Part shown: positions 1 to 64,000 of the stretch, one piece after another
Position numbering within the stretch: position 1 is the stretch's first letter
How the letters are laid out: every line of letters starts with the position of its first letter
DNA from: Cadophora sp. MPI-SDFR-AT-0126
Taxonomy: Eukaryota; Ascomycota; Leotiomycetes; Helotiales; Ploettnerulaceae
DNA length: 64,000 nt
Assembly: GCA_020747065.1 (NCBI GenBank)
Contig: JAGMVK010000014.1
Coordinates: 1,364,001 to 1,428,000 of the forward strand
Reading direction: 5' to 3'
The notes under the pieces: generated by a model
The model's database searches: none
Seen by the model: the letters and a program-made list of their open reading frames with translations, nothing else
What the model was told of the DNA's origin: nothing
Program-made: the position numbers and the translations under genes

Positions 1-1916
1 TGGGAGGATCAGGGATGAGGTATGGGAAGGTTGTTTTCCGGGTTCAATAGATGTTGCATTTTTAGCTGTGAATGTGAGGGTGCGGTGTACAGCTGAGATG
101 CGGGGTGTCTGGACTGGAAGTTTGGAGCGAAGGGTGCGGATGGTGTTGGGTTTGAGGGGAGGCATGGCTAAGTTGTCCTGCGATGTGCTTCTGGTGGGGT
201 AAGAATCCCTTTTCAGTTGCAAAAAGGGCAGAGAAAAAGAGTAATATTGAAGTGTTGAAATTTGGAGCAAAATAGAGGTCCTTGAAGAAGAGAATATGGG
301 GGTTGATTGAAAGAACGGGAGACACCGCTATTAAAGCAGAGCATGCATCGAAGACACGTAAGACTAGGATCGTTGCCCGAAACGACCAGCGGGTGTGGTA
401 TGCAGTGTTATCAAGGATGATACCCACTAGAAGACTCACGTACAGTACATCCTGGACAGGATTCAATTTGTACAAATCGTCTTTCGCTGGCCATCCGATT
501 CCTGCCTGGTGTTCTGGAGCAAACAAGCCCTTTGTCTTCGTTTTCCTCTCTCAGTGCAATCCACAGAATCTCCCTACGCTCTTGTCCATTGTGTATCTCC
601 TCGATTTTCCCCAACTTCACACTTTCCCATCGGCCCTCGTTCTGTTCGTACCGCCCTCCATGCCGCTCGTCCATCCCAAACTCTTTCCAACCAATTGAAT
701 GGCTCGTATCAACCCATCGTCGCTTTCTCCGTCTCTAACAGGTAAATCTGCTCATCAAGGTCACCGCCGTTCGGCGAGTCTCAAGGCTTCGAGCCAATAG
801 CGGAAGGGGTTGGCGGGGTCATCGGATCAGCGATAGGGGATCGATAGTGGGGTGAGACGCTGCGATGTGCGGTGCGGTGCTGGACGGTCTTGTTATCTTG
901 GCTGGGCCAATGCCCGTATACCGCTGGCCATGGGGGAGTCCAACAGATCAAATCAAACTCAAATGAGTCTCTCGATACGAAGTGAAACAATGACTGGAAA
1001 CTCCGAGTCTGGGGAAGTAATAGAGGAAAGACTGAAGAGCAGAGAACGGAAGGGCAAGCAAACATGAAAACTGCAAATATTCGTCAAGAACAGGCGAAAT
1101 TGACAATCCTCACCAAACACAGCTCCATCCGTAACATCTGACTGAGTGAGCACTTGCTTGTCCTTCCGTCTTTCGTTATGCCGTCGCTGGCCTCCCATCG
1201 CATCCATCTTCCGTCATCGGAACGCAATCCCAGCTGCCACTCCCGTCCACTTCGCCCTCCGTACCTCTCTGTCCAAAGCAACCAACAATTCCGCGTTGAG
1301 GACAGGACAAACCCACTCGAGTCTCTCCTATTGGATCCCGCACAATCGCATGTGTCATGGCACACACTCTGCGCTCGATGTCCTCACTGAAGACATCTTG
1401 AAAAACGAGGAAAAAGAGGAGGAGAAAATCGACAAACAGGAGGTGAATTGGTGCTGTGTAGTTGAAGATATATTATGAAGAGAAGAGGAAGAGGGGAGGA
1501 AGAAGAGAGAGAGGTTGATGTGCTGAAGTAGCTGTCTGGAGAGGGGGATGCTGATTCGTTGGTGGGATGTTTTAGCGTGACAGGGGCGATTGCGTGCGAA
1601 TTGCTGTTTTCTCGTGACTTGGAGATGAGAAGACCTTGCTGAGTCAGCGCTCAAGACTGCTAGGAGAGACGTTGGACGTGTGTTTGATGAGCCCCTATTC
1701 TTGCTCTGATGCATGACATAAAGTGACGGAATATGACGTTGATTTGATACATATTAAAGATACTGTAGTAATGCCGTGGCCCAGGACTTCACTTCTTGAT
1801 CATACAAACTCTTTGGCCTAGCTAACCTGGTCTGATGCTCTTCCACAGCACCGCCCCAAGCACCTCCCCAATCCATAGTCAGCTTCTCCATAGGCCAAAA
1901 TCCAGCATCAAGCCTC
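1..1916. other. No gene supported (left-edge intergenic)
   Basis: Several overlapping open frames of 60-140 codons occur on both strands, but none shows a domain, a coding-like residue pattern or convincing splice partners. The stretch is partly purine/pyrimidine biased (for example 1400-1510 is GA-rich). It may hold the 3' region of the stalk-only dynamin gene and leader or promoter sequence of a gene beyond the left edge. Confidence 0.5.
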
Positions 1917-3506
1917 TCATCCCTGGGTCTCTCCTCTCGATTCACTGTCTCCAACTATCGTCCTAACCTGGTCATCACTCAAGGCACCAACCCACTCATC
2001 GCAGAACACATCCATGACCTCTCTAATATACCTCTTGTTCAGAGCCGTCTTGCAAACTGCATCCGCATAGTGCTGGACCGAGATATCGTAGTACGCCTTC
2101 AATATATCGTGGATTTCGTAGACGATTTGACGATTGTCTGAAAGTGCTTCTTGTAGTCCCGAGAAGTTTTGCTTGGCCAAGATCGCAAGCGAGGAAGATG
2201 GGACCTTCGATGGTACTGATGGCGCAGAAGGTTGTGGTCTAGTTGTCTCGTCAACGAATGGTTTCGAGTTCCCTGTCACAGATTTTTGCCCAAGAGACAT
2301 ATATGCAAATGGGCTGATGGGTACTGAAGGTTCTCCAAATTTCGGAGCCGGGATGTCGTTTATCATCAAAGTGTGACCAGTAGGATAGAGAGGGGTTTGT
2401 TTGACGGCATTCGTCCGAGGCTTCGTGGGAGTGGCTGCAACTGGGTGAGGACTTTGGTTCACAGGAACTGCGTTTAGCGGAGTGGTATTTTCACAGGCTT
2501 CCGAGGAGGAGAAAATTGATTTCCCTTCAGGACCCTTCTTCAAGTCTCCGAACGATGACGGGCCAGAGATACCGTAACCAAAAAGTTTCTCGGTAGCTTT
2601 GGTGGCCGTAATATTGTCTGCAGATGTAGGCTCCAGATTCCCATTCCCCGTGGCGTTCGGGGTCGATGTGCCTGCTGCAGGTGGTCCGCTTGACGGGCCA
2701 TTTGTTGACATTGAAACTTCTGCTACACTGGAAAGAGGCCCAATCTCAACCCTGGCCAACGCTTGAATGAGACGCATCGTGCGAGCCTGCTGCATCTCCT
2801 TGATGAATTGTTCCTCTCCCGCAAGTTCATGCACGCCATCCAGTTCATTCTGCCTCAAATCCGTACAGAAGTCTCGGAAATCCGCTACCTTCTGGGCAAG
2901 GGTGTCCAGAAGATGACTATGTAAAGTCTTCACAACTTGTGGATTGTGACAAGCCATGTCCAAGCACTGCCGTATAGAAGCCATGAACAAGTCCTTGATC
3001 CTGTCTGTGAAGCTCTGTGTGACTGTCACCCAAGCCGTTGTTTGTTCATCGAATAGTTGATCGATCAGTGTGGGCGGGATCAACCCTGGAACTGTACTCC
3101 ACTTCATGCCTTGGTAGCGATGGTTGATCCAGGTGTAGATGTTTCTGGTTTTCTCGTAATCAAGACTTCCGGCTGCCTCGTGGGCTGCATCATCGATCTC
3201 CATCGTTGGCGTCTGGAAAGGTCGTGATGCTCCCTCCTTTTTCAACAGCAATCTGAAATCATGTCTCTTCAAGGCGGCCAAGCCTTGCAACATCGACGTT
3301 GGGAATGACCCAAATTTTGAGGCTCCATTCAAGCACATGTCCTTGGGACCTTGGTAGGCACGAACGATGCCCTTGAGGAACGCTCGCTGCTCGGTCAAGG
3401 TAGGTCGGTCGGGGCCTAGACTTTCCAGGGTTTCCCGCTTCTTATCCAGTACCTTGCTGGGAGACGAGGAAATATCGACGAATTCATTCTCCAAAGACTG
3501 GGTCAT
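1917..3506 (-). CDS. Dynamin stalk/GED paralogue lacking the GTPase domain
   Basis: Predicted 529-residue, intron-free protein. Residues 1-255 align by eye with the dynamin stalk (middle) region of the neighbouring full-length dynamin, sharing for example LGPDR, YxWIN and AGEEQF blocks. Residues about 257-440 form a low-complexity Pro/Ser/Thr/Asn linker. Residues about 450-520 match the GTPase effector domain, with QIVYEIHDILKAYY nearly identical in both genes. No P-loop, DTPG or TKxD motif exists in this frame or just upstream. The protein starts where the neighbour's sequence downstream of its G domain begins. The ATG at 3506 sits in a good context (TCATCATGACC); an in-frame ATG at 3587 is an alternative. 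It most likely arose by partial tandem duplication. It could regulate or co-assemble with the full dynamin, or be decaying, although the long intact frame argues against decay. Confidence 0.8.
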   Translation of the reverse strand: MTQSLENEFVDISSSPSKVLDKKRETLESLGPDRPTLTEQRAFLKGIVRAYQGPKDMCLNGASKFGSFPTSMLQGLAALKRHDFRLLLKKEGASRPFQTPTMEIDDAAHEAAGSLDYEKTRNIYTWINHRYQGMKWSTVPGLIPPTLIDQLFDEQTTAWVTVTQSFTDRIKDLFMASIRQCLDMACHNPQVVKTLHSHLLDTLAQKVADFRDFCTDLRQNELDGVHELAGEEQFIKEMQQARTMRLIQALARVEIGPLSSVAEVSMSTNGPSSGPPAAGTSTPNATGNGNLEPTSADNITATKATEKLFGYGISGPSSFGDLKKGPEGKSIFSSSEACENTTPLNAVPVNQSPHPVAATPTKPRTNAVKQTPLYPTGHTLMINDIPAPKFGEPSVPISPFAYMSLGQKSVTGNSKPFVDETTRPQPSAPSVPSKVPSSSLAILAKQNFSGLQEALSDNRQIVYEIHDILKAYYDISVQHYADAVCKTALNKRYIREVMDVFCDEWVGALSDDQVRTIVGDSESRGETQG

Positions 3507-4458
3507 GATGAATGGGGTAGGCAGGGAGTTACACTTGGTGTCAATGATTGGGTGGTGATGTATGAGGTTGTGCGGGGAGTTACGCATGGGATTGAAGACG
3601 GAATGACGGTTCGTTACAGAAAGGGAGGGCGGCGACTGCAAGGTTCGGCAGAAGGTCCAGGCTTTGGCTTGATGGTGGGTGAACCCGAACACCCTACCCC
3701 AGACCAACCGCGGCAAGTGCTTGTGATAAAATCATCCTCAATACCTTTAAGAATAAGGCGTCATGTTTTCAGTGGAAACAATTTCATGCTAGAAGGATTT
3801 GGGGCTAACAAGAACGGAGATGTGAAGCTCAGCTAAGCTATTTCAGAGCCGATAGGCTATATGCACCTGAGGCTCGTCAGGCGGCCTTCCCCCTAGAACC
3901 AAGACATCAAATATAGAGAACATGGAGAAAGAGGGAAGAGAAGGAGACGCAATAGCTCGCAGTCTTAGTGATCGAAAAGATCAATACTAATTGTTGAGAA
4001 ACTAAGCACGCCCATACGAAAGTATGCGGCATCAAAAATAGGTAGCGGCATACAAATTGAGTTGCGGCATACAAATTCTGCGGCATACAAAAGTTTGCGG
4101 CATACAGACTTGCGGCATACAAACTTGCGGCACATAAATTCACTATGATTGTTTCGTATAAATTGCATAATAAAGAGCTATCAGTGTTTGTTTACGAAGT
4201 CTAGAATGTACAGATGACTTGTGACTTCCAGAAAGTCATATGCGGCATACAAACCTGCGGCATGCAAATTCCGCGGCATACAAATCCTCCCACCAGTTCC
4301 AACAGCTCCTCTTCCTCCAATATTCTCTTCGACTTCACCTTTTCCTTGCCCTCGATATATATTCCGTTCAATCCGTGAAGTCTTACATTTTCAATATACT
4401 CATACAGTTGTGCACTCAGACTGCCTAACTATGCATAGTACTTGATGGAAACCCCCAG
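3507..4458. promoter_or_regulatory. Intergenic region upstream of the stalk-only dynamin paralogue
   Basis: This stretch lies between the start of the truncated dynamin paralogue and the 3' end of the full dynamin gene. It must hold the promoter of the former and the terminator of the latter. It contains the irregular GCGGCATACAAA array described separately. No other gene is seen in it. Confidence 0.55.
4025..4289. repeat. Irregular array of about 10 GCGGCATACAAA elements
   Basis: Ten close copies of tGCGGCATACAAAtt start near 4025, 4044, 4063, 4079, 4096, 4111, 4126, 4241, 4256 and 4272. Spacing within the first block is 15-19 bp, then there is a gap of about 100 bp, then three more copies 15-16 bp apart. 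Some copies vary (GCGGCATCAAAAA, GCGGCACATAAA, GCGGCATGCAAA). The spacing is not constant, so this is a cluster of a recurring element and not a clean microsatellite. All copies run in the same orientation. The array lies 0.5-0.8 kb upstream of the ATG at 3506. Confidence 0.85.
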
Positions 4459-7391
4459 TCAAACCAACGCAGGCTCGTTCAAAATCATCTCACTCTCCTT
4501 GATAGCTCTTTCCAGCCTCTCAATATCCTCTCCCAATTCTCTCCTCGTCTTCCTATCAGCCACGCTCTCCGCACAGATCTTCTTGACCTCTTCATCGCTC
4601 AAGCTGTCCACCCACTCCGTCGAGAAAACGTCCATTACCTCTCTGATGAACTTCGGCGTCAAGCCGTTCTTACACACTGCGTCCGTGTAATGCTGGAGCG
4701 AGGTGCCGTAGTAGGCCTTGAGAATATCGTGTATCTCGTAGACGATCTGTCGTTCATCAGTTAAGACATCTTTAAGTCTGTCCTTATTCAGTTGGGCGAA
4801 TGTTATTAGGGATTGGAAGGATTGTTCCGGTTCGGTCTTGGTGGCAGACTCGGCGGTTTTGTTTCCAGAATTGTTGGCCTTCGCGGGAGATGGGTCAGCA
4901 CTCCCAAAAATGTAGGCTGGGGTTTCCGACCCAGAAGAGGGAGCTTTGCCGAAACTGAATGGAGTCGAAGTCGGGGCGGGTGCCGCGTCTAGGTTGGTGA
5001 AGGGCGAGGCTCTTGCTGGTGTTGCAGTTGATGTTCTTGTTTTGACGCCAGTTGCAGGAAGTGAACTCAGAAAGGACATATTGCCGAGCCTGGTAAGAGC
5101 ACTGATCAATCGTAATGTGCGAGCTTCCCGGATTTCTCTCACGAACTGCTCCTCGCCGGCAACGAGTTGAAGACCTTCCTGTTCATTGCGAACCAGGTCG
5201 TAGCAATGTATCTCAAATTTGACAATCTTCTCCCGCACAGCCTTGCACATCACGTCTTTCAATGCAGTGACCACAAGCTGGTTCTTACAGGCGCCGTCGA
5301 GACTGTACTCCATAGCCGCGAAGAATGCAAATTTCACTAATTTAAGGAATCGTACGGTGATTTTCCTCCACTGTCCTGTCTGCTCCTCGAAGAGACGCTC
5401 CACGAGCATTGCCGGAACGAGGCCTGGGATCAAAGACGACTTTGTGGCTTGGTAATGGAAGTTGATCCAGCTGTAGATACTCTTCGTTTGTGCATAATCG
5501 GTACTTTCAGCCATGCTGTCGGAAACGAAGTCGTATTCCATAGTCGCCGTTTTAAAGGCCCAGTTGGCCCCGTGGAGCTTCAAGTAGTCTCGGAGGCTGG
5601 ATTTCTTGAGGATATTGAGGTTTTTCAGTAATTGTGACCCATCCGGCTCGTCAGTAGACACTTTCAAGCTGTCCCGCAAACAAGCATTCTTGTACTCTTG
5701 GTAATTTGCCACGACTGATTTCAGATATTCTCTCTGCTTCTCCACCGTGCTTCGGTCCGGGCCAAGTTGCAGGAGCGAATCTCGTTTCTGGCTCAGTACG
5801 TTCTGCGTTTGTCTATTGAAGGCTGGGAACTCAGCTCGAATATGGGCGCAGAAGACATTGCTGAGTCCGGTCCTCAAGGCTGCGATTCCCAAACGCTTCG
5901 GGTCAAGGCCCGAAACAGTAGGGGACCACTCTGGTGATGCAAACAGCTTCTGTTCCTTCTCCCTAGCGGCCGCGAGCGAGACCTTCGCCTTTGCTTCTGT
6001 GCTGGACCGGTTCTTGACCATGTACCAGCCATGGTTCAAGTTGCGTTCTAGGTTTTTGGCACGGCGAAGGGTCTTCATTGGTCAGCTTGCGGCACGATTC
6101 TCGGGGAATCAAATAAGAAAAGACATACTGCTTCAAATGCATCCGTCTCGGTTGTGACTGTAAGGTCACACTTCGTCATTACGCCAAGTGTTCTGCTTCC
6201 GTTGACATCCACATCATCAGCAAACTTGAAGATTTTCTGGCCAACCGTTGATTGAGAGGCCTCCATGACAGCTCTGGTGTTTGTTAGTGGCATACGTCAG
6301 TCAGGGACAATTTTTTCATACACGATTACAGTCCGGTTCTCTTCGATCAAAGATACAACCAGCCTCTCAATATCAGCAACGGATGTTGCATCTTGCTCAG
6401 AGTTTGCAGCTGCATGACATCAGCGAGTCGAGGACATGCTTGCGGGAAATGGGAGTAACTTACAGTGATACAGCCCAGGTGTATCAACAAAGCTCAAACT
6501 CTTGAAATCAGGTCCTCTCATTTCGATTTGCAATACATGACTTGAGATTTGTCGTGCTGGTGTTTCGACAGATCTAATATTGGCAGCTTGATCTCGTGCG
6601 AAAAGGGGGGCTGGAACCCCAAACAAGTCCGATGCCTGCAGATATCAGTAAGTACGATTAGAACATATGATACCAGGTTTCTGACCTCTCGCAAGATCTC
6701 TTCAAATTGAATTTGCGTCATTGGCTCGTTGTAGACCTGTCCCAGGTTGAACCTCTGCATTCTCTCCATGTCAAGAGCGGACAAAGAAGATCCTTTCGGG
6801 TCCAATATGATGCTTGGTTTGATCTGGAACTTCTTCTCATCTTCAATGAGAGTGATCTCGATGGGAAACCTTGTTCCGATTCCAGTAGTGATAGGGACTG
6901 GAAGGCCGGTTAAGTTCTCCAGCAGACTTGACTTTCCACAAGATTGAGCTCCGGCGATGACAAGCTGTGGACTGTCAGTGCGATGAATAGGGTTCTGAGT
7001 TGAATGCATTTGTTACCCGTGGGAGCTCAATGTCTTTCCCTACTCCCAGTTTCTTGTACATGTCGATGATCCTCATGTACTTCAACGTTTCTTTATTGTA
7101 GAAGACAGTTCCATCAACAGGAATTGGGGTTCCTTGGGCAGACGACTCTGGGGTCTTTCCTGGGGATCCATTAGTTGTGAGTTTGCCTGAAACAACCCCA
7201 TTCGTAGACGATGTAGCGGGTGCATTGTTATGATTCCTTGGGGGGCTCTTTGATGAACCATGCACTGACGCTGCCGCTTGAGAAGGAGCAAAAGGATTCT
7301 GATGATGAAGTGGCAATGACTCTTCCGTGGGCGGAACAGAAGCTTGATTCTTCTTTGATGGTGGAAGGGGTGGCCCAAAGACGAATGCCAT
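4459..7391 (-). CDS. Dynamin-like GTPase
   Basis: Six-exon model: 7391-7017, 6964-6686, 6635-6464, 6409-6322, 6273-6129 and 6072-4459; 890 residues. All introns are 48-56 nt and phases agree. The last acceptor is AAG at 6073, chosen because it restores the frame. Residues 1-120 are a Pro/Ser-rich disordered leader. The G domain follows, with P-loop GAQSCGKSS (about 130-138), the switch-I ITTGIGTRFP, DTPGL (about 269) and TKCD (about 338). The stalk covers roughly 370-640, then comes a low-complexity linker with a few FG pairs, then the GED at about 785-880. Dynamin-family proteins use GTP hydrolysis to remodel membranes. This one resembles the expanded fungal dynamin-like/Mx-type group more than Vps1 or Dnm1, as judged by the leader and linker. 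The ATG at 7391 (MAFVFG) was chosen because no ATG lies further upstream in frame. Confidence 0.85.
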
Positions 7392-8376
7392 TTTCGTAGG
7401 TTGTGCTGTCGGAGGGGGGGTAAAGACGATATTGATGGTGTCGCGTTTCTTCACTGAGCTTAGCTACTACGAAGAAAAGCGATGAGTACTTGAAGATAAG
7501 GACGAGGACGTCGAGGGGGCCAGAGAATTATAAATACTTGAACATTCCCCCGTCCGTCACTGTGTAGACATAGGGTCCTGATTCCAAGCGCAGACGCTGC
7601 ACCCACTGGCCTGACTGGGGTCAACCAAATGGCCGGGACGAAAAAGCACGAATGAAAAGCATTGTATTGTTTAAGTTTTGCGGCGATGCAAACACTTGAG
7701 GCATTTCAGCTTGACTTGTCTTCATTCGGTTGAGAACATGCAAGTACAAGGTACATTTGTCGCTTGACAACTCCAGATGGGAAAGCTCCCCGTCATCTGA
7801 GGCAGACTTGGAGATGTTGGTGTTTGAGAAACAGTTATACCAAGGGCTGAACTACCCCTGCATATGCTGAAGGCGCCACTCGTTGCGCAATTTGATAGCG
7901 TCGATCGTCCAAGTAAACACATTGACCGGTGTAGAGTCCCAGTAAGAAGTTCGGATGATGGATATGGCAATGATGACAGCGGATGAACTCGAGAGGGTTT
8001 GAGATGTGGTGGTCCCGCTAGCCTCGGAATAGCCGGGGCTACGAAATTGGGCAGGGGCAGGCAAGAACGGTCAGTAGCTGTAAAGAGGATGGAGAAGGGC
8101 GACCTAAAAAGGAAATTTAAAAAAATAAGAATGCAAGTTATCGACGATTTAAATGGGCAACTCCCGTTCTCAATTTCATCAATAGTAAAAACTGGCGCAT
8201 TCGTTATACACTCTATTCCCTCGCTTCGAAGCCCAACCACCAAAAAAAAAATTATCGGCGCTTCGCGGGCTAGACAAGTTCTGAATAAACACCAAAAGAA
8301 TAATGAAACGGACCCCATCAGGTCAAGGAAACAATTCGCAAGGGGTCAAAAGTGCAAAAAGAGAGCGATCATGAAA
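7392..8376. other. Intergenic; dynamin promoter and an interrupted minus-strand frame
   Basis: This holds the upstream region of the dynamin gene and no well-supported gene. On the minus strand one frame is open from about 8064 to 7621 except for a single TAG at 7852-7854. The lower segment (7851-7621) has an ordinary protein-like composition, with stretches such as TLYLHVLNRM. No ATG, domain or splice partner supports a gene, so it is left uncalled. Confidence 0.4.
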
Positions 8377-8448
8377 TGAGCCATGCAGGGGTCGAACCTA
8401 CAATCTCTTGATTCGAAGTCAAGCGCCTTGCCATTGGGCCAATGGCCC
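8377..8448 (-). tRNA. tRNA-Arg (anticodon TCG)
   Basis: The reverse complement folds into a full cloverleaf. The acceptor stem GGGCCAT pairs with ATGGCTC (one G-U), followed by discriminator A at 8377. The anticodon arm is CTTGA-CTTCGAA-TCAAG, and the loop centre TCG reads the arginine codon CGA. The T arm is GTAGG-TTCGACC-CCTGC. There is no intron. The internal B box GGTTCGACCCC is intact, and a T5 run at 8355-8359 fits a Pol III terminator. Confidence 0.93.
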
Positions 8449-9309
8449 CTTTATCCATGATTGGATGACTTTCGAGTGCTTATTTGAACATAGATCAGCT
8501 GTTGAATATTGCGCGAAAATTTGTGCGTGTGGAGTCTTTGCCGTTGGGATTAAGCGACTGGGCTTGAATCTGGAAACTTGGGCTTGGACAGTGAACGAAT
8601 AAATGAACAATAACTTAATGTGCACAGTTAGACGTCTCTCAATTTTGATATCCAGCTATGGCTATTGTTGTTTTCCCTAATAGTTCTTTTTCTGTGGTAT
8701 GATTGAAGTCATGTCCAGCAGTCCGCAACGACCCTAGCACGACTCTAAGACTTAGTGTCAAACCAAGCAACATCATCATCGTCGACATCACTGAGCCCGA
8801 TCGCAAATTGAATCTATGTAATCTTTCAAAATAGTGTCCCAATCTTCTAAATCATTCGACCTCATATTCAAAATTATTTACATAACACCGATCTGCTCGT
8901 CCTGAACGTGGAGTCCCTCGGTAAGGCCAAGCCAAGAACAACAACGGCTTGCAGATACGGAGTCTAGCGATGCTGATCTTATGTCTTCAAGTTCTAGTCG
9001 AGTTATAGTACTCTTTGTTCTCAGGTGTCCCTGGTGTCGAATGGTATTCGCATTTAAGTAGGCTTGGGGAATGGAAGGTGGGATGGAGGACGTGAGTATA
9101 TTTAAGGGGTTTCGATCGACCTTGAAGAAAATAGTTCAAGCTATTCTTCTGTTGAAAGCAGAGGTCGACATTTTTATCATTTTGTGTTGCCGTTCGACTG
9201 CTCGAGGAATTTGTTTCCTGATTCAAGTTCTCTCTTCGTCAACCCATATTCAAGTATCCTCAAACCACAAACTGTACAGTACATCTCTCTATCACTTCTC
9301 CATCTCCAC
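8449..9309. other. Intergenic, no gene seen
   Basis: This lies between the 5' end of the tRNA and the stop codon of the HET gene. It is AT-rich and holds only short frames without recognisable content. It presumably contains the 3' UTR of the HET gene and the upstream region of the tRNA. Confidence 0.5.
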
Positions 9310-12300
9310 TCAACCTAAGCAAAACGCTCTCTTCTGAGGCTCCATCGTATCCCAACTCCCAACACTCAAATACCCAACCGCAAGTCTCTCCCACACCTCC
9401 TCATCCCCACTCACCCTCCCAACAAGCATAACCACAATGCACCCCCTCTTCTCAAACAACTTATCCTCGGCAAATTGTCCCCCCCTAACCGTCATCTGCA
9501 CATCCACTTCCGCTACTGCAATCACAGCTAGATCCTTAGGGTCGTAGGTCGAGGCGAGGGATTGAATGGTGGAGTTGTAGGAGAAGCGCAGGCCGGGGCG
9601 GAGCATACCGTTTGAGGGGCCGGTGGTGAGCCATTCTATCTCAGGGGGGAGGAGGGGTGGTTGTGAGGTGGAGTAGTTGTAGGTATGGGGAGGACGGGTG
9701 GGCGGGATTATAGGCGGAGTGGGGTGGTGAGCAGGTATGAATTCCGCGGTGAAGTGAAGGGTTGGGGAGTGTATGAAAGAGATATTTGGTGTGGGTGTTG
9801 AAGTGTCGTGTTCAGGTGGGGGTGAGATGGTCCTCGATATATCGTCGTGCCAAAGCACAGATGGCTCGCGATGGATTTCTAGAATCTCCTCGCCGAACTG
9901 TGCCTTGAAACTCGCAATTCGCGGTCGTATCCGCAGGAAGAGAGGTTTGTGCAGGTAGTCGTAAAATCCATAACTCACTTGTCCCTCCCAGCCGAGCCAG
10001 CTCCAAGAAGGAGGTCTGACTTCCTTCCCATTAGTTGAGACCCAAGACCGACGTTTCAACTGGCCTCTGGGAAGCCACAGCAATGCCCAATCCAACACAC
10101 CCATCGGCAACGCTGCGACGAATCTCCAGCTTAGCTTTCGGGACATGAAGGCTTGGATGCCGAGGAATGCGTTTTCGATGTCTGAGGGGTAGGAGAGGGT
10201 GCGTGATGTGTATTGGCAGACCATGGATGTGAAAGTTTCAAGGGTGGTGAGAGAGAACTTCTCTGTCTTGTCGAGGGAATGAAGTGGCTGTAGTGGATTT
10301 AATGGGGTGGCGTATCGCCGTCTATCATTCTCCGGGAAGATTTGTTCGTGGTCACTGGTACAGCCATGTCTACACTCAAAATGGACTTGTCTGTCCGTGA
10401 AATACAGACATCGGCGCGAGATGAGTCGTTCTTGGAAGGTCCATCCTCGAGTTTCGTAAACCTGGTCATGTGCTGTCTTTGTCAGGCCAGAGAGGTGGAA
10501 TGTGAAGGGCATGCCGTGCACGACGGAAAGTGTTTGTGGACGAGGCGTGGAGACGCCTGGGAGGGTAGACTCGCTGGATGTTCCGGTCAAAGCGACAATC
10601 GTGAGGCAGGATTGACCGTAGATATCCGCCATGCGGCTGATTTGGGTTCGTTTGTGAGATTCGTCGTCTTGGATTATGCAGAGGGCGTCGATCCAGAGAT
10701 ATCGAACGCCAAGACCCTTGACGACCGCTGCTACGTCACGGGTGAGGTTTGAGACTTTGTTGAGTGCTCCGGGAGCTTGGAGACGTTGAAAGTTGCTCTG
10801 ATTTGTCTTGAAAATCGGGTTGTTGCCCCAGACATAGCTGAGGGTCACATATTGCACACTCTTGACTTGAACCAGACACATCTGATCAACATCTATGAGA
10901 ATCATCTCTTCGTCATCTCTTGGGTCTCGTTTACATTCTTCGTGTGTTGTGGCGCATTTGCTGATCATTCTTTTCAAGAGGTCGAAGTCAACATGTCGTC
11001 GATCTTCAAGCGAAAGATTTCCCCTGATCTCCCCCCGGACTGTGCGAAGCGAGACGATAGGACCGAAATATTCTCTGCGATAGCTTTGCTTCAGGACGAG
11101 ACATGGCTTTGTGGTAAGGCAGTGTGCTGGATCGCGGACGAAGAGTGCTTGAATCTCTTGGCTGAGATCGAATCCACGTTGGCGGTCTTTCCCGTCAGAA
11201 GGACTGCTCGGTATGTCTCCCCGCTGTAGATGATCGAGGCCATCTTCACAAAGTGTTCCAAGAATTCGACAAAAATCGCACTCTTCCCTCGCTAGCAACT
11301 CATCAGTTGTCCCAAAGTCAATCTCAACATCTGCTAGTCCCCATTCAAAGAGATCTTTGAAATCAAGTGTTGAACAAAGTTCGCAAAGTTCTGGCTCCGC
11401 GGTGTTGCCCTCCAAGGTAACGTGAGTTGGGGGATACATTGTCGTAAGGCACTGGAAATCTGCACCAATCCTCGCATATGGACCAATGATCCATTCTGAT
11501 CTCTCATCATACGGAATTTCTTTCAGCGGGGAGACATCGACCTTACAACCTCCAAGATGTTCAAAAAGGAAACAGTCTCCTTGAAAGTAGCACGGGGTTG
11601 CATTTTCAAATCGATTCTGGATCCATGCTCTCTGTACGAGTTGTAGATTTGTTCCTTCTTGGGAAAATCCAAGGACACCAAGTCGAATATCCCATGGCAT
11701 TATATTTTCGAATTCTTCAGAATCACGAGGTCGAGACAGATCTCCTTTCCGAAGCTGCCAGTGCAAGTCTGGGACTTGTCTAGGATCTTGCGTACATATT
11801 GTTTTTGCGTCATATCTTACCGGAGCATTGAGACCGTCGAAACCGAGTGGTAAACCAGAGAAATGTAGACGTCTTCCGGTATCGTCCCAAACTCGATATC
11901 CCATCATCAGATACCTGGCTACCTCATCTGGTGGGAGCCATCCAATTCGATCTATAAAGATAGGACACTTTGGGAGATTATCTGGGTACCAATACTCTGG
12001 GCCTGACTCCATGTTCTGCCAGAGAGGGAAGAGGGACATGGAGTAGGCATAGTCGGAACTATGGTTTGCGCGGTTTTTGTCGAGCAGGAAGAGCATGATA
12101 CGTGCTGTAGTGTCGTCTACCATTTGCCTTCTCTCTTCAGGCGTGAGTTCCGATCGCGGCTCGCCGGTGGGAAGTCCGATTTCTGTCTTTGGTGGTTGCC
12201 ATTCCGTAGGATGAGGAGGAGTCGGCGGGACACGACGGGGTGGGATTGTGGAGGTTGAAGGGCTTGGTGATCGACTCCATGATTGATGACCAGGAGAAGG

Positions 12301-12627
12301 GGGAGGAGGTGGAAATTCAGTCCCAGAGGGGAACGTAGGTGGAGGAGGAGGAGGAGGTGTGTTTCCAAGACTTGGACTTATAGAACGAGAAGACTGCTCA
12401 GAAGATATCCTGGGAGGTGGAGAAACACTTCGAGAGGAATCACTTCTAGATCGATCTCTTGACAGGCTTCCCGACGCAGACCAAGTACCTGGAGTTCCCG
12501 ACTGACGCCGTGATCTGAGGATTGGGAGTGCATATTCTTCAAATGGAGATAGCCCTTCATGCGATTCGATGCCTTCGACTACTGGAGGCGATGGCGGGGT
12601 AGTGGGGTGCAAAGGCTCAGGAGTCAT
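9310..12627 (-). CDS. HET (heterokaryon incompatibility) domain protein
   Basis: Single-exon frame of 1105 residues. Residues 1-170 are disordered and rich in Pro, Ser and Arg, with several polyproline runs. A middle region (about 180-590) carries paired cysteines (CELC and CDFC) as often seen ahead of HET domains. The HET domain spans about 590-740, marked by YVTLSYVWG, LGVRYLWIDALCII and MADIYGQSCLTIVA. The C-terminal 300 residues contain the usual RGWTFQERLISRRCL and SWSWLGWEG segments. HET proteins trigger cell death when incompatible hyphae fuse, or act in related allorecognition; no specific allele type can be assigned here. The ATG at 12627 has A at -3. The proline-rich leader makes the protein longer than a typical HET protein of about 600-800 residues. 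Confidence 0.9.
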   Translation of the reverse strand: MTPEPLHPTTPPSPPVVEGIESHEGLSPFEEYALPILRSRRQSGTPGTWSASGSLSRDRSRSDSSRSVSPPPRISSEQSSRSISPSLGNTPPPPPPPTFPSGTEFPPPPPSPGHQSWSRSPSPSTSTIPPRRVPPTPPHPTEWQPPKTEIGLPTGEPRSELTPEERRQMVDDTTARIMLFLLDKNRANHSSDYAYSMSLFPLWQNMESGPEYWYPDNLPKCPIFIDRIGWLPPDEVARYLMMGYRVWDDTGRRLHFSGLPLGFDGLNAPVRYDAKTICTQDPRQVPDLHWQLRKGDLSRPRDSEEFENIMPWDIRLGVLGFSQEGTNLQLVQRAWIQNRFENATPCYFQGDCFLFEHLGGCKVDVSPLKEIPYDERSEWIIGPYARIGADFQCLTTMYPPTHVTLEGNTAEPELCELCSTLDFKDLFEWGLADVEIDFGTTDELLAREECDFCRILGTLCEDGLDHLQRGDIPSSPSDGKDRQRGFDLSQEIQALFVRDPAHCLTTKPCLVLKQSYRREYFGPIVSLRTVRGEIRGNLSLEDRRHVDFDLLKRMISKCATTHEECKRDPRDDEEMILIDVDQMCLVQVKSVQYVTLSYVWGNNPIFKTNQSNFQRLQAPGALNKVSNLTRDVAAVVKGLGVRYLWIDALCIIQDDESHKRTQISRMADIYGQSCLTIVALTGTSSESTLPGVSTPRPQTLSVVHGMPFTFHLSGLTKTAHDQVYETRGWTFQERLISRRCLYFTDRQVHFECRHGCTSDHEQIFPENDRRRYATPLNPLQPLHSLDKTEKFSLTTLETFTSMVCQYTSRTLSYPSDIENAFLGIQAFMSRKLSWRFVAALPMGVLDWALLWLPRGQLKRRSWVSTNGKEVRPPSWSWLGWEGQVSYGFYDYLHKPLFLRIRPRIASFKAQFGEEILEIHREPSVLWHDDISRTISPPPEHDTSTPTPNISFIHSPTLHFTAEFIPAHHPTPPIIPPTRPPHTYNYSTSQPPLLPPEIEWLTTGPSNGMLRPGLRFSYNSTIQSLASTYDPKDLAVIAVAEVDVQMTVRGGQFAEDKLFEKRGCIVVMLVGRVSGDEEVWERLAVGYLSVGSWDTMEPQKRAFCLG

Positions 12628-15135
12628 TATCTCGAGGGACTGGCTCTGTCATCGCAACAGAGCGAGTGGCCTAAGCCAAGTGCATATCCTTTGTTGCCTA
12701 TAATCTGCTGATGTCCAGCCTTGGTACGAAATCATCGATGGAGTGCATTATAGTAGTGATGTTGAGGTTCAGCTGCACGCCAAGCTCATCCACGGGATGA
12801 TGATCGCTGCCACTTTTCCAAAGTCTTTGCGGCAGCCAATAAAATAAAATACAACAAGAACAAACACTTGCATTCGTCTTAACTCTGAATTCTTTCTCAA
12901 TTCAAAGAAAACATGCAACAAGAGAGCATGACCATTATCCACCTCTCCATGCCATATTGTAATGCTTCATTCGTAGTTGACACTCAGATCCGACTCTGAG
13001 CCAGCCCGAAAATTAGAAGCCTGCATGCATAGGGAATGAATCAAGCGGACCAGGTTCGCAACACTTACCTGTTTACGAGGCAATCCGCGAGCGATACTAC
13101 TTGAATGAGTCTCCCGGGAGTAGAGGAGAAATCGCAGAGAAATTGAGGGATTTATAATTTGGAGGAAAAGCACAGAGCTCGCGGGGAAGATGGGATGGGC
13201 TGCAGGAGCATCCTAGATGTCCGATGCATCTCGACACTGCACTGACAATTTTAGGGTTGTGGCCTGCATCTTCTGGACGGCAAATCGATCTCAAAATAAG
13301 TTGACTCGTCGGAAGTCAGATATCACCTACAGATGTCAGAATTACTTGAATTTTCATTATGCAAGCTGCTTTTGCTCAACTTACCTCTTAGAAATTCGAG
13401 AACCCGAGACGGCCTGACGACTTCCACGTTTACATTGAATTTTCGAGGCCGTTTCAGCTTGAAGCTCTCTTCTGGTTCATCACATCCTTCATCCTCAGGA
13501 TCTTGTTTCCGACCTTTCCCCGATCCTCCCCAAGCCTCGCCTGATCCTCTTCCTCCTCCACCTCCTCCTGCTCACCAATCAGCCCCCCATCCATAAACCA
13601 GGCCCATGGTTCGCGGCACGCACTTTCAGACTGCATGGACTCTAAACCCAATGCAGCGTGAATTAATTCTCCGGGGAATCGGCAAGGACCGCGAGCCGAG
13701 CCTGGTTGGTCGGGGATCACGATCCCCTGACATATCCACAGCACCGACCATGGCTGGTATGGATTGGGCATCGAAGGCGATCCAAGCGGCCAATAGCGTG
13801 GGCCATCACACTTGTGAAGGAATACAGGAAATACTGAAATTGTGCAGAGATTCCAGAAGAGGGATAGTACTGATAAAGTAAGATGGGGCCGAGATGTGAT
13901 TGCCCCTTTTTGAAAGGGGTTGGAGCATTGTGAGTGGCTGCAGTGCATGCTTTGAAGGCGGAAGATGCACGGCTGACGGGAGGACCGTTGGAATTTGGCT
14001 TTTCCTTAGTGCTTCCATAGCGTGTCTGGATGTGCATAATTTTGTATTGCCGGCTGCTTTGAAAGTGCGAGGAATGACTCGATGAGGAACTGAAAATCAA
14101 ACAATAATGCATGCGAGATGGTGGCGGCCATGCCATGCCATACCATGCCATGGTCCCTGTCAGTCAGTCAGAAAGTATGGAACGCGTTCGTTCCCAGATG
14201 AGAAAAAGGGGCGTGTGCGTTCGATGATCATCGCATCAGATCACATCGCCTCGCTTGCCTTGTCTTGCACTTCTTCTTCTTCTTCCTGCTCTTGTGCCCG
14301 ATGGTTGGTTGTACGCCGGAGATCAGGTAACGAGAGGTAAAATTGGATAGGAGGAGTTTTGGGACGAATACTCGCTATCGTGAAGGAGTACAGAGTTACT
14401 AGAACTACTGTAACAATCACACTTCCTCGAATTGGTCGGCGATATCATCAAGGTACGTGTTTTTGTAGTTGGTTGTATTTACGCTTTGAGTCGCGACAAC
14501 GAGTCTGCCGAACCTTGCACAAAAGGTAAGGTACTGTTTCTCGAGATAATCCTCGTCTCATCCCTTGTCATCCCTCCCCTTGCCTTGCCTTTGTCTTGTC
14601 TCGTCCCATGTTCTCTTCAGCTTTGGCCGCCCTGCTCTTCAGGATTTCAGGACCGAAGGGGAAGGAAACACCAACAGGCAGGCATTCATTCACATTGCCT
14701 GATCATCGGCAACACCTTGTTGTTCGTTTCGTCTTCATCGTTCTCGTCTCCTCGCCCTCGCCCTCGCTTTACCTCTACTCCAATTCACTCTGTTGTTGTT
14801 TCAACCACACGCCTTTTGTCTTTCGTCGCAACCATACCAGATTCACTTTAAACTAACATTCAAAGTCTCACCTCTTTCCAACTAGGCGCATGGCATTGCA
14901 TTGGACTTGCGCCATGTGAGATTGACAGATAATACACGTCGAATAATACAAACTTCACCGCCGTTCGATTGAGCCAATTGCAGCATCAAGTGGAAGCAAG
15001 TCAACCAACGTGTCGACACGACTACACCGCTTGTCACCTTTTACCAAGATCGAGCATCGTTGGTTCAGATACACCAGCGCATACAATACGAAACTTCCCG
15101 ACGACGGGTAATAATCAGCCACCTACATAGAGAAG
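12628..15135. other. Long intergenic region between divergent HET and Cnn_1N-like genes
   Basis: About 2.5 kb with no supported gene. It holds the promoters of both flanking divergent genes. Several open frames (for example 13454-13948 minus) look like chance frames. The part from about 14700 to 15130 is pyrimidine-rich, as is common in fungal leaders just upstream of the coiled-coil gene. A short CCATG repeat lies at 14128-14152. Confidence 0.5.
14128..14152. repeat. Short CCATG tandem repeat
   Basis: Five consecutive pentamers close to CCATG (one is CCATA) form a small microsatellite in the divergent intergenic region. Confidence 0.7.
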
Positions 15136-17440
15136 ATGGAGGAAGGCATAGGATCAAGGAGAGCTCGAGCTCTTCCGCGACCAGAGTCCAGCGCAAGTAG
15201 CAACACCAGAATGACGCCCAGTTCGAGCAATAGTTCAACGGCATATCTGCCACAGCGAGTTCAGGATCTGACGGCGAGGGGAGTGTCGGGGAGCTTATTG
15301 CAGGATCGATTGAGGGAGAGGAAGGTGGAGAGCGCAAGGCAGAGAAGGAGGAGCATTGATATGGCAGACAGAGGGGTACAGAGTTCACCAGTGAAGGGTA
15401 GCAGAGAGGATCGCAGGCCAAGCTCGAGTGGAATACTTGCTGGGAAGAACATGGGTGTCAAGCAGATCGAAGATGTGAGTTGGGCGGCAAGGATTCAAGA
15501 TCGCGGCTAATATCTGGTAGGCAGTATCGACGTTGCACAAACAGAACTTCGACCTCAAGCTCGAGCTTTTCCACCGACGCCAACGACAGGAAACACTAGA
15601 GGCCAAGTTGGAGGCTGCGGAGAAGAAGCTCGAGGAGCAGGCGGAGTTGGCAGAGATCAATGATGATCTGCTTGCAGAACTGGAGAAGAGAGACCAGGCT
15701 GTTGAAGAGGCCGTGGGGATCATCGTCCAATTGGAGGAGAAGATCGATAGACTGATGCAGGAGAGAGCGGATGTCAAGGCTTTCGATGAGAATTACGAAC
15801 CAGGATGCTTCCCTCAGGACGACTTCTCGAGCTCCCCACCACAATTCGAAAAAGAACAGTCCGCAAAGAAGATCTCACGAATGCCATCATTCCTGTCTGA
15901 GACCACCGAAGGAAATGAAGCATTGAGGAGTCTCTATCTGCCATACAATGGCCACAGCGACTCCACGTTACCAAAATTACCAGAGGAGGCCAATGATGGA
16001 ATGGACAGTCCGAGACTCAGTATCCTGAGCGAGAGTTCGTTTGTTAGTGTTTACGGCAACAAATTACCACCGCTCTCACTCGACGAGCCCGAAGAGCAAC
16101 GACGACATAGGAAATCCTCTTCGGTGGAGAAGTGGGTCGAGGACCGTCCCGCACCTGTTGTCACCCCACCAAGACCCATTCAAAGTCTCCGGAAGAGTCA
16201 ATTCCTCTCTATCAACGACGTTCTTGAATCTCCATTGCAACGCCTTGAAAAGCTGAAGCATACACTAGAGAAGACTGAGAAGGGGCTGAACTCTGCCAGG
16301 GATATCACTCTTAAGGATAGGCGCAGATCTCGAGAAGTTCGCCAAGTGTCTACCGAGACGAAGAGTTTCGATCGTCAACAACCCCTACCTCCTACTCCAG
16401 ATACCATCGGTACCAACACCTTGAGGAACTTTAGAAGCTCCACCGAAACCTTGTCACAGCATCAAGTTGATGGCACATTTCTCAACAGGACATCGACATT
16501 TCCAGATGCTCCACAACACGCCTTCCAATCCCAACTCTCCATCCGACCAAGAAGTGCTGGAGAGACAGTGACAAGCAGACGAGAGGGCCATGGATGGGAT
16601 ACACCACAAGAGGACAACACCGATGCCGGAAGTGTGTCTAGTACACTGAGCACCTATTCCGCTCAGTATGGCCGCAGCAGGCGTGTTGTAGCACCTGATC
16701 TCTTCTCGTTCTCAGGTGGTGATTGGGGACGAGGGTACGAACCTACTCTTCCCGCTCACACTGCCTCTCGATACGACACACTCCGCCGCTCAAGTATAAG
16801 CGATCATCCTCGCAGTGATGACACAATCACAAACTACCGCTATGACGACTCTCCTCAATATGGCACCATCCCCATTGACACGACCCCAAAGCCCGAACTA
16901 CCAGACCGTCGCTCCAGTCTCTTAGCCGTGACAAAACTGCGTAAATCAAACCCAGCTTCCACACAACCTCCAAGCGAATCTCCGGTGTCAAAGGAGAAGA
17001 AATCTCGAATCCCGAATCTACGTATGTTCGGTCGTGGCGAATCTGCCCCTCCATCTTCGAGTCCAACCAAGACATCCTTCAGCCAAGGCCTACCACGTCC
17101 CAAAGCCACAAATCCGAACCGCTCATCAGGATATTTCGCAGATAACGTCAATACGAATGGTTCATATGAGGATGAAGATCAAGCTAGAGCCACACCTCCA
17201 CCAATCATGCGTTCCAGGCCTCAGAGCTATCGACCGGTTTCTGCCGCTGTGGCTGCCAGACGAGGTGGATCTTTCGTTGATGAGCAGGATCAGCAGGTTC
17301 AGGGTCATGCTAGACGGGATAGTATGAATGGGACTTCGAACGGTGATGGGGGTGTTGGTGGAAAGGAGGAAGAAAATGGGAAGAGTAAGAAGTGGTTTGG
17401 TTTGGGTGTTGGGCGGAGCAATAGTTTGAGGAGACATTGA
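15136..17440 (+). CDS. Coiled-coil protein with centrosomin (Cnn_1N)-like motif
   Basis: Two exons, 15136-15474 and 15521-17440, separated by a 46-nt GTGAGT...TAG intron, give 752 residues. After a disordered Ser/Arg-rich start, a coiled coil at about 110-195 contains STLHKQNFDLKLELFHRRQ. That resembles the centrosomin N-terminal motif that binds gamma-tubulin complexes in Mto1, Pcp1 and ApsB proteins. The rest is largely disordered and rich in Ser, Arg and Pro, with a second short coiled-coil-like stretch near 245-280. The inferred role is microtubule organisation or nuclear and septal positioning. It is shorter than the classical members, so it may be a divergent member or a separate Cnn_1N subfamily. 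The ATG context (agaagATGGAG) is good. Confidence 0.75.
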
Positions 17441-19864
17441 GTGATCTGAGAGGGTGGTGTAGATTCTCCAAAGGAGCTCGCGCTTCACTTCTGCTTTTTG
17501 GACTTGGTGTTTTGGGTGGTTGGTTGCTTTTATGCGGTCCATGGAGGTAATCACACTTCATCGTCAAGTGTGAGTTGGGTGGTGCGTGTCGATTTTGCGT
17601 TTTTGCATGTATTCATTCATTCATTCTTCTTCATTCGTGCTGCTTGCTTCTTACGTTGGTGTTAACTGAGCTGGATACCTACAAAACGCAAAGCGCTACT
17701 GGAATAGCGAGGCGAGGCGTTTATTCGATGCTATTCTTTTCGGAACGGGCTGTATTCGATTCCGAACGGCGTGGAAAATGGAGCGGTGCTCCCTGCTATT
17801 CTTGCTTGCTTGTATTTGCTTTGGGAGGTTTGCGTTGAGGGTGGCTTTGCTTTTTGGATTCTGTATCTGCTGCGTTTAGGACTGGATGGGTGGGTTTTCT
17901 GCGTTTGGGTTGGTTTGTATTATAGGTTGGGACGGCAAATTGGGTCCAGCGACCGAAAATGGACAAGACTGAGAATAAGAGATGAGACGCGCGAGCGTGA
18001 GGTGTGGTGAGGTGAGGTTGTATTATAGGATAGGTTAGGAGAGCAGATAATAGGATATGACGCTTCATAGCATGGTGATAGCTTGATAGCTTAATGGATA
18101 TGGATTCTGTATTTGTTTACCTCCTTATCCTCTTATTGTTGGTATCCGCTCGTGAAATCTACGGGACTAGGTTGAGTCCGTGACTGGAGGGATAAATGAA
18201 CGTGTTCGTTCCCCTATTGTAATTTTTTGGAGGAATGACATGTAACTATGAGAGAGGAAGTGTTATTACTACTAGATATTCGGCCGAAGGCATGGTTTTA
18301 GTTTCATTTGGTCGAGTTGGGCGTGTAGGTAAGTTAGGCGAGTGTTCTGATTAAGATTAGGTTAACATTAGGAAAGGGGAAACTAAGTGGGTGGTGGGAA
18401 GTGGTGGGAAAGTAAATAAGATCAAGACGATAAAGAAGATAAAGGGAGAAATTAGAAAAACGGTATGTCTCTATGTATACTACTCTTCCCACATGGACTC
18501 ATCTCATTTTGTGTGGGAATAGGTAAGAATAAAGAGCGAGATTATGGTACGAAGGTATGTAACAGTGGTATACATAAATAAAAATGTTGATCTGTGCTGC
18601 TAAAGTAGTTGCGATTATTGAGTAGTGAATACGAGACGAAATATATAGTGTGCGAGTGAGTGAGTGAGTGACTTTAATATAGTGTAGTATATGATATACA
18701 GAGGCCTTGTGAAAGTAGAGTATAGGATATTTAGGATCTTTAATCTATCGTTTGTCTTCTGGTTGAGTTGATGTTATTCAACACAATGAACTTCTACAGG
18801 CAAGGAGAAGAGGATATTCTTCAAGAGGTGAGTCTATTTATATAGAATTTGAGAGATGATTTAGTATCTGAGACTTTCGTTGGCTTAGTTGAGGTATCAT
18901 TGTTTGTTATTATATTCTCCCCCATTTAAGTAGATAATGCTATAGGTTGATGATCAGAGAGTTACCTGGTAGACGTTATAGCATTAGATGCTGTGATGTT
19001 GTATTACAATAATGCAGATCCAGATGCAAATGAACGTGATACGAGTGATGTGGAGTGGCTGGTTCCGTGTAATGAAAAGAGGACTGACATCTAAAGATCA
19101 AATTGAGTTGAAGTGGCTGTCTGGGCTAGTCTAGTCGTAAGGTGGTGTTTACTAAATAGTAAAAAGAGAGAAGTAGTAGTTAATGGTCACTCAATTGAGT
19201 TGGGCAACTTCTCACTCGTAGTATATTGAATTCGTTGTCGTCACGAAAATAAGTATATATATATAAGCCATCCACCCTCTTGTGAACTTCCGATTCCCCT
19301 TTTACTCTTCAGTCTTCAGTCGTCAGTCTTCAGCCTTTATTTTTCTCGATCTTCGATCCTGCTACATAGTTCAGCTCCCCTTATTCGTCCTAATCAGATC
19401 TTATTACCCAGATTCCCAAGTTATAAAATTTCTTGTCTTTAATGAAGCTTGAGTCTGGAGAGGGAGCTGGAAATCTCGAGTCTTTGCTGAGATTGAATCG
19501 AGATGTTGAAGGATTTTGACCCTTGAAGAATTTACCGGATTCAAACAAAGAAAAGGAAAGTCTGTGCTAAGAAAGTAGGAAATTATCGGCTCACTAGAGC
19601 CTCGTACTCCAGACACAATCGAGTGCGAACGGTAGACAATCCAGGAAGACTACAATATGTACTCGAACATTCTATTATGCTGTTGTGTATTGATTGATGT
19701 ACAAACAAAAGAAAAATGGGCATTGCATAGTATGGTCGTTCCATCAATCCATGCAACTTTCCCTCCCTCGACTCTCCATTTTCATCATTCCATCCCCACC
19801 CCACCGCCCTTCCATTTCTCTCCCATGCCCATCCCATCAACATCATCTCTATTCCTTAGCCCAT
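17441..19864. other. AT-rich intergenic region, no gene seen
   Basis: About 2.4 kb between convergent genes. It is AT-rich, dense in stops in all frames from 18000 to 19400, and contains a GAGT microsatellite. It may hold a long 3' UTR or a non-coding RNA, but nothing in the sequence shows one. Confidence 0.5.
18655..18671. repeat. GAGT microsatellite
   Basis: Four consecutive GAGT/GTGA tetramers in the AT-rich gap downstream of the coiled-coil gene. Confidence 0.75.
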
Positions 19865-20698
19865 CTAGTGATGAGCAGTCTCACCCCTATAACCCACTAT
19901 CTTCATCCGACCAATCATCTCGCCAACAGTAAAGAAGCCCAAGAGCTCCGCACCAACAACCGCACCAGCAACAACCTGCTCCCTCTTGATATCGCGGAAA
20001 GACTGCAAGACACTTGTTGGGTTCGCAGCGGCCTGATTAGCGGTCGATTCAGCGGTATTGAGTAGTGCGCTGGGGTTGCGAACAGATTTGAAGAGGCGTT
20101 GGAAGTAGGATTGGAAAGTTGAGAGGGGTCTGTTTTGTGAACTTGTTAGCTGGGGAGTGTTGAACATGTAGAGGGAGAAGAGCTTACGGAGGAGTCATCT
20201 GTCGTCCTTTGAATACGAGCTTTGAAAGCTCCAATCCAACGCGGGCGTAGTAGACCGCAGGTGGGATTTGACCTGCAAGAAACTCATCATCAGCAGATGT
20301 CCAATTCCATCAATTGAACTTCCTCCACCCATCAAAACAATCACCACGCCCTGCTTTATCCCCTCACAGCTCGAGTCGAAGTCTGATCCAGCCACGGTGA
20401 AAAACCACTCACGCTCAACAAACGCAATCACCCTTCCAGTCCTCCCACCAATCTTCCCCAGCGCATTCCCCAATCCCTTCGCCGCGCCCGAAATCGCAGG
20501 CCCAGCCGCAGACGACACTCTGCTCAATCCCTCAGTCGCCTTGCTCTTGTACTCGGCGGCAGTCTGGCTGGCCTTGCTCGCCGTCTCCTTAGCTGCCTCG
20601 GTGGCCTTGCTGGCTGTTGATTCGAAGCGGCGGGTCGCTGGGCTACGGACGGTCTTGCCGGCGCTGCGTGCGACGACGCGTGTGAGTGGGAGGGACAT
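19865..20698 (-). CDS. ATP20: Mitochondrial F1Fo ATP synthase subunit g
   Basis: Three exons (20698-20413, 20272-20188, 20129-19865) give 211 residues. The N-terminus is rich in Arg, Ser and Ala with no acids (MSLPLTRVVARSAGKTVR), as expected for a mitochondrial presequence. It is followed by an Ala/Lys-rich helix. The conserved C-terminal third contains YYARVGLELSKLVFKGRQM, then FQSYFQRLFKSV and the membrane helix VVAGAVVGAELLGFFTVGEMIG, which carries the GxxxG-type motif used in ATP synthase dimerisation. Subunit g sits in the inner membrane and stabilises ATP synthase dimers with subunit e. Length is within the range of filamentous-fungal homologues and longer than the yeast protein. Confidence 0.92.
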
Positions 20699-21792
20699 TG
20701 TGAATGTGAGGATTTTCTCCCGACGTGGAAAAATGGGTGTGGAGGTGTCAATTGGGATGGGGAGGTGGTGAGGTGAGGTGTGTGGATGGAGCTTCCGGGA
20801 AGAATTGGAACGCTTGCTTGCTCGGCTTTTCGGTCTAGACTTGATGCGGAGGCGGTGGGGAGGTCGGTGGATTTTGCCGGTTCTTTTTCGTATGGATTTA
20901 TTGTAAACACCCTTTATGTCTCCTACGTCAAGTTGCATTGTTGTTAGAATATTCATCATGGGGATATCTGTCTAATGATTTGTGGTACAATTCTGCGAAA
21001 GCAATTGGCGCAGGATAATACTCGATCTCGGTTGCAGTCAACAAGTCATCTCAAGTTGAGGATCTACGTCTACTTCATAGACACCTGTTGGGTACGCCAA
21101 TTATTCAATGAGTTGCGACCAAATTCCCATTTCAAGATTAACGAAATCTTGAACCGAGACAAATCATTATTTGACATATCTTGTCGGGTCCCGGAACGTC
21201 TAACATCGAGGAAGCTGTTGGTGGTCATGGATCGAAACGGATGTGATAGCGCTGAGAGCGGGCATTTTGAAATTTTCTTTGACATTTCAGTCCAAGTTGC
21301 CAGACGATATAGTTGAAAGAACATAATTTCGCAGCTTAGATGATATATACTCTGTAATGACATTGTAACGAGAAAGTACGCGGTGAATTTGCTGGCATTG
21401 ATCTCTGTCTAGCTGGTTGCGTTGATCTGATCGTTCGATTTTTCTAGTCAATCATCCGATATCTGCCTGCAATTCTCCGGCTTCGCCCTTCATGCTGAAA
21501 TTCCAGACACGAAAATACATGGATCGCATAGCTATGAACTGTCCTCATCTCGGGTCTCTCTGCTTTAAGGCGTCGATACCAAAGGGCGCGCGAACCATTG
21601 CAGGTAAACACGGGTTGCAAGGAGCACAAAGCTTAAACCCAACATGCAATTCCATTTCAAAACACCCAAGTATAAACAAGATTATCTATATTCATTTCAA
21701 AATGCTCCAACCATGCACCCAAAAAGGATCACAAACAGCCACCAACAAGCGACATGCATCTTTCCTCGCTTAACAACCCCCAACATCAACAC
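20699..21792. other. Intergenic, no gene seen
   Basis: About 1.1 kb holding the promoter of the ATP synthase subunit g gene and the 3' region of the aldolase gene. Only short frames without recognisable features are present. Confidence 0.5.
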
Positions 21793-22788
21793 CTACAAAC
21801 TCAACTCCAACTTCATAACCTCCGCAACCCCATCCTTAATCCCTTGCGTCTTGATCTCATCCAGCCTCTTCAACGGCCGTCTAGGGTATCCACCATACCC
21901 ATAATAACTCTGAATAGCGCTCTTCGTCCCTGCGATCGCCGCCTTAGTCAGAACCCAATCCCCCTTACTGAGAACCTTCTGCATGGCAAACGCCTCATCC
22001 CTCTTCCCCGCCGTGTACAGATCCCAGATCTTGACGCAGGTCTTGGGCATGACGTTCGCTCCACCAGCGATGATGCCAGAGCCGCCCGAGACGAGAGTCT
22101 GCGCAGTGAAATCACACATGCCGCCGAATGCCATGTATCCGCTGCCCTCGCTGAACGGTGTCTTCGCGTTAGTAGCCAGCGCCACGCGCGTCAACTTCCC
22201 CGTGTTTCCACAAGTGAACTTGGTGCCCACGATATTAGGGTGTTGCGCCAGGCGGATCAGAAGATCGGAATCCATGTCTATGCCCGCCACAGCGCCGGGG
22301 TAGTTATACAAGATGATCGGGAGAGGGGACCCGTCCGCCACGGCGATGAAGTAGTTGTATACGGCCTCCTCGTCCATCAAACCGCGGAAATATGAAGGTG
22401 GGAGGAGCAGCACGTATTCGCCGCCTGCCTTCTCGCTCTCCTGGATCAGGGCGATGGTCCCGCGGACAGAGCCCTCTGTGGCGCCCACGATGATGGGGAT
22501 GTTTGTGAAGCCGGCGGAGTCGAGGGCTTCGCGCGTAGCGGCTGTGACGGCGGTGCGCTCGGCGGAGGAGAGGTGGACGGCTTCGCCGTTGGACCCCATT
22601 GTTACGAGGCCGACGAGACCGGCTTCTGCGAGGCGGACGGCGTGTTTCTTTATCGAGGGGATGTCGAGGTCTTCGGTCTCGGGGTCGAAGAATGTCATTG
22701 TTGGGGCGTAGATTCCTGGGAGGAGGGGGCGGCGGGTGGAGGGGGTTGAGGAGTGCCCATTGCTGGTACCGTTTGTGGAAGGAGACAT
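21793..22788 (-). CDS. DapA-family (dihydrodipicolinate synthase-like) aldolase
   Basis: Intron-free, 331 residues from the ATG at 22788 (MSPSTNG). It has the TIM-barrel signatures of the DHDPS/NAL family: GSNGEAVHLSSAER at about 65-80, the Tyr-containing LYNYPGAVAG near 160, and the Schiff-base lysine in GTKFTCGNTGKL near 188. Filamentous fungi make lysine by the aminoadipate route, so this is not a lysine-pathway enzyme. Family members in fungi include 2-keto-3-deoxy-L-galactonate aldolase of pectin breakdown (GaaC/Lga1 type) and 4-hydroxy-2-oxoglutarate aldolase. Which reaction applies cannot be told from the sequence alone. No neighbouring D-galacturonate genes are present. Confidence 0.85.
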   Translation of the reverse strand: MSPSTNGTSNGHSSTPSTRRPLLPGIYAPTMTFFDPETEDLDIPSIKKHAVRLAEAGLVGLVTMGSNGEAVHLSSAERTAVTAATREALDSAGFTNIPIIVGATEGSVRGTIALIQESEKAGGEYVLLLPPSYFRGLMDEEAVYNYFIAVADGSPLPIILYNYPGAVAGIDMDSDLLIRLAQHPNIVGTKFTCGNTGKLTRVALATNAKTPFSEGSGYMAFGGMCDFTAQTLVSGGSGIIAGGANVMPKTCVKIWDLYTAGKRDEAFAMQKVLSKGDWVLTKAAIAGTKSAIQSYYGYGGYPRRPLKRLDEIKTQGIKDGVAEVMKLELSL

Positions 22789-24978
22789 TTTTGGAGAGTT
22801 TGGTATGTGAGTGAGGACGAGGAAAGATTCGTGTGAGAAGTTCGTGGGAGGTGATGGTTCGGTGAGAATAGAGATGTTCCAAGAGGAAGAAAGAGTACTC
22901 AATGCCAAAGACAGATTTCGAAATTCCCAGACAAGAAAGACAGAGAAGCACAAGTACTGCAGCAGGTATCAAGTATCAAAGTGCCTTGGGAAGGAAAAAT
23001 TGTAACAAAAACAAAGACCAAACAAACCGGGGACCACAGCATACATATAAGTCCAATCTGTCCAGCCCGTCCAGTCCGTCCAGCCTCAGTCCAGTGCAGT
23101 CCAGTCCAGTCCTAGCACATTGCAATAAATATCCCGGATCCCGAGCCCACAAGATGGTATCTCCTTGTGGCGCCCCTCCCTTCTCCTCGAGTAGTGGGGG
23201 TTTTCTATGCTATTATTCCGAGGAGAGGGTCTGACCTGAAGGGATTGGACTTACGTTTTGAGAAAATAGTACCTACATCTAGACCCCGCCATCTAGAAAC
23301 CGACCAGTCCCGTTGTCGTAGTGAGAATTAGAAACTAGACAAGACAAGACGAGTAGGAGATTCGGAATACGGACCATGTGTCGGCGAATGTCCGATGTCC
23401 TCCTCGACATCAACTTAGTTGGCAATGGGATATATTGCCCTTTCCAGACTTGCAGTTCAGGATCTGGAATCTGAAATATTGAAAGTGCAGAAACCGCATC
23501 AAGGTTGACAAAACCCCCACCTACCCATTCCGACCATCTGCATCTTCAATCCTCAACTCCTCTCTATCTAGATGGAGGGGTAACTAGACGCGAACCCTAG
23601 AACAAGGCATGTCATTCCAAAATTCGAAATGCACCGAGATATCCCAGGGTTTTGTCGTGTACAGGGTGTTTAGTTTTTCCACCAATGATTGGGGTCTGGG
23701 AGATCATCCGATCAAGGAGTCGAGCGTGGGGTAGAAGACGCTATTATTCAGCCTGTTTGACTGATGGCGACTTTTATGCGGGGCAGGCAGGGCAGGGTAC
23801 AGTACCTTTCGTACAATGCTGGAAGAAGAAACCGGGGATTTCATTTAATGGACGGCTTGGATGCATGTTGGATGGCTGGAAGGTTAGGTAGGTTTGGATC
23901 GGATCTTGGAATGTACAGATGCGGTGCCACACAGATCACTGGATGAATGGGTGATCACCGGTAGGGTGTTTTTAACAAATAGCCATTGAAGAAGCAAGCT
24001 GGATGCCGTCTTTTGATGAGGTATATACTTCCACGGTTTTATTGATTTTCTGGAAGATGCGTGAGAATTGGGCAGCAATACTTGATAATTGATTCCGGCC
24101 TGTTTTTCTTTTCCGTCTGTAGGGTAATATATCGTACCCCTTGGAGAAAGGACCGTGACAGGACATACATAGGTCAGATGCTTTATTTTGTGACAGGCAT
24201 TCCCCAGATTAGCCCTGCCTCTGCCTCTTCAATCGTCCCTCCTCGTTTTCGAACAGCAATGTACATATACCGTAAATACACAGGACCGTTCTTTGGCCGG
24301 ACTTCATCTGCCAGTCAAGTGCTTGTACATGGACATGTGATCCTACATACATGTCTTTTAAACGTAGAGAACTCGCCTTGCTTTAAAGGAGCGTTCGCTC
24401 AAGCATTGAAAGCTTAAATGATCACAATAATACCAAAGCCCTCGCTCCATAGCCACCTGCTTACTTACCTACCTTGGTAGATCCAATTCGGCCAACCCGC
24501 TGAAGTGAGTAATCCCAATTAGGGAAGGTGATCGTGTGACTGTCGTTTTTTGAAAGTAAAAGTTGGAAAACTGAGCCTTCTATATGATTGAGCGAGCATG
24601 ATAGAGATTGTAGATTCCTTTGTAGCTTCATCTAGAGCTCTAAGTACTCAGTATAGGTAAGTAAGAAGCGAGAAGTGATAAGCCACACTATGCGTGAATA
24701 ACCAGGAAGCAAGATAATGTACGCTCCCAATGCAAATGCTGACCTGAGTTCCCGCTCGAAAAATGTAAACATAAAATCAGACTTAAATCCAAAGCCAAAG
24801 CCAAGCAAGCTTCCAATGTCAACGCCAGAAATCTAACATGCCAACCAAACCCATCTGATCTCATCTCATCATATATCATCGTACATCGTACATCACCCTC
24901 CATGCTGCCATCAATCGTTCACCCATCTAAGCGTCTATGCCGCTGGTCTTCTGTCTGGCGACCGAATAGTCGAATCCT
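22789..24978. other. Intergenic, no gene seen
   Basis: About 2.2 kb containing the promoter of the aldolase gene and the 3' region of the unknown protein gene. Frames are short and unconvincing. A TCCAG-rich repeat lies at 23061-23113. Confidence 0.5.
23061..23113. repeat. Imperfect TCCAG/GTCCA repeat
   Basis: About eight copies of GTCCAG at 5-11 bp intervals, about 0.3 kb upstream of the aldolase start codon. It may be a simple-sequence tract in the promoter. Confidence 0.65.
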
Positions 24979-26676
24979 CTAAACCTCGCCCCAGCTCCCC
25001 ATGCCCCCAGTACTAGCAATCAAGCTCCCACTGCCCACACTATTCTGGCCTCCAAAATCCCAATAATGCCTGCTACTCCCACTATTCCTCACACGTCCAT
25101 TGACACTCATCCTCTCGCTAGCACAACTACTACTTCCCCTTCTAATACCCATGCCGACGACACTCACGCCAACGGGACTCGCGCCACCGGGAACACTGGC
25201 ACGCCAAGTCCTGCGCTCGATGCTGCGTCTTCTTTCTCCCGTGGATGACTGTCTAGTGACGAGAGGATGGTGTTGGCGGACTCGTGCGGCTCGTGCTGCG
25301 GTGTCGGCTGTACTGGCTGTTGCGAGATGAGAGGTGCCTGCTGTGCTGAAATCTGTGGCTGAAGGGGGGGAAGTCTGTGTCTTAAACTTTGATGTGAATC
25401 GTGACCGTAGATATCGGAAGACCATCTTGATGTCTAGATCTCTTTCCCACTCCTCGCGGGTCAGTGTCGGATGTAGGGCGTTCTCTGCTCTTGGCGTGGC
25501 GTCCTCGTCTTGTGCTGGTGTGGCTAGGGAGGTGGTGGGAATGGGGATAGCTGGTGTTTGGATCGTGGGGTGGAATTGAGGTGATGGAAGAGTGGATGCT
25601 TCGACTGGATGGTCTCGAGTCTCGGGAATGACTGGCAGGCCAGCATATGGAAGAGGCGTTTGTTGAGAGTGGAGGTATGTGGAGAAAGCTCCTGGATGTT
25701 CTGATAACTGGCTGACCAGAATGCCCAATTCCTGAGCAACACGTTCTAGCAGTCGGTGTTCCCAGGACGATTCGTCGTATTTCTTCGTGTGGATTATGCT
25801 CTGCGAGGCTGGCGGCGTGGTCGACAAATCGTCGTCTCCAGGTAACGATTCCCCAAATATGATAGCCAGTAGATCATCATCGATTCCCATCAGATCACGA
25901 ATAACCCTCTTCGTAATCCTATTCCAGAAACTATCACTCTCCTCATCCGGCTCCTGTTCACCCACCATACTGAGCGTCGCCGCATCCTCGTCTTTATCCT
26001 CGACCACTACCCGCCGCTCACTACTCATACTCTGTTTCCTCCTTCTGGTCTCCTTCTGAATCTCGTCTACCAACAGCCTGCTCTGCTCCATCCTCCACAT
26101 CTCAATCCTTCTTGTCCTCTCTGCCTCTGCAGCACGTTCCCCCTCCTCAAGTATCCCCATCTCAAGACTCTCCCTCCGTCTCTTCACCCGTCTGGGGTTA
26201 TACCGCTCAAACGCATACAGATGTTCCTGCACATCTTCTCCCATAGCCGTCTGATCGAGTCGAAAGCTCCCCAGACCGTCATGAGTCGGTAGGACGGTCC
26301 CGCTGGCTTCACCACTTTCGCGGTATACACTGGGCTCCGCTCTGAATTCGTGCAGATGGCTATCCAGACTATCCAGCTCGCCATCCTCCTCATCAATAGC
26401 CTCCTCTGATCCCTCCTCGTAATCATAACTCCTAGCCGCAGTATCTAGACTCCCGAAATCACTTATCCGCGACCTGCCAGCTGTGCGCGTCCGCGCTGTC
26501 GACGTCGTGTACCCGCGTTCGGTGGTCGATGCTGCGGAAGGGGAGAAGAGGATCCATTCTTGGGAGTCGGCGATGTTGTGGTGTTGTGTTTGGGCGGGGA
26601 TTTGTGTTTGCTGTGGTTCTGCTGGAGCGGTATACACGCGTTGGGGGGCGTGGAAGGTTGGTTGGCGGAATGCCAT
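24979..26676 (-). CDS. Conserved-looking fungal protein of unknown function
   Basis: Single-exon frame of 565 residues from the ATG at 26676, which has an excellent context (CACCATGGCA). I do not recognise a family. The N-terminus is Gln/Pro-rich, then comes an acidic stretch near 100-125 (EEGSEEAIDEEDGELD) and a basic Arg-rich helix near 165-245 that could form a coiled coil. A compact region follows around 250-345, with SFWNRITKRVIRDLMGIDD and SWEHRLLERVAQELGILVS, and looks folded. The C-terminal third is low complexity and Ser/Gly-rich. There is no signal peptide or membrane segment, and neighbours give no functional hint. Confidence 0.7.
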   Translation of the reverse strand: MAFRQPTFHAPQRVYTAPAEPQQTQIPAQTQHHNIADSQEWILFSPSAASTTERGYTTSTARTRTAGRSRISDFGSLDTAARSYDYEEGSEEAIDEEDGELDSLDSHLHEFRAEPSVYRESGEASGTVLPTHDGLGSFRLDQTAMGEDVQEHLYAFERYNPRRVKRRRESLEMGILEEGERAAEAERTRRIEMWRMEQSRLLVDEIQKETRRRKQSMSSERRVVVEDKDEDAATLSMVGEQEPDEESDSFWNRITKRVIRDLMGIDDDLLAIIFGESLPGDDDLSTTPPASQSIIHTKKYDESSWEHRLLERVAQELGILVSQLSEHPGAFSTYLHSQQTPLPYAGLPVIPETRDHPVEASTLPSPQFHPTIQTPAIPIPTTSLATPAQDEDATPRAENALHPTLTREEWERDLDIKMVFRYLRSRFTSKFKTQTSPPSATDFSTAGTSHLATASTADTAARAARVRQHHPLVTRQSSTGERRRSIERRTWRASVPGGASPVGVSVVGMGIRRGSSSCASERMSVNGRVRNSGSSRHYWDFGGQNSVGSGSLIASTGGMGSWGEV

Positions 26677-28518
26677 GGTGGATGGATGTTGAGATGTGAT
26701 TGCCAGGGACAAAGAGTTGGCAATTATAGTCGACGATAGACTTTCTTGGGACAGATCTTGATACCACAGCACAGGCTGTATGGAAATCTTAAACCTGTGC
26801 AGTGATGCGTCCAGTGCACGGGGAGGGGAGGTCGTGCGACTATGTAGCTTGATTCATCCGCTTCCCCTTATCTGGGCGTAGGCGAAGTCGTGGTCGTACA
26901 AGTGTTGACTTGGCAGGGCGTCAGGGCGATGGTGTTGATAGAAACTTGACGAGGCAGGACGAATATATTAGAAAGTAGACTTGACCGGTGAGAAGGATAG
27001 AGATGAATGAATCCCTTGTCGGGGGCAAATCAACCCAATGTCCTCGAGTCGTATGTCTTGGGGCTAGTCCCAGTTCGATAGACGGGGCGTCTGATCCTGG
27101 ACCACCTCACTCTAGCTCACGATGATGCAAGTTGTGAGAGGAGGGGAATCAGAATGAAGGGTCCCGCAATGACCACGTGGATCAGTCGCAGGGTAGGCGA
27201 TGGGTGATGCTGGTATTCAGTATGGGTGTGAGAAAGGATTGCAGTGTAATAGAAAGGAGAGGAAACAAAAGGAGAGATTGCAATTATCTACGAAGATAAA
27301 AGATGAGAATATGCTCCAACTTGACTCATCAACGATTATTCAGATAGGGCGTAAGGGTGTGGTGAGGTATGCCATTGCATGGTTTAGGTAGGTGAGGCTC
27401 ACTTCACACTATCCCCTGGCGGAGTACAGCTGCAGTACACTGCAGTGGCCTTCGTTGTACGAGATATGGCGGTGTTTGGTTGACAGCACTCAGTAATCAT
27501 CATTCTCTGCAGAAAGAAGTCCAATACAACCCTACCTGCCTACCCTACTGTACAGTTCCTGAAATCGGCCTCTTATCGCAGCCCGACGATACAGTACACC
27601 GAAAGTAATGACGATGACGAGATAAGCATAAGCTCTGGTGTGACGATACCTCCCGTAAGGTAAAAGCCAATCCCGAATCTTGGCCGGCAGTCAGATCCCA
27701 CTTACCGGTTTCTTCCTATCCTTTGATCCTCCAACCTGACTCGAGTCCATACCCTCATCAGCAAAACTCTGAAATTGTCACCCCATTGATGAGATGAGTC
27801 TTCTCCTATGTCTGTACGGATGTACGAGATATCAAAACATCGGATATGCGGAAACGGAAAGATGGGCCTTGCCGTCCTGCCGCTCAATCTGATGCAGACT
27901 GATCCTGCATGTAGTTTATTTTAACTTAGGGGATGAGTGCGGCTTTATCAGTCAACAAGGCCCCCTAATTTCTGTCGCTTAAGCTCTGTTATCGGTCTGC
28001 TTCTCCTGATGACAGTGGTCCCGATGGGATTCCTTTTGCGTCAAAGCAATGCAGATTTGTTTTCGATGATTACGACCTGAAGTTCCGAGGTGTATTATAT
28101 TTACTAACGTGCTGTGAATCGTCCAGTACTTTTCGTGTGTTTTGCGATTATTTATTTGGTTGCGCGCCTCTTTTCGCCTCGCCTATCCACCTGCCATGTA
28201 ATGAAAGGGGTAATATTCGGTAGCTCCCGGAGCAAACCCCGATGGGTGATGCTGAATGACTCTTTACAAGTTCAGAGTTTCTCGTTTGTAACAGTCTGAA
28301 AAGTATTCGGAATTTCGGAGTGTTGGTGAAAAGCTAGATTCTGCCCTGTTGGGGTACCTGACTATTTTTGACAGAAAAAGTTTGAAAGTACTGGTTCATG
28401 GTGATTCAATGACGATGAGGTGCATATTCCGACATCTTTTCGAGTTTTTCAAGTCAGTGTGATTTCAAAAGGCCGTATGATTACTCGTCTCCAAAAGTCA
28501 TCCGTTGTTTTATTCATT
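26677..28518. other. Intergenic, no gene seen
   Basis: About 1.8 kb containing the promoter of the unknown protein gene and the 3' region of the phosphopantetheinyl transferase gene. No coding signal is seen. Confidence 0.5.
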
Positions 28519-29706
28519 TCAGCTCTCAGCCAATTGCAATATATCTTTCAGATCCAATTCAACCCATCTTCCCATCTCAACATTCTGCCCTCCTTGCGGC
28601 ATTCTCACAGCGCCTGCAATCATATACTGCTCTCCCAAAGCCGCCAACTCCATCTTCACATCCTCCACCTTCCTCCCTTTAAACATCATACTAAAGTCCT
28701 TCTGTACCTCACCTTCCCTCAAGTCCTCTCCTCCTCCACCCTCCTCCTTCCCAGGAGCCGGCGCCTCAACCCCCAAAATCTCCAATTCCTTCAACCACGG
28801 CGCCGCAAAGGCTTCCCCAGTCATCTTAACATACGCCTCCCTCACACACCAAAACGCATAAAACCTCCTCAGCTTCCCCTCCACAACACCCCCACTCTCA
28901 ACCCTAACCTCGAAATCCTCCCCATCCCTACCCACAGCCTTAACACTCAACGTCGTTCCCCTCCACTGACACCGCGAGATAGCGTCCATGCCGTAGCCGC
29001 TCAGCTTGGCACCTCGCATGCGTAGGTCGACGGGCACGGGCTTGAGTCGCATCTCGCTGAGTTCCGAGTCGGCGAAGACGTCCGCGTGCATGTCGACCCA
29101 TTTGAAGAAGCCCTCGCGGTCGATGTAGGCGTGCTCCATTTTCTGGCGCTCGTTCACGCAGACGACGTCTGTGCCGACATCGATGGGGTGGGCGTAGCCA
29201 ACGGCGGCGATGAGGGATACGATGCCGGCTTGATGGGAGACGTTGAAGTCTAGTCTGCTGGTTGCGCCATGTGAATCTTGACTAGTTGATGGATTCGGTA
29301 ATGCGAAGAAGGGCTTCCCTCTGTCGCCTCTAGATATGAAGCTTTCATTCCATTTTACACCCCCGTATTTCGTGATTACGAAATGCTTGAGTAGATGGGA
29401 TGCTAATTTTGTTTTGGCATCGCGAACGTGGTGATATCGAAGTACGCTGTTTTGCTCTGGTTCTGATAGGAGGGATAGTTCTTTGGCGGCCTGTACTCAT
29501 GTTAATGTGTAGATCTTGATCGACTGGTAATGTATATTTTTCATCCAGTAATTGATAGAAATCACGCAGAATAGGAGACTCACAACTGTCTTGAGTGCAG
29601 CTACCTCATCCTGTGTCTTTGCTTGTTTTGGGACCGGCCAGAGCGATCGCGTGTCGATGAACCATTGTATAATCCTTGGTCCAGGAGAAGCTTCAGAGGA
29701 ATTCAT
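28519..29706 (-). CDS. 4'-phosphopantetheinyl transferase (Sfp/NpgA type)
   Basis: Two exons, 29706-29584 and 29490-28519, give 364 residues. The protein starts with the IIQWFIDTRSLWP segment typical of fungal NpgA/CfwA enzymes. It then shows LRYHHVRDAKTKLASHLLK, FNVSHQAG (about 123), the Mg2+-binding GTDVVCVNER (about 150) and FWCVREAYVKMTGEA (about 250-265), the hallmark catalytic and coenzyme A-binding motifs. A Gly/Glu-rich insert lies at about 285-300. This enzyme moves phosphopantetheine from CoA to carrier domains of NRPS, PKS and aminoadipate reductase. Fungi usually have one such broad-range enzyme, so it would serve the carrier domain of the A-T-R protein at 60410-63846. The linkage of about 31 kb is probably chance, since this gene is essential for many pathways. 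Confidence 0.92.
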
Positions 29707-30792
29707 GTTGGTCAATAGAGCTCCCCAAGATCAGGATCTAGAAACCACATTGTGATGGAGTGAGGTTGAGGTATGGACTTGATAAAACATGCCGAGATGT
29801 TCATTCGGAGGCCGAATCACGTGGGTAAGCAGGCGATGTGTTTGACTCTCCAAGCAAAGCTTCTCTGTATATCTTCAAGTATATTTGTCTTAGACTTAGA
29901 AATTCTGGTTGCCCACGAATTTTGATTTTAGGAAAAGCTCGAAAGTGGTGAACTTTCTTCAGAATTCAGGCCGCCTCACCGCTTCGGCGGTATCCTGCCA
30001 CCCACTAGTGATGAGGACAAGAGCTAGGGACAAAATGCCTAGGGAACTAGATAATGCCAATGTCTTTCAAGCAAAAGGAAGCATTCGGCTGGAATACCGA
30101 AATGCACTAGAACTTCTGTGAAAGAATTATAAGATCGAATTCAAAGTTGAATTAAAGATCCTTCATGGTGACGGATGAGTAAGTAACTGCTCGGCAAATA
30201 GGAAGGAACTGTAAGCATCAAGGAGTCGCAAGTGTAACTTAAGTACAGAGAAACAAAAGATGAAAGCCACGGGGAAGCCATTGAGACATCAAAGACTGTG
30301 CTTCATGGTTTTCAAGACGACTGAATCAACGACCCGTCAACTTCTGTCGAGAGCATCCTCACTTTCAAGTCCATTAAGTCAACCCCGAAACAGCCGGCGG
30401 CGTCCATACGCCGGGCGAGCCGCATTGCCGCCACATCAGCATGCCTGCATCCACACACTCAACACCAAACTCCACATCGACCTCCTATCCACCCAATTGG
30501 GGGACCCTCATTACACGCGTCCAACCCTCGACCTCAAGACACCCTTTCAATTCCCACGACGACGACGACGACAACACTCCTTTCAACACTCCCTCGACAA
30601 CTTGACTGTTCTCGAGCTTCAAACAGATCTGCTGTTCCAATCCATTGATCCACACGATCCAACCGTCGCCAGGTCCAGGATCAACCCCCCCGTTTCGAAA
30701 TCTCCTATCGTTCGAGCAATCGTTCGATTCCTCTCCCCTCCCAATTCAAGAAGACCCAGCGCAGTGGATCACAAAGCCAAGGCATCGCAGAC
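29707..30792. promoter_or_regulatory. Divergent promoter region (phosphopantetheinyl transferase / YTP1-like)
   Basis: About 1.1 kb between two divergent start codons. A long open frame at 30260-30805 runs through the region and overlaps the YTP1-like start, but its composition is Arg/Pro/Ser-rich and lacks any domain. It is best read as leader sequence. Confidence 0.5.
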
Positions 30793-32416
30793 ATGGCGCG
30801 CCTAACGCCATCCGTCTCATCGCTATCGCTCTGTCTGCCCTTCTCACTCGCAGTCATTCTTTCTGCGAAAGGGAACGGCGTTGCTGCACACGGAGGAGAA
30901 CACGAAATGTCGAAGATTGTTACGGGAGAATGGATCTCCGACGATCCAATTGTATGTTAACTCTGCTGGATAAACATGGTGGATTTCAAAGAAGAAGTGC
31001 TTATTCGAATAGGATGCTATATTATGGATACATATTCTCCTGATGATGCTGTCTTTCGGCATCATCTTCCCTACAGGGATGGTTCTTGGGGTAAGCATTA
31101 CACCCTTTTGACGTATATATTTCCCTCAGAATACACACTGAGAATGAACAGATAGTCCGTAACCGCTGGCACGTCCCCGTCCAAATACTCGGAACCCTCA
31201 TCGCAGTACCAGCTTACTTCCTCGGCCACTTGCACAAAGGCCGAGCCTTCTCGCACAATGTCCACGCCGCCTTCGCAAACTGGCTGATGCTCATGCTGAT
31301 CGTCCAAATCGTCTTTGGAATCTACCTCAAATTCCATATCACGAAAGGCTTCCACGGCAAGATCCGCAAGGTGGCTGTATACGGACATGGAATTGTCGGA
31401 AAAGCCATGCCTGTGGCGGCTTGGGCACAAATGCTCTTTGGTGGCATTACGGCGCTGGGATTCTGTAGGGATGATCATTTGGGGCAATGTCTTGCACATT
31501 TTATTATGGGAAGCGCGTTTATTGGATATGGAATTATCCTCACGCTCATGATGTTGGTTGGCCAAGCATGGTTGAGGCGATCTGGACGTAGTCAGGAGTT
31601 CTTCGACTCGGCATTGATTGCGGCTTGGGGATGTGTCAATACTTTCACAGAACATAGATGGGGAGGTGCGTGGGTTGCGAACGATATCCAGCATACAACT
31701 ATGGGCGTCATTTGGTGGTGTGCGGGTTTGACGGGGGTCTGGTTGAGCAGAAAGAGAGATGGAACTCCAAAGAGGAATTTTGTGCCTGGTTTTGTCATCC
31801 TGCTGACCGGTTGGGCCATGTCTGGACATCCTCAACATCTGCCACTCAGTACCATGGTGCATGTTGTTTTTGGATATACTTTAATGGCGGCAGGTCTAGG
31901 CCGTATCATTGAGGTTGCATTCGTGTTACGAGACGCTGCAACAACAGAGGACGGAGAACCAAACAGCTTCCAATACATTACACCATTCGTAAGTCACCTT
32001 TACACCCCTCTAATTCCAACCTAGAAGAAACCCCACTGACTCTCAGACAGCTCCTCTACGCCTCCGGCTTCCTCTTCATGGGCGCCACCGAGGAACAAAT
32101 GCAACTCATCTCCGACGCCGGCATAACCCACGTCTCCTACGTTCTCGTCCTCTACTCCTTCGCCTTCCTGATCTTCCTCTTCACCAACATGCTACTCCAC
32201 CTCTACTCCGTCAACTCGTCACCGCCCGTCCCGCCCAAAGACATCGATGCCCCTGCTAGGGCACCGAGACTGCCCAGGGTGAATGGGCATAATCCGAGTG
32301 ATAGTCGGCAGATAAGAGATGCGGAGGAGTTTGAGTTGGAGGGCTTGATGAGTGAGGATGAGGCGGGACCAGAGAGCCCGAGTACGTTGGGGAGGAACAA
32401 TGAGACGAGGGTATGA
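30793..32416 (+). CDS. YTP1-like multi-pass membrane protein
   Basis: Four exons: 30793-30951, 31013-31090, 31152-31988 and 32051-32416; all phase 0; 479 residues. A hydrophobic leader (about 10-26) resembles a signal peptide. The next segments fit the DUF2427/YTP1 architecture: ILWIHILLMMLSFGIIFPTG, then several helices with conserved histidines (HVPVQILG, HLHKGRAFSHNVHAAFANW, YGHGIVGK), then the YTP1 C-terminal region with FTEHRWGGAWVANDIQHTT and YASGFLFMGATEEQM. About nine membrane helices are apparent. The tail (380-479) is hydrophilic. The paired histidines recall cytochrome b561-like haem ligands, but haem binding is inference. The molecular role of YTP1 proteins is not established. Confidence 0.88.
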
Positions 32417-33129
32417 AGTGGTCTGAGAAGAAGAAATTGGGACAGGCAGGGTGTATATTTTATGAAAGAAGGGAGGGGAGTGGCTGAGATGGTCAAGCGG
32501 CGGATTCCGTCCACCCATGCATATATAGGCGTTAGGAGATGGATTGGGACTTTGATCTGGACGGTTTCGTTCATTCGATGCATTGGTTGCAAGCGGTATC
32601 GTAGGGCGAAGTGGACAAAGTATAGGATTAATATCTATCTACCTTCATCTATTCGTACCTCTTGTCTGACTCTCTGTTGATTTAAACTCTTGAATAGATT
32701 ACAGTATGTATTTGCACCCGGGTGGCACACACTATCTCTACATCAAGTCAAGTCATATCTAGGACGTTCCGCACTACATGGTATACTGTAGTAGACTATA
32801 ATATCGAGCTTCCATATGGCATTTCGCTGCACGTATGGGATGGGATGGGTTTCTCCCTTCAGGATTCAGGGAGATGCCAGAGTGACTAAATCCTTCAGCA
32901 AGTGTTTGCACATTCACAGAAGGGGCCGACTATTAGATGTAATGCTTTCATGTTCATTTCTATCTAAAGGCTGCAATGCTTTTATAAGCATACCGCCGTC
33001 CTCTATGCAAGCATGGTCGCTGCTATCTAGAAAACGCAGTAATGATGACCTCGTTTCTCTCTCATGCTTACTTCACATCTATCATATCATCTCCTCTTCC
33101 ATGCTCCAAACGAAATCTTTTCCCTCACT
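32417..33129. other. Convergent intergenic region, no gene seen
   Basis: Shared 3' region of the YTP1-like gene and the Doa1-like gene. No coding signal is seen. Confidence 0.55.
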
Positions 33130-35631
33130 TCACTTCAACAACTCCCGAATCTCCCTCGCAGCATTCTTGATCCGTGGATCCGTAGCCTTGGCCAGCGCAG
33201 TCGATATGCTCTTCTCAATGCCATACACATCCTTCGCCGCACTCTTGACCTCATCATCGATATAGAGGATAGTACCCGTAGCGACTAGGGCTCTGAAGAC
33301 AACTTCTGAGTCAGCTTGCGAAGACAGGATCTTAGATAGCGTGTCGATGATAGCGAGGACGTGTTCAAATGATGCATTGTCCTTATTTGAGAGGAATAGG
33401 ACAGCGTAGTTGATGTAGACGGTGGTAGCTGCTACCAGGAGATTGCGGTTCGTGCTACTCTTGATGGCTGTCGATACGGCGTCCTGGATCTTCTCGAATT
33501 CCTTGGTGGCGAGGGCTCGGCCTTCCGATGAGGCGAAGAGGTTGGCGAAGGCGCGGGTGGCCATCATGACATGGTTTTCGGCCGGGGTTTCTGTCTCGAC
33601 GGCGCCGACGAGGAGGAGATCTACAATGTTGCCGCCTGGGTGGTCAAATTTCGCGGTTTCTGGTGCGACAACCAAGAGACGGAGGAGATCGAGACCTGGC
33701 ATGCGGTCTTTGTAGGGCCATGTGGTGACCAGCTTTATGATGAGGTCCAGCCCGCCCTCTACGTTTTGGGATTTGGCAGTTGCTCCTGAATCGTCGAGGT
33801 GTTTGCACAGTTTGTCCAAAGTCGCTGTTTCGCTAGGACTCAATCCAAGGTCTTTCTGGCCAGTTGCGACCAAGGCTTGGCTCAGCTCTCCAATCTTCTT
33901 TTGGATCGTGGGCACTCGAGCAACGAGAATGGATAGGTACTCCTTTTGCGGAAGACTCTTTGGTGGTGGTGCTGGCACACTCGGGGTACTGGGTTGATCA
34001 GGTCGATATCGATTCTCACTTCCCCAAGGATCTGATCCTCCTGTCTGTGCTTGATTTTGGCCGATTGTCGCTCCTTGCGTGTTCTGAATGATGAAGTTTG
34101 CTACTTGCTCAAGGTATGTGATAGGAGCTTCGTTATCTTGTATGAATTTTGTGGCTGCGTCGTAGGGATTCTGGGATACGTTGTATGGTAGCTTGAGAGG
34201 CGGTTTCCCATCCTCCATATCTACATCGAATACGAAATCGTACTCTTTGCCTTTGTACTCGGTCTGTAGAAATTAGAAAATAATTTCTCATTTGGAAGTT
34301 GGACTGGCCTTCTTGCTACTGCTACCAACGGCATCAACCACAGTTCCAACCAACGTCCATTCTCTTTGTCCTGTAACAGTAAGTGTATATTCTTAGGATT
34401 TGGGGTGTATGACCAACCAGATGACCATGAATGTGCTGTTACTGAACCGTCCAATTCTCGAATAGTCACAATCTGCCCGTCTTTCGTCCCTGACTTCTGT
34501 ATCAAGAACTCCGGTCCAGGCATATTCTCCTTATTTACGTCTAGCGTCTGCTGGGGTATCGACGAGGCTTTTACGGCTTCCTCAAATTGAGCTGTGGTCT
34601 CCGCATTCGCAAATCGTTCTGGATCTCTAGTGAACACTCGTACTATCCGATCACTAGCTCCCGATACAATATCTCCATTCTCGGCACAAACAGCAACAGA
34701 CCAGACGGATATCGCAGGGTGTGTGATAGTCTGGATGCACTGATTTCCTTTCCATACTCTCATAGTGCGATCCTCCCCAGAACTGACCAATTCCCCGCTT
34801 GGTAAGGCAGCCAGGGAATAAATGAAACTTTCGTGACCACGCAATTCCCCAACCTGTTGTCCAGAAATCTTCCAAAGTCGAATAGCTCCATCATTATCCG
34901 CAGATGCAAAATCGCCACCAGACGGATGACCTTTGGGAAGTCGACATAAAGCTCGTACTGGAGAATTGCTTGCTTGAAATGATTGCAGCAGCTTTCCTGA
35001 CTTGCTGAAAATGCGGATCTTTTTGTCTGCGCATCCAGTGATAATAGTCTCATCATCGTATGCCAGGACCGCCCAGACCGTTCCTTCATGTCCCCTCAAC
35101 ACTGCTGAACACTCCCACTTTCCAACAGGAAATACTCTGGCATCATGATCCCAGGATCCGCTGACAATGTATTTGCCTGCTGGATCGATATCTAAGGCGC
35201 ACACGTCCCTACTGTGCCCGAGTAACAGAGCTTCCGCATCTTCTTCTGCAGCTTTTGTTGGTTGCCGAACATCGATGACTACATCCTTTCCGCTGGAGAT
35301 TATGAGTCCGTCCGGAAAGTCTGCGCTCGGTTTTAAGTATGCGACAGTGTTCATCCAGGAGCCAGCGTGAGAGGATATCGTTCCATCGTAAAGAGGTGGA
35401 TTGTCAGAAAGGCGCTTCCATAATCGCACCGTGCCGTCTCTTGATGCAGAAAGAACTGCTTTCGAGGAGGGGAAAGCTACACCGCGGACCTGGACAAATT
35501 AGCTCTTGTATAGAGACGACCATAGGTTGATAGCTCAGACTTCAAAGCCAATGGGGCAAAAGAAGTTTGGAGAATAATCCTACATCATCATCATGCTCTG
35601 CCAGAATAGCTGATATCTTGTATTCCGCCAT
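33130..35631 (-). CDS. DOA1: Doa1/Ufd3/PLAA-type WD40-PFU-PUL protein
   Basis: Model exons: 35631-35584, 35489-34418, 34370-about 34309 and 34263-33130; about 771 residues. The first 300 residues form WD40 repeats (GHSRDVCALDIDPAGKYIVS, GHEGTVWAVLAYDD and similar). A PFU ubiquitin-binding domain follows (REWTLVGTVVDAVG, then YKGKEYDFVFDVD), then a C-terminal PUL armadillo domain ending in TDPRIKNAAREIRELLK that binds Cdc48/p97. This adaptor works in ubiquitin-dependent degradation and ubiquitin recycling. The intron inside the PFU domain is uncertain. No GT donor is both well formed and in phase with the CTACAG acceptor at 34264. A GC donor at 34308 keeps the expected linker and frame. The intron at 34417-34371 has a weak GTTGGT donor. 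Gene identity is not affected. Confidence 0.88.
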
Positions 35632-36505
35632 ACTGGATATACGCACTTGCCGAGGCCAGTCGAATGGTAGGTTCTGATTTGTGGTTTCAAACGGTGGATT
35701 CCTTGGGTAAAAGCTGGTTGGCAGATCTTCAATCCTAGCCCAAGACCCCTGGGTGTACCAGTTGTAAAATAAAAGCTGGAGGTTGGTAGAGGCGGAGTAG
35801 AGGGGCGTATATTGAATTGCTGGAAGGCCTTAGAATGTTGCAGATCGTCTTATGGTTTGGAAAACGATTCAAGGCTAATTCGATGACCGGAGTATTCGTA
35901 GACGTTGGAGTGGAAAATGCGAGTTCGAGTCGAGTTCTTGGACTGATATTCCACACTTGACCATGAGCTTCGAGCTTCGAGCTTCCTGCTTTGTAAATAA
36001 GACGAGGCCACGCCCGCAAGAGCCAGCCTCAACCCCTCGCCAATCTTATCGCAGGTTATTCCGCTCCGAAAACCTAACCCGAAAGAATCTAGCAGATACC
36101 GAATATCGTTCCAGCAACACTCTCGCCCTTGTCTCTTCCCTCTCCTTTCTTCACAAAGAGCCCACCGCCCGTGGATATCTTCGAGCGCGCTCTTTGTTGC
36201 CTTTCGGATTCTTGTTGATGCCGAGGAGGAGAATCATTCTGCAGACGCTGTAACGACCTTAACGACCCGTGCAACGAATCTCCTTATATTTGAGCCGAAT
36301 TGAATCAGCAATCGATCAATCAATACCACACATTATCCAGGTACCATTCTAGTCTGCCCACGTCTCAAATCACGAAGGCGATACCACCACTGTTATAGCA
36401 TTCCGACTTCGACCATTCTTTACAGCACCGAATCTTGCACTCTGCGTCCCTCGAACTTCTCAACATCTCCAATTTCCGCGATCGGATAGATCCACTTCTG
36501 AAATT
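35632..36505. promoter_or_regulatory. Shared promoter of the Doa1-like and STRAP-like genes
   Basis: An 874-bp stretch between divergent start codons. Only short, overlapping frames occur. No specific operator could be recognised. Confidence 0.55.
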
Positions 36506-37771
36506 ATGGCCGGTCCCGATACTACCAAGGCTGCCGTCGCCGTTCCTCTCACTTGCCATGGTCATTCGCGACCAGTCACGCATCTCAGCTTTTCTGGATT
36601 TGTAGGAGAGGATGAATACTATATGATATCTGCTTGCAAGGGTATGCGATTCGCCGTGGAGAGAGTCGAGGAATCTGGCTAATGGAAGCAGATAATAATC
36701 CTATGCTTCGAGATGGGTTGACTGGCGATTGGTATGCTCTATGCGCCGAGGATGTACATCAAGTATTAATGTTGGCAGGATTGGAACCTTCTTTGGACAC
36801 AAAGGCGCCGTCTACCAAGCTCGACTTTCCCCTGATGCCCACACGGCAGCAACTGCTTCTGCAGATTTCACTGCGTGAGAGACTCGAAGAAAGAAAACAC
36901 ATAGCAGGACTAATTGCGCTACAGCAAAGTATGGGATACCTACTCTGGCGAGACTATCTGCACAATTCAACACAATCACATCGTTCGAGCTGTCGCATTT
37001 CCACCCGATTCCAGCACTTTTCTAGCGACAGGAGGAATGGAAAAGAAACTCCGAATCTTCGACCTTTCAGTTGTTGATGCGGTTTCTGCCCCTCAAGCAA
37101 ACGGTACACCAGTTGCGAACGGAGGAAATGGTCGCACACTTGTCAATGCCGATGCGGGTTTCGAGGTCGGTGTTGGTGTTCACAAGGGTACAATCAAGGC
37201 TATTGTCTGGACTCGGGACCCAAATGTCCTCGTTACGGCGGCAGATGATAAGGTGATCAGATGGTGGGACCTGAAGAATCGGACTGTGATCCAAGAGAAG
37301 GTTGTCACGGGCGATATTGGATCCTGCGAATTCACAAATGTCAAGGCTGAGCCAGGAGATATTGGTGGAGGTCTCCCAGTCTTGACAATTGCCGCTGGCA
37401 AGACTGTTTACTTCTACGGTGGAGTCGATGCTCGTACTTTGATCAAGAGCATTGATCTTCCATATGACGTTGCCAGTGTTGCATTGAACCCCGTTCAGCG
37501 ACGCTTCGTTACAGGAGGCGCAAAGGATACTTGGGCCAAGCTGTACGATTACGAGACTGAAACGGAGCTGGGTATGTTCACGTATCGCAGTCTTCGATAC
37601 ACCTGCTAACGAATCACAGATGTCCACAAAGGCCACCACGGTCCAATCTGGAGCATCAGCTACTCTCCTGACGGAAAGCTTTACTCTACTGGTAGCGAGG
37701 ATGGCACCATCAAGCTATGGAAGAATTGCGAGGGGGGATACGGCTTGTGGCGTGCAAACGGCACTGCTTAA
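36506..37771 (+). CDS. STRAP/Unrip-like WD40 protein
   Basis: Five exons: 36506-36641, 36692-36731, 36779-36874, 36925-37571 and 37620-37771; 356 residues, with phases consistent. It is built of seven WD40 repeats: [75 protein letters not shown], then repeats ending in [20 protein letters not shown] and GTIKLW. Length and repeat order match serine-threonine kinase receptor-associated protein (STRAP, also Unrip), an SMN-complex partner in animals. Fungal homologues are poorly studied. The first half is cut by four short introns, including a 40-nt second exon. Confidence 0.9.
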
Positions 37772-39223
37772 TCAACCCTTTTCAGCGCGTCGAGCATTTT
37801 CTCGTTGGAATACGAGATACGCCGAGCCATGCCACGCCATCCAAAGTCACATCATCTGGAGTTCATGGAGTTGATGCTGCATCTGTAATAATTTTCACAA
37901 TCCTTCTCCATCCTCCGTACTGGTCTGCATGAATCTGCGAGCGCGCGAGCGATGTTGTTGTTTCCCTCAGTCAAGCTAAGCGAGCAAACAGTAAAATAGA
38001 GAGCCAGATCCACGTCGACCAAAGCAAAAATGAAATATGATTTGATTTGACTTGATTTGATTCCGCGCGCGCGTAGCAGTAGTCGCATCTTGTGCTTACT
38101 TGTAACATCGCTTCAACAATAAGTCCTTGTAATTTACTGTTCAGTCATTGGTTAATAATAAATAATACATATAGATGCAGTTCCAGTGGTGCTAGCGTAA
38201 GTAACTACGTAACACCGCGAACACACACACACACATATACAGCGTACAGGTACGACCGAAATAAAGTTCAGTCGAACGCGAGATGATATTTTTCTAACCC
38301 TTTTTCCTGCGAGATTTTTCATTTTGTTTTCTGCTTCTTGTTCTGTGACTTTTCTCTTTTTGTTCCTCTTCTCTTCTCCCCACTCTTCCTCTCGCTTCCA
38401 TTACTTCCCTTCTCTTCTCTCCCCCTCTTCTCACTTCTAGTCGCCTACTCCGTTCCCACCCCCTCAACCCCCCAAGTTACAAACTCCCAGAAAGGCAAGA
38501 AAAAAGACCCATCCGCGTTGTCAACCGCCAAACAAGCATTCCCCTAATACCACTAGCGCCGATTCTGAAAGTATATTTGATTTGATGATTCATGATTCAC
38601 TTTCGCGTTTGTTTCTTGTCAGTCTATCAGTTGATCGATTAATTAATTAAGGTTTTGTTTGTTTGTCTAGCTAGATAATCTTACTTAGGTCTCCAAGATA
38701 CCAAGGTCCCCAGAATTCCAAGAGCCTGATGAATACTCTCCTCTTATTTCCTCTCGCGAGCTAGATTCTGTCTGTTTATTGAAGTACCAGACCGCGTGTC
38801 CAAGTTTTCGAAATCGTCTCTTCTAGATCTTCCTGACTGCTCCAAAACCAAGAGGGAGGGGATGGGATAGAGATGGAGATGTCCAATCCAAGGTCATGTG
38901 GTGTTGATTGGATGCTGGTCATGGAAGGTGATGGAGCGGGAGGCTCTGTCAGTTCGGTTCATTTGGTTCCAGAGGGTTCTTCGTAGCGGGTCGTTGATCT
39001 TGGTTTGATGAGATGTACTGCGGTTGCTGGTTGACGTGACGGACGGCCAGCTTTCTTTGATTCAGATCTGAGTTACTCCTTCGCTCCGGTTCTCATGCAA
39101 AAATAAAGCCAAAGTACGCCTCGCTTCGCTTCTCGAAATCCAAATCCAAACTCCCATCCAAATCATACAAAGCAATCTCCCTCTCAGCCGTTCAAAATCG
39201 TACAACCCGTTTTCCTCGCCCGC
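37772..39223. other. Convergent intergenic region with CT-rich tract, no gene seen
   Basis: About 1.45 kb. It contains a CG run near 38063-38072, an AC microsatellite near 38221-38234 and a strongly pyrimidine-rich stretch at about 38330-38440. No frame is convincing. Confidence 0.5.
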
Positions 39224-40507
39224 TCAATCACCATCCTTGGGCGGCAAAGTCTCCTGTGAATCAATCAACCTCGTCGTCTCCAGATCCGGAAACTCGCACT
39301 CTGTCAATCCTTCCACCGACCCCTTCCTACTAGCCTGCAACACACACCCCCAGAACCCATAATCGAACCTCTCACTCAACCTCTTCTCATCCACCAACCA
39401 CGGTTTCGTCGCGGCCGTGAAATGGATACTCCGCATGGGGAGCACGTTCGCGGCACTACACGCATAGTTCCGCGGCCACACGGAATTGTAGAACGGCATG
39501 ATTGCACACTCAAATTCAGGCCTCAAACCCTTTGGCGGGCCCTGCTTGCCACAGAGACAGTTGAGCAGTTCCTGCTCTGACTGCGCCCATTTCTGACTCA
39601 CGCACGAGGCGCCCTGGTCGTAGATCATCTCGAGGGCCGAGATGTGGAAGTAGCGGGATCCGCGCAAGAGGACCATCCCCCCGTTGATGCGGCCCCTGTC
39701 GCCGCAGTTGTTGAACTGGTCGGGCGCGGCGGCGACGGTGGTCTGCGGGTTGGACTCGTTGAAGATGAGGTGCAGGTCCGTGATGGCGATGGAGTCGGCG
39801 TCCATGAGGAGGATGCGCGGGTAGGCGTCGAAGGCCCAGGAGTGCACCTTGTTGAGGGCCACGAGCCAGGTTGCGAGGCCGGCTTCCATGAATTCGGGTT
39901 TCTCGATTCCGCGCAGGGCTTGGAAGCGGATGGGTACGACTTTGTTCAAGGCGGGCGTAGAGTCGAGGAGAGCGCAGTCTTTGGGGCTCTTGAAGGGATT
40001 GGCACGAGCGGTCCATTTGTACATCTCTTCGATGGAGTTCATGGCTGGATCGACGTATGTCACGTGTACGCAGGTCTTGTTGGCGAGGGCTTCAGGCTGA
40101 TTCAGCACGTTGCGGACGATGGAGCCGTATAATGCGAGGACACCTGTGCAGTGGCCATCTGGAGTGACGTGGATGACGACGGGATACTCGCAGCCCTCGA
40201 TGGTTGCTGATTTCGGTGTTGGGGCGCTGGGTTTGACGTGAACGTGTTTGCCTATTCCGCCAGAACCCTTTTCTGTGCCGTGATCGTAGGGAGGCTCGAG
40301 GACGGATTCGGGCTCATCGCTACCGGGTTCTGAGGACTCAGAATCGGAGTCGGATGAACCGGGATGAAGGAGTTCAGAGACTTTGTCGCCGACTTTTGTG
40401 GCGAGTGCGCTTTCAGATGCTTTGGTATAGTGTGCTGTTGCTAGGAGGAGGAGCATGAGTGCTGTTATCAGTCCGAGGACTATCATGCGCCTGGGTGGAA
40501 CGGCCAT
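39224..40507 (-). CDS. Type II membrane glycosyltransferase, GT8 (glycogenin-like) family
   Basis: Intron-free, 427 residues from the ATG at 40507. A short cytoplasmic N-terminus and one membrane helix (about 9-26) precede an acidic Ser/Asp/Glu stalk (50-75), as in Golgi enzymes. The catalytic domain begins near 105. It carries the nucleotide-sugar and metal-binding motif LLMDADS at about 233-239, an FNNCGDRGRINGG block, and GFWGCVLQ near the end. GT8-like enzymes transfer glucose, galactose or N-acetylglucosamine; the acceptor here is unknown. The GC-rich middle leaves long antisense open frames that are not genes. Confidence 0.85.
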   Translation of the reverse strand: MAVPPRRMIVLGLITALMLLLLATAHYTKASESALATKVGDKVSELLHPGSSDSDSESSEPGSDEPESVLEPPYDHGTEKGSGGIGKHVHVKPSAPTPKSATIEGCEYPVVIHVTPDGHCTGVLALYGSIVRNVLNQPEALANKTCVHVTYVDPAMNSIEEMYKWTARANPFKSPKDCALLDSTPALNKVVPIRFQALRGIEKPEFMEAGLATWLVALNKVHSWAFDAYPRILLMDADSIAITDLHLIFNESNPQTTVAAAPDQFNNCGDRGRINGGMVLLRGSRYFHISALEMIYDQGASCVSQKWAQSEQELLNCLCGKQGPPKGLRPEFECAIMPFYNSVWPRNYACSAANVLPMRSIHFTAATKPWLVDEKRLSERFDYGFWGCVLQASRKGSVEGLTECEFPDLETTRLIDSQETLPPKDGD

Positions 40508-42307
40508 TGCGATTTTGGATAAAATGCGAGCGATGCGAAAACACACCAAAAATTGCTGAGATACTGGATTATACTGGTTGAGAAACAGCAAGTAAATTCG
40601 AATATATCCAAAAGTGCGATACCCAAGATGGTGTGAATTGCGAAGAATGCGACTAAGAATTCACCAGATAGCGAACCAGCAGATAGCAGAGCAAACAATC
40701 AGCGAAGCGCGGAAACGAGACCTGTAGAAATAGGTACGAAACACTGATTAGGTCAGAAAAGACCACGTCGATGCATCCTGATGTTGGTTGGTTGGTTAGT
40801 TGGTTGTTGGGACTGAGAGAAAAAAAAAGTAGGTAGACAAGACAACCAACGAAGGGAGGAAGCGGTAGCAAGGGAGGGATAGTCTGCTACTTATACTACT
40901 AATCACTAGGTAGGTAAGGTATGAAAAAGGGAAACGAATCTTACGATGGGATCAAAGTGGGAATTTGATTTGATTTGACGGACAATTTTAAAGTTGTTCG
41001 GTACCAGGCGGGATGACCGCCCCGATTGGTGTCGAATGCGGTAAGGCTGATGTCAAAGTGCTGAGTGGATCCAGGTATCGTGAGATTAGGGGTCTTGCTG
41101 GCTCGAAGCTTGAATGGAGCTACTTATTCTCACGGAAAAAAAATTGGTATCAATGTAGTGTTTTTTTCTTGTGAAATTGCGACTCTGTTAATAGCAATGT
41201 ACGATGCCAACAAACAGGTGAGACGAGATCGTGTGGCGTCTGCATCCAAGCATTCTCGCCGCCGCCGCACATCACTTGTCGAGTCTTCTCCTCTTCTCGT
41301 ATTTGTTTGATGGGGCCAGATTCTGATTGGACTACGCCGTTGTCGTGCCGGTAATCGAGAGTGGTGCGCTCTCGTGTCAAATTTGCATGGGGCTAGGCCA
41401 GATAGTGGTACGGAAGTACAATAGCATTGTAATTCGCCTGCCTGCCCCCTCCGTATCTAGACGGACATCCATCTGGAGCATGGATATCGTACAGTCCAGG
41501 CTACTGGAAAGCTGAGCCACGATACCGTGTTGTTCCCGCGTTCCAACGATACGATGAATGCGATTTGGCGAGAAAGGGGCTGAGTGAGATGCCAAGGTGA
41601 TGGGCCGGACTGGACTGGATTTGTTGGCCCACGACTATTTTGGCAGCGAGAGCTTTGAGATCCTTCTCGCAAACCTTCACAGCGTTTGTATGTGTCTCTC
41701 CTCATTTCTCATTTTTGAGACATTGGTACCGCATTCAAAGTATCAAGCACTCTTGGGGGACCCTTCACTTGTCACATCGAAGGAAGCTTTTTCTTCGTCT
41801 GTTCTTGGCGTCTTCCTTTCTGCTCGGGGCCCGCTCCCCGCTATTCAGACTTCCCGAACTTTATTTCTTCGAGCGATCCTTGCTGCTTCGCTTGTTTGAG
41901 ATAATCAATTATGCTGGATGTGATTGGTGCAGAGAGAACAAAGGTTATGGAATGGGATCCAGTTCGGGCAAGTTACGGCCCAGGACGGAAAGTAAGCAAT
42001 TTGTGAGCACAACTGCGCAAGATTGAAGACGGAGATGTTGATGGCGCAGTTTGGTTTCTTTTGCTCGGAAATTCATGGAGTTGAGATGTCCTGTGTTTGT
42101 TCCTAAGCGATTCTTTCCCCAGGATAATTGGACGAAAGGAGCGATAATATGCCATCGGTGTTACTAATCATGAATTGATCTGCACTCGGGATGAGAAACC
42201 GAAAGCACATCACATCACATCACATCTCTGAGCTTCATTACACCATTAAGTAATTATATTCTTCTATTCCAATCCCTCATTATCATCCAACTCGACATCT
42301 CATCACA
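40508..42307. other. Intergenic, no gene seen
   Basis: About 1.8 kb with the promoter of the GT8 gene and the 3' region of the amidase gene. It contains a TTGG-type repeat at about 40790-40813 and an ACATC repeat near 42205-42229. No coding signal is seen. Confidence 0.5.
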
Positions 42308-44462
42308 TCAAAAAGTCTCACTTCCCGTCTTCGGCACCTTCAAAATCCCCGCCTTATTCAGCGCAGCTGCCAACTCGAACAGCATCCCATCACAACCCTT
42401 CGCGGCGACGATGTCGACTGTTACGGGGAGATATTCGGTCTTGAGGGTGATGGTCGATTGGTAGGATGCTTGGCCGACTGTGATGTGTTATGTTAGTTCG
42501 ATAGAACGATGTGAAGAGGAGAGAGCTGGAGGAGGGGAAGGGGCATGAGACTTACGAGGATACACGATGTCAGGGACACCAGCAAAGTTCGACACTCTCC
42601 CGATACTGAACCCCGTAGGAGCACCAGGGGCCCTGCTTCGCGTCAGCCATCTATCATCCACCTGTCTCATCTCACTAGAAAGGAAGAAACTCACGTCCGA
42701 TATGTATTCCTATAATTCGGACTCCCCGACGCCCCGGGATACAGCAAGATACTCTCACTACAACTGCTCTCACTCTTCAACACCACATTACTATTCCACC
42801 AGTCCGTAAAGACCGTCTTATTAGCCAACGCCTGCTCCTCCGCCGTCGCCGGGAAACTCTGTCCGTATGCCCAACGGGTCAATGGGACGGGGTTGATGAA
42901 CGGTCTGCGGCCGTCGTGAGCAGCCGCGTAGTCAGAGTAGAAGGGCAGTGTCAAGAGTCGGTATTGTTGCCGTGAGATCAGGATCGGGTAGACGGCGCCC
43001 ATGAATTGGGCGAGAGAGTTACCGCTTGCTTCGGCGGGGCGGGTGGAAGCCCAGAGGGTGTTGATGTCCAAGGCGCTGGTTGTGGCGTTTAGGAAGGTGG
43101 AAAGCTTGGTGAGGAAATCGAGGAGGATGGTCGCTGCTTCTGATGTCGCGGAGGTGGGGAAGCCGGTTGTGAGGATTTTCGAGGGGAACGAGGTGAAGTT
43201 GCTGTTGATGTTGTCTTTGTACATCGCCTTTGCGGCGGTGTGCCAGAGGAGGGGATCGCGCACTAGGAAGCCGGCTGTGTCCATGTCTGAGGAGAGGGGC
43301 ATGGTGTTGTCTAGGGAGACGAGGCCCGTGGATGGACGGTTCCCGTAGCACCCGTTTACACCTGACGGGCCGCGGATTGAACCACCTGTGTCGGATCCGA
43401 GTGTGAGGTCGAGCCACTCGTACGCGGCGATACCAGCTCCTGGGCCGGACGAGGAGGAAGATGGGTCTTGGTAGCCATCGCCTCGGGGGTTGAATGGGCA
43501 ATGGTAGTCGACCCAATCTGAAGTTGCAGACTCTCCATTTGCAAATTGCGAAGTCTTCATCTTACCAACAACGACGGCTCCTGCGTCGATAAGATTCTGG
43601 ACTGCTGTTGCGGTCTTGGAACGAGCGGGGTACAAGTCGAAGTATGCTCTATTTCCACAGCTCGTCTTGACACCAGCGATATCATAGATATCTTTGATAC
43701 CGACTCTTACACCAGCCAATGGCTTAGCAGCCGTCTTGGTAAAGTACAACTTCGACGGAACTCCAATCGTGACACTCTGGACTCCGCTAACAGAAGCAGA
43801 CAGCACAGAGAACGACCCATCAGTATTCGGCTTCAGCCCTTCCGTGAAAGCACCCTGGACATCGCTGTACAAGCGATAAGCCTGGTACACCTCACCAGTC
43901 GAAGTCGACATGAAGTACGGTCCAGCAGGGAGTTCAGTTCTCCAGCCCGTGATGCTGTAGCCTTGTGCTTCTACAGAACTCTGGTATGCGCGAGCCGACA
44001 TGAAGAGTTTAGTTCCGTACTCGGTGAGAGCTGCTCCGAGAGGGTATTTCACAGTCGCTGGCGCGGTACCACTGTGCTTGAGGTAGACAGCTATAATTCG
44101 TCAATTGGAATTCCAGATCCAAAATTCGGGAAAAGGAGGGGACGATGGCTCTTACCCTGCAAAAACCCGATATTGAAAACATCATCCGAAGCAGTGTAAT
44201 TCCCAGCAAGAGATCTAAACACTGCGCTCGTAAACGAACTACTCTTATCCTCCATGACAGTCAAAGGAATCAAATCCACGCCCGTAGTGGCAGCGCTCTT
44301 GAGCTGGTCTGCCGTTGCCGAGATGATGGATACCGGTTCCGGAGCAGCATAGTAAGTGATGCCATTGACCACGACCGTGTGTCCAGCTGGGGAGACAAGA
44401 GCTGTGGCATAGGCCGTCAAAGACAGAGCTGCGAGTGCAGCTCGGAGGAGTCGGAATGCCAT
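42308..44462 (-). CDS. Secreted amidase-signature family protein
   Basis: Four exons: 44462-44156, 44090-42695, 42632-42556 and 42477-42308; 649 residues, phases consistent. A signal peptide is evident (LLRAALAALSLTAYATA, about 4-20). Residues about 30-200 form an N-terminal domain not part of the amidase fold. The amidase-signature core follows, with GVRVGIKDIYDIAGVKTSCG holding the catalytic lysine (about 236), SSSSGPGAGIAA (about 313) and GSDTGGSIRGPSGVNGCYG holding the two serines of the Ser-cisSer-Lys triad. The C-terminal exon has LKTEYLPVTVDIVAAKGCD, as in the family. Substrates of secreted fungal amidases of this type are mostly unknown. Extra N-terminal domains of this size are found in several fungal members. 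Confidence 0.88.
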
Positions 44463-46163
44463 TCTTTCTCTGTGCCGTAGGAAGCTTCACTTGAAGCCTT
44501 CTCTCCTAGCCAGGGGGGAGAGGAGGATATATACGACAAGCCATACATAGAAAATGCACTTCCATATTTCTTCTTCTCCGCTCTCCCTCCCACCTTTGAC
44601 ATATTGAGCTATGCAGATTCAGGTCTCCGCCGTACATGCACTGTTTTATTGATTGCTCATCTCAAGCTCAGGAACGAACAAAAGCTATGGTAGGTTACCC
44701 TGGTCGAAAGCTCGGTTCCTGCATGCATAATGGGACGGGATGGGCTTGATAGAGGTACTCGAACGGTGCGTTGGTAAGTGCTGTTCCAGTAGGTGGGCAG
44801 CGATAAGGGACGATTCTGCACATGGACTGTACTAGTTAGTTATTTTGAGTTCTGTCTAGACGAGGCTTGCATGGAAGATGGATGGTTCGGATGGGATGGG
44901 TTTGAACCCCACTGAGGAGATGGTGGAGATTGGCATGGGTCTATCTCCACAGATACAGAAGATCGATATCTAGAGCCTCGAGGATGTTTGAAGCATATTT
45001 TCCAGCTCTTCCGATTCCGGTTTGTTTCTTTTTCAAGCTTTACTCGGGAAAACCTCCAGAACTCTCGTGAAGTAAAGAACCCACAACCCATCATAGTCGG
45101 CACACACCGTTGTGTTCCGATGACCGAGTCGTTCGAAGCTCGCAACTACTTGATTGTTGAGGCTGAAGATAAGCACCCAATCTCGATTTCTCAAAGATGG
45201 GGTATATTTCTTACGTCCCATCAATTTCAACCATCGGGCCATCCGACATTGTGGTTCGGAGTTCTTGGCATGATAAGAGAGATCTTCCTCCTTCCCGATT
45301 GAGCATGGAGGGGTAGATTTGACGATGGTGGGGCTGTCTGGTCATGGATCTCGCAGATTTAATTCGGATCCTTCGCTTCTATCCGGGAATGTCAGATTCT
45401 TGTTTTGGCTACAGAGGTACCATTTATGTACGATACCGATGGCTTGGATGGATGTGTCAGGATGTGTTGTTCGTGGGTTCTTTTCGGGAAGGGGATTTGC
45501 ACTTTGAGGGGGGCTTTGGCTTCGATGGTTAGTAAGTGGGTTGAGGTTCCGGGAATTCGGATGATGGGTTTCCTGAGATCTATTTGATGGAAAGTGAGAA
45601 GGTGAGGAGATTGTATTTATTCAGCGGCTTTGTTACTATCTCCGTCGTATTGTCGCTTTTATTGATGTAAGTTAAGCCTGGCTCGATATATTCTGCTTTG
45701 GTTCTAAGTGCTTTATCATTCTATGGCTTCGTTGAATAACAAAGGCGTTGATATTTCCACAAGCTCTATTTAAGTCGATTCTTGTACTTTATCTTCTAAA
45801 TAGTCAGGGAGTAGAGCACGAAATGTTTGTTCCTATCGTCGAATGCTTTTTGCCTTTGGGTTTAAACCTCATGCGGATCTCATCGCACTTCATGATCCCG
45901 TCCGTGGTCAACATGGCCGTTTCACATGAGTGATGAGGTCTCGCTGTTGGCTAAACCATCAATAATGCCAAGCTCATAGTGAGATCTCCATTGCTTGAAA
46001 AGAGGCACTATGGAAATACTAACTGTATCGCAGATAGTCCATCGCTGCTAGGTCCATGCTCGCTTGTGCAAGTTTACGGCTTCTAAGTCACGATCTTGCT
46101 TCTCAACGTAAAGCACTTCATCATCAAAGCAATGATGATTTCCGTCCTTCCCGCCAGTCAGCC
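44463..46163. other. Intergenic, no gene seen
   Basis: About 1.7 kb with the promoter of the amidase gene. The stretch 45300-45600 has long open frames in more than one phase but no recognisable protein. It is left uncalled. Confidence 0.45.
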
Positions 46164-46721
46164 TCACATAACACCACAGCCCGCAATTCTCTCCCACAAA
46201 CTCCTTCCTCGTCTCCTCTCCTCACTCACATCAGCTCTTTCAACATCTCCATCTCCATTCCTTGCCCTACTCCTCTCTCCACCTTCACTCCCCTCACCAT
46301 ACTTCCCCTCCTCAATCCCAAACCCCAACCTCCCATCCACACCCACCACAAACCCCTTGTACCTCGCCAAGTACAACTCCGCCGCCGCTCTCTTCCCGGG
46401 ATCCCTTACACCCAAAATATAAAACTGCATCGCCTGTCGTCTCTCCCGCGACATGCCGGATTCGAGTTCTCGTCTGAGTTTGACGATGTCGTGGTTCAGG
46501 AAGGGCGTGTGGCTCTGGGGGGTGCCGAGGGTGGTGAGGGCGCGGGTCAGTTTGGTGAGGGTTGAGGGGCGGAGGGTGGTGGGTTGTTGATGGGAGGGTG
46601 TGATGTAGAGGGGTGGAAGGGAGGAGTGTTGGGTTTGGGTGTGGAATATGTGGATGCAGGAGGGTTGGTGGTGATGTTGATGAGAGGGAGATGGGTGAGG
46701 TTGTTTCGTTAGGAGGTCCAT
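46164..46721 (-). CDS. Small hypothetical protein
   Basis: A 185-residue frame from the ATG at 46721 (MDLLTKQPH); an ATG 90 bp further upstream is also in frame. The N-terminus is His/Pro/Ser-rich. The middle (about 95-140) has RRELESGMSRERRQAMQFY and KRAAAELYLARYKGFVVGVD, which look like a small amphipathic helical domain. The C-terminus is Arg/Glu/Gly-rich. No family is recognised. The ordered middle segment argues for a real gene, but the composition of the rest keeps the call tentative. No signal peptide is seen. Confidence 0.45.
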   Translation of the reverse strand: MDLLTKQPHPSPSHQHHHQPSCIHIFHTQTQHSSLPPLYITPSHQQPTTLRPSTLTKLTRALTTLGTPQSHTPFLNHDIVKLRRELESGMSRERRQAMQFYILGVRDPGKRAAAELYLARYKGFVVGVDGRLGFGIEEGKYGEGSEGGERSRARNGDGDVERADVSEERRRGRSLWERIAGCGVM

Positions 46722-47196
46722 TTTGTCGGAGGGAGTTGAAAGGCTTGTGTTGGATGGTTCTTGTTTTCTCGGTAGCTTATCTCTGGCAAGTATGGATGTC
46801 TGATCAGAGATGCAGCGTTGAGTCTTCATGTGGTGGCGGAGCACTTGAAAGTTTCGGAATCATTGTTTTAGCAAGAGACCGCCGTTGGAGAAGAAAGCAC
46901 TTATTGGAGGACTTATGTTGTGATTCACGTCCTGGATTCAGGTCCTGGTCCATCTCCAAGTGAATGGAATAAATGTGGCACCTCGGGTACCTGTAGGTCT
47001 CCCTGTACCTCCACTTGCTCTATCATGACACGAAGGTAAGTTGGCAATACGGCTCGCTCTGACAGCGTGCTTGACATTTCCGCGGTCCGAGACACTTAAT
47101 CTTTGTCGAAGTAAGGTCCAAGCAATCAGTGGGAGAGGCATCGGGCCATCTGATAGAAATTTCCGAGCAAATATACTTCACTACAATGCCCGCTCC
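46722..47196. other. Short intergenic region, no gene seen
   Basis: About 475 bp between the small hypothetical protein and the 3' end of the DUF2235 gene. Nothing recognisable is present. Confidence 0.5.
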
Positions 47197-48885
47197 TTAA
47201 TCTGTAGAATGACCATTGCTCTCCCAGAAATCTTTTATGTCTTTGTCCATTCCCACAGCTTCATCCATATTGACGTGAATCATTTCCTTCGTGATTACTC
47301 GATCGGGTTCGAGGGGATTCCTCTGACGTAGTGATCTCGATGCTTCTTGACTCCTCAGCCATGACAAAGGTTTCCTGAACCTATCAACCTGAGAGTAGCG
47401 CTGACCATCCCAGTATCTAGCCCTGCCATTGACAACGTGATTGATTCTGGCCAACACAGTCCAATGGAAAGATTGTTCTTCGAGCGGAGGCCGTACTGCT
47501 GCTTCCATTTCATCATGAGCCTCTCCTATATTCACTGGCATGTGCGGATTTCGGATAGCCTGACGGATGTTGAAGATTGACGGCAAGAAATGATAGGCAA
47601 ACCAACTCCGGTCGGCCCAATCTCGAGGCCCGAAGGACGTCCAACGGGGGTTGGCGTGTTGATGTTGCAATAAAGGTGTCAGTGTCTGTTCAGTGATGTA
47701 TTTCCAATCGAGGTCAAGCAATTTGTAATGTTCAATCTTGCTGACCATCCAGACATAGGGATAGTCGCCGATAAATCCGGATTTGTTTCCTCCAAGGTCG
47801 CCATGTACTCCAGGGAACCAAGTCTGTGAGAACACTTGGCCACGTTGTATATTATCTGATAGAAGAGGTAGAACGGCTGGGTAGAAATCAAAGCGGCATT
47901 CATCGAGCGCAAGAGCTTGAAAGGTGTGCTCGACCTGAGGCCCGATCTGGATATCGAATGGGCCATGTCTTAAAGCTGAACGCTCTACCACTTGTTGATT
48001 GTCGGTCGCTGGTACTCGAAAGGGCGGAGGCCCAAGTGATCCAACTGTATCCCAAATCCCCAGACATTTGATGTTTACGTCGAGATACGTTGGTTGATCT
48101 ATGCTCCTGCCCGCAATGTCCACATCTTTGCCCTGCCGTTTTTGACTGTAGTAGTTGGTTCCGAACTTATTGAGTTCTTCCGTCCGTTCTTTCTCCAAAG
48201 ATATGATTGCTTCTTTGACTACTTCGAGGCTTGAAGTAACCGATCGCTCAGCCTTTGGAAGCTTGACATAGGCGTCCCACAGTATATCAAAAACATCCAT
48301 ATTCTCTTTTTTGAGAATGCCAGCCCACTTGATGAAGCCTATGAGTGCCCTCACTGTGAAGGCTCCTCTGGAGTACCCAAAGAGAAGAATCTCATCTCCG
48401 AACGAATAATTGTCCACGATGAAGCGGTAGGCATATCTGACCTTGTACGACATGGTGTTGCCGGTAACAGCCTCTTCGACCCGGCTTTGGGGCGTTCCCA
48501 ATGCGCCAATTCCACCGAGATAGTACACAACCTGTGGCCTATGGACTGTGGCTCCACCATTCTGTTCTGTGGAGTACGGTAGTATGGCAGTGGCAAGACG
48601 TGAAACATTCGATTGAAACCCCGCTATTGGAGTCTTTGGTCCCCGAAACCAATGCTCGATACGCTTCCATGCTGAAAACAATCCAAGCAACCAAAGAATA
48701 TGATAGACAATTGGTGGTAGAAACCATCGTAGAAACCGGGAGACAGAACTGCCAGGCTTTGTTCTTTCGGGTGTGTCTCCGAAGTCATCATAAGTGCCAT
48801 CGCAGCAGATGATGATTCGTTTGCTTTGAATGTCTGCCATTCTCTGATCCGGATTTGACTTGCCGGGTTCCTCAGGAAGTGACAT
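47197..48885 (-). CDS. DUF2235 (Tle1-like phospholipase) family protein
   Basis: Intron-free, 562 residues. It begins with the family signature RIIICCDGTYDDFGD (about 22-37). The nucleophile elbow FGYSRGAFTVRALIGF lies near 168, CLGIWDTVGSLGPP near 278 supplies the acid, and FPGVHGDLGGNKSG near 358 supplies the histidine. This gives a complete putative alpha/beta-hydrolase Ser-Asp-His triad. DUF2235 proteins are abundant in filamentous ascomycetes and are related to bacterial type VI Tle1 phospholipases. The fungal substrates and roles are largely unknown. There is no signal peptide. The ATG at 48885 was chosen; a second Met at residue 16 is an alternative. Confidence 0.88.
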   Translation of the reverse strand: MSLPEEPGKSNPDQRMADIQSKRIIICCDGTYDDFGDTPERTKPGSSVSRFLRWFLPPIVYHILWLLGLFSAWKRIEHWFRGPKTPIAGFQSNVSRLATAILPYSTEQNGGATVHRPQVVYYLGGIGALGTPQSRVEEAVTGNTMSYKVRYAYRFIVDNYSFGDEILLFGYSRGAFTVRALIGFIKWAGILKKENMDVFDILWDAYVKLPKAERSVTSSLEVVKEAIISLEKERTEELNKFGTNYYSQKRQGKDVDIAGRSIDQPTYLDVNIKCLGIWDTVGSLGPPPFRVPATDNQQVVERSALRHGPFDIQIGPQVEHTFQALALDECRFDFYPAVLPLLSDNIQRGQVFSQTWFPGVHGDLGGNKSGFIGDYPYVWMVSKIEHYKLLDLDWKYITEQTLTPLLQHQHANPRWTSFGPRDWADRSWFAYHFLPSIFNIRQAIRNPHMPVNIGEAHDEMEAAVRPPLEEQSFHWTVLARINHVVNGRARYWDGQRYSQVDRFRKPLSWLRSQEASRSLRQRNPLEPDRVITKEMIHVNMDEAVGMDKDIKDFWESNGHSTD

Positions 48886-50153
48886 CTTGAGGTGCAGCTT
48901 TTTATAATCAATCGCACTCGACGCACTTGACGACGGGGGCCGGTGACCCGAGATACTGCTCGATGCTTGAGAAGGTTCAGAAGGTAAAGATTAAAAAGGG
49001 CGGCAAAAAAAGAAAGTATTGTGACGCACAAGCCACCGAATCCTTCCAAAGCTGGCTATTGGACTGTCACACACTTGGTCCTGCAGTGAAGCTGGCTGGC
49101 TCGATCTGCGCTGCCCCGGAGCCAATTGCTCCAGAAAGAGCAATAGCATCGTGCAACTGATCATTTTCAGCTTCGCTATGGCTGAGATATTGGGACTGGG
49201 GATTTCCCGCCAATTTTGGATGGACTGGGACATTGATTTAATATCTCGTAGGCTCTCTGCATAGCCGTCTCTGATGCCCATAATCACAGGGCTTGAGGCC
49301 ATGAGGAGTGTGTCCGCCTGACGGGATGCCTGCTTGACTTGGTGTGAGGGTCTGAACATCGGTCAACTTGGGAATATGCCATTGAAGACGAATCCCATAG
49401 CAACGACCCCAATATCTCGTCATATGAAGAGTTCGTTCGGGTTTTAAGAAGACGAATAAAACCAATGGCAAAGGTTGACAACACATTGTGATCTTCGAAA
49501 TGCTCCTGCTTGTATTCGCTCGAAGCACTGAGCTTGCTGTAGCGTGATCCTGGACCGTGAAGCATTTTTTTTTATCTTCGAGCCAACTCCTCGAAGCGAA
49601 ATTCAAGCGATATAAAGACGTGAAGGAACCATCCAATTTGCAAGTATGACAGATATAGGAAGAAAGCAGCCCTCCTTGGTGTGTATGCAGTTATTGAAGG
49701 CAGTGACAAGACATCTTAAAGTTTGCGTTCGTGCGCAGAGTGTTGGAGAACACCTTGTCCTGGGAATAGTTAGTACTCACTCTCTACTGCCGAGCCGTAT
49801 CGTGTATCATGAACCAGAAGATGATACGGCTGAGAAGGAAATGTTCAATGATGATGCTTGAGAGGATGAAGAGGAAGATTGCTCTGGCTGAGTCAGCGAA
49901 TAGGGCGGCCTTGTCTCCAGCCTCGCCTCATGGCAATGCTCTCAACTTGATCAGGCCACTTCCTTTTTCCAACCTCACCCCATTGACAACCACTTCCACA
50001 CCATCAGTCATGCAGACAATGACTTCCCCGCAACTCAAAATGATCCCATTGATCCGAAGACACGGCTTGATGCCGGCGATAAGTACTGCCACTTTCGCAC
50101 AGCAGATCTCGCAATCACGAAGATACAAGACATAAATCTAGCACTTCTCTGCC
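48886..50153. other. Divergent intergenic region, no gene seen
   Basis: About 1.27 kb between the divergent DUF2235 and alcohol dehydrogenase genes. Short frames only, with no recognisable element. Confidence 0.5.
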
Positions 50154-51403
50154 ATGCAGACCCTCAGAACTATACGGATTTTATCACACGGAAACATTCT
50201 TCGATCATCGATTCGACAAGCTTCCTATTCCACCATGAAGGCACTCGTGTACAAGGCAATTGGAGAAGTGAAGATGGAGGAACGCCACAAACCAAGGATC
50301 TCACAACCAACAGATGCCATTGTCAAGCTCACAAAGACGACAATCTGTGGCACTGATCTGCATATCAGTAAAGGGGATGTTGCTACTTGTGGTCCCGGTA
50401 CGATCTTAGGTCATGAAGGTGTTGGGATAATCGAGGAAACCGGAGCATCGGTCAAAGGGTTCAAGAAGGGAGAGCATGTCTTGATATCCTGTATCTGTTC
50501 CTGCGCAACCTGCGAATACTGTCGGAAGGGAATGTACTCGCATTGCACTACTGGGGGTGTGTTATGGAGCCTTTTTGCAAAGCTTCAGCTGACGAATTCA
50601 GGTTGGATTTTAGGGAATACAATCGATGGCACCCAAGCTGAATATGTTCGAATCCCCCATGCTGATTCCTCCTTATATCCAATACCAGCCGGAGCGAACG
50701 AAGCGGCTTTGGTTATGCTGAGCGACATATTCCCAACTGGCCTCGAATGTGGAGTTCTGAATGGGAAAGTACAGCCTGGAAGTACGGTGGTAATCGTTGG
50801 TGCTGGCCCTGTTGGATTAGCTACCATGATTACTGCGCAACTGTACTCGCCGTCTATCATAATTATGGTTGATATGGACAGCAACCGCTTGAAAGTTGCG
50901 AAGTCATTGGGTGCACATCATACGATTGATCCTAGTGATGGGAAAGCAGTTGAAGCCGTCAAGGCATTGACAAGTGGGAAAGGATGCGATACTGTGATTG
51001 AGGCTGTTGGTATTCCTCAGAGTTTCGAGCTCTGCCAACAGATCATTGCACCTGGAGGAGTGCTTGCGAATGTTGGGGTTCATGGGACGAAGGTCGATTT
51101 GCATTTGGAGAACCTCTGGGCACAAAACATTGGTATGTTTCGTCTACTCCTCCGGGTTTTACTAACGTCAACAGCGATTACCACACGACTCGTCGATACC
51201 GTAACGACTCCAATGCTTTTGAAGTTGGCACTGTCAGGAAAGCTGGATCCCTCGAAACTAATCACACACAGTGAGTTCAGAAGCATGGTTTTCGAAAACC
51301 ACTAACACACGCAGAATTCGCCTTTGGTGACATGGAAGCTGCCTACAGTACTTTTGGAGCTGCGTCTAAACATGAGGCTCTGAAGGTCCTCATTGAATTT
51401 TGA
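50154..51403 (+). CDS. Zinc-dependent alcohol dehydrogenase (MDR family)
   Basis: Four exons: 50154-50556, 50602-51132, 51175-51270 and 51315-51403; 372 residues. Zinc and cofactor motifs are complete: catalytic-zinc Cys in TTICGTDLH (about 64), GHEGVG (about 86), the structural-zinc cysteines CATCEYCRKGMYSHC (about 115-130) and the NAD(P) loop VGAGPVGLA (about 200). It resembles threonine/butanediol/formaldehyde-dehydrogenase-like MDR enzymes. The N-terminal 27 residues are Arg/Ser-rich without acids and could target mitochondria; MKALVYK at residue 28 is an alternative start. The 45-nt first intron keeps frame if retained. The gene lies about 2.9 kb from the mycosporine ligase gene. A role in reducing an aldehyde from the A-T-R enzyme is possible but unproven. 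Confidence 0.88.
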
Positions 51404-52598
51404 GGTAGATCTGCTCCTTCGTAACGCGGGTGAAGAGATCCAAGTGCAATTCGAAAGTTGTCTTTTGCACGGATTATCTTTGTATACCACTCGTTTAGTG
51501 GTCAAGATCTTGATAGATTGCCAAATGGCTTTTATAGACGAAAATGTACTGCTATTAAATTGATTTTTCGTTTTCTCTTGACCTTGTTGCTGAAAACAGA
51601 CCTCGAAATCGTTAATTATGAAGAGTCTTGGAACAAGTGTCGGCCAATTCCAAACTGCAATCCTGGCTGTCGAAGACATTGGACGAACATCCCTATCCTG
51701 CTTCTGGGTCTTTTCCGCAATTTCAGGGCTGCCGACAAGGCCGAAAATGCTTGTTCCCACCGTATGTGCCAAGTCAGCACTTCGTTCCACAAGTTCAGCT
51801 TCATGCATGCATCGCCTGAGGCTGTCAGCATAGTCTCCCCTGCTTGAGCGCCAACGAAAACTGGATGCCGCAGACTGAATTATGTCAAATGCCAAAGTTT
51901 CTTTTGGATACACATAAAGTAGAGTCAAGATAGATCATCTAGAAACATCAACTATGCTATGAAAGTTCAAAATACGTTGTGATATCTCCGCCGACAAACC
52001 CAGAGCTTCTTCCTCGTAATTTGGCATGAAATGGAAGCTGTGAAGCGCCCGAAAAATTTGCCCTGCAGGCAGTAAGCATGATAATATCACAGCCTACGCT
52101 TGAGGACCTGACCTTGCGCCACACACAACTTCTCACAGCTGAGGTATCCACTTATCGTACAGTTTTGTTCATGTACGCCATGTATCAACATGCACACCCT
52201 TCCGAGTAATCTGCAGTACGGTACCACCGACATGGTCACTGACCAACGGCTTGTTGCCAAGCTTTACAACCTCCGCCATTTTGCTCCCCATCGAAGGTCG
52301 CTCCTGCCGGAGATTGTATTGTTGTCCTGCTTTCACGAAGACATTCTCACGGTGAGATGAGATACTTGGCATTTGATGGCACAGCAGAAGGGCTCTCCAT
52401 AGCATGCAAGTATGTGTCAACTGCTTCCACAGTCGACTCGAAAGCCTTTCGTTACTTTGCTTCGAAGTATATATGTATCTGCTTCAATGCCCTTCACGAT
52501 CACAACTTCAACACCTCGATAACTAAGCTCATTATCTACCCTCCACTTTATTCACCATCATTCTTTCGAACCAAATTCAACCAGACACAACCACCAAA
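51404..52598. other. Intergenic, no gene seen
   Basis: About 1.2 kb between the alcohol dehydrogenase and the metalloprotease gene; it holds the promoter of the latter. No coding signal is seen. Confidence 0.5.
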
Positions 52599-54002
52599 AT
52601 GTCTTCCGATTTCCTGGGTGGTCATTGCTGTGCTCAAGTGAAAGTCGCTCCCGCTGAGAACCGTCTTGCACTTGAGAAAGAGTGGTACTGGCCAAATGGA
52701 TCAGAGATTGTCGTCAACATGTGGGGGTATGTTGAGTCCCAAACCCCGTCTGATAGACTGTCCCTGTGCTTTCGGGGCTGCTTGTTTCTCGTGTACTAAC
52801 CTCCTTCTGACAGACAGAGCGACTTTGTTCGTAGCAAGGTCATGCAGGTAAAGATCCGCCCACGAGTCGAAACATATCAGAAGCAGCCTTGTGATGCAGG
52901 GATCATTCAACGTAGTCACAAACACTAACCCAGTGCAGTTCGCCAATGAATGGACACGCTATGCCAACATCACATTCAAATGGATGGAGCGTGACGCCCC
53001 CGGAGACTCAGACATCCGCATCTCCTTCGACCGAGACGGATATTGGTCTCAAATTGGCACCAATTGCCGCAATATCAGCCAAGACCAGCCGACGATGAAT
53101 TACGGAGGGATGACTGACAACATGAGCGATTTGGAATTCAGTACAGCCGTGTGTCATGAGTTCGGGCATGCTCTTGGGTTTATTCACGAACAAGCATCCC
53201 CGGTTGCCAACATCAAGTGGAATAAGCCGGTAGTATACGAGTATTATCAGAGGGTCTATGGATGGAGCCAGGCTGCGGTTGACTGGAATCTGTTTGCAAC
53301 TTTTAACCAAGAGGATGTCATCAACTCGAGATACGACCCAACTTCCATCATGTAAGCTCGCACTTGGGTTCTTCCATATTCTACTCTCTCAGCGAGTGAC
53401 AAAGGGTGTTCGCGTACTAATATGGGCTCAAGGCAATACTCCTACGACGCTAGCATGACACTCGATGGATCCTCTGCCCCATGGAACCGAGTCATCTCCA
53501 ACCTCGACAAGGTCTTCGCCATGCGTCTGTACCCAAAGGAAGGTATCCAGCGCACAACCACGGACGGCGTCTACTTCATCAACCGTGAGCGTAACGGATT
53601 TGAAGCTTCTGGGATCGCGTACTACTCTCACTTCGGCAACAATGACGGCCAGAAACCGGATGTTTATGTTGAGGTTTCTAATGGATCGTTTGCTTGGTGG
53701 GAAAATGGTGGAGAAGGTATGTTGCTTTTATTCCTGTCCTTTTTGCTATTGCTTTCATCACCGGGTGGCGACCTTGCGTACTTGGGAATAGCATTTGCTG
53801 ACGAATCCGGGAAGCAACCTTTGGCGGAAGCGGACATGTCATAAAGTGGAATCTGGCTGATGATGCTGGACGATCACCTCTCTTTACCAGAGTTGGCTTT
53901 GCGGACAAGGAGGGCGAAAAATGGAATGTCTATCGGGATGATGGTCGCGTTCTTTTTGAGGACAATGGTTGGCAATACCGTGCTCTCTTCTGGGCTTTCT
54001 AA
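52599..54002 (+). CDS. Astacin-like zinc metalloprotease
   Basis: Five exons: 52599-52726, 52814-52847, 52939-53351, 53433-53716 and 53815-54002; 348 residues, phases consistent. The zinc site HEFGHALGFIHE (about 127-138) fits HExxHxxGxxH/E metzincins. The Met-turn SIMQYSYD follows about 70 residues later, cut by intron 3. Upstream, RYANITFKW and SDIRISFDRDGYWSQIG are typical of the fungal ZnMc/astacin-like group. Residues about 230-348 form a C-terminal Trp/Gly-rich domain (SFAWWENGG, VIKWNLADD, GWQYRALFWAF) of unknown role. No signal peptide is present at the chosen ATG (MSSDFLGGHCC), unusual for a metzincin. No propeptide is evident either. Convergent with the ATP-grasp gene, 262 bp apart. 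Confidence 0.87.
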
Positions 54003-54264
54003 ATCTGTGGAAGGCTTTGAAGGATGTAGCGAGGCAAGAAAATAGGACGATGATTTGTAGAATATGGTACATAGTGCGAGGACATCCAATTCAATAAATT
54101 TCCCTTACTTTACGACACGAATGTTCGCTCTCTTCCTGTCGATTTGATACTCGGGTCTTTCACCAATTCCGTTCAAACATCACACCTACTTTCTGAGCCA
54201 GGTGCAAAAATAGATGGATTATAACCCTCCAAGCCATTGCAAACAGCTCTTGTAGACTGAACAT

Positions 54265-55767
54265 TCAGCAGTCAAAGACCTTCGTTGTGCTGACATTACA
54301 TCGACTCCACTTCCTCCCTGTTAAAATCCGCGACACGAAAATGCAAGGCCAGTAAACACAATACAGGGCCCAGAATGGCCAAGGATCCCAAACCTCACAA
54401 GTGCCGTCTCGCCAATACATGAGATGCTGAAAGAATTCCATCCAATTATGCCTCAAATCCGAGAAGTCCGTCCTCAGCGCCACAAACGTTGCTAGAGGAA
54501 GTAGAAAGCGAGTGACAAGATCATGTCCAACCCAGTAGTAACCTGTGTTAGAAGTCGTCAAAACAGTGCGAGTGCCGAGTTTCGAATCATTTTTGCTTTT
54601 ATTGAAAATTTCCATATATGCTTTTGCCATTTGAACGCTCTGTCCGGCGAAGAGTACAACGGCTGTGTGAGCCCGAGGATTGCACTCTATCGGATAGATT
54701 TTCTTCATCAGGTCTTTCTCACTGCTTTTCTGGTCGAGGAGAAAGTCGATGGAGAAATGGCCAGTCATGTCGGTTCCCATATTGTCGGCATATATTTGAG
54801 TGTATTTGAGCAGAGAACTGAAGATATCAGAGGATGTTCGGAGGGCTTTGTAGTGCATCAGCAGTTCTGATGACGGACAGCATGTGAATGCAGCGACCTT
54901 CCCTCGTATAATGATCGAATGAGTGCAGTACTCGGGACCGCTAATGAATTGCTGGAGGACAAAAGGCCTGGTGGGAGAGGGCCGCAATGTAGCGAGATGT
55001 GCTCGGGTCTTCTCCATTTGCAAGAATGGAAGAAGTGTCATGTCAGCTCGAACAGAATCATCTAAGCCGACGCTTTTCATGATGAAACTCTTCTCCACGG
55101 TTACATCTCTAGGGTGAAGTAGCTGTGTCCCTTCATCTATGGAAGTTATCGAATGCGTTTCGGGGATGTTCAATCCTAGTCGTTCCGTATTCTTGATGAA
55201 AGAATGTTTCTCGTGGAGGAGACCTGTCATATCGACTCCAAATTGTACAACTCGACAGCTCGTCGCACTCTGTACTGCATCAGCAGCCTCTCCATCTTCC
55301 GATGCTGAAGCAACTCCAGAACAGCTGATCCACAGATCCACATTTTCCTTCTTGATAATGCAAACGAGACTGCTGATATACGCCGCGGGGCCAAAGGTGC
55401 TCGAAGGTTTCGACAGCCTGTAGAAAGTCTTCAAAGCTCTGGAGAACCGGCCACAAACAGGGATGTAGAATGGCTCGAAATCAGCGCCAATGACAGTATA
55501 TCCTGCTTGATGAAAAGCTCGCGCGATGAAGAGCCCTTTACTCATGCCCACTCCGGTTACCAGAATGGTGCGCGGTCGACCGTGAGCGGACTGGCTTCTC
55601 CATTGTCGTTGTTGCTGAACCTGCTTTACGAAGCGAGTATGTGGTGATATAATTGAGCTCAAGATTGCAATGACTGTGCAAAGAGGGCTTAATAGGAGGG
55701 CAAGAGAGATCAAGGCGACATTTTGGAGGATGTGCAGCCAGAGTGGGGATTTGGCAGTTAGAGGCAT
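54265..55767 (-). CDS. ATP-grasp ligase, mycosporine-forming (MysC-like)
   Basis: Single exon, 500 residues from the ATG at 55767 (MPLTAKSPLW); the frame is open slightly further up but has no ATG there. An N-terminal hydrophobic segment (about 8-40) is followed by a basic stretch. The pre-ATP-grasp Rossmann-like domain has RTILVTGVGMSKGL and ADFEPFYIPVCGRFS. The ATP-grasp core has FIMKSVGLDDSVRADM, FVLQQFISGPEYCTH and the Mg2+-binding pair FSIDFLL plus YPIECNPRAHT. Two further hydrophobic stretches lie near the C-terminus. In cyanobacteria, ATP-grasp MysC joins glycine to 4-deoxygadusol. Here the cluster context supports the same chemistry with an unknown amino acid. Other fungal ATP-grasp enzymes of this family serve different pathways, so family membership alone would not prove it. 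Confidence 0.82.
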   Translation of the reverse strand: MPLTAKSPLWLHILQNVALISLALLLSPLCTVIAILSSIISPHTRFVKQVQQQRQWRSQSAHGRPRTILVTGVGMSKGLFIARAFHQAGYTVIGADFEPFYIPVCGRFSRALKTFYRLSKPSSTFGPAAYISSLVCIIKKENVDLWISCSGVASASEDGEAADAVQSATSCRVVQFGVDMTGLLHEKHSFIKNTERLGLNIPETHSITSIDEGTQLLHPRDVTVEKSFIMKSVGLDDSVRADMTLLPFLQMEKTRAHLATLRPSPTRPFVLQQFISGPEYCTHSIIIRGKVAAFTCCPSSELLMHYKALRTSSDIFSSLLKYTQIYADNMGTDMTGHFSIDFLLDQKSSEKDLMKKIYPIECNPRAHTAVVLFAGQSVQMAKAYMEIFNKSKNDSKLGTRTVLTTSNTGYYWVGHDLVTRFLLPLATFVALRTDFSDLRHNWMEFFQHLMYWRDGTCEVWDPWPFWALYCVYWPCIFVSRILTGRKWSRCNVSTTKVFDC

Positions 55768-56327
55768 TGGGACAGGTAGTGGCGTCGCTTTTTCCAAGAG
55801 CTACGCAACAACAAACATAATTTTGAATAGTAAAGAGGCGATTGAGAGTGTTCAGTGGTGAAGGACGAGTGAGATTAATATTAGAGCGTGTGCAAATGTA
55901 ATAGCGTCATCATCCTTAGGCGAACCACGGATGCGGCAACACAGGAGCTAATTCCCATTCTAGAAAAGAATGACTGAGACTTGCATGTTGGCCAGATGTG
56001 ATATGTTTGGTCTTGGCTGAATATTCCATTTGACATTCTGTATAATTACGTACTGTACAGGCATAATAGGTAATAACCGGTTTTAACCAACCTGAACCTC
56101 CTCATGATGAATTTCACGCGAGTACTTTGAAGAAGATGAAAGTGGGACCGGTTTTGTGACTGCTTTCCAAAATCCGAGTCTTTTTAGATATGGATATCCT
56201 CTCTGAGACTTCCAAACTGGTCTTGAGACACTCATCCAGTTGACTCTTGCCTCCAAATACTCTTTTCCAGCACAGTTCAATTGATCTCCTGCCGCTTGGG
56301 GATTCTTGACCAGGCTGTCTTCATGCT
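55768..56327. promoter_or_regulatory. Intergenic: ATP-grasp gene promoter and OMT 3' region
   Basis: About 560 bp. Just upstream of the ATP-grasp ATG, a five-codon in-frame upstream ORF (ATG at 55818, TAG at 55803-55801) would lie in the leader if transcription starts above it. No other coding signal is seen. Confidence 0.5.
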
Positions 56328-57265
56328 TCACGGATCTTCCTCCCCGACGCAGATTGTAACCTCAATTGCATCCTGAATTTCTATTAGTCTGGGCTTGAAA
56401 TTCATGGTATATAGACTCACAGCTACACCAGACGGCTCCCAGCTTTGAACCAGCTTGCTCTCATATATGAGATTCGGGTTTCCATTGAACTCTGTGCTTA
56501 GTATCTCGACATCTCCATATTGTTTGGCCGACCTTCCTGGGAAATCCTTCGTATCTTGCTCGACAGCTTGAGTCAATGCCATTCTTTTGTCATGGACACT
56601 GCTGCGAACGTACTTCAGGTATGGAGGATTGCCTGGCTTGATAACATTGTCGGCAGCAAGCGTTGTACCTTTGCCAATGAGTCCCAGAGACTCACACAAC
56701 TTCAGATCTGTGGTATAAGCTGGCTTGTAATGATCGAGAAACATCATGTCGATCTTGTCAAGTTTCCCTGACCCGTGTAATGACTTGATGCTTTCGTTGC
56801 TTGGACCGACAACAACATCAATAACCCCACTGAGCCCAGCCAGATCTACCAGTACTTCGATATTGTGAGCAAATTTGGGGCTTCGCTCCAAGCAAAAGTA
56901 CTTCTTGCCTCCCACTCCGCGCATCGCATCCGCGAAGAGGATCGTTGAGTAGCCGCAATATCCTCCAAGCTCTACCATCACATTTGGTTTTTTGCTTTGA
57001 ATGATCTCGGTCACGATCTTTCCTTTGTCCTCACCAACGTTCATCAAATATCGCTTGGTGCGTGCAAATTCGTCAATTGCCTCCAGGACTTTCGCTGGAG
57101 AGTTCTGGACATCAGGTCTCGCTCTCACGAAGTCAACCAATTCCTCTTCCCTTCCATCATCGAACTGGACCAAGTTAGCTATTATTATTCTTTGATTTTG
57201 AACCCACTTACGAAAACCTCCTCCTGAGGAGCATATGCTTTTCGATCGTCAAATGCTGATGGCAT
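56328..57265 (-). CDS. COMT-type SAM O-methyltransferase of the mycosporine cluster
   Basis: Three exons: 57265-57212, 57164-56421 and 56372-56328; 280 residues, all phase 0. The last exon has only 14 codons plus stop. The enzyme shows the catechol O-methyltransferase pattern: YLMNVGEDKGKIV, SAM-binding VMVELGGYCGYSTILFA, metal-binding DMMFLDHYK, AADNVIKPGNP and a C-terminal GVADAIEVTICV strand completed by the small exon. In mycosporine synthesis an O-methyltransferase converts 2-demethyl-4-deoxygadusol to 4-deoxygadusol. The divergent placement beside the synthase gene supports that role. Cyanobacterial MysB looks closer to caffeoyl-CoA-type OMTs, so this COMT-like enzyme may have been recruited separately. 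No targeting signal is seen, so it is probably cytosolic. Confidence 0.85.
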
Positions 57266-57356
57266 TGTGATAAGATGTATAGAATACTGGAGTCTTCGAC
57301 AGCATACAAATGGAAGAAAAACGTCTTTCAAATTCAAGATCTTTGCTGTCAGCTGC

Positions 57357-57378
57357 GTTCGTGTTCGTGTTCGTGTTC
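57357..57378. repeat. GTGTTC hexamer repeat
   Basis: Three full GTGTTC units plus a partial one lie about 90 bp upstream of the OMT ATG, probably in its leader or core promoter. Confidence 0.8.
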
Positions 57379-57453
57379 GCTCATTCAATTTTGACCTGTC
57401 GGAACGTGGGTCAACAAAGCAGTCATTATTGGTTGGTACCAGCCTTTCTGAAC

Positions 57454-57474
57454 GGGTAGAGGGTAGAGGGTAGA
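57454..57474. repeat. GGGTAGA heptamer repeat
   Basis: Three perfect tandem heptamers in the divergent mycosporine promoter, about 190 bp upstream of the OMT ATG. Confidence 0.85.
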
Positions 57475-58444
57475 GACCAAGCATAATACAAGTCGTCATG
57501 ACTTACAAGTATATATCTCAATAGCGTCTTGATGGCGGGCCAAGAAAATGTTCGCTGTACCGTTACACGCCAGGGTCAGGGACTGTCTCACTTGGTCTTG
57601 ATGTCATCCAATGCAGGTACATTAGCCTTACGGTAACGGCCCCCAGACCAGACGGAGGAGTGCACTATCACCGAATTGGCCAGCTAGGAACGATCCGATC
57701 TCCAGGATCCTGTTTCCTGAGCCCTGAATTCCATCCTAAAATTTTCCCGTATTGTTATCGAGTACTTGTCATCCCTTGTACTCTAGCCACGAAGCGAGAT
57801 AATCATCCACTCCGTTATCAGTCTAGTTCTCCTCAGGAACAGCCTGTCAACAGAATTGTCTCGGGCCATCTCATCCTTCGAGTCAACTAAATGTGCATAG
57901 CAATACCATGGACATTTGTAAATCCCATGTCAAACTTGACCCCGCATCCACTATGCACTAACATCACGACATTTGAGTCCGGCATGTCCCAGTCCTTAGA
58001 CCAAGATCTTGAGATCCATCTAAAACAGTGCATTTTCAATCGACATGCGAGAAACTAATTGCGGGGTTCAAGTACTACGGCATACTCGTACAGGGACCGA
58101 AGACCCCGTCGCCTCGTTGTGCAAATATGACTGGTCAAAAATAAGCCTATTGAAGTCGAACCATATTGACACCATCAAGCCAAAATGGTACAATGTCAAA
58201 AATAATGTACTAGCATGAAGTTTGTGCGCGTAATACATTTATCGTCGTCGCTGACACCAGGGACTTTGTGGAATCTAGATTCCGGAGGTCTTTCCGTCCG
58301 GGTATCTGGTAACTATAATTTACTTAATCCACCTGTTTGTCACCCCGTCGATATGTGGCCATAGACTCCCACAAGGATCCCTCATTCTAACACAAACCCC
58401 CTTTCAAACCCTCACTCAACCTTGCTTTCTCCAGCCAATTCACT

Positions 58445-60064
58445 ATGTCAGATTTCAAAGCTACCGTTTCGGAGACCAAGTCAGCTTCCGGCCACACTGG
58501 GTTCCACGTCACCGGATACGAGAAGATCGAATATGGCTTCACATTTATCGATGGAATTTTCGATCCATCAAACACCAATCTAGCTGATTGCTACAAGAAA
58601 TGGGGGCGATGCCTAGCTGTCACAGATCAGAACATTTACAATGTGTATGGCAAGCAGATGGAGGCGTACTTTCGACACCATGGTCTTGATTTGAAGATCC
58701 ACAAGACGAAGATTGGCGAGAAGGTCAAGACGATGCCGACGCTTTTGAGCATCGTTGATTCTATGAACGAGTTTGGAATCTACCGAAAAGTGAGTAGTTT
58801 CCTGGCTAGTCCCATTTTGCTTTGACTTCTCTGACATTTGCTCCAGGAGCCAGTGCTTGTTGTTGGTGGCGGTCTCGTCACAGATGTTGCAGGGCAAGTC
58901 AAACAAGTCGAGAAGATATTCGTTTGGAAAGGGGGAACGAATCGGCTAACGTGTTTATCCTTTAGATTCGCTTGTGCTGCCTACAAAAGAAACACAAACT
59001 TTATTCGCATTCCCACCACCGTCATTGGCCTGATCGACGCCTCGGTTTCAATCAAAGTTGCTGTCAACTACGGCAACTACAAGAATCGACTGGGTGCCTA
59101 CCATGCTCCCATGCACACTTTCCTCGACTTCACGTTCCTCCGCACTCTTTCAACAGCACAAATCAGAAACGGCTTCGCAGAGCTGATCAAAATCTCTACC
59201 TGCTCTCACTTGGACACATTCAATCTTCTTGACAAATATTGCGGGCAGCTCATTGAGCAATCTTTTGGCCGGGCAAATGGCTCCCCTCAAGAATTGATTG
59301 ATGCTGCAGACAAGATCAATCGTGAGGGCATCCATGAGATGCTGAGGCTCGAGACACCGAACCTTCATGAGATTGGTCTTGACAGAGTCATTGCATATGG
59401 GCACACTTGGTCTCCGCTGCATGAACTTGTCCCGGAGACTCCTCTCCGCCACGGCCATGCTATCAGCATCGACATGGCATATTCAGCTACTCTGGCAAAC
59501 AACCGAAAGCTGATTTCTGATGAAGAGCATCGTCGTTTGCTCAACCTCTTTTCCCGGGCAGGGCTCTCCATGGATCACCATCAATTCGACGAAGACGTGC
59601 TTGCCAAGGCCACCACTGCGATTCTCAAGACTCGTGATGGACTTCTTCGTGCTGCTGTTCCAAACCCAATCGGTAGCTGCACATTCCTCAATGATGTATC
59701 TGCCGAAGAGATGAATGCAGCACTTCGCAGACACAAGGAGCTCATGAAAGGGTACCCAAGAAATGGAGAGGGTATCGAGGCATATGTCGATGCTTCTGAT
59801 ACTGGCTATACGGAGAATCCACAAGCCGAAGAAGAGAGAATGGTTGAAGCCGCGGCCAAGAAGGCGGGCAGCTTGAATGGGACCAACGGGAAAATTCACA
59901 ATGGCACTGGGACTGATGTTGTCAAAAACACCAATGGCATGAATGATCATCACACAAACAAGAACAAGTCGCACACCAGCAATGGTGTGCTGAAGGGGCC
60001 AATTGCCGAGAAGGAGGTCAACGGCAATGGCCATGCACACGTTGTGGAGCCCGCAAAAGCATGA
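58445..60064 (+). CDS. 2-demethyl-4-deoxygadusol synthase (sedoheptulose 7-phosphate cyclase)
   Basis: Three exons: 58445-58789, 58847-58893 and 58966-60064; 496 residues. The second intron is GC-AG. The protein belongs to the dehydroquinate-synthase-like sugar phosphate cyclases. NAD-binding GGGLVTDVAGFACAAY and IRIPTTVIGLIDASVSIKV are followed by NYKNRLGAYHAPMHTFLDF, NGFAELIKI, RVIAYGHTWSP and RHGHAISIDMAYSA, which hold the metal-binding Glu and His residues. DASVSIKVAVN, GHTWSP and LLRAAVPNPIGSC agree with desmethyl-4-deoxygadusol synthases as I know them. EEVS enzymes read differently (DAGVGIK-like), as does AROM dehydroquinate synthase. The enzyme converts sedoheptulose 7-phosphate to 2-demethyl-4-deoxygadusol, the first mycosporine step. 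The last 85-90 residues are a low-complexity Asn/Gly/Lys/Thr tail lacking in bacterial enzymes. Confidence 0.93.
58894..58965 (+). other. GC-AG intron in the DDG synthase gene
   Basis: The donor is GCAGG|GCAAGT, the standard GC-type donor, and the acceptor is TTTAG. A GCTAAC branch site lies about 20 nt before the acceptor. Splicing joins DVAG to FACAAY, restoring a conserved cofactor-binding segment. The intron is 72 nt with no stop in frame, so retention would insert 24 residues. Confidence 0.85.
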
Positions 60065-60409
60065 TAGAATTACTCAGTTAGGTTGGATAGGTTGCTCATC
60101 GTAAAAATTATAGTTGCTTTCAATTACAATGACGTGCAAAGTCGATTTGTGCAACAAATCACAACAATGTAAACATGGTCTTCTTCACCGATCAAGGCTG
60201 TCAGGCCAGGTACGTTGATCGAGTTCCAATGGATAATTTTACGGGCACATGGCCGTTGCAATCCTCTGTTCCATACTTAAGCAAATCACATCTATCTTAG
60301 CATGTAGAGCTTCGACAAAAAATACCAAACTGTTCAAGTCTTGAACGCTTTTGATATTATGCAGCTACCGATGGTGCCTGCACTTAACTTCCACGTCCCC
60401 GAATGAGCC
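60065..60409. other. Convergent 3' region of DDG synthase and A-T-R genes
   Basis: A 345-bp AT-rich stretch between the two stop codons. It presumably holds both terminators. No gene is seen. Confidence 0.6.
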
Positions 60410-63400
60410 TTAATCACTTTCGGTCAGCCAATGCCAGATCTTGCCTACTAGCATCACATCCACGGGACGAACACCCCGCATCCATTCACTGGCCTTTGCA
60501 GCGTTCGAAGCATCAAATGCAATATCCTGTCTGATGTTGGAGGATTCGTCGGTTTGCCCCCGTGCTTCATCTTCAAAGCCGTCCCTCCATAATCCAAGCA
60601 GACTCCGCGCAGGATGGTCGACCTTTTCAAGCTTATCAAGCCACTCCTTAGGCTCAACGACAGAAAAGTCGTTGGGTGTCAGCTTCTTGATCCAGCCTAG
60701 CAAGTCCATCCATGAGGTAGACTGATCGTTGTTGACAATGTGATACACTGGGCATGTGTTGTCCGACCGTGCAGAAGTTCCCAACAAAGATATATCGACC
60801 ACTGCACTTGCAGCAAAATCGACCGGAAGCCAGCTTAGATTCTCTTCCAATCTTGGAAGGCAGCCGAGTTGTTTGGTTGTGGAAAGTATCAGAGGCCAGG
60901 CTTCGGATCGATTCCAGACTCCGTTTTGTATGTCGCCTGTAAGTTGGCCAATCCGAAGTACACTTATTTTCGAAGTCATTTGAGGATGATGTGAAGTCTT
61001 CGAGCAAATGATCTCTGCAATCCATTTGCTTTTGGAATATCCCAATGCGTTGTCTGGTGGAGGCGTCGGATAGATCTGCTCCCGGATGGGCATATCATCC
61101 TTTAACAGGGCTTGGCCAATTACACTAGCCGTGCTGGAGCAAAAAGCGAAATGCTGAAAATGTCGACACGAGGCAGCAAGATTTACGAGGTTCTGTAGGC
61201 CTGTAATGTGCTCTTGGACGAAGGATTGGAGGGGTAACGTGAAGTTCACAGCCCATGCTGCCTAGAGGAGTTTAGTGGATGTAGACACTGGAGTGGCAGG
61301 GGATCTGACATGAATTATATGTGTGGTTGCCTCTTTCAATTTGTCGATGATTTCCGTCGACAATCCCAGTTTTGGCTCTCCAAATTTCACCGGGATACAG
61401 CATATCTTGTCATTGGAGCCTCCGGGCTGTAGCGGGGGTATTTTGCGTTTGATCAAGCTTTCCGACACTCGGATGCGAGCCTCCGTGCGGTCTGCAGCGC
61501 GAACAAGGCATGTGATTCGACTGACCTGGGAGCAATCTTGAAGTTCATTCAGGATATGAGCTCCAAGTGCACCAGTTGCTCCTGTCAATATCTACAGAAG
61601 TCACTTGGTCAGCACCCATTGAGATACGGAAATTGAAACATGGCACTCACAACATTGAGATCATCGCGTCCGGGCGTTTCGTACTGAGGAGCTTCAGAAA
61701 AATCGAAATTCGAGTACGTCTCAGCAAGCTGAAATAAATCGTTACCCTGATCTCGGTGCTCGGGAGTAGCACCGCCCTTTCGTGAAGTGAAGTATCGAAT
61801 GAGTCTGCAGGGGTCAGCTAACTCAGAGAAATTCTTTTATCTGGAAAGCTCACAGTCTTGTATTTCCACAATCGTACACAATATTCCATGGAAGATCGCT
61901 GTAGCCAAGTTTCTGGGTTTGTAAGTTGAGAGAACTTTGGAAGGACCAGAGATATGTACCTCTTGTAATCTGGAGCGGATCTGTGTGGCCTTTGTTGAGT
62001 CCACGCCACAGTGAAAGAAGTCTGCATCATCCGCAATGGTGCCCTCCCCGACAACATTCGCCAATATGCTTGTGATAATACGTGCGACACTCTCATTTGG
62101 CAATGAATGGTGATAGTATTCTGCTGCCTTACTAGGCTCGTACATATCTCGAATCCTCGACCCATACCTTTTCTCGGCCTCACCCCGCAGTAAAGTCCCC
62201 TTACTACTTCGCTCAAGCGGGGGGTATGGTCTGCAAATTATCTCAAACATGTCCTGGGATATTCTTGCGTGAGGCTGTTGCTTCGAGTTCATGTCTTGCA
62301 GAGCTTTCCAGATCTCGTCTCTCAGAGCATCTGTTGGGTTGTCGCGAGGACTGAATATAATAGCTCCTGGTATTTTCTGACCGTTGCCAAAAATAAAGAT
62401 GTCTTCGATGAAAGCTGAGCTAGTTTTGATTTCATCCTCTATAGGCGCAGGATCAAACTTTTTCCCTGTGAGAAGTGTGATTTGGCTATCGCTTCGGCTG
62501 TGATATTTCCAAGCATTCTGGATCTTCGGGTGTGGTTCGAATAAATCAGAGGTGGCATAGCTTCCATCATGTCTGTTTCTCTTGGCCATGTGTGGCCAGT
62601 TTGAAAGGACGATTAGTTCTGATAGCTCGGACTCTCCTCGCTCGAAAAGGAGATGACCGGAATCTGGCACTCGAAGGTATTGCCAGCCCTTGTCGAACGA
62701 GTACTCTCGGTGAGACGATAAAAGAAACCCACACTCCGCACTGCCATAGCGAGAGACGAGGTTAATATTTTCAGTCACCAACTGGTCGCCTACTGTTTCA
62801 GGAAGAGCCGCACCGCCGACTCCTACTATCTCCATGCTTTGTAATGCTCGGAGACCATCACGAGTCTCAGAAAGCATCTGTAGAACGTATGGGACACTGG
62901 AGAAGTATCGTACTGGAGGTGTACCAGCTTTTAAGACTGCCACTGCGGCGGCTGACAAACAAGACAAGATTGAAGCTGAAGTTATGGGGGCATCAGCACC
63001 GGGGAAAAGCCAAATGAGGGCATGACTGGTCCATGCTCTGAAGCAATCAGCTATGCCACCATGATAGAGTGGTGTAGTGGTGAACGTGGCAGTATCTTGT
63101 CCCTGTAAAGATGGCAAAACAGCAACAGCTCTGTGATGGGTCTGCGGAATAGGCTTCGGGATGCCGCTTGAAGTTCCAGAAGAGTGATGAATGTATGCGA
63201 CGTCGTCTGACGAAACTCTGCGCCAGTCCCTGGAGTGCGTAATTTTGTTGGTTTGCAGTAAGCTCGATATTCCAGCCTTCTCCCAGGGAATTGAAAGTGC
63301 CTGTAGATGCGACTGCGGTTCAGCTGTAGCTGCAGATGCCAGGCTAGAGTGGGCTTCATCATGATACAGACGAGATATCTTGCATGACTTGCAAAGAGCA

Positions 63401-63846
63401 TTGATCGCAGAAGGACTGCATTGAGGTCTGCTGGAATGAGAATATGTTTTTAAGGAGTGAAATTAACTTACGCTATTAGGAGTATAGAGTAGCCAGCTCG
63501 TATGAATCCCAACCAAGCAAAAAGAAAGTCGACCGAGCTGGCGCAGAGAAGACCCACGCAGCCTCGCTCTCCATCAGGAGAGAGACAGACAGCACTTTTC
63601 AGCGAGCCTTCAAACAGCTGACGGAAAGCTGGATAGATTAGAGCAATGTTACATGGAATCTTGAGATGAATACTGACTGAAGATTTGATATTTGCAACCA
63701 TTGAGTATTGGAAAGGCAATAGCTGGTGAATCTGGATGACGACTGCCTTGAATTTCAAGCAATGTGTTGATCGTATCAAAATCGGATCGCCGGCAAAATT
63801 TACTTGCCTCTCCCAAAGTACACGTAAAGTAATTAAGTGCCGGCAT
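60410..63846 (-). CDS. NRPS-like adenylation-thiolation-reductase (A-T-R) enzyme
   Basis: Seven exons: 63846-63678, 63628-63472, 63427-61960, 61912-61854, 61804-61651, 61591-61310 and 61261-60410; 1046 residues, all phases consistent. Residues about 10-530 form an adenylation domain, with A3 motif HSSGTSSGIPKPIPQTH (about 188), YHGGIAD, A5 YGSAECG (about 332) and GKKFDPAPIED. A carrier domain follows with DFFHCGVDSTKA, the phosphopantetheine serine being near 582. A C-terminal extended-SDR thioester reductase starts at ILTGATGALGAHIL (about 670), with CSSTAS and catalytic YSKSK (about 838-842). No condensation or thioesterase domain is present. Such enzymes activate one acid, load it on the carrier and release it reductively as aldehyde or alcohol. 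The cluster context suggests making the reduced amino-acid side chain of a fungal mycosporine. Carrier activation needs a phosphopantetheinyl transferase such as that at 28519-29706. Confidence 0.9.
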
Positions 63847-64000
63847 TGTACTTTGCGTTGGTAATAGTGATGTGAATAAAGTAAACTGGGGTTTTGACTG
63901 TGTTTGTATGACAACCCCACATTTTTCGTCGAGTACGTCATGATATTTGTTTTGAACGTAGTACGTTATACACAACGAAGATATCCACAAAGATCTATTT
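63847..64000. promoter_or_regulatory. Upstream edge of the A-T-R gene
   Basis: Only 154 bp remain before the window ends. It presumably holds part of the A-T-R leader or promoter. Any further cluster gene would lie beyond the edge. Confidence 0.4.

Follow-up and report, generated by a model that had tools for sequence, protein, structure and literature searches.

Gene content of the locus

We have analysed a stretch of 64,000 nucleotides (the window) of Cadophora sp. MPI-SDFR-AT-0126, a leotiomycete of the order Helotiales, which carries on its minus strand, at 60410-63846, a gene for a protein with adenylation, carrier and thioester reductase domains (A-T-R). The ATG lies at 63846 and the stop codon ends at 60410, and in the spliced model seven exons, joined across six short introns that restore a single frame, encode a product of 1046 aa. 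The acceptor of the second intron was set from the orthologues, which read LLIAPQC. Over 100% of the query the protein is 100% identical to NCBI protein BKA64DRAFT_679228 of the same strain (partial, 1045 aa), and it has 653 homologues at E<=0.001, far beyond what chance would give. The features of the gene and of its mycosporine-type neighbours are as follows.

63677-63629, 63471-63428, 61959-61913, 61853-61805, 61650-61592, 61309-61262, minus strand: introns of the A-T-R gene (spliced model)
62134..63756, minus strand: adenylation domain, residues 31-540 (Pfam PF00501 and PF23562; coordinates from the exon table)
61792..62076, minus strand: carrier (PP-binding) domain, residues 560-622 (Pfam PF00550), spanning the introns 61959-61913 and 61853-61805
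60410..61588, minus strand: thioester reductase domain, residues about 671 to the end (Pfam PF07993; nearest folds 8aep and 4u7w)
58445..60064, plus strand: 2-desmethyl-4-deoxygadusol synthase (DDGS), 496 aa, 3 exons (PDB 5tpr match)
56328..57265, minus strand: O-methyltransferase (OMT), 280 aa, 3 exons, introns 57211-57165 and 56420-56373 (Pfam PF13578 and PF01596)
54265..55767, minus strand: ATP-grasp ligase (MysC-like), 500 aa, one open exon, hydrophobic N-terminus (homologues named ATP-grasp)

The Pfam scan of the A-T-R protein gave, each above its cut-off and in this order, AMP-binding (31-346), AMP-binding_C_3 (422-540), PP-binding (560-622) and NAD_binding_4 (671-916), and found neither a condensation nor a thioesterase domain. 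A sequence-only reading had already placed an A-T-R enzyme without a condensation domain at 60410..63846, and the gene model and the Pfam scan bear it out. The NCBIfam thioester reductase model covers residues 668-1022 (E 3e-54) with a score of 184.5, below the curated 213.35. The adenylation domain has His231 at the place of the amine-binding Asp, Arg335 before YGSAE and Lys518 in a KGT motif; the carrier domain has a GVDS motif with Ser586 for the phosphopantetheine arm, and the reductase domain an NADP-binding TGATGALG at 672-679 together with Tyr838 and Lys842. Among 45 aligned orthologues Lys518, Tyr838 and Lys842 are invariant and Ser586 is at least 90% conserved; we take these to be the A10 lysine, the carrier serine and the tyrosine and lysine of the reductase. 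In the predicted structure (mean pLDDT 85.6, pTM 0.53) residues about 21-535 match adenylating enzymes and residues 633-1045 thioester reductase domains. By this domain order, free of a condensation domain, and by its intact catalytic residues, we would class the predicted protein as a fungal A-T-R carboxylate reductase (NRPS-like).

The best PDB match of the DDGS is 5tpr (E 7e-146), followed by 4p53 (E 3.5e-69), presumably a cyanobacterial DDGS and an EEVS-type cyclase, respectively. Of its two introns (58790-58846 and 58894-58965) the second is a GC-AG intron, and the protein ends in an Asn/Gly-rich tail of about 64 residues (59870-60064), which takes a varied form in the fungal consensus too. 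A stretch of 23 residues is close to a DDGS stretch named in the available text of PMC10057719. The ATP-grasp ligase has no Pfam match, and its sequence reads as having hydrophobic stretches at both ends, as if membrane-anchored. Near bacterial DDGS genes (80 loci of the 307 found) an ORF like this ligase is present in 70/80 loci, and an O-methyltransferase match in 4/80 at E<=1e-5 and in 74/80 at E<=10, the 12 best listed lying close to the DDGS. The window thus holds DDGS, OMT and ATP-grasp ligase together, the gene set of a fungal mycosporine cluster, and judged by their sequences the neighbours of the A-T-R gene are such a cluster, since the DDGS matches 5tpr and 4p53 and an ATP-grasp-like ORF accompanies bacterial DDGS.

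Zn-type alcohol dehydrogenases flank the cluster on both sides (window 50142-51305, plus strand; locus L021:4497-5588, minus strand) and are candidates, by position and not by conservation, for reducing an aldehyde product. At 47200-48885 (minus strand) the window also encodes a protein with a T6SS Tle1-like phospholipase catalytic domain (PF09994), here in a fungal genome. Elsewhere in the same genome, about 20 kb from the end of contig C15 (1052261-1054129; locus L025:5262-7127), a broken ATP-grasp copy and an O-methyltransferase fragment look, from their sequences, like the remains of a second, decayed mycosporine cluster. Contig C34 (1791293-1792858; locus L024) carries another intact ATP-grasp ligase, 53% identical, which falls in a ligase clade that includes Sclerotiniaceae; no other mycosporine genes were found in the 20 kb around it.

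Linkage to mycosporine genes across fungi

Our comparison used the best 120 of the 653 A-T-R homologues, of which 62 named rows were taken into the tree and 58 others, mostly unnamed metagenome proteins, were left out. In 30 of the 62 a DDGS or ligase of the same assembly was also listed, so that they could be compared; the remaining 32 were not comparable and include Diplocarpon rosae, with rows from several assemblies. The A-T-R gene shares a contig with DDGS or ligase in 16 of the 18 comparable Leotiomycete and Venturia assemblies: the window (side by side), Cadophora DSE1049, C. gregata, Oculimacula, Rhexocercosporidium, Stipitochalara, Lachnellula occidentalis, Coleophoma, three Venturia, Hyphodiscus, Hyaloscypha variabilis, Claussenomyces, Podosphaera and Phialocephala. 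In the other two, Lachnellula suecica and Diplocarpon coronariae, it is not on the DDGS or ligase contig. The locus tags are at most three apart in C. gregata (10804/10807), Oculimacula (6783/6786) and Claussenomyces (2763/2762), and linked loci lie on contigs of 17 kb in Lachnellula occidentalis, 36 kb in Podosphaera and 167 kb in Phialocephala. Excluding the window, chance would give a shared contig in about 0.4 of 17 assemblies, on an assumed genome of 50 Mb.

The picture is looser in lichens and in Dothideomycetes other than Venturia, where the contig is shared in 5/12 assemblies and different in 7/12, and adjacency is shown in 0/12; the chance expectation is about 0.14 of 12 with an assumed 30-Mb genome. 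In four of the same-contig cases, Xylographa bjoerkii, Lecanora helva, Oleoguttula and Dothideomycetes sp. NU459, the distances between the A-T-R and DDGS genes are 23, 54, 76 and 118 tags (not in the order of the names), and Pycnora is the fifth such case, with no tag distance. These loosely spaced pairs may be what is left of an old cluster that is breaking up. A small control came from the second ATP-grasp paralogue, which in 4/4 genomes (our own, Cadophora DSE1049, Oculimacula and Diplocarpon rosae) sat on another contig than the cluster copy or the A-T-R gene. Taken together, the ascomycete mycosporine pathway probably does include the A-T-R gene, as a conserved and optional member.

In the ligase tree one clade (14 rows, support 96/90; Phlyctema joins it with 88/89) contains Sclerotiniaceae, Glarea, Halenospora, Cudoniella and a Mollisiaceae strain, and none of these 10 species, Phlyctema included, appears among the 120 best of the 653 A-T-R homologues; another five rows of the clade come from genera in which the cluster-type ligase is present as well, and are their second copies. 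Of the 19 species outside it, 13 have a listed A-T-R, Rhynchosporium agropyri is represented by a sister species that has one, and five, namely Hymenoscyphus, Chaenotheca and the lichens Umbilicaria, Icmadophila and Squamulea, have none among those 120 best of 653. In Hymenoscyphus the DDGS and ligase genes are two tags apart. The counts are not of independent species, and a gene missing from a list of 120 may still be present in the genome.

In the tree the 62 A-T-R proteins group together, separate from the outgroup of own-genome paralogues (SH-aLRT 100). Venturia is a genus of Dothideomycetes, yet its A-T-R reductases do not group with those of other Dothideomycetes, and forcing them into one clade cost 161 log units in a quick tree (p-AU 7.6e-50). 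The Venturia DDGS falls within Leotiomycetes (16 rows, support 99/92), where the other Leotiomycetes exclude it with weak support (76/69.9), and the test against a Dothideomycete placement was borderline (p-AU 0.0547). The Venturia ligase joins Lachnellula (94/90) in a tree that holds no other Dothideomycete. The Venturia rows of DDGS, ligase and reductase are P0015, P0017, P0020, P0179, P0181, P0270 and P0279. The reductase is thus clearly, and the DDGS less firmly, Leotiomycete-like in these trees, suggesting transfer of the whole cluster, and on the simplest reading the genes would have moved together or stayed together. The A-T-R gene is thus kept near mycosporine genes in many Leotiomycetes and in Venturia and apparently travels with them.

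Substrate pocket

His231, within PLYHGG, is assigned by this motif to the place of the alpha-amine-binding Asp of amino-acid adenylation domains, which we number as position 235 of PheA. In those domains Asp235 binds the alpha-amine, and an alpha-amino-acid adenylation domain would have Asp where the A-T-R protein has His. Both His231 and Arg335 are invariant in the 45 aligned orthologues. His is found at the 231 place in three own-genome paralogues as well, while the Arg335 column has His in the two nearest own-genome paralogues and Gly, Val or Ala in 4-coumarate and dihydroxybenzoate ligases. The NCBIfam amino-acid adenylation model scored 59.7 against a cut-off of 317.4. By sequence the closest solved adenylation domains are 4-coumarate, dihydroxybenzoate and anthranilate ligases, all weak matches (best E 0.00096), and by fold MenE, NpsA and 4-chlorobenzoate ligase are among the closest; the fold comparison gave no separation of substrate classes, adenylation folds being too alike to fix the substrate. 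The pocket residues nevertheless speak for an acid without a free alpha-ammonium group, and a mycosporine-amino acid, with its nitrogen bound to the ring, would fit.

Proposed role and alternatives

We propose that the A-T-R gene would act as the fourth member of the mycosporine cluster. As in known pathways, DDGS and O-methyltransferase would produce 4-deoxygadusol, to which the ATP-grasp enzyme would join an amino acid (Gln, Glu or Ser). The adenylation domain of the A-T-R enzyme would adenylate the free carboxylate of this mycosporine-amino acid, the activated compound would be tethered to the carrier domain through a thioester bond, and NADPH-dependent release by the reductase domain would yield either an aldehyde or the alcohol directly, the end product being a mycosporine amino alcohol, for example mycosporine-glutaminol or mycosporine-glutamicol. 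We keep both modes of release because the nearest folds of the reductase, 8aep (Neurospora CAR) and 4u7w (myxalamid), were tied. That the A-T-R enzyme makes the amino-alcohol side chain by reducing the ligated mycosporine-amino acid is in our estimate the most likely single explanation, with a probability of about 0.45. Its computed basis is the domain order, the intact catalytic motifs, the conserved linkage and a history in Venturia unlike that of the host lineage; from there we infer the substrate, the position of the reduction after ligation and the alcohol as end product.

The sequence-only reading had wavered between an amino alcohol made before ligation and a reduction of the mycosporine carboxylate, and the pocket residues, with His instead of Asp and an invariant Arg335, would favour the latter. 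Reduction of free Gln, Glu or Ser to the amino alcohol, which the ATP-grasp ligase would then join to 4-deoxygadusol, draws on the same cluster linkage, and we consider it rather improbable: His231 replaces the Asp that we take to bind the alpha-amine, and the amino-acid adenylation score is 59.7 against 317.4. In its favour, the Phaffia authors write, in the available part of PMC10057719, that the ligase incorporates glutaminol itself, and the accessible text of PMC9605436 describes a different clade of fungal A-T-R enzymes that act on free amino acids as reductases. An A-T-R enzyme working in the pathway on some other acid, e.g., an aryl or aliphatic acid whose aldehyde would decorate the mycosporine or serve a linked compound, seems unlikely, although it comes ahead of the other alternatives. 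It would agree with the nearest adenylation domains (the weak matches to 4-coumarate, dihydroxybenzoate and anthranilate ligases and, by fold, MenE, NpsA and 4-chlorobenzoate ligase) and with the mycosporine clusters that are reported or listed without an A-T-R gene. However, no PKS or other acid-making gene was found among eight ORFs scanned around the cluster, all of them beyond the window's first 39 kb, and adenylation folds are too alike for such resemblances to fix a substrate.

The least probable of the alternatives, to our minds, is that the A-T-R gene merely sits beside the cluster with a function of its own, its linkage in Leotiomycetes being incidental. The different contigs in 7/12 lichen and non-Venturia Dothideomycete assemblies, with adjacency in 0/12, are what this would lead one to expect, but the 16/18 shared contigs in Leotiomycetes and Venturia, the unusual history of the gene in the latter and the 5/12 shared contigs elsewhere, against about 0.14 expected (assumed 30-Mb genome), argue against it.

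Returning to reduction after ligation, the sequence-only reading had offered an A-T-R enzyme as the explanation of amino-alcohol mycosporines, an idea that gains from the linkage to mycosporine genes and the shared history but loses, as a general explanation, from Phaffia and Botrytis. In the available text of PMC10057719 S. cerevisiae carrying the three Phaffia rhodozyma genes DDGS-OMT-ATPG yielded mycosporine-glutaminol, as judged from its HPLC retention and from co-migration; if this result is right, either glutaminol or the reduction comes from the yeast. Botrytis cinerea is reported to make mycosporine-glutamicol in the part available of a review (PMC4665425), and this species is in our DDGS and ligase lists and absent from the 120 best of 653 A-T-R homologues. 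In view of the Phaffia three-gene product and of Botrytis without a listed homologue, amino-alcohol mycosporines probably have other routes besides the A-T-R enzyme. The same part of the review lists acid and alcohol forms side by side (mycosporine-glutamine/-glutaminol, -glutamic acid/-glutamicol and -serine/-serinol).

More tentatively, we see here a dedicated carboxylate reductase that may have evolved in ascomycetes to convert a finished mycosporine-amino acid into its amino alcohol, that would form a four-gene cluster in Leotiomycetes, would have been passed with the other genes to Venturia and would be a dispersed partner in lichens and black fungi. If so, ascomycete mycosporines would have here their first known enzyme for side-chain reduction, and Phaffia and the relatives of Botrytis would have solved the problem separately. 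Many fungal mycosporines are marked by an amino-alcohol side chain, and a linked reductase allows the question to be tested with a single gene and a single assay, besides being a possible tool for making amino-alcohol sunscreens.

Comparison with known systems

Cyanobacterial shinorine clusters (MysA-MysB-MysC with the NRPS MysE or with MysD) share the core of DDGS, O-methyltransferase and ATP-grasp enzyme. MysE ends in a thioesterase, and a MysE-type NRPS was rejected for our protein, which by the Pfam scan has a reductase at its end and no thioesterase. Among the 80 bacterial DDGS loci a gene with an adenylation domain was found in 13 and a reductase domain in none (both at E<=1e-5). MysE adds a second amino acid (PMC10057719, available part). 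A bacterial carboxylic acid reductase was likewise discarded (NCBIfam score 77.4, cut-off 1300), as was L-aminoadipate reductase (Lys2), which has the same A-T-R order and differs by a score of 101.2 against the TIGR03443 cut-off of 1030.1. Glycine betaine reductase, whose A-T-R-R architecture is named in the consulted text of PMC8403587, does not apply either, the 1045 aa containing one NAD_binding_4 stretch and not two reductase domains.

With the fungal A-T-R carboxylate reductases, 84 of which the available part of PMC9605436 sorts into seven clades, our protein shares the domain order and the single reductase domain. The characterised members named there act on orsellinic-type acids, amino acids, L-aminoadipate, hexenoic acid and other acids, and the word mycosporine does not occur in that paper. 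The Phaffia rhodozyma cluster has, in the accessible portion of PMC10057719, the same three enzymes in the same order, with DDGS on the opposite strand to OMT and ATPG; however, no A-T-R gene is described there, and yet mycosporine-glutaminol is reported. Full-text search of the open-access literature, with most subscription journals outside it, found no paper that assigns a function in mycosporine synthesis to an A-T-R enzyme. No gene for side-chain reduction is named in the available parts of the literature cited, and the parts seen of PMC5103461, PMC3083659, PMC4227064, PMC11195213 and PMC11433233 hold nothing bearing on the enzyme.

The closest precedent is a 2021 survey of Hypoxylaceae (PMC8403587, again in its available part), in which NRPS-like genes form mycosporine-like (myc) clusters, with homologues in most Hypoxylaceae genomes and no product identified. 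As in our locus, an NRPS-like gene of ascomycetes goes with a mycosporine-type cluster; the survey gives no reaction, gene map or product there, and the likeness is one of description. To call the locus an undescribed system, as the reading from the letters had suggested, was therefore too strong, since the survey had already tied NRPS-like genes to mycosporine-like clusters. The interpretation drawn from the letters is plausible and partly supported: NRPS-like genes were known to accompany mycosporine-type clusters, and what the locus would add is a putative carboxylate reductase gene kept near the DDGS and ligase genes.
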